Assembly: GCA_026388275.1 (NCBI GenBank)
Contig: JAPLKB010000003.1
Location: forward strand, 1 to 49,448
DNA: 49,448 nt
From: Pseudomonadota bacterium
GTDB taxonomy: Bacteria > Desulfobacterota > Syntrophorhabdia > Syntrophorhabdales > Syntrophorhabdaceae
Direction: 5' to 3'
The notes beneath the pieces were generated by a model that saw only the letters and a list, made by a program, of their open reading frames with translations, was not told the DNA's origin and searched no databases. How positions within the stretch are numbered: the stretch's first letter is position 1; the number at the start of each line of letters is the position of its first letter. Below, one piece after another: positions 1 to 49,448 of the stretch. The position numbers and the translations under genes are program-made.

Positions 1-81
1 GCCGTTATTGCTGCAATGAGAAAATTGCTTCTTATCGCACATGCTGTATATAAGGGTAAAGTACCATATCGTGATGTATGA
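1..81 (+). CDS. IS110-family transposase, C-terminal fragment (cut by window edge)
   Basis: The first frame is open from base 1 to a TGA at 79-81 and reads AVIAAMRKLLLIAHAVYKGK followed by VPYRDV. This resembles the last residues of IS110/IS1111-type transposases, which commonly end in an A-x-x-RKLL-x-IA-x-x-x-x(K) stretch. The rest of the gene lies to the left of the window. It implies that an insertion sequence sits at the left border and that the right end of the element lies in the following non-coding bases. IS110 elements usually lack terminal inverted repeats, so the end cannot be set by eye. Only 26 residues are visible, so the family call rests on the C-terminal motif alone. Confidence 0.6.
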   Translation, partial: AVIAAMRKLLLIAHAVYKGKVPYRDV

Positions 82-402
82 TAAAAAAACTAAAAAAGGA
101 GAGTTTTGGGCTTGACATTAATGACAGTATCTGACCCCTTTATATTTTCTGTTTTCCCTCCAGGATTGGAAGAACTTCGGTCCTGAACAGGAGGGCCCAC
201 GAAGTCTCAAGTCGACTGCGCAATGAGGGGGACATCTGCGTTTCTACTCCGAATAGTTTTTGTTGTGGTGATGTTTTCTTATACATGCAATACTTTCACA
301 TTGTATACAATTTAATACAATAAATATTTGGGAGTTACTTCTCAGGAATCAGTTTTTAAGGAACGTCCCATCCATATTCGTCACACCGATAAAACATTAT
401 TC
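82..402. other. Gene-free stretch containing the presumed IS110 right end
   Basis: No convincing ORF is seen. The first part, just after the transposase stop, should hold the IS right end. Around 300-322 there is an AT-rich stretch with the palindrome TTGTATACAA and a nearby repeat of ATACAAT. No terminator or promoter could be assigned with confidence. Confidence 0.4.
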
Positions 403-756
403 TTATTTGAAAAGAGGGATATTCTTACCTATTTTTGTAACTTCCAGTTTTTCTTTTCCCACTCTCAAATAATCTCCCTCGCAAAGCTTTCGCTTATTAG
501 GAAATACAAGTTGATGTGGCGCAATCCGTGACAAGTCTATTCTGATTGGGCGAAGGGAAGGATTACCCGATCTCGTTTCCTGATAAGCCACCACGGTATC
601 CACACTTACGAGGCGATCTTGGACTAATTCTCGGTTTACGATTCTTATCATTCCTTCATCGATGTACAACCATTCGCTATTCTTGTCCAGAGGCATACAA
701 GTCGCCCAAAAGACAAAGATACATATTATAGTCTGAACAAACACAGATGGTTTCAT
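403..756 (-). CDS. Hypothetical secreted or membrane-anchored protein, 117 aa
   Basis: Not recognised. The N-terminus (MKPSV then a hydrophobic run to about residue 20, ending WATCM) looks like a signal peptide or membrane anchor; the Cys at 20 is not in a good lipobox because Trp-Ala-Thr precede it. The remaining ~95 residues are polar and mixed charge, with no motif I know. A GGGAGG lies about 7 bases before the ATG, which supports this start. It is the last of three leftward genes with good ribosome-binding sites, 57 bases after the preceding 130-residue gene, so the two may be co-transcribed. Location beside an IS end suggests accessory DNA. Confidence 0.5.
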   Translation of the reverse strand: MKPSVFVQTIICIFVFWATCMPLDKNSEWLYIDEGMIRIVNRELVQDRLVSVDTVVAYQETRSGNPSLRPIRIDLSRIAPHQLVFPNKRKLCEGDYLRVGKEKLEVTKIGKNIPLFK

Positions 757-813
757 TGGTTGTCCTCCCTAAGAACTTGGATGTATCAACGTGGCCTGAC
801 ATAGACGATATCG

Positions 814-1206
814 CTATATTAGAGTGATAGACAGGTCGACACCATACTTGTTTTTGATCTGATATGACGCGGCACGCATTTGTTTATCTGCTCTTAACAG
901 AGCAACAAATGGATTCGTGATTGGGTACCATTCATCATTATAGAGTATACCTTTTAGTGCTGGAGGAATGCCTGCCGTTGCCAAAGTCATAGAGTATAGG
1001 CAATATTTCTCGGCTTCATTCAACCTTCCTATCCTATCTGTCGCACGGTCACGAGGAATTCCCCCACGAACCAATACTTCGAACGCTTTTCTATTGAGAT
1101 TGTCCTTTTCTGAATCAGTCATGCGTAAGAACATATATTTCGCTATTAAAGCACTTTGAACAGCACCATATTTATCAGTTCCTGTGAGCCAACTTACTAT
1201 TCCCAT
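814..1206 (-). CDS. Hypothetical protein, 130 aa
   Basis: Not recognised. The protein is soluble-looking and mostly helical in character, with a hydrophobic patch near residues 70-85 (YSMTLATAGIPPALKGILYN). No signal peptide or catalytic motif is visible. AGGAGG stands about 8 bases before the ATG, a strong start. It precedes the 117-residue gene on the same strand by 57 bases. An ORF on the opposite strand inside it lacks a ribosome-binding site and is taken as a shadow. Confidence 0.5.
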   Translation of the reverse strand: MGIVSWLTGTDKYGAVQSALIAKYMFLRMTDSEKDNLNRKAFEVLVRGGIPRDRATDRIGRLNEAEKYCLYSMTLATAGIPPALKGILYNDEWYPITNPFVALLRADKQMRAASYQIKNKYGVDLSITLI

Positions 1207-1610
1207 AGTTATACCCTCCTTGTTTAATTATTGTTCAAAAAGGCGCTTGATGCATACCTTACTCTTTTAACCTCATTTTATGACTCATCAATACATGGAC
1301 AACAATTGCCAGTTGAAACAATTGATACTGTTGGAGTTCAGCGGATGCCAAAAGCGAAGCTTTTAGCGTTTCACTGGAATGACCTGTTAGAAATGACCTA
1401 TGGAGGGTTTTCAATGAAACTCTTGGCAAGACCATTTCCCGTGATATAGGAACTTGGAATTCCAACATATTGTCTCCCTTTTGTTTTCAGCCATTCTTTG
1501 GAGGTATCGACCAAACACTGCGATAGCTCCTTTGACTTGGGATATTTCTTACATCGCACGTCAAGTAGAACATGAGGATCACCCGCACGGCGAGCGGGAA
1601 GGGAGGTTGC
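1207..1610. other. Gene-poor interval
   Basis: Several short ORFs on both strands cross this stretch but none has a credible ribosome-binding site together with protein-like composition. It may contain decayed coding sequence. No strong hairpin, terminator or promoter was picked out. Confidence 0.3.
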
Positions 1611-1847
1611 ATGAAAACTAAACGTACTAAACTCGACATTCTTCCGCGTCGGGTGCATTCTGTGGTTATGTGGGGTTTGCTCATTTTACTTTTATATTCT
1701 TCATATTATTGTTTCTGGCATTTTCCATTATTGGTACATACAAAGCACGGGGCAGCATTAGCGTTTTGTGTTGTTTTGTTTACCCTGTTTGTCTTTGGGT
1801 GTTTGTTCGTCTGGTTGCTTTATTGGATTGAGTATATCGGCTTTTGA
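1611..1847 (+). CDS. Possible small two-helix membrane protein, 78 aa
   Basis: The ATG at 1611 is preceded by GGGAGG at a 4-base spacing; longer in-frame starts lack this. The product begins with a basic stretch (MKTKRTKLDILPRR) followed by two hydrophobic segments, about residues 19-34 and 43-69, and would be a small inner-membrane protein. Its last 90 bases overlap the 3' end of the leftward 168-residue gene, so the two converge and overlap in opposite strands. Hydrophobic composition can arise by chance opposite a charged coding tail (the facing gene ends in K/Q/D-rich residues), so this call is tentative. Confidence 0.35.
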   Translation: MKTKRTKLDILPRRVHSVVMWGLLILLLYSSYYCFWHFPLLVHTKHGAALAFCVVLFTLFVFGCLFVWLLYWIEYIGF

Positions 1848-2264
1848 GATCGAGGGGATTGGCAACTTCACGTTCTCGGTGCCTTGCTTGGCATCTCTCT
1901 CGGCTTTGGCCTCATCGTGTTCCTTAATATGGTTCGCTATTATATCCAAGGAGGTTTTTGATTCCAATGGTTTCCACTGAGGCAAAAGCCAACCCAAGAA
2001 AATGCCCCCTATCATTGCAAATAGGATTAGGTATTGTGGAAAATTCTGGATTTTTTCTACTCGGCACTTCAACTCGTGATCGAGAAGAATATAGGCGGGT
2101 GATTTAATGTCGTCTGCGTTTAAATATTCGGAAAGTTTTTCAGCGATTTCTTTTGTTGACATGCGTTTTCGCTTGGATGCCTTTTGTGTCGGGTCTATTG
2201 CTTCATTCCATGCCTTCGTAAATTCTTCATCGTGTTTTTCTTGCTTACTTTTAAAGAAGCGCAT
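1758..2264 (-). CDS. Hypothetical membrane-anchored protein, 168 aa
   Basis: Not recognised. A charged N-terminal half (residues 1-72) is followed by one transmembrane segment (about 75-93, YLILFAMIGGIFLGWLLPQW) and a charged tail that becomes low-complexity K/Q/P/N-rich (PDEQTPKDKQGKQNNTKR). The ATG is preceded by AAGGGG at a 6-base spacing. The layout suggests a single-span membrane protein with hydrophilic domains on both sides. It is the first of three leftward unknown genes next to an IS110 end. A plus-strand ORF overlaps its 3' end. Confidence 0.5.
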   Translation of the reverse strand: MRFFKSKQEKHDEEFTKAWNEAIDPTQKASKRKRMSTKEIAEKLSEYLNADDIKSPAYILLDHELKCRVEKIQNFPQYLILFAMIGGIFLGWLLPQWKPLESKTSLDIIANHIKEHDEAKAERDAKQGTENVKLPIPSISKADILNPIKQPDEQTPKDKQGKQNNTKR

Positions 2265-2666
2265 GATTACCCCTTATAGTAGTTATTTATTTTCACATAA
2301 CAATTAACTATACGCCTTTGTTGCAACACATCCCAATGTCTCTTCACTGGCACCATATATCCAGCTCCACGGTCTGGACATATGGCAAAACATAAAATTC
2401 CTTTTTATCTATCCTGGAGGTCTCAATACCGTTTTTTGGTTTGCCCATCACACGGGCAAAATGATTGTTGTATAAACATTAAAACACATTGCAAAATCTG
2501 AACCGATTGACCCCCGTCATATTGTCACTTTTTTATTTTATTTTCCTGCAATTACAGAAAGTTGTCAAGCAATATTATGACCAAACAATTAAATTGCGAT
2601 TAATAAATAATAAATATGACTAATGGCTTGACATACTCCTTCGAACATGAAAATTAGAACATTCTT
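2265..2666. other. Gene-free stretch with two inverted repeats
   Basis: No supported gene. Two inverted repeats are visible: CCATATATCCAG (2353-2364) with CTGGACATATGG (2374-2385), one mismatch in 12; and TTTGCCC (2440-2446) with GGGCAAA (2454-2460). Neither is followed by a clean T-run on either strand, so neither is called as a terminator. The remainder is AT-rich. Confidence 0.4.
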
Positions 2667-2670
2667 TTTT

Positions 2671-2861
2671 ATTCCGGATTCGCATCAGCGTGAAGGCTGA
2701 TCGAATCCGGATTGAGTGGGCGACGGCATGGCGGGGATGTTCAGATTTGGATGGGCTGTGAGCTTTGCAGGCCGTAATCGTACTGAACGTACGATGGAGG
2801 ATCGCAAGGCGAAGCAGACCGCCGAAGATGGACATCCCCGCCATGCCGTCGCCCGACCAAG
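2671..2861. repeat. Dispersed structured repeat, copy 1
   Basis: Three nested or adjacent pairings are visible. Hairpin I joins TCCGGATTCG (2673-2682) to CGAATCCGGA (2702-2711) with inner arms ATCAGC/GCTGAT. A perfect 23-base inverted repeat joins 2718-2740 to 2832-2854 and encloses the rest. Inside it, ATCGTAC (2777-2783) pairs with GTACGAT (2789-2795) around a 5-base loop, followed by GGAGGATCGCAAGGCGAAGC. A related copy lies at 8427-8652 and a more distant relative at 49222-49340. Short ORFs read through it on both strands and are not genes. Confidence 0.75.
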
Positions 2862-2999
2862 TGAAAATCTGAAAAGAAATGCATCTACAAATCTTGCATC
2901 TGTTAACTTTTTTCCTTTTAAAGATAACTGCGTAATGGTAAAATATCTCCTTTAAAATCAGCACATTTTATGGTAATGTGTTTTCTTGCGGAGTTTACT

Positions 3000-3317
3000 A
3001 TGGTTGGTATTGATATAATTGAAGTTATACGAATGAAAAACATAATTGACAGGCACGGCGACAGATTCCTTAATAAGGTATTCACCGATGACGAGATTCG
3101 ATACGCCGGCAGCAAACACAGGATCTCCGAGTCGCTTGCCGGACGGTTTGCCGCCAAAGAGGCGTTTATAAAAGCTATCGGCAGAAAGGTGCCCTGGAAA
3201 AGCATTAACGTTTTGCAGTCCCAGGGGAAACCGTACATCGAATACCTCGGGGAACGATATGATGGGGTAAGTATTTCACATGAACGGGCATATGCAGTAT
3301 CAGTAGTGGTAATCTGA
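3000..3317 (+). CDS. acpS: Holo-[acyl-carrier-protein] synthase AcpS
   Basis: AcpS transfers 4'-phosphopantetheine from CoA to the serine of apo-ACP in the cytoplasm, activating it for fatty acid synthesis. The product starts MVGIDIIEVIRMKNII, the usual N-terminal strand carrying the Mg-binding Asp, and has the second signature FAAKEAFIKAIG (about residues 52-63) with the conserved Glu and Lys, plus the C-terminal SISHERAYAVSVVVI. At 105 residues it is a little shorter than the common ~120. An upstream in-frame ATG at 2970 would add ten residues absent from the family; the ATG at 3000, with GCGGAG six bases before it, is preferred. It is followed after 15 bases by nnr, a common pairing in deltaproteobacteria, often with tsaE as here. 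Confidence 0.93.
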   Translation: MVGIDIIEVIRMKNIIDRHGDRFLNKVFTDDEIRYAGSKHRISESLAGRFAAKEAFIKAIGRKVPWKSINVLQSQGKPYIEYLGERYDGVSISHERAYAVSVVVI

Positions 3318-3332
3318 TAAGGGAGTAAATAT

Positions 3333-4907
3333 ATGAAAGTGCTGACGCCTGAACGGATGGCAAAATATGATGAGTATGCAATAAAAACCTGGGGCATTCC
3401 CTCGGCAGTGCTTATGGAAAATGCAGGCCGTAATATGTACAGACTTATGAAAGAGCGCTACCTTGAGGGTAAACACCGCATTGCTATTTTCTGCGGAAGA
3501 GGAAATAACGGCGGTGACGGTTTTGTAATCGCCCGGTATGCACTTGAAGCCGGCTATAATGTCAGAGTTTTTATTCTTTGTAAAAAAAAGGATCTTCAAA
3601 GCGATGCTGCTTTAAATATGGGATTATACGCATCAATAGGCGGAAACATTGTTGAGATAGATGATACATTTGCCCTGGTAAAAAGAGGCATACAACATGC
3701 CGATATTATTATAGATGCAATTTTCGGAACAGGGCTTTCAAAGCCGGTAACAGGCAGGGAAAAAGCAGTCATAGAACAAATCAACGAATCGGGCAAGCCT
3801 GTCATAGCCGTTGATATCCCGTCAGGTATTGACGGAAAGACCGGTGCTCCTCTTGGATGTGCAGTCAGGGCAATTCATACATTCACATTCGCTTACCCGA
3901 AAATAGGACAGATACTTTACCCGGGCGCATATCATACCGGCAAATTAACAATAATCGACATATCAATACCATCCTTTATAGAGAAAAAAATAGGCTTTGA
4001 CGGATATATTATTGACGGAGCAATGTTAAAAAATGCACTGAAAGAAAGAAATCCCTGGTCACACAAAGGAACTTACGGTCATGCAGTTGTAATCGCCGGC
4101 TCTCCTGGAAAGACAGGCGCAGCGCATATGGCTTCAATGGCTGCCTTAAAGATAGGTGCAGGCCTTGTCACGCTTATTATTCCTGAAAGCTTGAATAACA
4201 TAATGGAAGTCAAACTTACAGAGGTAATGACATACCCTGTGGCAGATAATGGTACCGGATGTTTTGCACTCTCTTCCTATGACCGGATAAAAGCTTTTGT
4301 GGAAGACAAGGATGTAATAATCATTGGTCCCGGACTTTCTCAGAATCAGGAAACAATGGAGCTTGTAAGAAAACTCTATGTGAATATAGATAAGCCCTTT
4401 ATCGTTGATGCCGACGGGATAAACGCCTTTCAGGGTTATGTTGGCATTATAGGCAAGGCAAAAAGAAATGCTGTGTTTACCCCTCATCCAGGCGAGCTTG
4501 CACGCCTTACCGGGCTTTCAACAAAGGAGATAAATGAGGATAGAATCGGAGCCGGCAGGCAATTCGTCAAAGAAACAGGGATTAACCTTGTTTTAAAGGG
4601 CGCCCGGACAGTTGTCTTCAGCGCCACCGGCGACATTTTTATAAATCCTACAGGAAATCCGGCTCTGGCAAAAGGCGGGAGCGGAGACATATTGACCGGC
4701 TTCATCGGGGGATGTGCTTCACAGGGTTGTTCCCTTGTGGAATCTTCCATTGCAGGCGTATACCTCCACGGTTATCTGGCAGATGACTGGGTTGTGGCTA
4801 GTACGGATATGGACCTCATTGCAGGCGACCTCCTTGCCGGTCTGGGTAAGGCCATACAGGATATACGGGATGGAAGAGAAAGAGTTTATATCGAAAAGTC
4901 CCTCTGA
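3333..4907 (+). CDS. nnr: Bifunctional NAD(P)H-hydrate epimerase / ADP-dependent dehydratase
   Basis: This enzyme repairs damaged NAD(P)H: the N-terminal YjeF_N domain interconverts R- and S-NAD(P)HX and the C-terminal ribokinase-like domain dehydrates the S form using ADP. The 524-residue length fits the fused form. Visible motifs are GRGNNGGDG (55-63) and the DAIFGTGLSKPV stretch of the epimerase, then the start of the second domain (WSHKGTYGHAVVIAGSPGKTGAA), GPGLSQ, and KGGSGDILTGF (447-457), the nucleotide-binding and catalytic-base loop. The start ATG has AAGGGAG nearby. The 3' end overlaps tsaE by 38 bases, so the two are probably translationally coupled. Confidence 0.95.
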   Translation: MKVLTPERMAKYDEYAIKTWGIPSAVLMENAGRNMYRLMKERYLEGKHRIAIFCGRGNNGGDGFVIARYALEAGYNVRVFILCKKKDLQSDAALNMGLYASIGGNIVEIDDTFALVKRGIQHADIIIDAIFGTGLSKPVTGREKAVIEQINESGKPVIAVDIPSGIDGKTGAPLGCAVRAIHTFTFAYPKIGQILYPGAYHTGKLTIIDISIPSFIEKKIGFDGYIIDGAMLKNALKERNPWSHKGTYGHAVVIAGSPGKTGAAHMASMAALKIGAGLVTLIIPESLNNIMEVKLTEVMTYPVADNGTGCFALSSYDRIKAFVEDKDVIIIGPGLSQNQETMELVRKLYVNIDKPFIVDADGINAFQGYVGIIGKAKRNAVFTPHPGELARLTGLSTKEINEDRIGAGRQFVKETGINLVLKGARTVVFSATGDIFINPTGNPALAKGGSGDILTGFIGGCASQGCSLVESSIAGVYLHGYLADDWVVASTDMDLIAGDLLAGLGKAIQDIRDGRERVYIEKSL

Positions 4908-5286
4908 TACATGGGATATAGGAGAGATACTCGGGAAAATTGCAAAAAAAGGTGACCTCTATACGCTCTACGGTGAGCTTGGCGCAGGAAAGACCCAACT
5001 TGTAAAAGGTGTGGCAAGGGGCATCGGGGTAAAAGACTGGCAGTACGTAGTAAGCCCCTCCTTTACAATTATGAATATTTACGAGGGGAACCTTAACCTT
5101 TGCCATGTAGACCTTTACAGGATTGATGGGAATGAAGTTGAGGGTTTTGCACTGGAAGAGTTTCTTCAAGAGGGTATAGTTGTGGTAGAATGGGCACAAA
5201 GAGCATCATGGCAGGATGGAGTAATCAGGGTAAAAATTGAAGTAGTAAGTGAGGAAGAAAGAAGAATTACAGTAAACAGACCATGA
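4870..5286 (+). CDS. tsaE: tRNA threonylcarbamoyladenosine biosynthesis ATPase TsaE
   Basis: TsaE is the P-loop ATPase that, with TsaB and TsaD, makes the t6A modification at position 37 of ANN-decoding tRNAs. The Walker A GELGAGKT is at residues 35-42, with SPSFTIMNIY, HVDLYRID and the C-terminal VVVEWAQR typical of the family. The frame is open much further upstream, to 4714, but that part lies inside nnr and gives non-family sequence; starting at ATG 4870 gives 138 residues, the usual size. It overlaps the end of nnr by 38 bases. tsaB and tsaD are not in the window. Confidence 0.93.
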   Translation: MEEKEFISKSPSDTWDIGEILGKIAKKGDLYTLYGELGAGKTQLVKGVARGIGVKDWQYVVSPSFTIMNIYEGNLNLCHVDLYRIDGNEVEGFALEEFLQEGIVVVEWAQRASWQDGVIRVKIEVVSEEERRITVNRP

Positions 5287-5338
5287 AAGGTTTTGTGTAT
5301 AGAATAATCTGCGATTGCGAAAGATGGAGGAGGTGTAA

Positions 5339-6577
5339 ATGCTTGTCGTACAAAAGTATGGAGGAACATCAGTTGCAGACATTGAAAGAATAAGTAATGT
5401 AGCCAAACGTGTTATTAAATACCGGAAGGAAGGCAACGATATTGTTGTTGTTGTTTCAGCTATGTCCGGTGAAACTGACAAATTGCTCAATCTGGCGAGC
5501 AGTATAAGCAAAAACCCTGATGAAAGGGAAGTCGATGTATTAATTTCCACAGGCGAGCAGGTGACATCAGCTCTTCTTGCCATTACATTGAAAGAAATGC
5601 TATGCGATGCTGTTTCAATACTCGGCCACCAGGTAAAAATAGTAACAGACTCAAGCTATACCAAGGCAAGGATATCTCGTATTGAAAAGGATCTGATCAT
5701 GTCTGAGATAGGCAAGGGGAAAGTTATTGTTGTCCCCGGCTTTCAGGGAGTTGATGAAAATGGCAACATTACAACGCTCGGCAGAGGAGGCTCGGATACA
5801 TCGGCAGTAGCTCTGGCTGCAGCACTGAATGCCGATTTGTGTGAAATTTATACGGATGTTGACGGTGTATACACAACAGACCCGAATATATGCGACCGCG
5901 CGAGAAGACTTGACAGGGTATCCTATGAAGAGATGCTTGAGATGGCAAGTCTTGGAGCCAAGGTACTGCAGATAAGATCTGTTGAATTTGCCATGAGATA
6001 CAATGTGCCAATTCTTGTAAAGTCTTCCTTCACAGACGGTGAGGGAACATTAGTATGTAAGGAGGTGTCGGACATGGAAAAAATGGAAGTTACAGGTGTT
6101 ACTCATAACAAGAACGAAGTAAAAATAACTGTGAGCAAGGTGCCGGATATGCCGGGAGTAGCATCAAAGGTATTCACCGCCCTCTCTGATGCAAACGTTG
6201 TTGTTGATGTGATAGTTCAGAACGTAAGCCGGGATAATTGTACAGACATTACCTTTACGGTTGCAAAGGCCGATGGAAGAAAAGCCTTTAAGCTTATGGA
6301 AGAGGTGGCAACAAAAATCGGCGCAGAAAAGGTATCGCTCGACGAAGATATAGCCAAGGTGTCCATTATCGGGCTTGGTATGAGGTCTCACGCCGGGATA
6401 GCATCGAAAATGTTCTCTGTCCTTGCAAAAGAGGGAATAAATATTGAGGCAATAACAACATCGGAGATCAAGATCTCCTGTGTAGTAGAAGGGAAATATG
6501 GAGAACTCGCTGTGCGGGCTCTTCATAAAGCATTCGGGCTTGATTCCGAACCGGTGGAGGAAAAGCTTGAGGGTTGA
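5339..6577 (+). CDS. lysC: Aspartate kinase
   Basis: Catalyses the first step of the aspartate pathway (lysine, threonine, methionine, and the homoserine branch). The 412-residue length fits the monofunctional, feedback-regulated class. Residues 1-240 form the amino-acid-kinase domain, with VQKYGGTSV at 4-12, the [16 protein letters not shown] stretch and [14 protein letters not shown]. The C-terminal third carries two ACT domains (one opening at about [20 protein letters not shown], the second at [20 protein letters not shown]), which normally bind lysine or threonine. An ATG following GGAGGAGG gives a clear start. The 3' end overlaps cimA by 11 bases, placing isoleucine synthesis in the same operon. 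Confidence 0.96.
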
Positions 6578-8132
6578 ATTCTACGATACCACATTACGCG
6601 ACGGGGCACAGTCGGAAGATATAGCATTCTCTCTGAATGACAAACTCAGGATTTCCGAGAAGCTTGACGAATTCGGGATGCACTATATTGAAGGAGGTTG
6701 GCCGGGATCAAACCCTAAAGACCTTCAATACTTCAAAGAGGTTAAGAAGCTTCATCTTAAGAATTCTAAAATAGTAGCCTTCAGCAGTACAATGAAACTC
6801 CATTCAGACCCTGACGAAGATGAGATTATAAAGGCTATACTCGATGCAGACACTAAATATGTGACGATAGTCGGGAAAAGCTGGGATCTTCACGTAAAGG
6901 ATGCACTCAAAGTTACTCTTGATACAAACCTTAAGATGATTGATAAAACAATAAAATATCTGAAAAAGCACGGCAAAACTGTCTTCTTTGATGCAGAGCA
7001 TTTTTTTGATGGTTACAAAAAAAACAACGTGTATGCAAAAAAGGTCATTAAAACTGCGGAATATGCCGGAGCCGATGCAATTGTCCTGTGTGATACAAAC
7101 GGCGGGAGTATGCCTTATGAAATTTACGACACAGTCCTGAAGGTACGGAAGACAACGGATATACAACTTGGCATTCATACCCATAACGACACTGAAATGG
7201 CTGTTGCAAATACATTGATGGCAGTTAAAGCAGGGTGTTCACATATCCAGGGCACAATCAACGGATATGGAGAACGTTGCGGAAATGCAAACCTCTGTTC
7301 TATCATCCCTAACATTATCCTGAAAATGAATCATACAGGGATTCCAAGGGAGAAAGTTACACATTTGAGGGATTTGAGTCTATATGTTGATGAAATGGCA
7401 AATTTTAAACCGGATAAACACAAACCCTATGTCGGCAATAGCGCCTTTGCACATAAGGGAGGTATCCATGTCAGCGCAATACGGAAAAATGCCGAAACGT
7501 ATGAACATATAAAACCGGAGTTGGTAGGCAATACACAGAGAGTCCTTATATCTGATCTTTCCGGAGAAAGCAGCATCCTGTATAAAGCAAAAGAATTTAA
7601 CATCGATATTGAAAAAGACAGGAAACTGGTCAAAGACGTGGTAAAGAAGGTAAAAGACCTTGAGATGTACGGATATAAATTCGAAGGAGCAGAAGGCTCG
7701 CTTGAGCTTCTTATGAAAAAGGCCCTTGGTATTCACAAGAAGTTTTTTGACCTTATCGGTTTTAAGGTAATAATTGACAAAAAGGAAAAGGGGCACCCAG
7801 TTTCCGAGGCGACCATCATGGTAAAAGTCGGCGACAGGATAGAACATACTGCAGCACTTGGTAAAGGCCCTGTAAATGCTCTTGATGCTGCTTTGAGGAA
7901 AGCATTGTATAAGTTTTATCCCGTACTGAAGGAAATGGAACTGATAGATTATAAGGTAAGGGTATTAACAACACAAAATGGAACCGGCGCAGTAACAAGG
8001 GTGCTTATAGAAAGCAGTGACGGGAAACGTACCTGGAGCACCGTTGGTGTATCGGAAAACATTATTGAAGCAAGCTGGCGAGCACTTGTGGACAGCATTG
8101 ATTATAAACTGCTCATAGATGCTAACGAGTAA
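6567..8132 (+). CDS. cimA: (R)-citramalate synthase
   Basis: Condenses pyruvate and acetyl-CoA to (R)-citramalate, the threonine-independent entry to isoleucine. The first part is an HMGL-like TIM barrel opening with [30 protein letters not shown] and [11 protein letters not shown] carry the metal-binding and family residues. The last ~130 residues (from about [12 protein letters not shown]) are a LeuA-type regulatory domain. The frame is open to an ATG at 6498 inside lysC, but family sequence begins only at [11 protein letters not shown] at 6567 with GGAGG seven bases upstream (GTGGAGGAAAAGC) is the best start, giving 521 residues. Homocitrate or isopropylmalate synthase activity is less likely because of the sequence type, but substrate specificity is inferred. 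A second copy of the regulatory domain stands alone downstream. Confidence 0.88.
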
Positions 8133-8155
8133 GTTCGAGGCACCTGTTTGCCCGA

Positions 8156-8237
8156 GGGACGAAGGACGTTCAGTCGCTTATGCTCCTTCGGACGCAGGAC
8201 GTGAAAGCTTTTACGTCCGAGCGTAAGCGGACGTCCC
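8156..8237. repeat. Multi-stem structured element after cimA
   Basis: The sequence folds into concentric stems: outer GGGACG (8156-8161) with CGTCCC (8232-8237); middle CGCTTATGCTC (8175-8185) with GAGCGTAAGCG (8219-8229), one G-T pair; inner GGACGTGAAA (8197-8206) with TTTTACGTCC (8209-8218), one G-T pair. Partly repeated GCG-AACGTAAGTGAGCG-type units follow to about 8265. No T-run follows, so it is not a standard terminator. It differs from the repeat at 8427 just downstream. Confidence 0.6.
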
Positions 8238-8426
8238 AGCGAACGTAAGTGAGCGAACATCCCACGTTCATACAGGAAGTAAGGAGGGGGTAATATAAGC
8301 CCCTTGGTATTGTCAATAGTTGCATGAAAAATTGGTTCGCAAAATGAATATATACAAGCCTCTATAAGACAAAATAAGGGGGAGGCAGAAAATAAAATTG
8401 AAAATGAAGAAACTCACCCCCTTCTT

Positions 8427-8652
8427 TATTCCGGATTCACATAAGCGTATATGTGAATCCGGTTTGAGTGGGCAGCGGCATGTCGGGGATTTTGCAGATG
8501 TGGATGGGCTGTGAGATTTGCAGGCCGCAGACGTACTCAATGTACGTCGGAGGATCGCAAGGCGAAGCAGACCGCCGCAGATCAATATCCATCGCAAGGC
8601 GAAGCAGACCGCCGCAGATCAATATCCCCGAACATGCTGATGACCGACCAAG
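8427..8652. repeat. Dispersed structured repeat, copy 2
   Basis: Same order of elements as the copy at 2671-2861. Hairpin I: CCGGATTCACATA (8431-8443) pairs perfectly with TATGTGAATCCGG (8450-8462), with arms changed together relative to copy 1. The enclosing arms are 8470-8490 and 8624-8645, now imperfect. The inner hairpin is GACGTAC (8530-8536) with GTACGTC (8542-8548), again changed on both sides relative to ATCGTAC/GTACGAT in copy 1. An internal 37-base unit is duplicated. Short ORFs through this element are treated as spurious. Confidence 0.75.
8554..8627. repeat. Perfect 37-bp tandem duplication inside repeat copy 2
   Basis: Bases 8554-8590 and 8591-8627 are identical (each starts ATCGCAAGGCGAAGCAGACC and ends ATCAATATCC). 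Copy 1 of the repeat carries this segment only once, so the duplication is specific to copy 2. Confidence 0.9.
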
Positions 8653-8735
8653 AGAAAAGAACTAAAAATACTCAAGAAACAAAACAATATTATGAAAACT
8701 TTTGACATAACCAGCCCCTTTAAAAGGAGGAAACG

Positions 8736-9191
8736 ATGAAGAGACTTCTCGATATCCATGATGCAACAAAAGAACTGAACATACTGCGAGCCCTTGAGAA
8801 CTATAAAAGCCCTTTCGAGATTGTAGGAACATACAGGCTGATTGATGACGGTATCAGGCCTGAAGCAACGGTTATTATAAAAGCAAATAAAAAGCAGATG
8901 CATGAAGCTTCAACCGGTGTGGGGCCGGTAGATGCTTTGGCAAATGTATTAAAAATATCACTGTCATCGGTTTTCCCTGCAATCCAGGGCATTAAACTTG
9001 TAGATTTTGCTTCAAGAATCCACGACTCAAGATCCGGGACATCTGCAAAGGTTGAAGTTTCCATTATTTTTACCGATGGCAAGGATATCTGGAGCGTCGC
9101 GGCAGTTTCCGATAACATCAACAAGGCATCCTTTATGGCACTTATAGACGGGTTTGAATATGCGATCATGTCAAAAAGCAATAATGAATAA
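8736..9191 (+). CDS. Stand-alone LeuA-type (isopropylmalate synthase) allosteric domain protein, 151 aa
   Basis: The whole protein after residue ~27 matches the regulatory domain found at the C-terminus of isopropylmalate and citramalate synthases, without any TIM barrel. Compare GVGPVDALANVLKISLSSVFPAIQ here with [24 protein letters not shown] in CimA, and GKDIWSVAAVSDNINKASFMALIDGFEYAI here with [30 protein letters not shown]. Such domains bind leucine or isoleucine and dimerise. A GGAGGAAACG precedes the ATG. It lies about 600 bases after cimA, separated by the two structured repeats. A role as a separate regulatory subunit or amino-acid sensor is inference; a remnant of a lost synthase is possible, but the N-terminal 27 residues and ribosome-binding site look intact. 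Confidence 0.8.
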   Translation: MKRLLDIHDATKELNILRALENYKSPFEIVGTYRLIDDGIRPEATVIIKANKKQMHEASTGVGPVDALANVLKISLSSVFPAIQGIKLVDFASRIHDSRSGTSAKVEVSIIFTDGKDIWSVAAVSDNINKASFMALIDGFEYAIMSKSNNE

Positions 9192-9326
9192 AAACCAGTT
9201 TCATGTTACAGATTGATGGTTTAAACATCAGCAGAAGAAACATTACCTTGACGATCAGCAATGCAAGAGTTATATTAATACCCGAGTTTTAAAGTATTTT
9301 TTTTGGGAGTTTGGAGGTAAATAATC

Positions 9327-9680
9327 ATGCCGATATATGAGTATGAGTGTACAGACTGTGGTAAAAGATTCGAAATATTTCAGAGGATCACAGATAAACC
9401 ATTATCTAAGTGTAAATTTTGCAAGGGTCCACTCAGTAAACTTATTTCAAGCTGTTCCTTTCGCCTTAAAGGTACAGGCTGGTATGCAACTGATTACAAG
9501 AAACCCGTTGATGCTGTAGGGAAAAAGGCAAGCTCAGGAAATGGCGAGGATCATGCCGACACAGTAGAAACAGCTTCAGCAGCTTCAACTGATACAAAGT
9601 CTGATGCAAAGTCTGACACAAAATCTGATGCAAAAACTGATACAAAAACCGTGACAAAAACCGAAAGTGCAAGTGCATAA
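9327..9680 (+). CDS. FmdB-type zinc-ribbon protein with low-complexity tail
   Basis: The N-terminus [19 protein letters not shown] with [13 protein letters not shown] is the FmdB/CxxC_CXXC_SSSS family zinc ribbon (Cys at about 8, 11, 31 and 34), a small regulatory-type domain of unclear function once linked to formamidase/amidase expression. After residue ~60 the protein becomes a Ser/Ala/Thr/Asp/Lys-rich repetitive tail made of units such as TDTKSDAK, encoded by imperfect tandem repeats at about 9590-9660. GGAGGTAAATAATC precedes the ATG. Followed 18 bases later by a 51-residue ORF. Confidence 0.88.
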
Positions 9681-9698
9681 CGTTGATGGAGGAAGATG

Positions 9699-9854
9699 AT
9701 GAACGTAGGAGATAAAGTAAAGTTTACTTTTGCAAAAAAAACGATGGAAGGACAGGTAGATAAAATATTTGCAAAAGCTGTCTACATAAAAGCCGACTTC
9801 CCGAAAGATAAAGGGAAAACAATCAAAAGAAAGATAAAAGATATAAAATCATAG
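9699..9854 (+). CDS. Small basic protein, 51 aa
   Basis: The reading frame MNVGDKVKFTFAKKTMEGQV continues DKIFAKAVYIKADF and ends at TAG 9852-9854. GGAGG at 9688-9692 lies six bases before the ATG at 9699; a second ATG immediately upstream (9696) is too close. The pattern VGDKVKF...GQVDKIFAKAVYIK resembles a small SH3-like/KOW-type barrel seen in short bacterial proteins, but no named family is assigned. About one residue in four is lysine. It follows the FmdB-type gene closely and is likely in the same transcript. Confidence 0.65.
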   Translation: MNVGDKVKFTFAKKTMEGQVDKIFAKAVYIKADFPKDKGKTIKRKIKDIKS

Positions 9855-9865
9855 TCGATTTACAG

Positions 9866-9925
9866 CTCACCATTATTGGTTCACAATAAAAACCTCTGTT
9901 TTTAATATAGACTGTGAATAGTGAG
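9866..9925. terminator. Interrupted inverted repeat between convergent genes
   Basis: CTCAC (9866-9870) and TTCACA (9880-9885) face TGTGAA (9913-9918) and GTGAG (9921-9925), with a central hairpin TAAAAAC (9887-9893) / GTTTTTA (9898-9904). It sits between the 3' ends of the rightward small gene and the leftward PilZ gene, where a two-way terminator would be expected. Confidence 0.35.
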
Positions 9926-9954
9926 TTGATCCTTATGATTTCAAGTAAATATAG

Positions 9955-10626
9955 CTATAGGATCTCTTTTGAACGCAATTCTCTCTGAATATCGAATATT
10001 TTCTTCCCCAGCATATTTTTGAATTGCATGCTTGTATTAATAAACTCTAATGCAACAAATTCCAGGCTTTTAACCCTGGTTTGTTCTTTAGGCTCCCAGG
10101 TCCTGATAACAGTAGCGTTTAGATCAAAAACAGTGCCGTCAATAGAAAGTTTTATCTCAATTATTCTCCCTGGTTCAAGTTTTAACTCCCTGTTATGGCT
10201 TATTTTTGCTCCACCAATAGAAATATCGATTAGATTAACAGGTTTCCTGTAAATAGATATATCAATACCATTGTTGCTTGTAGAGTCAATCCTGAAAAAG
10301 AATCTTAGATTATACGGTTGGGGATTAGCTTTTTTCAAAAGGATAACGGCCGGAGTCTTGTTATCGGCCGATAACTCATAATCATTGGTCAAATTAATGA
10401 TATTTGCATCAAAACCATAACGCACATCTTCTTTGTTTTCTTTTACAATGTAAGTGAGAACAACAGATTTATTGATCCTGCTTTTCAAAACAGGCGGTTC
10501 GGTTTGTGCTATTATCAATTTGTTTTCAATAATATCGAAAATAATAGAATTTCTCACATCACTGATTTCTTTGATGTTATCTGTGTTCATTACAATTTTG
10601 ACTGGCAGCCCTGGTCTTATGTCCAT
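9955..10626 (-). CDS. PilZ-domain protein (probable c-di-GMP receptor)
   Basis: The C-terminal half carries a PilZ domain: the arginine motif RFFFR and, about 30 residues on, the DISIGGAK form of the [D/N]-x-S-x-x-G motif, which together bind cyclic di-GMP. The N-terminal ~110 residues resemble the YcgR-type flagellar-brake domain (MDIRPGLPVKIVM, then beta-rich sequence), so control of motility is plausible. The frame extends to TTG 10671, but no ribosome-binding site is clear for either start; ATG 10626 gives the family-like MDIRPG start and 223 residues. It is the last gene of a leftward group including an L,D-transpeptidase. Confidence 0.8.
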   Translation of the reverse strand: MDIRPGLPVKIVMNTDNIKEISDVRNSIIFDIIENKLIIAQTEPPVLKSRINKSVVLTYIVKENKEDVRYGFDANIINLTNDYELSADNKTPAVILLKKANPQPYNLRFFFRIDSTSNNGIDISIYRKPVNLIDISIGGAKISHNRELKLEPGRIIEIKLSIDGTVFDLNATVIRTWEPKEQTRVKSLEFVALEFINTSMQFKNMLGKKIFDIQRELRSKEIL

Positions 10627-10708
10627 AATATTATGTTTATTATTAATTACATTTTTACGGAATGGAAACAATAAAAAAATATCTATATATTAAATGAAAG
10701 ATTCCTGA

Positions 10709-11446
10709 TTATTTCTTTAACATATCTTTTAATGTATCTACAATTCCCATCATAACAATGGGTTTTCGGGACGGATCCAGCCAGTCAAGAATAGATATGA
10801 TAGTTTCTTCAGACATGGCGATACATCCTGATGTTGGTTTTCTCTTCCCTCTCCAGATATGAAGAAAAATAGCGCTTCCAAGACCTCTTACAACAGGATT
10901 TGCATTATACGCTATGACAATTCCATATTTGTACATACTGTCCTTTCTTCTCATATCTTCAAAGGAAGCTGCCTTTGTATGCCCTCTTTTTACTAATTTG
11001 TTATAGTCAACTGAATCGGGATCATCTACCCAGACATCGTCTTCTGTTGTCTGAAAATAACGCATTTTTGTATGCATTTCCGGTAAATAACCAAAGGCAT
11101 ATTCCAAGGCGTAGACACCGGAGGGAGTTCTGCCATCCCCTTCCCTCTTTATATCCGGCAATGCAAAACCGTTCCTGCCGATTGATGCATCAATCGGCTT
11201 AAGCATTAAATCCCACCGATTGTTACGCCTTTCAAAGGGGTATATTTTAGCTGAAAACAATTCAGGATTATTGCCTACAATTAAGAGTATCTGGTCCGAC
11301 TCTCCTGCCTTTCTTTCGAAAAGAGTCTTCATCCAGGGCAAAACAGCGGCTTCATTGGTTTTTTCATGGGCAGCGGCAACTGTGGCAAATCCGGACATAA
11401 ATAATGCAGAGAAAATAGTTGTTAAGAAAACAAGTAAAAGATTCAC
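10709..11446 (-). CDS. L,D-transpeptidase (YkuD) family periplasmic protein
   Basis: A signal peptide (residues 1-26, ...FATVAAAHE) precedes a YkuD-type catalytic domain: DGRTPSGVYAL, FLHIWRGKRKPTSGCIAMS with the catalytic Cys at residue 208 and a preceding conserved His. YkuD enzymes form 3-3 peptidoglycan cross-links or attach lipoproteins; some relatives with this SGCIAM form have unknown substrates. The start is a GTG whose last bases overlap the stop of glgP (GTGA), so translation is coupled to glycogen phosphorylase. Confidence 0.85.
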   Translation of the reverse strand: MNLLLVFLTTIFSALFMSGFATVAAAHEKTNEAAVLPWMKTLFERKAGESDQILLIVGNNPELFSAKIYPFERRNNRWDLMLKPIDASIGRNGFALPDIKREGDGRTPSGVYALEYAFGYLPEMHTKMRYFQTTEDDVWVDDPDSVDYNKLVKRGHTKAASFEDMRRKDSMYKYGIVIAYNANPVVRGLGSAIFLHIWRGKRKPTSGCIAMSEETIISILDWLDPSRKPIVMMGIVDTLKDMLKK

Positions 11447-13887
11447 GTTTCACTGGGAGATGGTGCCGGCAGGACATGCCAGATATGTTCCGCATATTCA
11501 CGTATAGCTCTGTCGCTTGAGAACTTACCTGAACGTGCAACATTCAGAATGGCCATTTTTGTCCATCGCGCTTCATCCCTATAGGCTTTGCTCACCTCAT
11601 CCTGACATTGGATATATGATGCATAATCGGCCAGAACAAAATACGTGTCATGCTCTAAAAGCGGATTAATAACCGGGTGAAACAATTGAGGCATATCCGG
11701 CGAAAAATATCCCCCCTGAATCTGATCTATAACCTTTTTAAGTTCCAGGTTTTCTTCATAGTATTGACGTGGATTATAGGAGGAGCGCATCGCCACAAGC
11801 TCTTCTGTATTGTGCCCGAAGAGAAAGAAATTATCCTTCCCTACTTCTTCCCTGATCTCAACATTAGCCCCGTCAAGGGTTCCGATGGTCAGGGCACCGT
11901 TTAAGGTAAATTTCATATTGCCTGTTCCTGATGCCTCATATCCTGCAGTAGAAATCTGCTCGGATAGCTCTGCTGCGGGCATGATTCTCTGGGCAAGGCT
12001 AACATCATAATTGGGGACAAAAATGACACGTAATTTGTCGCTCACTACCGGATCGGCTTCACATGCAGCACTTACGTTGTGAATAAGCTTGATAATCAGC
12101 TTACAGATAAAATATCCGGGTGCAGATTTACCCGCAAATAGCACAATTCTGGGTGAAAACTTTTTGTCTATTTTCCCTTCCTTTATTCTGTTAAAGATGG
12201 TGATAACATGCAAAATATTTAAAAGCTGTCTCTTATACTCGTGGAATCTTTTTATTTGACAGTCAAGAAAAAAATCCGGAGAGAGGGACAACCAGAATGC
12301 TTTATAAAGATAATCGTTCAAAGCTCCTTTGTTCAAACTTTTTATCCGGCTGAATTGCTTACAAAAGGTTTTATCGTCAGCAAAGGGTTCCAGTCTTTTC
12401 AACTCCTCAAGGTTTTTTAACCACTCCTCTCCTATTGCCTCGGTAATAAGACCTGAAAGGAGCGGATTAGATTCAAGAAGCCAGCGTCTCTGAGTAATGC
12501 CATTCGTTACATTCCGGAATTTCTCGGGTGTTATTTCACAAAAGTCCTTCAATAAGTCCTGTTTCAAAATGTCTGTATGGAGCGCTGACACGCCATTAAC
12601 AGTGTGGCTGCCTACAACTGCGAGGCGTGCCATATGTATAACCCTCTCGCCATTGCCTGTAATAATGCTCGTTTTGCCCTTTCGTTCCGGTTCATCAGGA
12701 AACTGTTCTGAAACCTGAATAAGAAACCTTCTGTTAATCTCCTCTATAATCTGAAAGTGTCGGGGAAGAAGGTGGGCAAAAAGACCCTCGTACCAGGTCT
12801 CAAGCGCCTCAGGCAAAACCGTATGGTTTGTATAACCAAAGGTTCTTTTAGTTATAGCCCATGCATCATCCCAATAAATCCTGTCCTCATCAACAAGTAT
12901 TCTCATCAGTTCGGCTATTGCAATCGAAGGATGCGTATCGTTGAGCTGTACGGCAACTTTATCGGGAAATTCCTTATAACTCTTATGGAATTTTTTATAC
13001 CTCCTGATAATGTCTTTTAAGGTAGCGCTCACAAAAAAATACTGCTGTTTCAGTCTCAGTTCCTTGCCTGCTGCATACTGGTCACTGGGATAAAGCACTT
13101 TAGAAATGCTTTCGCTGTGACTTTTATCCTGAACAGCGCCAACGTAATCGCCGCTGTTAAAATACTCAAGGTTAAAATCTCTACTGGACTTTGCCGACCA
13201 TAACCGTAGCGTATTTACCGTTTCATTCCGAAACCCCGGGACAGGATAATCGTAAGCCATAGCCATAACCTCTTCTCCACCCACCCATTTCATGCTGAAC
13301 TTTCCGTTTGAGCTTGTACGAGTCTCAATTTCACCATAAAAATGAACCGGGTAGAGGAGTTCAGGTCGCGGCAGTTCCCATGGATTGCCGTATCTTAGCC
13401 AGTTATCAGGAGCTTCTACCTGAAAACCGTCTTTGATCCTTTGAAAAAATATGCCGTACTCATAGCGAATGCCGTAGCCGTATGCAGGATATTGAAGCGT
13501 GGCAAGGGAATCCAGATAACAGGCGGCAAGCCTTCCCAAGCCGCCATTGCCCAACCCGGCATCCCATTCATTCTCAAAAATATCTTCATAGGCAATCCCC
13601 AGGACATCCACGGCCTGTGAATATTCGTCAGACAAACCGAGATTGAGAATATAATTCCGTAACAGTCTGCCAAGAAGAAACTCGAGGGACAGATAATATA
13701 CCCTTTTTGCATCAATATCGTAATATCTTTGCTGGGTTGTAATCCACCGTTCTACAAGCAGGTCACGGACGGAAAGGACAAGAGAATCGAATTTATCCCG
13801 TGAAGTGGCAGAGTACATATCCTTTGCAAGACCATAGGTAAGATTATTCAAAAGCGACTCGCGCAATGCTTCACTGTCTTTTTTCAA
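11443..13887 (-). CDS. glgP: Glycogen/starch/alpha-glucan phosphorylase
   Basis: PLP-dependent GT35 enzyme that releases glucose-1-phosphate from alpha-1,4-glucan. Length of 814 residues is typical. Recognisable blocks are YYLSLEFLLGRLL and ENEWDAGLGNGGLGRLAACYLDS near the N-terminus, NDTHPSIAIAELMR in the middle, and EASGTGNMKFTLNGALTIGT, where Lys 659 should carry pyridoxal phosphate, then GTLDGANVEI. Translation starts at TTG 13887, with a run of five G's five bases before it. The 3' end overlaps the L,D-transpeptidase gene by four bases. No other glycogen genes are nearby. Confidence 0.96.
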   Translation of the reverse strand: MKKDSEALRESLLNNLTYGLAKDMYSATSRDKFDSLVLSVRDLLVERWITTQQRYYDIDAKRVYYLSLEFLLGRLLRNYILNLGLSDEYSQAVDVLGIAYEDIFENEWDAGLGNGGLGRLAACYLDSLATLQYPAYGYGIRYEYGIFFQRIKDGFQVEAPDNWLRYGNPWELPRPELLYPVHFYGEIETRTSSNGKFSMKWVGGEEVMAMAYDYPVPGFRNETVNTLRLWSAKSSRDFNLEYFNSGDYVGAVQDKSHSESISKVLYPSDQYAAGKELRLKQQYFFVSATLKDIIRRYKKFHKSYKEFPDKVAVQLNDTHPSIAIAELMRILVDEDRIYWDDAWAITKRTFGYTNHTVLPEALETWYEGLFAHLLPRHFQIIEEINRRFLIQVSEQFPDEPERKGKTSIITGNGERVIHMARLAVVGSHTVNGVSALHTDILKQDLLKDFCEITPEKFRNVTNGITQRRWLLESNPLLSGLITEAIGEEWLKNLEELKRLEPFADDKTFCKQFSRIKSLNKGALNDYLYKAFWLSLSPDFFLDCQIKRFHEYKRQLLNILHVITIFNRIKEGKIDKKFSPRIVLFAGKSAPGYFICKLIIKLIHNVSAACEADPVVSDKLRVIFVPNYDVSLAQRIMPAAELSEQISTAGYEASGTGNMKFTLNGALTIGTLDGANVEIREEVGKDNFFLFGHNTEELVAMRSSYNPRQYYEENLELKKVIDQIQGGYFSPDMPQLFHPVINPLLEHDTYFVLADYASYIQCQDEVSKAYRDEARWTKMAILNVARSGKFSSDRAIREYAEHIWHVLPAPSPSET

Positions 13888-13985
13888 TCAAACCCCCTTA
13901 TTTATCATTTTAATATAAGAGATTATAATACCATGTTAGGGACATTGATACAAAAAAGTGTACGCCCTAACTTCCCGCAAATATT

Positions 13986-14390
13986 TCATATAGAACTCTT
14001 GAAGGCCTCCCATTCACCTCTTTCTTTCAACACTTCCCGATACACTTCCAGGGCATCATTCACTTTCGGCATCCCACCATAGGTGGCAAGCTGAAATATA
14101 GCTTCTGCAAGCTTTCTCGGATCGCAGCCCACATTCAAAGCACCGTTCAAATGGAGCTTCAATTCTTTTGTTGCCCCAAGGGCAGCAAGTATGGCACAGG
14201 CAACCAACTGTCTTTCGGGCAGAGTAAATACTGTCCTGGAATATAGGTTCCCTGTTATGAACATTGAGAGATCATTGGCAAGATCTTTGTCAAATTCCTT
14301 CCACATCAGGTATGGCGGGTCCATTTTTATGCCTTTACCAAAAAGCTTTTTTGCAGTTTCCTGTGTCTTTTTTCTTATTTCGTCATCCAT
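13986..14390 (-). CDS. Carboxymuconolactone decarboxylase-family protein
   Basis: The 134-residue protein matches the PcaC/CMD fold: FTLPERQLVACAILAALGAT-KELKLHLNGALNVGC, then LAEAIFQLATYGGMPKVNDAL. The AhpD-type Cys-x-x-Cys is absent, which argues against a peroxidase and for the PcaC-like side of the family, but the true substrate is unknown and such orphan CMD proteins occur in many anaerobes without the protocatechuate pathway. AGGAGG lies about nine bases before the ATG. Next in the same direction is the SpoIIE-type phosphatase, ending 13 bases before it. Confidence 0.82.
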   Translation of the reverse strand: MDDEIRKKTQETAKKLFGKGIKMDPPYLMWKEFDKDLANDLSMFITGNLYSRTVFTLPERQLVACAILAALGATKELKLHLNGALNVGCDPRKLAEAIFQLATYGGMPKVNDALEVYREVLKERGEWEAFKSSI

Positions 14391-14403
14391 GATTCATATC
14401 CTC

Positions 14404-16344
14404 CTATTCTTTTTTTACGTTTCCTTTATATTGAATTACCATCATAGTTATATCATCTGATTGAGGCATGTCTTGAACAAAATATTCTATTTCTTCCATT
14501 ATTCCATCTATAATATCCTTTATAGATTCTTCCTTTAATCTTATAATCCCCTGCTCAAGCCTTTTATCCGAGAAAAATTCGCCATTTTTGTTCATAGCCT
14601 CGTTAACACCATCCGTATAGAGATATATGCTGTCGCCTGGCTCCAAGGTAAGCTTATCTATCGTGTACTTCGCATCATCTATAACACCCACAACAATCCC
14701 GCCGGTGCTTTTGATCATGCTTACCTCGCCTGTTTTCCTGATAATCAGGGGAGGATTATGCCCCCCGTTTGTATATTCCATTTCTCCGTTGCAAACATTC
14801 AAGATAGCACAAAATATTGTTACAAACATATTCGTATCATTGCCTACACACAATTCTTCATTAACCCTTGAAATAATTCGATCCGGAGTAAGTCCCACAG
14901 TAGCCTTTGACTTAATAAGCGTCTTTGTGACAGCCATGAAAAGGGAAGCAGGAATGCCCTTTCCTGAAACATCGGCAATAACAAAACAGAGGTGATCATG
15001 GTCTATCTGAAAGAAATCATAAAAATCACCGCCCACCTCTTTTGCCGGCCGTATCATTGCATAGATATCAAATTCCATCCTATCCGGGAATGGAGGGAAC
15101 ATCTTGGGAAGTATACTCATCTGTATATCATGCGCAACTTTTAATTCACTCTCCATCCTTTCCTTTAACGCAGTGGTCTCGGTAAGTTCTTCAATATAAG
15201 CCTTCAGCGATGTTTTCATATACCCGAATGCCTCTGTAAGCCTTCCGACTTCATCGCCCGATGTTACAACCGGCAACTCTATATCAAGATTGCCTGAGCC
15301 TATCCCTTCCGTTGCCTTCGCCATTGCCCTGAGCGGTCCTGTAATTGAGCGGGCAATATAGACTGTTGCTACAGCAAGAAGAAATATACCGCTAACCCCA
15401 AGAAAAAAAACTATTTTATTAAGCCTGACAATGTCTTCCATCAACTCATCCTGCGGAAAAAGAACAGCAAGAGACCAGCCGTTCGATTCGATCGGGACGT
15501 GCGTCATCCAGCACTCCTTACCGGTTAGAACACTGCTGGCCATAAAAGGGGTAAGACTTGATTCGCCTTTTATCATTCTTCGTCCTATTTCCCTTAAGCC
15601 TTTTTTATCGCGAGCCTCTGCAATAGAAAAAATAGTTTCATTCATGATCAGCTCTTTCATCGGATGAGTAACATACGTACCATTTTTTGAGATCAAAAAC
15701 CCATATCCGGTCTTGAGAATCTTTATGGAAGATACAATTTCTCTTAATTTTTCGATAGATACCTCAACAACGACAACACCGGCAAGCTGTCTCCTGCCAT
15801 CGGTGTTTTTATAGAAAGGGACTCCATATGAACACATCAGAATACCTCTGCTATCATCAAAATAGGGCTCTGTCCATTCAGGCCTTTGCAACTCTTTCGG
15901 TATCTGGTACCAATCCCGGAAGAAGTAATTGTAATGTTTATCGAGATGTTTAAAACTGATTCCGCCTTCTTCCTTAAAAAAACATGGAGCGAAATATTCG
16001 GCATCTTTTTTAAAGGCATAAGGTTCAAAAGCTATAGTAATTCCGTATATTTCAGGGTTTTTCTTCGCAACAGTATAGAGAAGCTGGTAAAGTTCCGATT
16101 CATTATATGAACTGTTTTCAAGAAAATAGGATATATTCTCCGGGATTTTTTGGGCCGAAGCAAGGACAGCCTCAATCTTGTTTTTTGATGCGAGAATAAG
16201 GTTCTTTGAATTTTCTCCAATACCTCTCTCAATTATCTGTCTGGAAACATAATGATTATAACCAAAGATCGGCGTAAAAATACATATGCTGCTAAGCGTA
16301 AAAAGGAGAACAAGTTTGAATGCAATACCTTTATTTTTTAGCAT
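14404..16344 (-). CDS. Membrane sensor with Cache, HAMP and SpoIIE/PP2C phosphatase domains
   Basis: One transmembrane segment near the N-terminus (KLVLLFTLSSICIFTPIFGY) and a second at about residues 293-315 bracket an extracytoplasmic dCache-type sensor. A HAMP domain follows (ARSITGPLRAMAKATEGIGS), then a coiled linker and a SpoIIE-type PP2C domain (EVGGDFYDFFQID, VIADVSGKGIPASLFMA, NGGHNPPLII, YTDGVNEAMN, QSDDITMMVI) with the metal-binding aspartates. These proteins dephosphorylate anti-anti-sigma factors in partner switches. ATG 16344 (MLKNKGIAFKL) is preferred to ATG 16371, which has no ribosome-binding site. It overlaps the upstream binding-protein gene by 14 bases. No anti-sigma partner genes lie nearby. 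Confidence 0.9.
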   Translation of the reverse strand: MLKNKGIAFKLVLLFTLSSICIFTPIFGYNHYVSRQIIERGIGENSKNLILASKNKIEAVLASAQKIPENISYFLENSSYNESELYQLLYTVAKKNPEIYGITIAFEPYAFKKDAEYFAPCFFKEEGGISFKHLDKHYNYFFRDWYQIPKELQRPEWTEPYFDDSRGILMCSYGVPFYKNTDGRRQLAGVVVVEVSIEKLREIVSSIKILKTGYGFLISKNGTYVTHPMKELIMNETIFSIAEARDKKGLREIGRRMIKGESSLTPFMASSVLTGKECWMTHVPIESNGWSLAVLFPQDELMEDIVRLNKIVFFLGVSGIFLLAVATVYIARSITGPLRAMAKATEGIGSGNLDIELPVVTSGDEVGRLTEAFGYMKTSLKAYIEELTETTALKERMESELKVAHDIQMSILPKMFPPFPDRMEFDIYAMIRPAKEVGGDFYDFFQIDHDHLCFVIADVSGKGIPASLFMAVTKTLIKSKATVGLTPDRIISRVNEELCVGNDTNMFVTIFCAILNVCNGEMEYTNGGHNPPLIIRKTGEVSMIKSTGGIVVGVIDDAKYTIDKLTLEPGDSIYLYTDGVNEAMNKNGEFFSDKRLEQGIIRLKEESIKDIIDGIMEEIEYFVQDMPQSDDITMMVIQYKGNVKKE

Positions 16345-17347
16345 GGCCTGTAAAATCAACAAAGAAATCATCGAAAGCGGGCGCCTTTTTTATAATACCG
16401 TTTTCTTTAAGCACTTTGCATACTCTTATAAAATCAGATTCTGTAAGTATACCTGTGGGGAGCAAACTGCCGTCATCAGGCAGTATAAGGTCCCTCATTC
16501 TCTCAAGCATCCATTTCTGATGAACTCTGTTCACAGGGACGTTTGCTGTGGACATATATTTTAATACAATATCCAATGCTTCATCTGGATGTCCAAAGGA
16601 ATAAAACCAGCCTTCCAAAGAAGCTTTCACAAAAGCATGAACAAGTTCCGGATCTTCTTTTAAAGTACTATCAAGTGTATAAATACCATCTTCAGGAAAA
16701 TTCAATTCATGTTCATAAAAAAAGAAGGTTGTCAGTTCTTCAGGATTAAGACCTGCGTTGATTATAGTATGATATTCGTTATACCACATAGCGGATGCGA
16801 CATCGACACCATCCCTGAGAAAAAGATTTACAGAATATGATTGGGGGACAATGATTGCCTTCAAATTATACTTTTTTAAAAAAGCTAACGGCTGTAATTG
16901 AAAATCAGTTCTCCAAAGCCCTATTTTCTTGCCATTTATATCTTCCGGTCTGAAAATACCCCTTGCCTTCTTGGCAATGAGCATGAGCGCCGAACGCTGG
17001 ATGATTTGGCCCACATTGACAAGTTTTATCCCCTGCGAGTGTTTTTGGATTGCAGCCGATAGCCATGCGGTTGCAAAATTCACTTCTCCCCTGCTCAGCA
17101 GATCCAGTGAAGGCCTGTTTGGCCCTCCTTGCAATATATTAAGGGCAATACCATGTTTTTTGTAAAAACCTTTTTCAAAGGCAACAAAATATCCGGCAAA
17201 TTGTGACTGAGGACTCCAATGGGGTATAAAGGTCACCCTTTTAAGGTTCTCCTGAGCATTTACTGTCACGGAAACGCAGAGAATAAAAATTACAAAAGAG
17301 AGGCAACGACATGCAGAGATAAATTTGACCATTTCTGAAATATACAT
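16331..17347 (-). CDS. NMT1/THI5-like periplasmic substrate-binding protein
   Basis: After a signal peptide (to about residue 31, ...VSVTVNAQ) the protein follows the NMT1/SsuA-like type II binding-protein pattern: FIPHWSPQSQFAGYFVAFEKGFYKKHGI, NRPSLDLLSRGEVNFATAWLSAAI, EDINGKKIGLW, and a C-terminal LESFV-like region (DPELVHAFVKASLEGWFYSF). Members bind pyrimidines, thiamine precursors, sulfonates or similar molecules. No permease or ATPase genes adjoin it; instead it overlaps, by 14 bases, the sensor phosphatase that follows. It may therefore present a ligand to the phosphatase's Cache domain rather than feed a transporter (inference). Start is ATG 17347 or the in-frame ATG at 17332; neither has a strong ribosome-binding site. 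Confidence 0.87.
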   Translation of the reverse strand: MYISEMVKFISACRCLSFVIFILCVSVTVNAQENLKRVTFIPHWSPQSQFAGYFVAFEKGFYKKHGIALNILQGGPNRPSLDLLSRGEVNFATAWLSAAIQKHSQGIKLVNVGQIIQRSALMLIAKKARGIFRPEDINGKKIGLWRTDFQLQPLAFLKKYNLKAIIVPQSYSVNLFLRDGVDVASAMWYNEYHTIINAGLNPEELTTFFFYEHELNFPEDGIYTLDSTLKEDPELVHAFVKASLEGWFYSFGHPDEALDIVLKYMSTANVPVNRVHQKWMLERMRDLILPDDGSLLPTGILTESDFIRVCKVLKENGIIKKAPAFDDFFVDFTGHAKK

Positions 17348-17425
17348 ATTATCCCGATAAAAATAAAGGGATTATTGTATACCCTCACAAGTAGTATCCA
17401 GGGGAAAAATAAAAACAAAATATAT

Positions 17426-17452
17426 TAAAGTTAGTCCTGCTGTTGCCGATAA
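17426..17452 (+). promoter_or_regulatory. Sigma-28 (FliA) promoter for the chemoreceptor gene
   Basis: TAAA (17426-17429), a 15-base spacer, then GCCGATAA (17445-17452). This matches the flagellar sigma-28 consensus TAAA-N15-GCCGATAA at every position. The chemoreceptor ATG lies about 140 bases downstream. Confidence 0.8.
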
Positions 17453-17594
17453 GAAGGATAACAGACATCATAGGGAGATAGCATAAGAATGTCCTCTTTT
17501 ATTTTTTTCAGCTTTTTTCTTTTAATATTAGTCACAAAAACATTATTCAATAATTTTAATCTTAATAAATATCCTGCGCGAAGGGAGGAGTTCC

Positions 17595-19232
17595 ATGAAA
17601 CTGTTTACAGACGTTAAAATAGGTAAAAGGCTTGCAATAGGTTTTGGTATAACTCTTGGCCTGATGTTAATCAATGTGGTAATAGGCGTGGTTTCCATTA
17701 ACGGCATAAACGATAAGCTTGAGCGGATGATCACAATTAATGCAGCCAAGATAATGCATGCCAATGATATCAGAACCACACTCGCCGATATAACATACCT
17801 TGTAGGGGAAATAGTAACTTCTCAGGAAAGCAATACCAGGGAAGAGGCAAAGAAACAGATTGAAGAGAAAAAGGCTAACTATAAAAAGGCTATGGAAGGA
17901 CTTGAAAAACTGGAGATAAACGAGGAAGGGAAAAATCTCATCACAAAGCTTAAGGAAGAGGTTGCGCTTGGCAGGGAGACCAACAATAGCGCCATTGAAC
18001 TCGGTATGTCAGGAAATACAAAAGAGGCAACCGAAAAGTATGAAGCACTGATACGCTTCGCTCAGTCCTATATTAAAGCCGCTGAAGCTGTCGTTCAGTA
18101 TAATGAAGGCAGCCTCCAATATAGATACAATGAAGCAAGAAAAAACACTTCAGCAACACGTCTTGCTTTTATAATTATAGGCATTATAAACATCTGTATC
18201 GGTATGTTTTTCTCCCGTTCCATTACAAAGAGCATTGCCATACCGATCTTACGCTCTTCCAGTCACATTGACTTGATAGCAAAAGGCGATTTTTCAATAA
18301 ATGTGAATGAAAATGCGCTTCAGAGGAAGGATGAAATGGGTATCTTTGCCAGATCCATAGATACCATGAATAAAAATCTGGGACAAATCATCAAGGATAT
18401 AACAATATCGGCTACCAATGTGGCATCCTCAAGCACACAATTAACCGCATCAGCCGAAAAACTGTCAAAAGGCGCTATGGACCAGGTTGAAAGGGCTACT
18501 CAGGTTGCAACCGCCTCCACCGAGATGAACCAGTCTTCGGAAGATATCGCCAGAAACTCAAACCAAATAGCGGAGGCGGCAAACGAGACCGTTAATATAT
18601 CAAAACAGGGACAAGTGGTCGTCGACAAAGCAATCCAGGAAGTGAATATAATCGCGGAAACCGTGGAGGCTGCATCAGGATTTGTAAAAGAACTGGGAAA
18701 CCAATCACTGAGAATCGGGGACATTATAACGGTCATTGAAGAGATCGCAGACCAGACCAATCTTCTTGCCCTCAATGCAGCAATCGAAGCAGCCCGTGCC
18801 GGGGAACAGGGGAGAGGTTTTGCGGTAGTTGCCGATGAAGTAAAAAAGCTTGCGGAAAGGACTTCTGCTTCCACTACTGAAATAGCCGGCATGATAAGAA
18901 CAATCAGGGGAGGCGTGGAAAGGACCGTTGAAACAATGGAAAAAGCAAAAGATAATGTTGTCACAGGGGTCCAGTACTCTTCACAGGCCCAGACAGCGCT
19001 GCAGGATATTACAACAAGCATTGACGGACTGTATGGCGGCATTCATCAAATAGCAAGCGCCATAGAAGAAATGAGCGCTACCACAGATGAAATCACCCAG
19101 GATATGAATCAGATTTCAAGTGTCACAAAGGATACATTCTCTTCATCGGAGGAAATATCCGAAGCAGCTGCAGGACTATCTAAACTTGCAAGAAACCTTG
19201 AAAATGAAGTTCGGAATTTTAAAGTTAAGTAA
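17595..19232 (+). CDS. Methyl-accepting chemotaxis protein (four-helix-bundle sensor)
   Basis: Transmembrane segments at about residues 12-35 and 188-208 bracket a helical ~150-residue periplasmic domain of 4HB_MCP type. HAMP follows (residues ~210-265), then the coiled signalling domain with the conserved tip [20 protein letters not shown] near residue 380 and flanking [19 protein letters not shown]. It would signal through CheW/CheA; no C-terminal NWETF-like CheR-binding pentapeptide is seen (ends RNFKVK). AAGGGAGG precedes the ATG. A consensus sigma-28 promoter lies upstream and a hairpin follows the stop, so it is probably a single-gene unit. Confidence 0.95.
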
Positions 19233-19261
19233 AAGAATTAAATAAAACTGCAAGGCAAACC

Positions 19262-19292
19262 AGACAACCCCATCTACCGGACGGGGTTGTCT
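19262..19292 (+). terminator. Hairpin after chemoreceptor gene, probable terminator
   Basis: AGACAACCCC (19262-19271) pairs perfectly with GGGGTTGTCT (19283-19292) across an 11-base loop, 30 bases after the stop codon. The following bases are not a clean T-run, so termination efficiency is uncertain. Confidence 0.55.
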
Positions 19293-19388
19293 CGCTTCAA
19301 CCAATTATTATTTTAAAATTTCATTGTCTCTTTCATTATTTATTGCTATCCTAACGGGGTATTTTAGTAAGGGGGTTTGAGTATACAA

Positions 19389-20684
19389 ATGGGTATTTAT
19401 AACCTTATATCCTTCCTGGGGATTTTCTTTTTTATCGGTTTTTTATACCTCTTTTCTAAAAACAAGAAACGTGTCAGCATAAAAGTCCTGATTTGGGGCA
19501 TTCTGCTTCAAGCTCTCTTCGCTTTTTTTATCTTTCTCGTCCCTATAGGGAAAAAGATTTTTTTCTTTATGAATGATCTGACGATGGTGGTTGTAGACAG
19601 TTCATTGGGTGGTGTAAAATTTCTCTTTGGAAGACTTGCCCAGCCTCCGGGAACAGAAGGTTCCCTCGGTTTCATCCTTGCATTTCAGGCCCTTCCCTCC
19701 ATCATCTTTTTTGCCGGTTTAATGGAACTTCTTTACTACATAGGAATTATGGAAAAGGTAATAGGTGTATTTGCCCGTATATTTGCAAAGGTAATGGGTA
19801 TCAGCGGCGCAGAGTCGCTATGCGCATCTGCTCAGATATTTCTCGGCATAGAATCCAACCTTACGGTACGTCCTTACCTCAGGGAAATGACACATTCGGA
19901 GCTGATGGTCGTCATGACAACCGGTATGGCCACAATAGCCTCCAGCGTGCTCGGCTTTTATGTAATCATACTGTCCGGCACCTTTCCAACAGTAGCCGGG
20001 CATCTTATCTCCGCATCTTTGCTGCTGGCTCCGGCTGCAATACTTGTAAGCAAGCTTATATTTCCGGAAACCGAAAAACCTCTTACACTGGGTAAGGTAG
20101 TCAAGGTGGAATATGAGAAAGCAGGAAACGCCATTGAAGCAATCATTAACGGTTCCATGACAGGCGTGAAAATGGTTGTAGCAATATGCGCGTTGCTTAT
20201 CGCTTTCATCGGGCTCATATCTCTTATTGACGCAGGCCTGTTATACATAGGAAAGTTCATAAATATCCTGTTAAAGACAAGTGTAGATTTGTCTCTTACC
20301 AATACGCTGAAGTATATTTTTTATCCCTTCACTCTTGCCATGGGCGTACCTTATGAAGATGTACCTGCAATAGCGCGTATAATAGGTGAAAGGATCATAG
20401 CAACAGAGGTAAAGTCCTATCAGGACCTTGCCATCCTGATAAAAGAGGGAAAGATAGTGCACGAACGGAGTATTGTTATCGCAACCTATGCGCTTTGCGG
20501 ATTTGCACATATCCCGTCACTTGCCATCTTTGTAGGCGGGACATCGAGCATTATACCTGAGAGGACAAAAGAGATATCTATTCTCGGGCTATGGGCGCTT
20601 TTCGCCGCGAACGTGGCCTGCTTCATAACCGGCGCAATAGCCGGCATATTTTACACCGGCGGAGGGACTACCCTCTTAAGGTGA
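19389..20684 (+). CDS. NupC-type concentrative nucleoside transporter
   Basis: A polytopic membrane protein with about 9-10 hydrophobic segments. The order Nucleos_tra2_N (YNLISFLGIFFFIGFLYLFS), gate domain (PSIIFFAGLMELLYYIGIMEKVIG) and C-terminal domain with GAESLCASAQIFLGIESNLTVRPYL and MTTGMATIASSVLGFYV matches the CNT/NupC family, which import nucleosides with protons or sodium. ATG 19389 is preferred to TTG 19377, because the G-run upstream would be only one base from that TTG; the result is 431 residues. The next gene, pgeF, encodes a purine-nucleoside-active enzyme, which fits a nucleoside uptake/salvage pair. Confidence 0.9.
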   Translation: MGIYNLISFLGIFFFIGFLYLFSKNKKRVSIKVLIWGILLQALFAFFIFLVPIGKKIFFFMNDLTMVVVDSSLGGVKFLFGRLAQPPGTEGSLGFILAFQALPSIIFFAGLMELLYYIGIMEKVIGVFARIFAKVMGISGAESLCASAQIFLGIESNLTVRPYLREMTHSELMVVMTTGMATIASSVLGFYVIILSGTFPTVAGHLISASLLLAPAAILVSKLIFPETEKPLTLGKVVKVEYEKAGNAIEAIINGSMTGVKMVVAICALLIAFIGLISLIDAGLLYIGKFINILLKTSVDLSLTNTLKYIFYPFTLAMGVPYEDVPAIARIIGERIIATEVKSYQDLAILIKEGKIVHERSIVIATYALCGFAHIPSLAIFVGGTSSIIPERTKEISILGLWALFAANVACFITGAIAGIFYTGGGTTLLR

Positions 20685-20822
20685 TAAACCGCTACGTCGT
20701 AAGCATCAGGTACTGCAAACTCTCATTATGCGTATACGAAGGCATTGTTTCCCACCCACAAAAATAGTATATTGACTGCAAAGCTGAAATAGCTGATAAG
20801 ATAAACTGACCACAGGAAATTC

Positions 20823-21533
20823 ATGCAATTTGAACTTAAAACTACAGGCAATTGGTCTTACTATTATCTTCCTGAACTTGAAAAGGCGCATATAAATCAT
20901 GGCTTTTTTACAAGGAATTCGCCATCTCATACCCTGGCAGGTAAAGAAAAAGAGGTTTTTCTGGAAACCTTCAGTTTAAGTGATACGATCATCATGAATC
21001 AGGAACACGGCGACAGGGTGCATGTTGTAAAGTACGGTGAAAAGCCTGCATCAGGAGACGGCATCATACTTATCGAAAAAGGCGTGGCAGGCATCATCAA
21101 AACGGCTGATTGCCTTCCCGTCATTATCACAGAACCAGGTTATCCCATGGCATCCATAATCCATGCAGGCTGGCGGGGCACTTTAAAGAAAATCGTGCAA
21201 AAAGCTGTCCGTGCAATGACAGAACTCGGTGCAGAAAAAAAGCACATGACAGCAGTTATGGGGCCGCATATCAATTCATGTTGTTATGAAATCGGGTGGG
21301 ATGTTTATACAGCTTTCCAAAAGGCCGGGTTTTCAGCGGATATATTTCATAAAACCGGGGGGTCCCTTTTTCTCGATATAGGCCAGGCAAACAAGGAAAT
21401 ATTCAAGGATGAGGGCATTAAAAATATATTCGATATTCACATGTGCACTTTTTGCAATAAAGATTTTTTTCATTCATACCGCAGGGGTGAAACTGAAAAA
21501 AGACAGATAAACTTTGTTTCCTTAATGAAATAA
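20823..21533 (+). CDS. pgeF: Purine nucleoside phosphorylase / laccase-domain protein PgeF (YfiH)
   Basis: Member of the YfiH/LACC1 family. Zinc-site residues fit His 62 (MNQEHGDRV), Cys 97 (TADCLPVII) and His 114 (IIHAGWRGTL), with MGPHINSCCYEIG, LDIGQANKEI and CTFCNKDFFHSYRRG also typical. Family members have been shown to act on purine nucleosides (phosphorolysis, adenosine deamination), and in E. coli the protein edits misincorporated L-Ser in peptidoglycan precursors; the older name polyphenol oxidase is probably not the main role. ATG follows CAGGAAATTC. It lies 138 bases after the nucleoside transporter and before a strong hairpin. Confidence 0.92.
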   Translation: MQFELKTTGNWSYYYLPELEKAHINHGFFTRNSPSHTLAGKEKEVFLETFSLSDTIIMNQEHGDRVHVVKYGEKPASGDGIILIEKGVAGIIKTADCLPVIITEPGYPMASIIHAGWRGTLKKIVQKAVRAMTELGAEKKHMTAVMGPHINSCCYEIGWDVYTAFQKAGFSADIFHKTGGSLFLDIGQANKEIFKDEGIKNIFDIHMCTFCNKDFFHSYRRGETEKRQINFVSLMK

Positions 21534-21540
21534 AGTATAA

Positions 21541-21575
21541 TTAGTTGCCATCCGGAAACCCCGGATGGCAACTAA
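21541..21575. terminator. 15-bp perfect hairpin after pgeF
   Basis: Bases 21541-21555 pair with 21561-21575 around the loop AAACC, eight bases past the pgeF stop. The stem is long and GC-rich at the tip (CCATCCGG/CCGGATGG). A T-run does not follow on the plus strand, so it may instead stabilise the pgeF mRNA. Confidence 0.5.
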
Positions 21576-21623
21576 GTTAGCATACTCTTTAGCTATACAC
21601 CTTGGATTGTAAACAAGTTTAAT

Positions 21624-23747
21624 ATGAAATATAAAAAAGAAATATTATTTGCATCCCTCATATTATTAGTCTTCGGGTTCTTCTTTTACCTTGAAATGCA
21701 GCTTCCCTTCTTTAAAAAATTCCTACCAATAGAGGAAAACAAATTAATCGTCATTATACTGAATATCAACCTGCTCCTTATCCTTCTCCTGCTCTTTATT
21801 GTCACACGGACTCTGGTAAAAACATATATTGAAAAAAAGCGCGGTATCTGGGGATCAGGCCTGAAAACCAAACTGACCCTCACGTTTCTGATTGTCTCTA
21901 TAATCCCGTCATTTGCGCTCTTCATCCTTGCAACAGGTTTTTTTCATATAAGCATGGATAAGTGGTTCAGCCAGAAGATCGAGGATACGCTTGATAGCGC
22001 GCTTGAGCTGTCACAGTATTATTATGACAACATGTTCCAGCAATTTGAAATAACGGGAAAAACTCTCGCAGCAACCATAGGTAAGCAAAAACTTTTAAGC
22101 GATGAGGAGAAACTCGATAAAACACTTAAAAACAATTTAAAAACAAAGCATATCAAGTACTATTCAATACACGATCTTCATGGAAAAGTAATAAGAAGTA
22201 ATCTGGACGGGGAAATTGATGAGAAGCTCTCAGATAAAGCAAATTCATACACTAAAGACAACCCTGTCAGGGAGATAATCCCCTTAAAAGAGGGGGAGCT
22301 TATTATGATTGGCACAAAAATTAACGATGAATACGGCAATTCCCAGGCCATGCTTTTTATAGGCAGCACAATAAAAATACACGGCACATACAGGATCAAA
22401 GAGATCACATCTACCCAAAAAGAGTTTAAAGAATCAAGAGCGTTAAAGAAATTGCTGAAATACAGTTTTTACATACCCCTTTCGATAATAACAATACTGA
22501 CAATCTTTTTGTCTGTGTGGGTCGGGATAAAAATGGCAACGGAAATCACTACCCCTATAGAAAAAATGAAAGAAGGGGCGGCAATCATCGCAAAGGGAAA
22601 ATTTGACATTAACCTTGAAGACAGAGGCAAGGATGAAATAGGCACCCTTGTAGGCGCATTCAACAGCATGGCAAGGGAGTTAAAGATTGCCAAGGATGAG
22701 GTTGAAGCAAAGAAAAAATATATGGAAGTAATCCTTGACAACGTTGCTACAGGCATTATTTCAACAGATAAAACCGGCGGTATTCAACTTATAAACAACT
22801 CAGCCCAGGGCATTCTTGGAATTGAAAAAGAAACGTTGCCAGGCACACCCTTCAGGCAGATTTTCCCTGATGAATTCAAAAAACATATGAAATCATTTTT
22901 GAGGGAGGCAAGGGATGCAAGCGGCGGGAGCATCACTAAAGATATGAGGCTTAATCTTCAAAACGATATTAAATACATACGGGCTTCTCTCACAACTTTA
23001 AAAGATGAAGCAAGTAAAACCAAAGGGTTTATCATAACATTTGATGACGTCACATACGTTGTAAGAGCTGAAAAGCTTGCTACATGGAGAGAAGTGGCAA
23101 AAAAACTTACTCATGAGATAAAGAATCCTTTAACTCCCATTGTCCTTTCAGCCGAACGCATCCGGAGAAGATTACTCTCCAATTTTAAAGGCGATGACAG
23201 GGAAATACTCGATGAAACGACTTCCATCATAATTAAATCGGTTGATGACATAAAGGGCATAGTAAACGAGCTTACCAAACTAACACACATCTCTCAAACA
23301 AAAGCTTTAGAAGATATAAACTCCATTGTAGAAGAAACCATCTCTCTCTACAGGAACCTTTATTATAATATTGGTTTTGAATTCAACCAGACAGTAGTTC
23401 CCAAATCCAGAGTAGACCGGGACGGCGTTAAAAGGGCAATCATAAACCTGATAACCAATTCAGCAAAAGCGATAGGCAACAGGCCTGGCACGATTGTAAT
23501 TACAACAAAATATGACGAAAATAAGGGAATGGCCGTTTTAGAGGTAGCTGATAACGGCTCAGGAATTCCCGAAGAAGATAAGAAAAGGATATTTGACCCT
23601 TATTTTACTACAGACAAACACGGCATGGGCTTAGGGCTTGCGATTGTCCATTCTATCATTCTCGAGCATCACGGCAGGATACGTGTAGAAAACAATATGC
23701 CTGAAGGCACGAGATTTATCATCGAACTGCCGATTATGGAGACTTAA
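21624..23747 (+). CDS. NtrY-like membrane sensor histidine kinase
   Basis: The 707-residue protein has three N-terminal hydrophobic segments (residues ~8-25, 42-60, 85-110), a periplasmic domain, and a further span at about 280-303. HAMP (TTPIEKMKEGAAIIAKGKFD), a PAS domain (MEVILDNVATGIISTDKTGG) and a HisKA domain follow: WREVAKKLTHEIKNPLTP places the phosphorylated His at 497. The ATPase ends with NLITNSAKAI, ADNGSGIPEEDKKRIFDPYF and GMGLGLAIVHSI. This is the NtrY architecture, usually followed by an NtrX regulator. Here no response regulator follows; the next gene, 14 bases on, is ParB-like. The weak ribosome-binding site gives little help with the start. Confidence 0.92.
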   Translation: MKYKKEILFASLILLVFGFFFYLEMQLPFFKKFLPIEENKLIVIILNINLLLILLLLFIVTRTLVKTYIEKKRGIWGSGLKTKLTLTFLIVSIIPSFALFILATGFFHISMDKWFSQKIEDTLDSALELSQYYYDNMFQQFEITGKTLAATIGKQKLLSDEEKLDKTLKNNLKTKHIKYYSIHDLHGKVIRSNLDGEIDEKLSDKANSYTKDNPVREIIPLKEGELIMIGTKINDEYGNSQAMLFIGSTIKIHGTYRIKEITSTQKEFKESRALKKLLKYSFYIPLSIITILTIFLSVWVGIKMATEITTPIEKMKEGAAIIAKGKFDINLEDRGKDEIGTLVGAFNSMARELKIAKDEVEAKKKYMEVILDNVATGIISTDKTGGIQLINNSAQGILGIEKETLPGTPFRQIFPDEFKKHMKSFLREARDASGGSITKDMRLNLQNDIKYIRASLTTLKDEASKTKGFIITFDDVTYVVRAEKLATWREVAKKLTHEIKNPLTPIVLSAERIRRRLLSNFKGDDREILDETTSIIIKSVDDIKGIVNELTKLTHISQTKALEDINSIVEETISLYRNLYYNIGFEFNQTVVPKSRVDRDGVKRAIINLITNSAKAIGNRPGTIVITTKYDENKGMAVLEVADNGSGIPEEDKKRIFDPYFTTDKHGMGLGLAIVHSIILEHHGRIRVENNMPEGTRFIIELPIMET

Positions 23748-23760
23748 AAACACTTAAGCT

Positions 23761-24660
23761 ATGAAAACTACAGACATTGACCATATAAACATAAACGACA
23801 GAAGGTTCTGCATTTCATACCCCACACAGGATGATACCCTGTTTTCATCTATTAAAAAAGTCGGGATTATCCAACCTGTAATGCTTCTTGATACGACGCC
23901 TTACATTGTTATAAACGGGTTTAAAAGGGTCTTATCGGCAATACAGGCCGGTTTTACAAAAATTCCTTCTGTAATTATTAATATCAGTGAAAAAGACGCT
24001 TTACTTTATGCCATTCACGACAACATAAAACGAGGGTTGAATCTTGTTGAAAAGGCTCACGGTATTGAGAGGATGCTTCATGCAGGATTTTCATTGGCTG
24101 AAATTCATGAAACAATGATACTGTTATCCCTTGATCCGCATGAAAAAATCCTTGAAAGGCTTACTGCCGTTGCCAACATGGAAGACACCTTTAAAGCATT
24201 CACAATCAAAAAAAACCTCGCGATGAAGCAGGTTGAAATGCTGATGCGTTTCAACACTGAAGAGCGGACAAGCATTATTGATATGCTTACTGCAATACAC
24301 ACAACTGAAAGCTTTATAAGAGAAATCCTCGAATTGCTCAATCTCGTGAAGATAAAAAAAGGTAGTATTGATTTTAATTCGTTAAAAGATGGAACTGAAA
24401 CACAGGAACTGAAAAAAAGACTGAAAAATATCACGAACCCGATCCTTGTATCTCTTGAAGAAGAATTGAAGCAAATAAAGCTCCAATGTGCACTCCCCCC
24501 TGATATTGACATAAAGGTAGACCCTTTTTTTGAAAAAGGATATATTGATATTGTAATCAGGGCAAAAACAGAAGATAAAGCAAAAGATGCTATTGAAAAG
24601 CTCAACAATATCTTAGACAGAGGATTTATAAGGAATATACTTGATCTTACAAAAGGTTAA
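23761..24660 (+). CDS. ParB/Spo0J N-terminal-domain-like protein, 299 aa
   Basis: Residues ~8-95 follow the ParB N-terminal pattern: ININDRRFCISYPTQDDTLFSSI, KVGIIQPVMLLDTTPYIVINGFKRVLSAIQAGFTKIPSVII. In ParB this fold binds and hydrolyses CTP through a GERRxR motif; here the corresponding place reads INGFKRVLSA, closer to the ParB-like sulfiredoxin/regulator group than to chromosome-partition ParB. The rest is helical, with a Lys/Glu-rich C-terminal part. No parA, no parS-like site. It is squeezed between the NtrY-like kinase (14-base gap) and a radical-SAM gene (20-base overlap), so it probably acts with one of them. Function unknown. Confidence 0.72.
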   Translation: MKTTDIDHININDRRFCISYPTQDDTLFSSIKKVGIIQPVMLLDTTPYIVINGFKRVLSAIQAGFTKIPSVIINISEKDALLYAIHDNIKRGLNLVEKAHGIERMLHAGFSLAEIHETMILLSLDPHEKILERLTAVANMEDTFKAFTIKKNLAMKQVEMLMRFNTEERTSIIDMLTAIHTTESFIREILELLNLVKIKKGSIDFNSLKDGTETQELKKRLKNITNPILVSLEEELKQIKLQCALPPDIDIKVDPFFEKGYIDIVIRAKTEDKAKDAIEKLNNILDRGFIRNILDLTKG

Positions 24661-25588
24661 TTTTACAGAGGCAAAAGGCAATATTGTAAGGGATTGTCCG
24701 GGTACAAAATATCACATATGCTGTGGATACAAAACGATTGACCTCATTGAAGGCTGTGTAATGTCCTGCTCATATTGTATTTTGAAGGCCTATATAAATA
24801 CCCCTTATATAAAAATCAATAAAGATATCCCTTATATCATATCCCAGATCAAGATAGCGATTAATGCTGAAACAGATCACATATTAAGATTCGGCACGGG
24901 CGAGTTATCCGACAGCCTTGCTCTTGACCATAAGCTTGGGCTCAACCGTCCCCTCATTGAATTTTTCGGCGAAACGAAAAAGGCTCTCCTTGAATTAAAA
25001 TCAAAATGGGCATACATCACGCACCTTGTTCCATACCTGAACCCTTATACGGTTATCTCCTTTTCGCTGGCGCCACAAAATATAATCAACAAAGAGGAGA
25101 AGCGGACAAGCCCTCTTTACAAAAGGCTGCGGGCGGCAAGAAAGGCTCAGGAACTGGGGTGCTTTGTTGGACTCCACTTTGATCCTGTCATCATCTATGA
25201 AGGATTCGAAAAAGATTATGAATACCTCATAAATGACATAGGCAGGATACTTGACCTGAAGAAGGTTATATGGGTCAGCATGGGGCTGCTCCGTTTCCCT
25301 CCGAAACTCCTTGACCGCTTCATCGAAGAAGGGAGGACAAACCTGCTCTACGGCGAGTTTATACGGGGTGAAGACGGAAAATACAGGTATATAAAACAAG
25401 AGAGAATAAAAGTGTACCGGATGCTTTATGATCTTTTGAAGGACAAAGAGGAAGATCTTTTTGTCTACCTGTGCATGGAGAGGGATGATGTATGGAAAAA
25501 AGTAACAGGCCTGAACATAGAGGATAACGAAGCCCTTATAGGACTTTTTGATAAGAGGATAAAAAAACTATTCGGAGGTAATATATGA
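24641..25588 (+). CDS. Spore photoproduct lyase-like radical SAM protein
   Basis: The cluster motif GCVMSCSYCILKAY has the C-x3-C-x2-C spacing (Cys 39, 43, 46), as in spore photoproduct lyase and its relatives, followed by FGTGELSDSLALD and a TIM-barrel-like remainder. The 315 residues fit the SPL family. There is no Cys between residues 47 and 173, so the cysteine that donates hydrogen in true SPL, expected some 45 residues after the cluster, has no counterpart; the substrate is probably different. Translation starts at TTG 24641 (AGGAA six to seven bases upstream), inside the ParB-like gene, and ends with a 4-base overlap with the SDR gene. A DNA-repair role is therefore only one possibility. 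Confidence 0.82.
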   Translation: MILQKVNFTEAKGNIVRDCPGTKYHICCGYKTIDLIEGCVMSCSYCILKAYINTPYIKINKDIPYIISQIKIAINAETDHILRFGTGELSDSLALDHKLGLNRPLIEFFGETKKALLELKSKWAYITHLVPYLNPYTVISFSLAPQNIINKEEKRTSPLYKRLRAARKAQELGCFVGLHFDPVIIYEGFEKDYEYLINDIGRILDLKKVIWVSMGLLRFPPKLLDRFIEEGRTNLLYGEFIRGEDGKYRYIKQERIKVYRMLYDLLKDKEEDLFVYLCMERDDVWKKVTGLNIEDNEALIGLFDKRIKKLFGGNI

Positions 25589-26373
25589 ATTTCAAAGATA
25601 AAGTTGTATTTATTACAGGCGGCGCAAAGGGCCTTGGAAAGGCAATGGCAAAGGCTTTCCTTGAAGAGGGCGCTTTTGTGGGAGTAAACGGAAGAAATAA
25701 AGAGTCTGTCGCAAAGTTTGAAGAAGAGTTTAAAGACAAACAGACGATGGCCTTTAATGCGGATATTACAAACTATGATGAGATGGAAGGTATAGCTGAA
25801 AAGGTTTTTGAAACGTGGGGTAGAATTGATGTATTGATAAATAACGCAGGTATTGTCAATCCCCTTGTAATATCAGAAAAGATGAAAAAAGATGATTTCG
25901 ACAGGACAATTGATGTAAATCTGAAAGGCACTTTCTATGTGACTCAGATCTTCGGCAGAAAAATGATAGAGCAGAAACAGGGAAGAATTCTATTTATTGC
26001 ATCACAGGTTGCACTTTTAGGGGAAAAGGGCTTCCTGCCTTATGCCATCAGCAAGTCTGCCCTAATGTTAATGGCAAGATCCCTTGCCTATGAATGGTCA
26101 AAATACGGCGTTACTACTTGTGCAGTAGCACCGGGTTTTATGAAAGGCGGCATGAACGAGGGTTTGATAAAAAAAGAAGCTTTTGTGGACCACCTCTCGA
26201 AAAGGACACCCATCGGCAGAATGGGCAATGTAGAAGAACTTGTATCTTTAGTACTTTTTCTTGCTTCAGACAATGCCCGATATGTAAACGGAGAGACTAT
26301 AACAATGGATGGCGGTATGACCGGCTACACACAGGAATCTCTTTTGGATTTCATTATGAAGAAAGGCAGATAA
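25585..26373 (+). CDS. Short-chain dehydrogenase/reductase (FabG-like)
   Basis: Classical 262-residue SDR: cofactor loop TGGAKGLGKA (residues ~11-20), NNAG near 88, and the catalytic Ser/Tyr/Lys set in ASQVALLGEKGFLPYAISKSA. Arg in VNGRNK after the second strand suggests NADP(H). The end of the protein, GETITMDGGMTGY, is typical. Relatives include 3-oxoacyl-ACP reductases and many other alcohol/ketone oxidoreductases, so the substrate cannot be given. The ATG overlaps the stop of the radical-SAM gene, and the DUF4013-like gene follows after one base, making a tight run toward the acyltransferase/acyl-ACP synthetase gene. Confidence 0.93.
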   Translation: MNFKDKVVFITGGAKGLGKAMAKAFLEEGAFVGVNGRNKESVAKFEEEFKDKQTMAFNADITNYDEMEGIAEKVFETWGRIDVLINNAGIVNPLVISEKMKKDDFDRTIDVNLKGTFYVTQIFGRKMIEQKQGRILFIASQVALLGEKGFLPYAISKSALMLMARSLAYEWSKYGVTTCAVAPGFMKGGMNEGLIKKEAFVDHLSKRTPIGRMGNVEELVSLVLFLASDNARYVNGETITMDGGMTGYTQESLLDFIMKKGR

Positions 26374-26374
26374 G

Positions 26375-27034
26375 ATGGAACTTATTCCCTTCATACAATT
26401 TACGCTAAATACACAATTCATTACACGGTGGATGTTTGGTGGTATCATCCTCTATATCCCTGCCCTTAATTTTTTCTCACTTGGTTACCTGGCAAAGACT
26501 TCGAGGCTTCTTATGATCGGCAGCATCGGGCTTCCTGTATGGGAAAAGAAAAGCGAGATATGGATGGAAGGGGTAAAACTCCTTTTTGTATTTATACTGT
26601 ATGAGGCCATACCATTTTTTCTTTTCTCTTTCGGGTTCTTTCTTACAACCTTAACCAGCATAACAGCTTTTTTTGGAAACATACTTATCAAGCTATCCTA
26701 TCTTGCCCTCTTTTTGTGTTCTTTTTTCATTCCCTTTGCCTTTGCTGCATTCTCTGAAAAAAGCGATTTCAGAAAAGCGCTTGAATTCGACAAAATTCTC
26801 AATGGAATAAAAGAGGTGTTCATCCCTTACACGGGAGGTTATATAAGCGCTCTCATCATTCTTTATATCTGCAAGACTATCATTCACATTCCATATCTCA
26901 TCGGGTTCATCCTTTCATCTTGCCTCACTTATTATGCTCTCCTCATTGCAACATACTACTTTACCCGGTTATATGTTAAAACAACTCTTTCCGAAAATAA
27001 GATAATCGAGACAGACATCCGGGGTAGCGAGTAG
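26375..27034 (+). CDS. DUF4013-like integral membrane protein, 219 aa
   Basis: A polytopic protein with about five hydrophobic segments (residues ~20-45, 68-95, 102-128, 158-175, 178-205). The pattern around GLPVWEKKSEIWMEGVKLLFVFILY resembles DUF4013 proteins (LP-x-W-x-x-...-x-G). Function is unknown. It begins one base after the SDR stop and is followed four bases after its own stop by the aas-like gene, so it may help lipid handling at the membrane (inference from context). Confidence 0.65.
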   Translation: MELIPFIQFTLNTQFITRWMFGGIILYIPALNFFSLGYLAKTSRLLMIGSIGLPVWEKKSEIWMEGVKLLFVFILYEAIPFFLFSFGFFLTTLTSITAFFGNILIKLSYLALFLCSFFIPFAFAAFSEKSDFRKALEFDKILNGIKEVFIPYTGGYISALIILYICKTIIHIPYLIGFILSSCLTYYALLIATYYFTRLYVKTTLSENKIIETDIRGSE

Positions 27035-27038
27035 TCAA

Positions 27039-29177
27039 ATGAACATTGTTTTGGAAAAAAGCGCAAGGGCTTTGTTCAGGCTCTATTTTCGGTTTTTCCA
27101 TAACATTAATATTGAAGGCATTGAAAACATACCGAGAAACCCGGATAAACTGATTATCATTTCAAACCATGCGAGCTTGCTTGACGGACTGATTATCTGG
27201 ACTTATCTAGATTTAAAATTCAAGATCATTGTTGACAGAATAAGGGCACAGGAAAAACTGCTAAAGCCCTTTATGCAAAATTCATTTACTGTCCAAATAG
27301 ACTCGATGAACCCATATTCGCTGAAAGGGGTAATAGAAAAGGTCAATCAAGGTACGCCGTTGCTTATTTTTCCTGAAGGACGCATAACAAGAACCGGCGG
27401 CATTATGAAAATCTATGAAGGTACAGGTTTTGCTGCTTATAAGACAGGAGCAAAAATACTCCCGATTTGTCTCAAGGGCACCTTTTCAACGATTTTGTCA
27501 AAGAAGCAGGGAAGGAAAAGGATTTTCGCACCGATAACGATGAGTATAGGTAAATTGCATGGGCCCATAGATGTTGAAGGTCTGCCGCAGCGGAACCGGA
27601 AAAAAGAGGCTGCAGCAATTATCTACATGCTCCTCTGTAATATATCCTACGAGACATACAACAGGTCTTCTACTTTAAGGCATGAATTTATAAGAGTCTG
27701 TAAAGAACACAGAAACCGGATACTTTATAAAGATGTAACTAAGGTTGAGGTGAGCTATAAAAGGGCACTGGCAGGTGCTTTTATCCTCGGCAGCCGTTTT
27801 TCGCACATTCCGGATAAAAATATAGGAATGCTGCTTCCAAACCTTGCGGCAACTGCTTTGATTTTCATGGGCTTACAGCTTTTCAGAAAGGTCCCCGTAT
27901 TTCTAAATTACTCAAGCGGACCTGCTTCACTAAAACATGCAATGGAGCTTGGCGACTTGAACATTATTGTGACGTCACGCAAATTTATGGAAACAATAAA
28001 ACTTGATTACGCTGTTTTTGAAGGGAAAAAACTTATCTTTATAGATGATATAAAACAGGAAATATGTCTTGGAGATAAATTGCTCGGTTTGTGGAGAAGC
28101 ACTTTTCCAGGATCATTTTCCAGGATTTTACCGGATGAACATAAAGAAACGGCAGTTATCCTCTATACATCAGGCTCTGAAGGTGTGCCCAAAGGGGTTT
28201 GCCTGTCCCACGAAAATATTATTTCCAATATTCACCAGGCACTCTCAAGGATAGATTTAAGAGAGAGCGATTATTTTTTGAATGCGCTTCCTATGTTCCA
28301 TAGCTTCGGACTTACTGTCGGAACTATCCTGCCTATGTTTGCCGGTGCGAAAGTGTTTCTCTATGTGAGCCCTTTGCATTACAGGATAATACCGGAGATT
28401 GCCTATGACCAGGGGTGCACGATATTAATGGGTACAAACACATTTTTAAACGGATTCAGTAAAAAAGCTCACCCTTATGATTTCCATACCATGCGTTATT
28501 TATTCTGCGGCGCTGAGGCGCTAAGCGATGCAGTCTTTGAGAGGTATGCCAGAATATACGGTATACGTGTAATGTCCGGTTATGGGGTCACAGAATGTTC
28601 GCCGGTTGTCAGTATAAATAATGCAATTGAATATGAGCATGGGACTGTAGGGAAGATACTGCCCGGCATAGAACATAAACTTGCGCCTGTTGAAGGCGTG
28701 GACAGCAAGAACGGACATGTGGGCAGGCTCTATGTGAGGGGTAAAAATGTAATGAAGGGATATCTTAAGAATGAAAAGGCGAATCTGAAATACCTCATCG
28801 AAGATCAGGGCTGGTATGATACAGGTGATATCGTTGAAATAACGGAAACCGGTTTTCTAAAAATAGTGGGGAGATTAAAACGGTTTTCGAAAATAAGCGG
28901 CGAGATGATATCTTTAACCGCCATTGAAGAAGCTCTGGTAAGGGACTTCGGAGATCGAAAAGATATAGCTGTCATGGCAGTTGCCGATGAGAGGAAGGGT
29001 GAAAAACTCATTCTTATTACCAATAATCAAAAGATAGATTTAAAAATCACAAGGGAAAAACTAAGAACAAGAGGCTTCTCGGATCTTGCCTGTCCTAAAG
29101 ATATACGGTTTTTAAAGGAAATTCCGAAGCTCGGTACAGGGAAAGTAGATTATATGAAACTTAAAGATATGCTGTGA
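27039..29177 (+). CDS. aas: Bifunctional 2-acylglycerophosphoethanolamine acyltransferase / acyl-ACP synthetase
   Basis: Two domains are fused in the order found in E. coli Aas. Residues ~20-200 are a PlsC-type acyltransferase: SNHASLLDG gives the H-x4-D motif (His 44, Asp 49) and FPEGRITRTG (111-120) the second block. From about 240 the protein is an AMP-forming acyl-activating enzyme, with YTSGSEGVPKGV at about 376-387, GYGVTECSPVVSIN and YDTGDIVEI. Together these re-acylate lysophosphatidylethanolamine using fatty acids activated on ACP. The 712-residue length fits. Start ATG is four bases after the DUF4013-like gene. The 3' end overlaps the remnant FIST ORF on the other strand. Confidence 0.9.
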   Translation: MNIVLEKSARALFRLYFRFFHNINIEGIENIPRNPDKLIIISNHASLLDGLIIWTYLDLKFKIIVDRIRAQEKLLKPFMQNSFTVQIDSMNPYSLKGVIEKVNQGTPLLIFPEGRITRTGGIMKIYEGTGFAAYKTGAKILPICLKGTFSTILSKKQGRKRIFAPITMSIGKLHGPIDVEGLPQRNRKKEAAAIIYMLLCNISYETYNRSSTLRHEFIRVCKEHRNRILYKDVTKVEVSYKRALAGAFILGSRFSHIPDKNIGMLLPNLAATALIFMGLQLFRKVPVFLNYSSGPASLKHAMELGDLNIIVTSRKFMETIKLDYAVFEGKKLIFIDDIKQEICLGDKLLGLWRSTFPGSFSRILPDEHKETAVILYTSGSEGVPKGVCLSHENIISNIHQALSRIDLRESDYFLNALPMFHSFGLTVGTILPMFAGAKVFLYVSPLHYRIIPEIAYDQGCTILMGTNTFLNGFSKKAHPYDFHTMRYLFCGAEALSDAVFERYARIYGIRVMSGYGVTECSPVVSINNAIEYEHGTVGKILPGIEHKLAPVEGVDSKNGHVGRLYVRGKNVMKGYLKNEKANLKYLIEDQGWYDTGDIVEITETGFLKIVGRLKRFSKISGEMISLTAIEEALVRDFGDRKDIAVMAVADERKGEKLILITNNQKIDLKITREKLRTRGFSDLACPKDIRFLKEIPKLGTGKVDYMKLKDML

Positions 29178-29400
29178 TTTTATCATGCACCCTGGCGCCA
29201 CATATTTCTCCGGCAGTTGAACAACCGAAAATATGTGCTTCGGGGTATAATTCTTTTATTTCCTGAAATCTTTTAATATCTTCGAGAATTGCCGTTGTTC
29301 CGAACACAAAAACCAGTTGTGCATCTCTTTTGAGTCCCCCTGCAGGCACCGGCGACAAACATCCTGCATCCTCCTTCCATACACTTTGTTCGATTTTCAT
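29161..29400 (-). pseudogene. Truncated FIST-domain protein (N-terminal fragment)
   Basis: The 79-residue frame matches only the start of the FIST_N sensor domain: AQLVFVFGTTAILEDIKRFQEIK followed by ELYPEAHIFGCSTAGEI. Full FIST proteins are ~370-400 residues. Here the frame stops at a TAA that lies within the last codons of the aas gene on the other strand, so the remaining ~300 residues are gone. A good ribosome-binding site (AAGGGGGAA) sits before the ATG, so a short product could still be made. Deletion up to the aas 3' end is the simplest explanation. Confidence 0.72.
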
Positions 29401-29473
29401 GCTTTCCCCCTTATTAAATTAAAAGATTGCATAATCATTCTCATTATGTTTATCGCATAATAATATTACATAC

Positions 29474-30085
29474 TTAATCCTTTTTACACAGCTGCTTTTT
29501 ATCAAAACATACAAGGTAGATTTCCGAGCTGGCACTCCTTGAGGCAACAGGCTTGAATACAGTAACCTTCTTAAAAAGTTTTTTCAGATTCAAGCTTATA
29601 TCGCTGAAAGCATCAGAAAAAAACAATTTCAAAAAAGCGTCTCCACCCCTCTTAAGCCCATTCAGCAGGATATCATAAACAGCATAATATAACTCCTCGA
29701 TGTTTTTATTGTCTACTTCACGTATACCGGTAATGTTCGGTGCAATGTCACAGGTAATAACATCAAAGTGTTTCAGGGCATGTTTGTCAAGGAGGTCTTT
29801 TATATTGATATCTTTAATATCGTATGTAACGGTTATTGTGTTAACAGCATGTAATGGTTTCAGTGGCAGTATATCTATGCCTATTACCACGCCTTCCTGT
29901 CCGACAATACCGGAAATAACCTGCATAAAGCTGCCGGGCGCACACCCGATGTCCAGGACTTTATCCCCTTTTTTTATAATATGAAATTTATCAAGTGCCT
30001 CTTTCAATTTATAGGCGCTTCGCGCTCTATAGCCGTCTTGTTTTGCCTTTTTAAAAAAGGTATCTTTCGGAATAAATTTACCCAT
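29474..30085 (-). CDS. rlmE: 23S rRNA (uridine-2'-O-)-methyltransferase RlmE (FtsJ/RrmJ)
   Basis: Methylates U2552 in the ribosomal A-loop using S-adenosylmethionine. The 203-residue length is normal. RARSAYKLKEA carries the first catalytic Lys (26), LDIGCAPGSF (44-53) is the SAM-binding motif I, and Asp 113 (TCDIAPN), Lys 153 (FLKLFF) and Glu 188 (SASSEIYLV) complete the K-D-K-E tetrad. The start overlaps the end of the upstream 360-residue gene by eight bases, so the two are co-translated. Confidence 0.95.
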   Translation of the reverse strand: MGKFIPKDTFFKKAKQDGYRARSAYKLKEALDKFHIIKKGDKVLDIGCAPGSFMQVISGIVGQEGVVIGIDILPLKPLHAVNTITVTYDIKDINIKDLLDKHALKHFDVITCDIAPNITGIREVDNKNIEELYYAVYDILLNGLKRGGDAFLKLFFSDAFSDISLNLKKLFKKVTVFKPVASRSASSEIYLVCFDKKQLCKKD

Positions 30086-31160
30086 AGGGGCTTTTAATAA
30101 GGCCCGACTGTTTTGCTTTCGATTTGTCCAGGGCCTTCGTAATAAAATAAGTTAACGCATTTTGAGGGGCATCCATATCCTGAAGGCATTCGATTAGTCC
30201 CTTATAATAGGGAAATTCATTGAGACCATGAAAAATATATGCATAGTCTTCCAGCAGTCTCTTTATGAGGGGGCTCTTCGATTTAAGCTCTTCCAATTCA
30301 AGGAGCTTTTCTATGAATGCATGTTTTTTTTCTTCAACCATATAGGGCGGCAGTATAATGGTTGAACCATCTCCGATGCTGTTATATGTCTTTTTATCTT
30401 CCTCAAGGTTCTTCCATTCAAGAGAAAAAGGCTCGAACACGGGATGCTGCAATATCCTTTCTACAGGCAGAGACCGTGTCGTTTCCGGAATTATGAGGTC
30501 ATATATATCCTTTGGTTTCCTTATATTATCTGTTATGTGTGTAATAAACTGGTTCAGTTTGTTTGCCTCTTCTTTATGTTTGCCTGATCGTGCAGCAGCC
30601 TCTTCCAGCAAATAGCCTGCGTATATGGGAGATATATCAACCATGGTCATGTTTCCCTTTGAGTCTCCAGGATGTTCCTTCATGATATTCCTGAGTCCGG
30701 CTTTACTGACAGGCCCGCTTGTCAGTTTAAAAAGTCCATTGGAAAAATGTATGGCAGCGTTGAAAAATATGAAGTTATTCTTCTTTAACTCATAGGATGC
30801 AACTATCAATCTCAAATGCTCAATATCATAGTTGGACAGAAGTGCCCTATGTTCCCTTATTTCTTCAACCCTTTTCAGAACCGGCTCCCCTGTCATCGTC
30901 GGCTCTTTTACGTCCATCCCCATTGTTTTCAGAACAAAGAGCAGTTTTCTTATCTGTTTCTGAATGTCCTTATCCGCTTCACCGGCATATAGAGCGTTAA
31001 GATAAACACCCGCATTTTCATTCTTTATGTCTTTCAAGGATATCAGGAGCTTTATCTTATCGTCTTTCGATAGCTGTTGGAACGCATTGATGATGTCATC
31101 CATACTATCTGATGCTTTTATGTCTTGAATAATTCTTTCAAACAAAGGTTGTTCCATCAT
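30078..31160 (-). CDS. Hypothetical protein, 360 aa, co-transcribed with rlmE
   Basis: Not recognised. A soluble, largely helical protein, with an acidic/basic mixed composition and no signal peptide. Distinct stretches are HLRLIVASYELKKNNFIFFNAAIHFSNG (~117-144) and a Lys/Glu-rich region near 280-305. No catalytic motif is evident. It starts at ATG 31160 or 31157, with AAAGG upstream. The 8-base overlap with rlmE suggests a link to ribosome assembly or simply shared transcription. Confidence 0.7.
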   Translation of the reverse strand: MMEQPLFERIIQDIKASDSMDDIINAFQQLSKDDKIKLLISLKDIKNENAGVYLNALYAGEADKDIQKQIRKLLFVLKTMGMDVKEPTMTGEPVLKRVEEIREHRALLSNYDIEHLRLIVASYELKKNNFIFFNAAIHFSNGLFKLTSGPVSKAGLRNIMKEHPGDSKGNMTMVDISPIYAGYLLEEAAARSGKHKEEANKLNQFITHITDNIRKPKDIYDLIIPETTRSLPVERILQHPVFEPFSLEWKNLEEDKKTYNSIGDGSTIILPPYMVEEKKHAFIEKLLELEELKSKSPLIKRLLEDYAYIFHGLNEFPYYKGLIECLQDMDAPQNALTYFITKALDKSKAKQSGLIKSPYG

Positions 31161-31406
31161 TGATAGCCTTTCTCTAGTCTAAGCGGGTAGATTTTTCAAA
31201 GTTTGCTGAAAAAATTTGCCGGCTTTGTCTTTGATATCCTCCACCTGCGGCAGGATAGTTCATTTATTACAAGCGGCTCATTATAACACGAAATCCTTTG
31301 TAACTCCAAAAGAATAAGTGCTAACAACGGCAAGAAGAATTCCCTTGACCTGTCCATGAGCAACAACGTAAAATAGCACACTGAAAAGCTTAAAATGAGG
31401 TGATAC

Positions 31407-32132
31407 ATGGCTAATATAATAAACGGAGTTTACTTTATTCAGGGACAGGATGAATTCCTTCCCGATTCTCATGTCTATGTGATAGGTGAGCCGTCATCAA
31501 ATGACCTTTCAATTATTGATGTAGGACTGACTGGAAAGGGTGCTTATAAGATTCAGTCTATTCAAAAAATGGGGATTGAACTTTCGGCAATCAAGCGCAT
31601 TATCATGACACATACTCATTTAGACCATATTGGCTGCTTCTCCGAGATCAAAAAAAATATCCCCCATGCCGAGCTCTGGGTGCATAAGTCTGAAGCCGAT
31701 TTATTGGAAAAAGGCGATGACAGGGGTGTATACGGCATGAATGAGTTTAAGGGGATGTGCCAGATGCAATTCGGTCTGAAACCTGACTCTTTTACCCTGA
31801 AAGTTGAACGCAAGCTCGAAGGAGGCGAAATCCTGGAAATAGGCAACATGATCTGGGAAGTAATCCATATACCCGGACATTCGATGGGAGGCATAGCCCT
31901 TTATAGTCCTTCTTTGGAAGTGTTGATTCCAGGCGATGTGGTATATGCAGATAATGCTATAGGCCGTTTTGATCTTTTCGGTGCAAATCCTGAAGAATTG
32001 AAAAAATCCCTTTATCTGCTTGCTGAACTGAAGGTTGATATACTTCTTCCCGGTCATAATGATATTGTAAAAAAACTTCCTGAAGGATATATCAAAAGAG
32101 TGGCAAAGACGTGGGAGCCGTACCTAATGTAG
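31407..32132 (+). CDS. Metallo-beta-lactamase fold hydrolase
   Basis: The zinc-binding THTHLDHIG motif puts His 69, His 71, Asp 73 and His 74 in place; later ligands are in IPGHSMGG (~153), PGDVVYAD (~179) and LLPGHND (~221). The 241-residue single-domain form is typical of glyoxalase II-like and other small MBL hydrolases, for which the substrate cannot be told from sequence. GAGGTGATAC precedes the ATG. It is monocistronic by spacing: divergent from the 360-residue gene and 225 bases before the next gene. Confidence 0.9.
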   Translation: MANIINGVYFIQGQDEFLPDSHVYVIGEPSSNDLSIIDVGLTGKGAYKIQSIQKMGIELSAIKRIIMTHTHLDHIGCFSEIKKNIPHAELWVHKSEADLLEKGDDRGVYGMNEFKGMCQMQFGLKPDSFTLKVERKLEGGEILEIGNMIWEVIHIPGHSMGGIALYSPSLEVLIPGDVVYADNAIGRFDLFGANPEELKKSLYLLAELKVDILLPGHNDIVKKLPEGYIKRVAKTWEPYLM

Positions 32133-32264
32133 TTGAGAAAGCCAAGAACTACGCTTTGAAAGCAAGTATACTTATGGGTTCTGAGAATATTCAAAGGTAG
32201 AAAATTTAAAAATGTAACCATATCTTGCCATTATATTACAATAATTGTCGTACTTAACTTACAT

Positions 32265-32315
32265 ACATTGTATAACATATCCTACAGACAATAAATTTAT
32301 ATTGTAATACAATGT
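32265..32315. promoter_or_regulatory. Inverted repeat upstream of LamG gene, possible operator
   Basis: ACATTGTAT (32265-32273) is the exact reverse complement of ATACAATGT (32307-32315). The right arm is itself part of the short palindrome ATTGTAATACAAT (32301-32313). It lies about 43-93 bases upstream of the LamG gene start, in a very AT-rich region. No clear -10/-35 pair was fixed. Confidence 0.35.
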
Positions 32316-32357
32316 CAAATAATTCTGATAAAGCCATACTGTCTGTGGAGGAAACCT

Positions 32358-33071
32358 ATGAAACTTATTTTTACGGTCTTTTTCGCGCTGTGTATGTTAA
32401 CATCACCCTGTTATGCAGGCATGATCCACTATTATTCATTTACAACAGACGCTTCTGACCAGGTCGGCGGCGCAAACGGGACACTCACAAACGGCGCATC
32501 CGTTGCTTACGGCGTATTGCACCTTGACGGGAGCAACGACTATGTACAGTACAGCCAAAGGCTAGTCCCGACATCGGGCAGTTACACCGTAGCGCTCTTC
32601 GCCGCTGAAAGCCTTCCGAAAACCGATTACGCTGAGATGATCTCACAGGGTTATTCCGGAGGTCCAGGATTCTACATTGGACACGATCCGTGGGGAGGGG
32701 TTCGCGTCGGCGACAACTCGTGGCCCACCGGTGTGGCATTCCCATCCGATGGTCTTATGCATCATTACGCATTTACTGTGGATGCTGTTGCCGGAAAATC
32801 AAAATTGTTTATTGATGGAAAATGGGCCGCAACTTATGATGGAGCCATCACCTCAACAACTGGCGGAGATTATACCCGCTTAGGAAGTCAATTTTCGTAT
32901 TACGGGGAGTTTTTCGGCGGGACAATAGACGAAGTCCGGATCTATGACAACGCTCTCTCTGCATCTGAAGTAAAAAGTCTCTATAACCCTGTTCCCATTC
33001 CTTCAGCATTGCTTCTTTTTGCTCCCGGTCTTGCCAGTCTTGCAGTAATAAGGAGAAGATTCAGGAAGTAA
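32358..33071 (+). CDS. LamG/concanavalin-like exported protein with PEP-CTERM-like sorting tail
   Basis: A signal peptide (residues 1-20, ...MLTSPCYA) is followed by a ~180-residue LamG-like jelly-roll domain: HYYSFTTDASDQVGGANGTL, LDGSNDYVQYSQ, FIDGKWAATYDG, GGTIDEVRIYDNALSASEVK. The tail VPIPSALLLFAPGLASLAVI followed by RRRFRK has the layout Val-Pro-x-Pro, hydrophobic helix, Arg-rich end of PEP-CTERM-type exosortase substrates. Such proteins are exported, sorted by EpsH/exosortase and often linked to exopolysaccharide. No exosortase is in the window. GGAGGAAACCT precedes the ATG, and a terminator follows the stop. Confidence 0.85.
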   Translation: MKLIFTVFFALCMLTSPCYAGMIHYYSFTTDASDQVGGANGTLTNGASVAYGVLHLDGSNDYVQYSQRLVPTSGSYTVALFAAESLPKTDYAEMISQGYSGGPGFYIGHDPWGGVRVGDNSWPTGVAFPSDGLMHHYAFTVDAVAGKSKLFIDGKWAATYDGAITSTTGGDYTRLGSQFSYYGEFFGGTIDEVRIYDNALSASEVKSLYNPVPIPSALLLFAPGLASLAVIRRRFRK

Positions 33072-33090
33072 TCATAAACGATCAATTATC

Positions 33091-33122
33091 AAGGCAGGAT
33101 CATGTTACCCTGCCTTTTTTAT
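33091..33122 (+). terminator. Intrinsic terminator after LamG gene
   Basis: AAGGCAGG (33091-33098) pairs with CCTGCCTT (33109-33116) and is followed by TTTT. It lies 20 bases after the stop codon. Confidence 0.85.
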
Positions 33123-33415
33123 TGGTCGGTTGGCCATCCTTTCTATTCATTATTGGCTCCTTGTTAATTGCACCTGCATATCAAGTATATGGCCTTTTGA
33201 CTGTAATCGTGGATTACGGGGGGAAATGTTGACTTTATTTACCAACATCAAACGTGCAAGAAACAAGACCTGCGATCCGTCTACCCTCTCCGGTTATTGT
33301 CGCCCAGTGGGCATATTTTGCATCTGACGTGATAGTTATCCTGGTCGTTAAATGGAAGCAATCTGTACGGGCCCGATAATCTGTACGGGCCCGATGAACA
33401 TCCCTCCAGCTATGT
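33123..33415. other. Gene-free interval between convergent genes
   Basis: No supported ORF. The only structure noted is an 18-base tandem duplication near its right end. Confidence 0.4.
33360..33395. repeat. 18-bp perfect tandem duplication
   Basis: AATCTGTACGGGCCCGAT occurs twice in a row (33360-33377 and 33378-33395), each unit containing the palindrome GGGCCC. It lies just past the 3' end of the leftward chemoreceptor gene. Confidence 0.85.
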
Positions 33416-35047
33416 TTATATTTTAAACTGTCCTACCATACCCTGCAGTGTCTTTGAAAGACCGGCAAGTTGCGCCGAGGCCTGAGAGTTTTCCTGGATA
33501 CGGTGTGCGGTCTCCTGAACCACTGTTGAAATCTGCTGTATGCTCGATGCTATTTCATTCGTTGATGCCGTTTCCTGTTCGGATGCCACGGCGATCTGAT
33601 TTATTTCGGAGGACACTGTATTAATCTGGTGGAGGATATCTTTCAGTGCATCTCCTGATTTTGCTGCTTCGACTGTTCCCAGTCCTACGTCAGTCACTCC
33701 TTCTTCCATAGAACGAACTGCCTTCTTCGTCTCGGACTGCATGGCGTGGATGGTTTCCCTGATTTCGTTTGTGGCTTTGCTTGTCCTTTCGGCAAGTTTT
33801 TTCACCTCGTCGGCTACTACAGCAAAGCCTCTGCCGTGTTCGCCAGCCCGGGCAGCTTCAATAGCAGCATTAAGAGCAAGGAGGTTTGTCTGGTCTGCCA
33901 CGTCATTTATAAGACCGACAATATCACCTATCTGATCGGAACGCACGCCAAGACCCTTAATCACTTCCGCTGAATCCCGAACCCGGTCATTGATGCGGTT
34001 CATGACCTGGATTGTTTCCTGTATGATCGTCGCGCCATCAGTAGCGGAAGTATTTGCCTTTTCAGAGCTTTTGGCTGCTATAACACAATTCTGGGCTATC
34101 TCTGAAGAGGTTTTAGACATCTCCTCGCTTGCCGCGGCGACCGAATTGGCCTGCATTGCCGCTTCCTCAACACCGGTTGCCATTTGTTCCGTGGCACTGT
34201 CAAGCATACCGGCCGCGGAAGAGACTTCGTTGCTGCTTTCGGCAACCTGCACAATGGCGTCATGGAGTTTCTCAACAAAGGCATTGAAATGTGTGGCCAT
34301 CTCACCTATTTCGTCCCGGGTATTGACGTCAATCCTTTGGGTCAGGTCACCCTGGGCAACGCTTTCAATGACATCTACCGTCTTATGTATCGGAGAAAGT
34401 ATAATAGCTTTCATAACCATATTAATCGCGTATGAGAAAACTAATGCTGCCAGTAAAACAATAGCCGCAAAAATAAGGACAAAATGAAAGGTCTTCCCTG
34501 CGGAAATGTACAGATCATTACTCAGTTTATTTTCATATTCGACAAGTTTATCCAGATCCTTGCTTAAGACCTGGAAGGTGTCATCGGCCTGATTCATCAA
34601 TATTGTAGCTGTAACCACGTCCATCGTCATGGCCTTTTGGAGAATGTCCTGATATTTAGCCACATCTTCCGAGGTTTTTTTAAAAACATCTTTTTCTGTT
34701 TTTGTAAGATTCACTTTCTTTAAAACTTCTCCTATGATGTCTTTTATCTTTTTTACCTTATCAAACTGTTCATTCCGGAAGCCTTCGACCCTTTGCTGAT
34801 CATAGCCGGAGGTTATCCATCCCATCAATTTATAGATATTGGCATGGACATCCCTGAGATCGGCTATAATACCCGCGCTAATCTTGTAATGATTGAACCT
34901 GTTGTTATAGATATCATCGAGAACAGATTTTTGCTTAAAGAAACCGAACGTGGAGACAATGCCAAAAATTACCAGGAATGCAACCGCCGTCCCGGGTGAG
35001 ACCAAGAGTTTCGTAGTCATCTTCAGATTACCAAGCCATTGCTTCAT
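33416..35047 (-). CDS. Methyl-accepting chemotaxis protein (four-helix-bundle sensor), second copy
   Basis: Transmembrane segments at about residues 13-33 and 190-215 flank a helical ~155-residue periplasmic 4HB-type sensor; HAMP follows ([20 protein letters not shown]), then a signalling domain with tip [20 protein letters not shown]. Start choice: ATG 35047, seven bases after GGGAGGG, is preferred to GTG 35050. It differs from the other chemoreceptor in its sensor and linker. The gene directly upstream encodes a small secreted Cache protein, and a long hairpin separates the two, so this receptor may read the Cache protein's bound ligand (inference). Together they sit downstream of a sigma-28-like promoter. 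Confidence 0.94.
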
Positions 35048-35069
35048 CACTTAACCCTCCCGAAAGGAT

Positions 35070-35102
35070 AGATATCTGAAGATCCTTGATCTTCAGATAT
35101 CT
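35070..35102 (-). promoter_or_regulatory. 15-bp perfect hairpin between Cache protein and chemoreceptor genes
   Basis: GATATCTGAAGATC (35071-35084) and its exact complement GATCTTCAGATATC (35088-35101), extended by A-T at 35070/35102, surround a 3-base loop. It lies 15 bases after the Cache gene stop and 23 bases before the chemoreceptor start, with no T-run. It may act as an intercistronic mRNA-processing or stability element, allowing unequal expression. Confidence 0.6.
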
Positions 35103-35117
35103 TCTCACATACTTCTA

Positions 35118-35576
35118 TTACTGGAAGATACCACAGATAGTAAAAGCGTCAACACCTTCTATCTTCTGGATCCATGATTTTTTAGGTTGTACCTTCTTAG
35201 CTGCAGGGTTCATCCAGTTATAGGTTACCCAGCCGCTCCCTTTCTTTGCTGTACTGATCATCTCTTGGACAAAAAACTTTCCCGTGTTGGGGTCTTTCTG
35301 GTCGAGAAGGCTCGTGCCGGTAAGTGCCGGTGATCCGCCGTGGGCAATAACTTTACCATTATAGTCAATCATAACAATATAAATATCGCCCTTTCTGAAC
35401 TGGCCGTTCTGGTTATTAAATTCGGCAGCCGCCTTTTCCATTCCGTTCGCTTTGGCATATCCCGCGGCCTTCACTGCCATTGATTTCGCTTCATCAAGTG
35501 TCGCGGCATTTACATTGTATACAACACCACAAATAACCATCGCCAACATTACCAAGCCGCATAAGATTTTTTTCAT
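35118..35576 (-). CDS. Secreted single-Cache-domain protein
   Basis: A signal peptide (residues 1-24, MKKILCGLVMLAMVICGVVY-NVNA) precedes a ~125-residue Cache domain: AVKAAGYAKANGMEKAAAEFNNQNGQF, DIYIVMIDYNGKVIAHGGSPAL, GSGWVTYNWMNPAAKKVQPKKSWI. Cache domains are usually the periplasmic sensing part of chemoreceptors and kinases; this one has no membrane or signalling part and should be a free periplasmic protein. AGGAGG stands before the ATG. It is followed 70 bases later by a chemoreceptor of 4HB type, suggesting a ligand-binding partner. Confidence 0.85.
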   Translation of the reverse strand: MKKILCGLVMLAMVICGVVYNVNAATLDEAKSMAVKAAGYAKANGMEKAAAEFNNQNGQFRKGDIYIVMIDYNGKVIAHGGSPALTGTSLLDQKDPNTGKFFVQEMISTAKKGSGWVTYNWMNPAAKKVQPKKSWIQKIEGVDAFTICGIFQ

Positions 35577-35630
35577 TACAAACCTCCTAATTTTTTTGAT
35601 TGTTTTTTAGTTAAACATATATATTATTTC

Positions 35631-35657
35631 ATATCGGCGTAAAGTCTCTTTACTTAA
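35631..35657 (-). promoter_or_regulatory. Sigma-28-like promoter for Cache/chemoreceptor operon
   Basis: Reading leftward: TTAA (35657-35654), a 15-base spacer, then GCCGATAT (35638-35631). This differs from TAAA-N15-GCCGATAA in one or two bases in each half. It is about 55 bases upstream of the Cache protein start, and the other chemoreceptor gene has a perfect version. Confidence 0.55.
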
Positions 35658-35997
35658 GATATTTTTTGCGATAAAGTGCCGTGCAAGTCATAGTAGCATC
35701 TTTATTCCATACTAACACCTCCATATATAACGAGGATGAGCTTAAGGAAAAATCCTAATCTAAGGTCATTCATTGCCGTTTTAAAGCTACTTTGATGGTT
35801 AAAAGCTGTCTGTGTTTGTTTCGGAAGTTGTTTGTACCTCAGGCAAAAACCGCAAAGCATGGATTTCATGAAGAAGCGTTATATCTAAGACTAAAAAACA
35901 CGCAGTATCGATCACAAGAAACAAGACTTTCAAAAGCATTCAGGAAACGAATAAACTTTAAAAAACCATTTGCAGTATAGGAAAATGCAAATTGGTA
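35658..35997. other. Interval without a supported gene
   Basis: A Lys/Arg-rich ORF of about 60 codons on the plus strand (35792-35980) lacks a ribosome-binding site and known similarity. No terminator was identified for the leftward cysteine desulfurase gene that ends... its 3' end is at 35998, on the right border of this interval. Confidence 0.3.
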
Positions 35998-37191
35998 TCA
36001 TACCTCTTTTGCAAGACGGGCAATAGCTTCAATTGCAATATCTACGTCCTCTTCGGTATTGAATATTCCCAGCGAAAAGCGCAAGGTTCCTGTTGGAAAC
36101 CTGCCGATTGTACGATGTGCTGCAGGCGAACAATGTAATCCTACACGGCACAGAATGCCATATTCCTCATCAAGGCGCAGCCCTGCTTCTGACAGTTCAA
36201 GCCCGGCAATATTAAGAGAGATAATCGGTGCCTGCAAACTTGCATCACAGCTCCCGTATATAGTGATACCCGGTATAGTTGTCAGACCATCGATCATTTT
36301 TTGGGTCAGCAGCATTTCATGTGCCCGGATTGCATCTACGGTGTGCTCCATGATCCACCTTACACCGGCATTCAGCCCTGCCAACCCTACCATATTCGGC
36401 GTTCCGCTTTCATAGATATCGGGCAGAAAATCAGGTTGTTCTTCATGCTCCGAGTAGCTGCCTGTTCCTCCTCTCTTAAGAGGCTTCATACGCGCTGTAT
36501 CAACGCGTTCCCCGACGATCAGGCCGCCGGTGCCCATAGGCCCAAGCAAAGACTTATGACCCGTAAAAGCAAGCAGGTCTATGGAGAATGACTGCACATC
36601 AATCGGATATGCACCTCCTGTCTGGGCAGCATCGACCAGAAACAACAAACCATGCTTTCTTGCAATATGGCCGACTTCACTGACTGGCAGCAAGGTGCCC
36701 ACTACATTTGATGCATGGTTTAAGGCAATTAATGTCGTATTGGGGCGTATTGCCCTCTCGATATCTGCGGGGTCAAGAAGACCTTCTTTCGAGCACTGCA
36801 CTACGGTTATTTCCACGCCTTCCTTTTCCATTGCCCGCAATGGGCGCATCATTGAATTGTGTTCCAGGCTACTGGTGATTACGTGATCCCCTGAAGATAA
36901 AAGCCCCCGGATGGCAAGGTTGAGCGCCTCTGTTACGTTGAGCCCGAAAACAACACGTAGAGGATCGGGTGTGCCGAACAGTTCTGCAATTGCTTCACGT
37001 GCAGTATAGACAATGCGCCCGGATTCAATGGACAAACGGTGTGCTGACCGTCCGGGATTGGCGCCTACTTCATTTATAAAGTTGACAATGGAATCAGCCA
37101 CGCATGGCGGTTTTGGCCATGACGTAGCAGCATTGTCCATATACACAATCTTTTGATGAGCTCTCTTGTCTTTCATATTCATCCGATTCAT
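35998..37191 (-). CDS. Cysteine desulfurase family protein (class V aminotransferase)
   Basis: PLP enzyme of the SufS/CsdA-like group: YMDNAATSWPKPPCVADSI, GANPGRSAHRLSIESG, SSLEHNSMMRPL, DAAQTGGAYPIDV, and FTGHKSLLGPMGTGGL containing the Schiff-base Lys. CRVGLHCSPAAHRTIGRFPTG includes the presumed persulfide-forming Cys. This GLHC-SPAAHRTIG form is typical of the small family that includes the E. faecalis EF2568-type proteins, sometimes linked with selenium or molybdenum-cofactor metabolism. Several start codons are close together (GTG 37194, ATG 37191, ATG 37182); the ATG at 37182 has AGGTGA at good spacing. No suf/isc partners adjoin. Confidence 0.9.
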   Translation of the reverse strand: MNRMNMKDKRAHQKIVYMDNAATSWPKPPCVADSIVNFINEVGANPGRSAHRLSIESGRIVYTAREAIAELFGTPDPLRVVFGLNVTEALNLAIRGLLSSGDHVITSSLEHNSMMRPLRAMEKEGVEITVVQCSKEGLLDPADIERAIRPNTTLIALNHASNVVGTLLPVSEVGHIARKHGLLFLVDAAQTGGAYPIDVQSFSIDLLAFTGHKSLLGPMGTGGLIVGERVDTARMKPLKRGGTGSYSEHEEQPDFLPDIYESGTPNMVGLAGLNAGVRWIMEHTVDAIRAHEMLLTQKMIDGLTTIPGITIYGSCDASLQAPIISLNIAGLELSEAGLRLDEEYGILCRVGLHCSPAAHRTIGRFPTGTLRFSLGIFNTEEDVDIAIEAIARLAKEV

Positions 37192-37249
37192 CACCTGCTT
37201 AATGTCAGTATAAATTCAACATTTATTTCTTAACGATAGCCTTATAAAT

Positions 37250-37283
37250 AAAAAAAACCGCTACCGGCACTTGCCAGTTGCGG
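37250..37283 (-). terminator. Intrinsic terminator for rpoD
   Basis: On the minus strand CCGCAACTGGC (37283-37273) pairs with GCCGGTAGCGG (37268-37258), one mismatch and one G-T pair, four-base loop, followed by seven T's (37257-37251). It lies about 270 bases past the rpoD stop and before the cysteine desulfurase gene. Confidence 0.7.
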
Positions 37284-37359
37284 CCAAGGGAGCACATAAT
37301 AAATAAAATCAAAGCAAGATATTACTCCCGGCAATTTCTGACAAATACAGGTTTGCATA

Positions 37360-37379
37360 TGAACGCCAACTGGCGTTCA
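37360..37379. promoter_or_regulatory. Near-perfect palindrome, possible operator
   Basis: TGAACGCCA (37360-37368) and TGGCGTTCA (37371-37379) are exact reverse complements separated by two bases. It lies between rpoD and its downstream terminator, about 170 bases upstream of the cysteine desulfurase gene. No T-run follows, so operator or transcript hairpin are both possible. Confidence 0.4.
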
Positions 37380-37554
37380 AGGGCATATATCAATTAACAA
37401 GGGTATATATCATCACGTAAACCTTCATAATATAGTTTCTATTAAACTGACATAAAAAATAGCACAAATAAAATAAAAAAGGAAGGGGGTTTAAAAGCAG
37501 ACACAGAATCAAATGCCTTTCAAGGGGTTGTATATACCTTATGCTAAAAGCTGT

Positions 37555-39069
37555 TTATTCCTGGAAGCTTTCCAGTCTCTTTCGCCTTGACGGGTGCTGC
37601 AACTTCCTCAGCGCCTTAGCCTCAATCTGGCGGATACGTTCACGGGTAAGCCCAAAGGCATCACCAACTTCTTCCAGAGTAGAATCGGCCCTCATGCCGA
37701 TGCCGAGCCTCATCCTGATCACCTTTTCTTCTCTTGGGGTAAGGGTTGACAAAACTTTGTCTATCTCTTCCCTAAGAGATATTCCCACAAGCTCCATAAA
37801 TGGTGAAGAGGCTTTTGGATCTGCAAGGAAATCACCGAGTTTGGATTCATCATCTCCGATAGGGGTTTCAATTGATACGGTCCCATTTGAGATCTTCATA
37901 ATTTTTCTGACTTTCTCCAGGGGAAGGTCTGCTTTTGATGAAATTTCTTCAAGATTAGGTTTTCTCCCTAATTCCTGGAAGAGGGATACGGTAACCTTGC
38001 TGATCTTATTAGTAGTTTCAAGTATATGAACCGGCACCCTGATAGTCCGTGCATAATCTGCAATTGCCCTTGTTATGGCCTGTCTTATCCACCAGGTTGA
38101 GTATGTAGAAAATTTGTAGCCTTTCTGATAATCATATTTTTCCGCAGCTTTCATAAGGCCCATATTCCCTTCCTGAATAAGGTCGAGAAAGGAAAGACCC
38201 CTGTTCATGTATTTCCTGGCAATGTTAACGACAAGTCTCAAGTTTGCCTGAACGAGCCTGTTCTTTACGGCTTTCAGTTTGTTGTCAATTTCGCTCAGTT
38301 CCGTCAACTTCTTTCTTACGATGCCTGCCTCGTTATCGTCCATAAACTTCATCTGCCGCGTAACCTTTCTAATGATTTCCACAATGACTTTCTTGTTGAG
38401 TTTCAGGTTAAGCAGAACATTTTCTAATTTTTCCTCGATCTTATGGATATCTTTGAGAAGCTCCTTCCTGCTTATTCCATGGGCGCCAGACAGTTTACTT
38501 ATAATTTCTTCTTTTTTCTTGTGAAGACTTTTTATATTTTTAATGGAGGATATGGTTTTCTTTCTGTGATGCTCCTCATCTTTTTGCGTATAGTTCATTT
38601 CATCAATATCGTTGATCACATCCAATATGTTTAAGGACTCTTCTTTTAGTTTCAGACCGATTTCGTGAAGCTCATTCACTGCCCGGGGCAATTCAAATAA
38701 AATATTCTTTGCCTTCCTTTCAATTTCCTCTATTTTTATTGCTATCCGGTTTTCTTCATCAGGTGTGAGGAGTGAAACATGCCCGATATCCTTTAAATAG
38801 GCCCATATTATGTTATCGGTTTTTTCTGAAGGTAACCTTTCTGTTTCTCGCCAATCCGGACTTTCCTCTTCATGCGTTTCAACCTTTTCTTTCATCGTTT
38901 CGACTATGTCGATATCGGATTCTGAAAGAAAGTCTAATACATCTTCAATGTCTTCGGGAGAAAAGGTGTTATGAGGGAGGAAATCATTGATTTCCTCGAT
39001 TGTGAGATAGCCCTTCTCGATTCCTGCATCTATCATCTGTTTTACTTCAGGGAAATTATTTATTGTCAT
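37555..39069 (-). CDS. rpoD: RNA polymerase primary sigma factor RpoD
   Basis: Sigma-70 group 1 protein of 504 residues. Region 1.1 is at the N-terminus ([21 protein letters not shown]), then region 1.2 and a Lys/Glu-rich non-conserved insert; region 2 has [20 protein letters not shown] and [20 protein letters not shown]; region 3 includes [16 protein letters not shown]; region 4 ends [29 protein letters not shown] 39069, eight bases after GGAG, is preferred to an in-frame ATG at 39114 located inside a leader hairpin. A good -35/-10 pair, a terminator-like hairpin in the leader and a downstream terminator make this a single-gene unit. dnaG, its frequent neighbour, is absent. Confidence 0.95.
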
Positions 39070-39078
39070 TATCAACTC

Positions 39079-39115
39079 CAAAAATAAAAATGCCCTTCTA
39101 CTGGAAAAGGGCATT
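39079..39115 (-). terminator. Terminator-like hairpin in the rpoD leader (possible attenuator)
   Basis: On the minus strand AATGCCCTT (39115-39107) pairs with AAGGGCATT (39097-39089) over a 9-base loop, followed by TTTTATTTTT (39088-39079). It lies between the rpoD promoter (39147-39175) and the rpoD ribosome-binding site. There is no gene upstream on this strand for it to terminate. Confidence 0.65.
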
Positions 39116-39146
39116 CCAATTTGTGTATATCTTCATTGTCATTCAT

Positions 39147-39175
39147 ATTTTACAACAACTGTTGCCTTGCGTCAA
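39147..39175 (-). promoter_or_regulatory. Sigma-70 promoter for rpoD
   Basis: On the minus strand TTGACG (39175-39170), a 17-base spacer, then TAAAAT (39152-39147). This is near consensus for a primary-sigma promoter. The predicted start of transcription, near 39140, leaves a leader of about 70 bases. Confidence 0.75.
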
Positions 39176-39305
39176 GACTGTTTAGCGTTCTGAATCCACC
39201 ACTTATTTTTTTAGCTTCCACTTGACAGCTTATTTAATATTATATCACATATGCGGAATTTCTGCAAAAGCTAATATCGAAATATTGACATTTATCGGAG
39301 GCTAA

Positions 39306-39506
39306 TGGGAAAATATTGTTTGTTGTTGGAATAAAATAGATGCCAAAACACTTGGCAGGTCAATAATACATGAAGACATAGAGGCTGTCAGACGTTCCAG
39401 CCAGGGTGCCATAACTGTTGAGGATTTTAAGCTTCGAACGGGAAATAATGGCTGTATGGAGATTGAGTGGATGAGATTTTCAATCCGGCTTGAAGGAGGA
39501 TATTAA
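39306..39506 (+). pseudogene. Remnant of a PAS-domain protein
   Basis: An open frame without a start codon, after a stop at 39303-39305, reads WENIVCCWNKIDAKTLGRSI, then IHEDIEAVRRSSQGAITVED, and ends RLEGGY followed by TAA. The arrangement (E-x-I-x-x-W-N, A-x-x-L/F-G, H-E-D, then W-M-R-F-S) looks like a PAS domain with its PAC end. No ribosome-binding site or start is visible, so this is probably leftover from a sensor gene. The large PAS kinase downstream might be a source. Confidence 0.4.
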
Positions 39507-39562
39507 ACCCGTTTTTCAGAAAAACATTTTTATAAACTCTGATTTATCAGAAAGGAGCTGCC

Positions 39563-39823
39563 ATCAAACCAAAAAAAGTATACTGCATAAACTGTGATAA
39601 CAGGCATGGCTGTAAATCAAAAGACCCACCATGCATTGTTGAAATGACGGAGAAAAATATTACAGATATGACAGGAAAACAATATTTGATCGAGCAGAAT
39701 AAAGTGGACAAATGTAAAGATTGCTCATTTTTTCGGTCATGCTGGAATATAGAAGACTATAACCGCATTGATTTGCGCCGGGCGCCTGTATATAATAGTA
39801 AAACCATTCAAGGGGATAGTTAA
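39563..39823 (+). CDS. Cysteine-rich small protein, 86 aa, apparent ATC start
   Basis: The frame runs from ATC 39563 to TAA 39821-39823. AGGAG at 39553-39557 leaves five bases to the ATC, and no ATG, GTG or TTG is in frame between the upstream stop and that point; the next ATG would lose four of the seven cysteines. The product begins IKPKKVYCINCDNRHGCKSK, then PPC, KCKDC and SC: two C-x2-C pairs plus three further Cys, suggesting one or two metal sites. It ends three bases before the cyclase-like gene and is probably co-translated with it. Non-standard AUC initiation is inference; a sequencing error in an ATG is the alternative. Confidence 0.55.
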   Translation: MKPKKVYCINCDNRHGCKSKDPPCIVEMTEKNITDMTGKQYLIEQNKVDKCKDCSFFRSCWNIEDYNRIDLRRAPVYNSKTIQGDS

Positions 39824-39826
39824 GCT

Positions 39827-40786
39827 ATGATAGAAAATGCCTACGTATGTTATGCAGATGTGCTGGGTTTTACATCCCGTTTCATTTCCGGAGATCTTTC
39901 AGGCAAATATGATAAATTAATAAATAAAGTTAACGATATCGAAGACCCAGGAATAATAATCTTTCTTATGTCCGACAGTATAATAATAATATCGTTGGAA
40001 TTTGAAAAGTTCCGGGATACCGTAAAAGAGTTCTACACATGGGGAATACTCAATGATTTCTGGCTCAGAGGCGCCATCACAAAGGGAGATGTCACAAGGT
40101 ACCATGAACGGGCCATGACCGAACAAAACCGGTTTATTCTTCCTTTCCTCGGCGATGGATATCTGAGGGCATATGCGATTGAAACAACAATGAACATATC
40201 CGGCATTGCAATTGATCAAAAATTCTTTGATTCGGACGATGCGAACCCGGGATTCAAAAAGGGTGTTGATTATATCGAACACGAAGAATACCTGCCAAAA
40301 GCAGGTTATGAAGGGAAAAAGAAGCTCCTGCTGCCCAAAGAACATTCCCTGCGCCAGGTTGTAGAAACTATGTACTTTGAAGAAATGCTCGGATCCCATG
40401 TTGAAGATGTGGATAAATACATCAACACCTTCTGTTTTTACATACGGCACCTTTTGGAACACGTCAGTACCGTAAGCCTCATAGCCTTTGTAGAAAATAT
40501 TATAAAGGAGTTTGAACTGCAGGGCAGGCGTATACTGATCCCGACCAAAATCGTGACTATTTTTATCGCAATGGTTGAGGGCTTGCTCAACCGCTTTCGG
40601 TCGCCTGATAATTTGTATTATTCCAACCCTGACCAGCTTGGGATGCTTGTCGGCAAGATCATATCAGCCCTTAAAGAACAGGGATATATTTCTGCTTTTG
40701 TTGATAGCATACTTGATTTTGATAAAAGAAGGCGTACCTCTATCTACAAAGAAATCAACAGTCTAAGCTCGCATATACACGCTTGA
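39827..40786 (+). CDS. Protein resembling class III nucleotide cyclase palm domain, 319 aa
   Basis: No named family is certain. The first ~135 residues follow the pattern of class III adenylate/guanylate cyclase-like folds: YVCYADVLGFTSRF (hydrophobic strand then Asp 10-11 and a Gly-Phe), LMSDSIIIISLEF (Ser-Asp-Ser strand), WLRGAITKGDV, and FLGDGYLRAYAIETT. The two Asp in the first and second blocks are where metal-binding residues of cyclases lie. The C-terminal ~150 residues are helical with no known domain. It follows the Cys-rich ORF by three bases and precedes the large hybrid kinase by 32 bases. Similar proteins are seen near defence genes such as Pycsar, but no effector is visible here. 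Confidence 0.5.
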   Translation: MIENAYVCYADVLGFTSRFISGDLSGKYDKLINKVNDIEDPGIIIFLMSDSIIIISLEFEKFRDTVKEFYTWGILNDFWLRGAITKGDVTRYHERAMTEQNRFILPFLGDGYLRAYAIETTMNISGIAIDQKFFDSDDANPGFKKGVDYIEHEEYLPKAGYEGKKKLLLPKEHSLRQVVETMYFEEMLGSHVEDVDKYINTFCFYIRHLLEHVSTVSLIAFVENIIKEFELQGRRILIPTKIVTIFIAMVEGLLNRFRSPDNLYYSNPDQLGMLVGKIISALKEQGYISAFVDSILDFDKRRRTSIYKEINSLSSHIHA

Positions 40787-40818
40787 TATAACGCCGGTAG
40801 GAACAGGAGAGCGAATTA

Positions 40819-43800
40819 ATGACAAATAATATAACTCAGCATGAGGCCGAACATTCCCTGAAGGATTTACATGTATTGATCATTGAAGACTCCGAGATAG
40901 ATGCAGAATTGATGGTGTTTGAGCTTCAACGCTTCGGCTATACCGTTACATGGCAACGGGTTGACAACGCTGAATCGCTCCGAGAGGCTCTGGCAGAAAA
41001 AACTTGGGAAATAATCCTTTCAGACTATGCAATACCTCAATTTAGCGGATTGGAGGCTTTAGAGATTGTTAAGGCCAATACCCGTGATCTGCCTTTTATC
41101 CTGATCTCCGGCACTATCGGAGAGGAGATTGCTGTGGAGGCTATGCGCTCCGGGGCAGATGACTACTTGATCAAAGACCGTCTGGTTCGACTTGGAATGG
41201 CGGTTGAGCGGGGACTTCGGGAGGCAAAGGAGCGAAAAAAACTCAGACAGGCAGAGGAGAACCTTCGAAAGAGCGTCGCTTATTACCGTTCTATCTTTAA
41301 TAATTCACTCAATGGCATTGCTATCACCGGTCTCGACCTCAAGTTTTTCCAGGTAAACCCGGCCTTTTGCCGGTTGTTGGAGTATACAGAGGATGAACTG
41401 ATCGGCAAGTTATGCGCCGCTGATATAACACATCCTGAAGATATCGATGTGAGCAAGACACTGATCATGCAGCTTATACGTCGTGAAATAGACCATTTTG
41501 TTCAAGAAAAAAGATACATTACAAAATCAGGAAAAGTAATAGAAGCAATTTCTTTTGTGAATGTAATATATGATGAAGCCAGTCGTTATATGGCAAGCGT
41601 CATTTCAATACTGGATATGACAGAACATAAGCGGGCAGAAGAACAACTGCGGCTTGCCGAATTCTCAATCGAGCATTCAGGCCTGGCCACGATCTGGTTT
41701 GACCGGAACGCACATGTGGTGCGTGTCAACAAAGCAACATGTGAGTCCCTTGGCTATGACCGCGAAAAACTTATGCAAATGACATTACATGATTTTGATC
41801 CAAAATTCCAGTCCGCAGAAACATGGGAAAAAAGCTGGGAAGAGTTAAAAGGACATCGTCGTTACGGAGCGATCGAATCGCAACATCGACGCAAGGACGG
41901 CACAATTTTTCCGGTAGAGGTTTTGAGCAGTTTCTGTGACTTTGCCGGTAAGGAGTATATTTTTTCCTTTATTCGCGATGTTACAGAGCAAAAACGGATA
42001 GAAGGAGCGCTGCAACGAAAATCCGAAGAGCAAACTTTGTTGCTGGAATCCATACCTACACAACTATGGTATCTTACCGATATCGAAACCTATGGCGCCG
42101 TAAACAAGGCCCATGCAGATTTCCTGGGATTGTCCAAGGATACCATGGAAGGCAAAAAGTTAAATGAGTTTTTGTTGTCCCATGTTGCTCAAAAATTTAT
42201 GGAGGGTAACAGAATTGTATTCGAGACCAAAAAGCCGATATATACTGAGGAATGGGTATTAAACAACAGGGGTGAGGAACGCATTCTTGCCATTACCAGA
42301 ACTCCAAAGCTGGATGAGAAGGGTGAAGTTGAGTATGTAGTATGCACGGCAAACGATATAACCGAATACAAAAAAGCTGAGGAGGGGGTTCGAAAGAGCG
42401 AGGAGCAGTTCCGGGCCCTTACTGAAAATTCATATGATACAATTATGCGCTTTGACCGTGAATTACGACACGTATATGTCAGCCCTATTGTTGAAAAGAA
42501 TACGGGTATCCCGCGCACTGTATTTATAGGCAAGACACTCCATGAATTAGGTTTCCCCGAGGAACTTATCACAGGATGGGAGGAAACTCTTAAAAAAGTT
42601 TTTGAGACAGGTGCAGTGCAACGTATGGAATTCCAATTACCTCTTGGTGCCTGGATTGACTGGCTCTGTATTCCGGAATTTGACAGTGACGGACATGTCC
42701 AGGCTGTGATTACGTCAGCACGTGACATTACTGAACGTAAACAGGCTGAAGAAGAAAAGGAACGCTTACAAGCACAGTTTCTCCATGCCCAGAAAATGGA
42801 AGCTGTGGGAAGATTGGCCGGCGGCGTAGCCCATGATTTCAATAATATGCTGAGTGTTATCATCGGGTATGGTGAACTGGCAAAAAAAGAACTCAGTCCT
42901 GTAGATCCGCTTTATCTCAAAGTGGAACAAATGCTGAAGGCAGCAAGCAAATCGGCAGACCTTACCAGGCAGTTGCTGGCTTTTTCTCGGCAGCAGATCA
43001 TTGAACTCAAGGTATTGGATTTAAACAAGATCATAGCCGACAGCGAAAAGATGCTTCGTCGTCTTCTCGGAGAAGACATTGATCTCACGTTTGTTCCGCA
43101 AACAGATCTCTGGCCGGTAAAAATGGACCTTTCCCAAATCGATCAGGTACTTGTAAATCTTGCAGTCAACGCACGCGATGCTATACCTGACACGGGAAGA
43201 CTTATTATTGAAACATGCAATACTGTCCTTGATGAAATATATTGCATAAGGCATATAGGAGCTTTACCAGGCGATTATATTGTCCTTACAGTAAGCGACA
43301 CCGGGTCAGGAATGGACAATAAAACACTGGAGCGCTTATTTGAACCATTCTTCACTACCAAAGGAGAGGACAAAGGCACAGGGCTTGGTCTTTCTACAAT
43401 TTTCGGGATTGTTAAACAAAACAACGGATTTATTGATGTTTCCAGCGAACCCGGGATAGGTACGACATTCAAGATATACTTTCCACGCTATCAAGGCGAG
43501 GTTGTTCAAGAAAAAGAAAGGGAAACGCCGCTTGCCTTGAGAGGAAGCGAAACAATCCTGGTGGTAGAAGATGAGGAACAGATCCTGGCAATATGCAGAG
43601 ACCTTCTCAATACATACGGATACCGTGTGCTGGCTGCAAGGCAGGCAGGAGAAGCTATCATGCTTTGCGAAAAATACCAAGGGGACATACACCTTCTTAT
43701 CACTGACGTAGTCATGCCTATAATGAACGGCAAGGAATTAAAAGAGCGGATCGAAAAAATGAAGCCAGGCATTCTAGTCCTGTATATGTCCGGTTATACT

Positions 43801-43914
43801 TCAGACATAATAGCTCACCGGGGTATTTTGACCGAGGGTTTGAACTTCATTCAAAAACCATTTACAATAAATAACTTCCTTATAAAGGTAAAAGAGACAC
43901 TGGAACACAGATAG
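40819..43914 (+). CDS. Hybrid histidine kinase: REC-PASx4-HisKA-HATPase-REC
   Basis: A 1031-residue cytoplasmic protein with no clear membrane span. An N-terminal receiver (LHVLIIEDSEIDAEL, phosphorylated Asp about residue 69 in ILSDYAIP) is followed by about four PAS domains (~155-265, 280-395, 405-520, 530-645). The kinase core has GRLAGGVAHDFNNMLS with His at 672, and ATPase boxes including VNLAVNARDAIP, SDTGSGMD and GTGLGLSTIFGIVK. A C-terminal receiver has ITDVVMP with Asp 963. It can thus relay phosphate internally. The preceding 32 bases include AGGAGA before the ATG. No separate output regulator is adjacent. Confidence 0.95.
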   Translation: MTNNITQHEAEHSLKDLHVLIIEDSEIDAELMVFELQRFGYTVTWQRVDNAESLREALAEKTWEIILSDYAIPQFSGLEALEIVKANTRDLPFILISGTIGEEIAVEAMRSGADDYLIKDRLVRLGMAVERGLREAKERKKLRQAEENLRKSVAYYRSIFNNSLNGIAITGLDLKFFQVNPAFCRLLEYTEDELIGKLCAADITHPEDIDVSKTLIMQLIRREIDHFVQEKRYITKSGKVIEAISFVNVIYDEASRYMASVISILDMTEHKRAEEQLRLAEFSIEHSGLATIWFDRNAHVVRVNKATCESLGYDREKLMQMTLHDFDPKFQSAETWEKSWEELKGHRRYGAIESQHRRKDGTIFPVEVLSSFCDFAGKEYIFSFIRDVTEQKRIEGALQRKSEEQTLLLESIPTQLWYLTDIETYGAVNKAHADFLGLSKDTMEGKKLNEFLLSHVAQKFMEGNRIVFETKKPIYTEEWVLNNRGEERILAITRTPKLDEKGEVEYVVCTANDITEYKKAEEGVRKSEEQFRALTENSYDTIMRFDRELRHVYVSPIVEKNTGIPRTVFIGKTLHELGFPEELITGWEETLKKVFETGAVQRMEFQLPLGAWIDWLCIPEFDSDGHVQAVITSARDITERKQAEEEKERLQAQFLHAQKMEAVGRLAGGVAHDFNNMLSVIIGYGELAKKELSPVDPLYLKVEQMLKAASKSADLTRQLLAFSRQQIIELKVLDLNKIIADSEKMLRRLLGEDIDLTFVPQTDLWPVKMDLSQIDQVLVNLAVNARDAIPDTGRLIIETCNTVLDEIYCIRHIGALPGDYIVLTVSDTGSGMDNKTLERLFEPFFTTKGEDKGTGLGLSTIFGIVKQNNGFIDVSSEPGIGTTFKIYFPRYQGEVVQEKERETPLALRGSETILVVEDEEQILAICRDLLNTYGYRVLAARQAGEAIMLCEKYQGDIHLLITDVVMPIMNGKELKERIEKMKPGILVLYMSGYTSDIIAHRGILTEGLNFIQKPFTINNFLIKVKETLEHR

Positions 43915-43964
43915 TCATTAATGAAAATTCACAATCAGTGCTGAATAATTAATTCTGTTTGGCA

Positions 43965-44426
43965 TTATGATATCTGCCTGCTGTTTTTAATTAGACGTTT
44001 GACTTTATCAAGGAGCTCTTGCTTTTCCTCATCAGCGAAATCCTTCAACATTGCATGCATGTACTCGTCTCTTTCATTTTCTATGCTTATAAGCGTTGTC
44101 TTTCCTTTTGAAGTAATTTCAAGTATGGTTACCCGATCATCGGTAGGGTCTGATTTTCTTACGATAAAACCATTTTTCTCCAGCCTCTTTGCAATTCCGG
44201 TCATGTTGGCGCCAGGGACAAGCATAATACGACTTACTTCAGTTATCCTGCATTGGCCGTTGCCAGAAGCATCCAGCACTCTCAGTACATTATACTGCGG
44301 AAAGGAAAGGTTGTGCTTCCTGAAAATGGATGACACCACTCGTTTAAATGTTTCCGCTGCTCTTACAAAAGACATCAACACATTCTCATCAGCACTCAGG
44401 TTGCTTCGGTAGTTGTTTGTTCCCAT
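43965..44426 (-). CDS. MarR-family transcriptional regulator
   Basis: A 153-residue winged-helix protein: AETFKRVVSSIFRKHNLSFP-QYNVLRVLDASGN, recognition helix region EVSRIMLVPGANMTGIAKRLEKNG, wing RKSDPTDDRVTILEITSKG and a charged dimerisation helix at the C-terminus. MarR proteins repress until a small, often aromatic, ligand binds. It is transcribed divergently from the flavoprotein/Fe-S operon whose promoter lies about 110 bases away, making that operon a natural target (inference). Start ATG at 44426. Confidence 0.9.
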   Translation of the reverse strand: MGTNNYRSNLSADENVLMSFVRAAETFKRVVSSIFRKHNLSFPQYNVLRVLDASGNGQCRITEVSRIMLVPGANMTGIAKRLEKNGFIVRKSDPTDDRVTILEITSKGKTTLISIENERDEYMHAMLKDFADEEKQELLDKVKRLIKNSRQIS

Positions 44427-44537
44427 ATTTCCACCTTAAATAAAACCTTTATATTAATTTATGCAGTAGCAAAATTTATTATACCAACTTGTGGAACAAT
44501 ATTCCAGATAATAGACAATTAATTGATAATAAATGTA

Positions 44538-44566
44538 TTGACTAAATATTCGCAGTGTGTTATCAA
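44538..44566 (+). promoter_or_regulatory. Sigma-70 promoter for flavoprotein/Fe-S operon
   Basis: TTGACT (44538-44543), a 17-base spacer, then TATCAA (44561-44566). Around 44490-44505 the inverted repeat TGGAA-N5-TTCCA stands upstream and could be a regulator site. The first gene starts at 44714, so the leader is about 140 bases. Confidence 0.55.
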
Positions 44567-44713
44567 GGATAAATGGACAGCATGTGGGTATTCAAATCAA
44601 TTCCCCGTCAAACTAATAAGATTTCAGAAAAGAATTTCAGGGGCGGCAAATTTTGGTAGAAGAATTACGGCAATAAAAAATAAGCAGAAAAAAGTCAAGA
44701 ACAAGGAGGTACA

Positions 44714-46171
44714 ATGCAAACCAAGAATGAACTTGCAAAAATTGTTGGCAAGGATTACGTGAGTGACAGCAAAACAGACTGCTCAAAGTATTCACAGGAT
44801 CAGAGCCTTCTTCCTCCTGGAATGCCCGAAGTCGTGGCATGGCCGGGAAGCTCGGAAGAAGTAGGGAAAGTTGTTGCATGGTGCAATGAAAACAATATCC
44901 CTGTGGTTCCTGTAAGCTCAAAGGTACACTTTCACGGATGCACAATACCCAAACAGGGCGGTGTCGTAGTCGATCTATCAAGGATGAACAAGATTCTGGA
45001 AATAGATACAGATAACCGCTTGGTAAGATTTGAAGCAGGTGTAACATGGGAACAACTTGTGACAGAACTGGCAAAGAAAGGTTTAAGGCCGATTATGCCG
45101 CTGCTTCCACCGGGAAACCGCTCTCCCCTCACTGATACACTTGAGCGGGAAGTTCCGACAAATGTAGTTTATGATTACGGCGAACCAATGCAATCCATTG
45201 AAGTTGTCTGGCCGAATGGCGACTTATTCAGATGCGGTTCCGCAAGTGTTAATGGTTTTCCTGAATCCAAATCAAGAGGAGCAAACCCGTCAGGACCCGG
45301 TCTTGATTTTTACCGGTTTTTCCAGGCTGCACAGGGCACAATGGGCATCGTTACATGGGCAAGCTTAAAGGCTGAGTCAATTCCCAGGATAGACAAAATC
45401 TATTTTGCCCCTGTTAATGACTTGTCTTATGCAATGGAGTTTCTCTACCGGATCCTGCCTCGCAGAATAGGCCAGGAATGCCTCCTTCTCAATAATGTGG
45501 ATCTTGCTGCAATAGCTGCAGGCAAAGGACTTGGAGACTTTGAAAGCCTCTGTGCCAAGTTACCCCCCTGGACATTGATACTGGTTATAAGCGGCTTAAT
45601 GAGAAGACCGGAAGAAAAGATAGCCTATGAGGAAAATTTTCTTTCACAGGTTTTGAAAAATGAATTTCCGAAAATGGGTCTGGTAGACAACCTCCCCGGT
45701 TTCCCCGGCCTTGGAAAACAGCTTCTCCCTATGTTGAGAAAACCGTGGCCCGCAGACGTTCCTTATTGGAAAAACACCGTCAGAGGCGGGTGCCAGAACC
45801 TCTTCTTTATTACCAAACCGAATCAGGTTCCGATGTACATGGATATTATGGAAACAGTAGCTGCCGGATATGGCTATCCTGTAGCTGATATCGGAAGCTA
45901 TATACAGCCTATAGAGCATAACCGTGCATGCCAGGTCGAATTCAGCTTCTTCTATGACCCTGAAGACGAAAACGAAAAAGCTTTCGTAGCTGATCTTTAT
46001 ATTGACGCTGCAAACGCCCTGTTGAATGAAGGGGCTTTCTTTCCAAGGCCATATGGAGCTCTTGCCTCAATAGTGTATGAGCGCGCTGCCAGCTATACCA
46101 TGACACTGAAGCGGTTAAAAGGGGTATTTGACCCGAACAATATTATGAACCCCGGCAATTTGTGCTTCTAA
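44714..46171 (+). CDS. FAD-linked oxidoreductase (PCMH-type, GlcD-like), 485 aa
   Basis: The N-terminal half is a p-cresol methylhydroxylase/vanillyl-alcohol oxidase type FAD-binding domain: PEVVAWPGSSEEVGKVVAWCNENN, IPVVPVSSKVHFHG, GGVVVDLSRMNKILEID, RFEAGVTWEQLVTELAKKG. The C-terminal half is a FAD-oxidase cap domain, ending GVFDPNNIMNPGNLCF. Such flavoproteins oxidise alpha-hydroxy acids, alcohols or aryl substrates; which one is not clear. The typical glycolate oxidase GNISTNAGG loop is replaced by GNRSPLTDTLEREVPTN, pointing away from simple GlcD. AAGGAGG precedes the ATG. Next is an Fe-S/CCG subunit after 10 bases. Confidence 0.85.
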   Translation: MQTKNELAKIVGKDYVSDSKTDCSKYSQDQSLLPPGMPEVVAWPGSSEEVGKVVAWCNENNIPVVPVSSKVHFHGCTIPKQGGVVVDLSRMNKILEIDTDNRLVRFEAGVTWEQLVTELAKKGLRPIMPLLPPGNRSPLTDTLEREVPTNVVYDYGEPMQSIEVVWPNGDLFRCGSASVNGFPESKSRGANPSGPGLDFYRFFQAAQGTMGIVTWASLKAESIPRIDKIYFAPVNDLSYAMEFLYRILPRRIGQECLLLNNVDLAAIAAGKGLGDFESLCAKLPPWTLILVISGLMRRPEEKIAYEENFLSQVLKNEFPKMGLVDNLPGFPGLGKQLLPMLRKPWPADVPYWKNTVRGGCQNLFFITKPNQVPMYMDIMETVAAGYGYPVADIGSYIQPIEHNRACQVEFSFFYDPEDENEKAFVADLYIDAANALLNEGAFFPRPYGALASIVYERAASYTMTLKRLKGVFDPNNIMNPGNLCF

Positions 46172-46181
46172 GGAGGATAAG

Positions 46182-47501
46182 ATGCGAAAAGATGAAATGT
46201 ATGATACACCAAAAACTAAAGTAGCTTTAGATGTAAACGATTTAAACAATTTTGTCTATGACATGGACCATTGCATTAAGTGCAAGGGATGTTATTGGGT
46301 TGAACATACCTATATGCCGGGTGTAAATTTTTCCACAAGGTGCCCGAGCAATCTCTGGAACGATTTCGATTCCTATGGTGCCTTCGGGAAGATGAGAATA
46401 GGCCTGGCTGTTAACGAAGGAAAGCTGAAATGGACCGACAAGCTCCTTGAAATCATTTACGCCGACCCGCTGTGCGGCGCCTGTGATGTGGGATGCAAGC
46501 GTAATCTTGACCTTGAAGTAGAACTGACACTCGAAGCTTTAAGGGTTAAAGCCGTAAAGGATGGAGCAGGCCCTATGCCGGCCCATAAGAAGATTGCAAA
46601 AAATATTGCCTCAAAACATAATCAGTTCGGTTCAATAGCTGAAAATAGAAATAAATGGATCGCAAAAGACATTAAAGTTGCTGAGAAGGCAGATATGTTG
46701 TACTTTGCAGGCTGCTCCGCCTCTTATGCAAATCAGAATATTGCAAAGGCAACAGCAAAGATATTGAATGCTTCAGGCAGCAAGTTCATGCTTATGAAGG
46801 ATGAATGGTGCTGCGGAAATACCCTCTATTCAGTCGGCATGATTGACGATGCAAGAGAGCTTGCGAAACGCAACATAGATGCGGTAAAGGCATCAGGCGC
46901 AAAGACTTTGGTAACAAGCTGCGCCGAATGTTATCGCATGTGGAAGGTCGATTATCCAAAGATGTTGAATATTGCTACATCAGACCTTGGCTTCAAGGTG
47001 GTACATTTGATTGAGGTTGCCGATGAGGCAATTAAAAACGGCAGACTCAAATTGACGAAGCCTGTTGATGTTCGTTTTACCTACCACGATGCATGCGGTG
47101 TAAGCCGGCTTTCAGACCCCTGGACACCATGGAGCGGAGAGCGCGGATGGATGGGTATGGTAAGCCCCGCACTTAAAAGAAGACGCGGGGCAACAGGATT
47201 ATACACCCAGTCAAGAAACATATTAAATGCCATCCCCGGTGCCAAGTTTGTTGAAATGCCGAGAATAAGAGAAAACGCATTTTGCTGCAGTGCCGGCAGA
47301 GGTACAAAAGAGGCATTTCCGGACCTTGCAAAGTTTGCGGCAAATCACAGGCTTGATGAAGTAAAATCAGTGAGCGCTGAAGTTCTCGTATCTGCTTGCC
47401 CCTGGTGTAAAAGCAATTTCAGTGAGGCAGCTGAAGAAAACGGGGACAATGTGAAGGTGATGGATATTACTGAAATTATCCTTGCTGCAGCGGAAATATA
47501 A
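46182..47501 (+). CDS. Fe-S protein with two CCG domains (GlcF/HdrD-like), 439 aa
   Basis: The N-terminal part has Cys-rich clusters (CIKCKGCYWVEHTYMPG, TRCPSN, then LCGACDVGCKRN) that should hold [4Fe-4S] centres. Two CCG domains follow, each with a CC pair and a later C-x2-C: EWCCGNTLY with TSCAECYRMW, and ENAFCCSAGRGTKEAF with SACPWCKSNF. This resembles glycolate-oxidase GlcF, LldE/LutA and HdrB/HdrD, which link flavoproteins to quinone or thiol carriers. AGGAGG precedes the ATG. It lies between the two flavoprotein genes, so the three likely form one complex. Confidence 0.9.
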   Translation: MRKDEMYDTPKTKVALDVNDLNNFVYDMDHCIKCKGCYWVEHTYMPGVNFSTRCPSNLWNDFDSYGAFGKMRIGLAVNEGKLKWTDKLLEIIYADPLCGACDVGCKRNLDLEVELTLEALRVKAVKDGAGPMPAHKKIAKNIASKHNQFGSIAENRNKWIAKDIKVAEKADMLYFAGCSASYANQNIAKATAKILNASGSKFMLMKDEWCCGNTLYSVGMIDDARELAKRNIDAVKASGAKTLVTSCAECYRMWKVDYPKMLNIATSDLGFKVVHLIEVADEAIKNGRLKLTKPVDVRFTYHDACGVSRLSDPWTPWSGERGWMGMVSPALKRRRGATGLYTQSRNILNAIPGAKFVEMPRIRENAFCCSAGRGTKEAFPDLAKFAANHRLDEVKSVSAEVLVSACPWCKSNFSEAAEENGDNVKVMDITEIILAAAEI

Positions 47502-47512
47502 GGAGGCAGACT

Positions 47513-49123
47513 ATGAGTATACAAAAACAAGCATATAAAGCAATAGAAGTGGTGGCAGGTTCCAAGTATACCTCTGATGACCCGGCAGTATGCGAAGGGT
47601 ATCGGTCAGGGCCTGGAGGATACGAAAGCGGCCTTGGATACGAAAAGGTGATGACCACAATTCCCGGTGCCGTTGTTATGCCGAGAACTACCGAAGAAGT
47701 TTCAAAGATCGTAAAGATATGCAACCGTTACAAAGTTGCTTATGTACCATACAGCACAGGTTTTTACGGACCTCGTTCCCACTGCCATGTGGAAAATGAG
47801 CTGCTTATCGATTTAAAAAGGATGAATGATTTTGAGATAGATGAAAAGCATTTTTTTATTACCGTAGGCTCCGGCGTGATCTATTCCCCGATTCAGCAGG
47901 AAGCATTGAACAAAGGCGCATATGTTGTTATCGGCGGCGGCGGAGCACAGGCCTCAGCTATAGCGAACCTGATCGGCGACGGCTGGTCCCCGTTAAGCCA
48001 CAGAATAGGTCTTCCACACAGGCGTATCCTCGGGACAGAGCTTGTACTTCCTGACGGCGAAATAGTCAAAATGGGTTCTCTTGCAGAAGGAAATGATCCC
48101 TTCTGGGGCGATGGACCCGGACCTGACCTGCGGGGACTCTTAAGGGGCTTCACCGGACTTCGCGGCTGCCTCGGCATTGTAACAAAAATGGCAATAAAAA
48201 CACTTCCTTTCCAGCCGGAACCGCTTGTGCCTACAGGCATTGCACCGAATACCGCCCTTGCACTGCCGCCAAAGCGCGTCAAATGGGTGAACTTTCAGAT
48301 GCCCAACAAGGCAGCCCAGGTAAAAGCCATGTTTGAAATCGGCAAGGCTGAGATTGCCGGTGCTGTAACAAAAGTCCCGCTCTTCTGGCGTGCTATTGCC
48401 AAGGCCGAATGCAAAGAGGAATTCTGGGAAATCTGGGGTAAGGAAACAGAAGAAACAATCAAGAATTTCTTTATCGTCCGTGTACTTCTTGTTGGTTTTA
48501 CCTCCGAAGAGCAGATGCAGTACGATGAAAATGTGTTAAACGATATTATGGCAGAACTGGGCGGTATTCCTCGTCCCACAAAACCCTCCGATGAATCGTG
48601 GATCAAAAACGCCGATTCGGCAGGTATGTGGCTCATGTGCGGCTCTTATGTGTCTGTTGATTATATCATCGAAACACTTTCACAGGCAACACAACATGGA
48701 GAGAACTACGCAGACCTCAAGAGAAAATATACGCCGCCCCTTATGCCTGATAACGGCGATCCTGGATGGTTCCAGAGTTTTGAGCTTGGGCATCAGGGTT
48801 ACTCTGAATTCCTTGTTTACTGGGATCAGGATGAGGACACAACAGGTGTTGACCACTTCTATCTTGAAACTGCAAAGATGAACATAAGAGAAAGATTCTA
48901 TACATCCCTGCTGGGACCTCACCAGCCTTTGTACCTGACAGGACCTAAATACGGCCCTAACTACCATGAATGGCTCCTGAAAGTAAAAGATGCCTTTGAC
49001 CCGCTGTGGGTCTGCCACCCACCGGTGCCGCTTGCACATGATGATTTTGTAAATCGTGCAAAGTGGATGCATCCGCTGAAAGATTGGGAAAGCCCGAAAA
49101 AGCTGCCAATGCCTAAGTGGTAG
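47513..49123 (+). CDS. Second FAD-linked oxidoreductase (PCMH-type), 536 aa
   Basis: FAD-binding PCMH-type domain: PGAVVMPRTTEEVSKIVKICNRYK, VPYSTGFYGPRS, LLIDLKRMNDFEID, TVGSGVIYSPIQQEALNKGA and GGGGAQASAIANLIGDGWSP, then RRILGTELVLPDGEIVKMGS. A long cap domain follows, ending LKVKDAFDPLWVCHPPVPL. The GGGGAQAS segment is at the place where the diphosphate of FAD is bound. It is a paralogue of the first flavoprotein but longer and distinct. AGGAGG precedes the ATG, 11 bases after the Fe-S gene. A strong terminator follows the stop, so this is the end of the operon. Confidence 0.87.
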   Translation: MSIQKQAYKAIEVVAGSKYTSDDPAVCEGYRSGPGGYESGLGYEKVMTTIPGAVVMPRTTEEVSKIVKICNRYKVAYVPYSTGFYGPRSHCHVENELLIDLKRMNDFEIDEKHFFITVGSGVIYSPIQQEALNKGAYVVIGGGGAQASAIANLIGDGWSPLSHRIGLPHRRILGTELVLPDGEIVKMGSLAEGNDPFWGDGPGPDLRGLLRGFTGLRGCLGIVTKMAIKTLPFQPEPLVPTGIAPNTALALPPKRVKWVNFQMPNKAAQVKAMFEIGKAEIAGAVTKVPLFWRAIAKAECKEEFWEIWGKETEETIKNFFIVRVLLVGFTSEEQMQYDENVLNDIMAELGGIPRPTKPSDESWIKNADSAGMWLMCGSYVSVDYIIETLSQATQHGENYADLKRKYTPPLMPDNGDPGWFQSFELGHQGYSEFLVYWDQDEDTTGVDHFYLETAKMNIRERFYTSLLGPHQPLYLTGPKYGPNYHEWLLKVKDAFDPLWVCHPPVPLAHDDFVNRAKWMHPLKDWESPKKLPMPKW

Positions 49124-49138
49124 TCAACCTCCTTTAAT

Positions 49139-49178
49139 AAAAAAACGCCTTTCCCTGCCCCGGGAAAGGCGTTTTTTT
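49139..49178. terminator. Strong two-way intrinsic terminator
   Basis: Seventeen bases (49139-49155, starting with a run of A's then ACGCCTTTCCC) pair perfectly with 49162-49178 (GGGAAAGGCG then seven T's) around a 6-base loop. It starts 15 bases after the flavoprotein stop codon. Confidence 0.95.
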
Positions 49179-49221
49179 ATATGTATGCAAGCGCTCTTGC
49201 ACATCAACCGTGACCTGTTGA

Positions 49222-49340
49222 CTGATTCCAATTCTAAATCAAGGATGAAATCGAGGCGGCAAGGAAGAGGCGACGTAGGCGTACTATAATAGTACGTCGG
49301 AGGAGCAGATGACGAAGCCAACGATGATAGCGCCTTCCCC
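49222..49340. repeat. Possible distant copy of the dispersed structured repeat
   Basis: The palindrome CGTACTATAATAGTACG (49280-49296) is followed by TCGGAGGAGCAGATGACGAAG, matching the GTACGTCGGAGGA core and the GACGAAGC/GGCGAAGC continuation in the copy at 8427-8652. The outer arms and hairpin I are not obvious. It follows the operon terminator; no gene is seen from here to the window end. Confidence 0.5.
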
Positions 49341-49448
49341 AGAAAATAAATCTCCCTATACATGTTTGTTTGACTTTGTTTCTTTTTCTCACATGTGGAT
49401 TAGCCGGTCCGGGTTATAATAATTTCCCCTGCGTGCTCTTTGGCAACA

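Follow-up and report, generated by a model that had tools for sequence, protein, structure and literature searches.

The repeat in the window

The window, i.e. the whole stretch of 49,448 nucleotides analysed, is contig C3 of a 3.53-Mb assembly with 71 contigs. It contains two copies of a structured repeat, each with a hairpin I, a long hairpin II and an inner (apical) hairpin within the latter. Their features are as follows.

2671..2861, forward strand: hairpin core of copy 1 (hairpin I and hairpin II), element ends eroded
2672..2711, forward strand: hairpin I of copy 1
2718..2854, forward strand: hairpin II of copy 1, perfect 23-base arms 2718-2740 / 2832-2854
2777..2795, forward strand: inner (apical) hairpin of copy 1, ATCGTAC/GTACGAT
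8298..8305, forward strand: left target duplication of copy 2, AGCCCCTT
8306..8712, forward strand: copy 2, complete element, very probably a MITE (see below)
8306..8321, forward strand: left terminal inverted repeat of copy 2, GGTATTGTCAATAGTT
8431..8462, forward strand: hairpin I of copy 2
8464..8646, forward strand: hairpin II of copy 2, outer stem damaged by a duplication
8530..8548, forward strand: inner (apical) hairpin of copy 2, GACGTAC/GTACGTC
8554..8627, forward strand: 37-bp tandem duplication in copy 2 (8554-8590, 8591-8627)
8697..8712, reverse strand: right terminal inverted repeat of copy 2 (AACTTTTGACATAACC on the forward strand)
8713..8720, forward strand: right target duplication of copy 2, AGCCCCTT

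The arms quoted for both copies in a preliminary description of this DNA were found at the positions it gave and pair as it claimed, and the 23-base arms that enclose hairpin II of copy 1 are fully complementary, as it had said. The interval it assigned to the repeat has to be extended: the repeat is real, but the true unit is longer, since copy 2 occupies 8306-8712 with inverted repeats and an 8-bp target duplication. No recognisable element ends were seen in copy 1. The predicted fold of copy 1 has an energy of -133.4 kcal/mol compared with -69.9 +/- 4.5 in shuffled sequences (z -14.2), and the corresponding z of copy 2 is -7.2. The outer stem of copy 2 is damaged because the 37-bp tandem duplication is located in its 3' arm. 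The insertion of copy 2 stops 24 bp upstream of the start codon (ATG) of a short LeuA_dimer-domain gene at 8736-9191. At 49225-49336, the window also contains a hairpin repeat of a second family (GAGGCGGCAAGGAAGAGGCGACGTAGGCGTACTATAATAGTACGTCGGAGGAGCAGATGACGAAGCC), with an apex similar to that of the hairpin described here; it has 90% matches in loci L014 and L010 and partial ones in L004, L038 and L051.

Evidence for a transposable element

The preliminary description left three options for the repeat, namely a REP/BIME-like element, a non-coding RNA family or a non-autonomous transposon. A BLAST search with copy 1 against its own genome gave 42 matches in about 40 places, so the objection that there might be no further copies falls. 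When the copies were aligned together with their flanks, conserved ends GGTATTGTCAAAAGTT...AACTTTTGACAATACC emerged. With at most 2 mismatches, the end sequence GGTATTGTCAAAAGTT occurs at 55 sites of the genome, compared to 4 sites for the reversed control, and through it extra elements were detected that have the same ends and an altered or deleted core. Good copies are about 360-410 bp long; GGTATTGTCAAAAGTT forms their terminal inverted repeats, and they are flanked by 8-bp target duplications. Both ends are present in 16 elements. With the deletion forms included, 143-471 bp lie between the ends, which is under the MITE limit of about 600 bp. In 6 of the 16 elements, the target duplications agree in at least 7 of their 8 bases when read in the exact register, and a clear target duplication is absent in the other 10; clear examples are aaagagat (L003), gcaggata (L009) and agcccctt (copy 2 of the window). 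Internal deletion forms of 250 and 143 bp retain both ends. At the one site for which an empty counterpart is shown, that of copy 2, the second genome of the same genus (G001) has flanks 86% and 80% identical that lie 24 bp apart, and the target AGCCCC occurs once.

The inverted ends, the 8-bp duplications and the empty site therefore identify a non-autonomous transposon, the last of the three options, and not a REP/BIME element. We consider it very probable that the repeat is a MITE, a short non-autonomous element that carries no gene itself and is moved in trans by a DDE-type transposase. The core length differs by 1-2 bases among members, which argues against a conserved reading frame. We infer both the enzyme class and its action in trans: such a transposase would act on the terminal inverted repeats and, judging from the ends and the duplications, would make 8-bp staggered cuts at the target.

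An autonomous partner with the same ends was not found in the own genome. Transposases of the families PF01609, PF12762 and PF01610 had no match there, and no end pairs 0.8-2.5 kb apart exist among its GGTATTGTCAAAAGTT-type sites. Known MITEs are often without an identified autonomous parent. End pairs were screened for such a partner in the own genome, in six others, in two genomes that have more than 100 end sequences each and in 1.3 Mb of loci; they turned out to be only MITE pairs flanking ordinary genes. An insertion sequence in genome G427 (L255, 1282-3119, with DUF772 and DDE_Tnp_1_6) was also rejected as a partner; its ends are GAGACTGTCGAAAAA, unlike those of the MITE. This insertion sequence is flanked by palindromic sequence and not by a clear target duplication.

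Two different foreign repeats were observed at the hairpin apex, one in L042, L045 and L050 and the other in L046, L047 and L060, as though other elements preferentially landed there or the apex were exchanged as a module. Plasmid and phage records were searched for the repeat, and none was found.

Co-variation and strand asymmetry of the fold

From two copies, the preliminary description had concluded that both arms change together so that pairing is kept. This holds far beyond the two. In hairpin I, there are 24 distinct arm pairs among 39 copies, and an uninterrupted stem of 8-15 bp is kept in 38 of the 39 (G-T counted as a pair). An alignment of 23 diverse members has 95.9% of its stem cells paired and two-sided changes at 20 of 40 pairs, compared with 5-10 in slid controls, over which the structure is favoured by being derived from the same alignment; none of 500 shuffles was as good on any of five measures. 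When 28 distant members were fitted to the model, a procedure which leans towards the structure, two-sided changes appeared at 34 of the 40 pairs. To our knowledge, MITE transposition is not known to require a conserved internal fold, and so the MITE explanation alone leaves the co-variation unexplained.

Compared with its complement, the forward strand gives the better fold in 149 of 153 sequences, which come from partly overlapping sets. G-U cells in the stems outnumber A-C cells by 104 to 8, and by 18 to 5 if only pairs found in both strands' folds are counted. This asymmetry suggests that one of the strands is the molecule that folds; it fits RNA and single-stranded DNA alike, and it is weakened by the shared descent of the sequences. 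Erosion of the ends is not accompanied by a loss of fold stability (rho -0.10, p 0.56). Two internal loops, AGAT opposite AGAT and TGAGGAATGA / GCAGTGACGAA, are conserved across the wider family described below. The fold may be kept because it is needed by the element, or by its source copy, as a single-stranded molecule. That molecule could be a transcript, or else DNA in single-stranded form during replication or transposition, and the better-folding strand would be the relevant one.

Relatives in other genomes

The covariance model that the preliminary description had proposed was built for hairpin II from 23 sequences (R1), and it has matches in other genera and in more distant genomes. 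Both window copies were recovered, copy 2 with 117 bits and copy 1 with 166 bits, a score that is not independent since copy 1 was itself used to build R1. Other genera of the family have strong members, such as those in G030 (129 bits), G026 (91) and G032 (85), and weaker ones of about 35-60 bits occur in many genomes of the phylum. Altogether, 84 of 395 sampled genomes have a match at E <= 1e-4, the E-values being rough. The weak members have a common motif, CAGATGCAAGGCGCGCAAATCCTGAGGARTGAGGCGTAC-loop-GTACGCCGCARYGACGAAGGATGCAGCGCAACGCCGCAGATGG.

A first exact pattern was too specific and had no match in public genomes. A pattern for the apex matches at least 120 stretches there; in this set the apex is invariant by construction. 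Among the matches listed are Deltaproteobacteria (Desulfobacterales, Desulfobulbaceae, Syntrophales, Geobacter, Desulfuromonadales) and Nitrospirae. R1 recovers 35 of 40 tested apex-pattern loci at E <= 0.01, mostly at full length. Typical elements of this wider family are about 145 bp long, with ends formed by GGCNTCGTAAAAAGTC-like repeats and target duplications of 8-9 bp. Target-duplication bases match at 7 or 8 of 8 positions in 24 of 59 elements, and at most wrong offsets none does. Two genomes have more than 100 exact end sequences each.

Hairpin-core relatives across so many Deltaproteobacteria and Nitrospirae are unusual for a MITE. Other genera and another phylum have MITEs with the same core and different inverted repeats, and the core thus appears to predate the present ends or to be independent of them. 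The inside is conserved and the ends differ between groups, which is the reverse of what is expected for a MITE having only its ends in common with its parent.

Several minor observations concern the wider family. Some IMG/VR contigs (L259-L271) bear copies, including a 50-kb contig with four exact pattern matches; these are possibly proviruses or a sign of phage-borne spread. In G427, a Desulfobacterales assembly, many contigs (L224-L231) begin near the hairpin apex, and the repeat is one that breaks short-read assemblies. In L103-L222, the element often begins at the stop codon of the neighbouring gene, and the next antisense gene lies at a median of -2 bp according to heuristic gene calls.

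Explanations for the conserved fold

What keeps the fold is a separate question from how the element moves. The hairpin core may be a functional RNA, regulatory or processing, that rides on MITEs and whose pairs are kept by selection after insertion. Its pairs co-vary across genera and in more distant genomes, the forward strand folds better, G-U is preferred over A-C even at the pairs formed on both strands, and the fold is retained where the ends of a copy are eroded. In addition, a Geobacter repeat family has been termed 'predicted short RNA elements', with one of them inside an operon in two species, according to the part of that article considered here (PMC2700814). On the other hand, the strand asymmetry may come from one ancestor, and no orientation preference relative to genes is seen in the own genome (23/37). 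In the wider set, only 19 of 70 cases have the better-folding strand sense to the next gene, so that it is mostly antisense (p 0.0002, heuristic gene calls), and therefore a simple mRNA element is not favoured. At the curated score, Rfam gave no match, whether in the window or over the elements contained in the loci of 16 relatives. The non-coding RNA option of the preliminary description may still hold, given the co-varying pairs and the better-folding strand, but no Rfam family matches it. We regard such an RNA as rather unlikely.

Quasipalindrome correction is a known process at imperfect palindromes, in which a template switch within the hairpin during replication overwrites one arm with the sequence of its partner. 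Mutation and not selection would then maintain the pairing, and the arms would agree without any function. It would suit hairpin I, whose arms stay perfect though their sequence varies freely, and the outer arms of relatives, which differ as whole blocks. However, it should erase mismatches within the stem, yet the two internal loops are conserved in the wider family, and it should favour neither strand, yet the forward strand folds better. The conserved in-stem mismatches speak against palindrome correction as the sole cause, and we judge this explanation possible, though on the unlikely side.

Movement by a RAYT (Y1 tyrosine) transposase, which would recognise a hairpin carrying a GTGG-like tag at the foot, would make the repeat a REP/BIME-type element. 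The repeat is palindromic, high in copy number and mostly intergenic, and most members of the window group and of its close relatives have GTGG just 5' of the long hairpin, but it is not retained in the wider family. RAYT/IS200-type movement is not known to leave a target duplication. REPs measure 20-40 bp, as stated in the part of the source considered here (PMC3733652), compared with a unit of 145-410 bp that has inverted ends and 8-bp duplications. The REP/BIME-like option of the preliminary description was therefore given up, and we find it highly improbable.

The MITE reading can also be combined with a structural role of the core. The core would then be a functional structured RNA or a single-stranded DNA signal, conserved over two phyla, its stems co-varying and its internal mismatches fixed, and carried by successive MITEs with changing ends, i.e. 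a mobile structured-RNA family missing from Rfam. We offer this combined proposal as a speculative and unlikely one. The repeat provides a large natural data set, with about 40 copies here, more than 100 end sequences in each of two genomes and many genera, and could be used to test what keeps a fold in a selfish element: selection, the transposition mechanism or palindrome correction.

Relation to known elements

We found no description of the cross-phylum core or its co-variation in the open-licence literature. REP, BIME and REPIN sequences resemble the window MITE as dispersed intergenic palindromes of high copy number; they are much shorter and without terminal inverted repeats and target duplication. 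Two known MITEs were compared by description only, from the part of one source considered here (PMC10969869). QMITE2 of Coxiella burnetii is about 190 bp long with 7-9 bp direct repeats and inverted ends; it is predicted to give a stable stem-loop transcript and is a source of a small RNA. It is like the window MITE in being short and in having direct repeats and inverted ends, whereas it belongs to another class of bacteria and the part considered describes no co-variation or cross-genus core (PMC10969869). The Chunjie MITE of Geobacter uraniireducens (Chen 2008) measures 178-235 bp, has terminal repeats, both inverted and direct, and occurs in 38 copies and 57 partial ones (PMC10969869); its size and copy number are similar to those of the window MITE, and its host belongs to the same class of bacteria.

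The closest relation is to the 'predicted short RNA elements' that Aklujkar et al. described in Geobacter metallireducens as multicopy and intergenic, like the MITE family, and reported also in G. sulfurreducens, G. uraniireducens and Desulfotalea (PMC2700814). Unlike for the MITE family, the part of that article considered here mentions no inverted repeats, target duplications or co-variation. Of 258 loci, only member L085 has an exact match to the published central palindrome of the Geobacter elements, the 19-mer GRCGTAGCGCTGCTACGCC, and there the match lies at the hairpin apex. On this sequence match, the Geobacter elements are therefore very probably the same family. An intergenic repeat that recurs unannotated in Deltaproteobacteria and Nitrospirae, and that appears in the Geobacter literature as predicted RNAs, thereby acquires a name and an anatomy.
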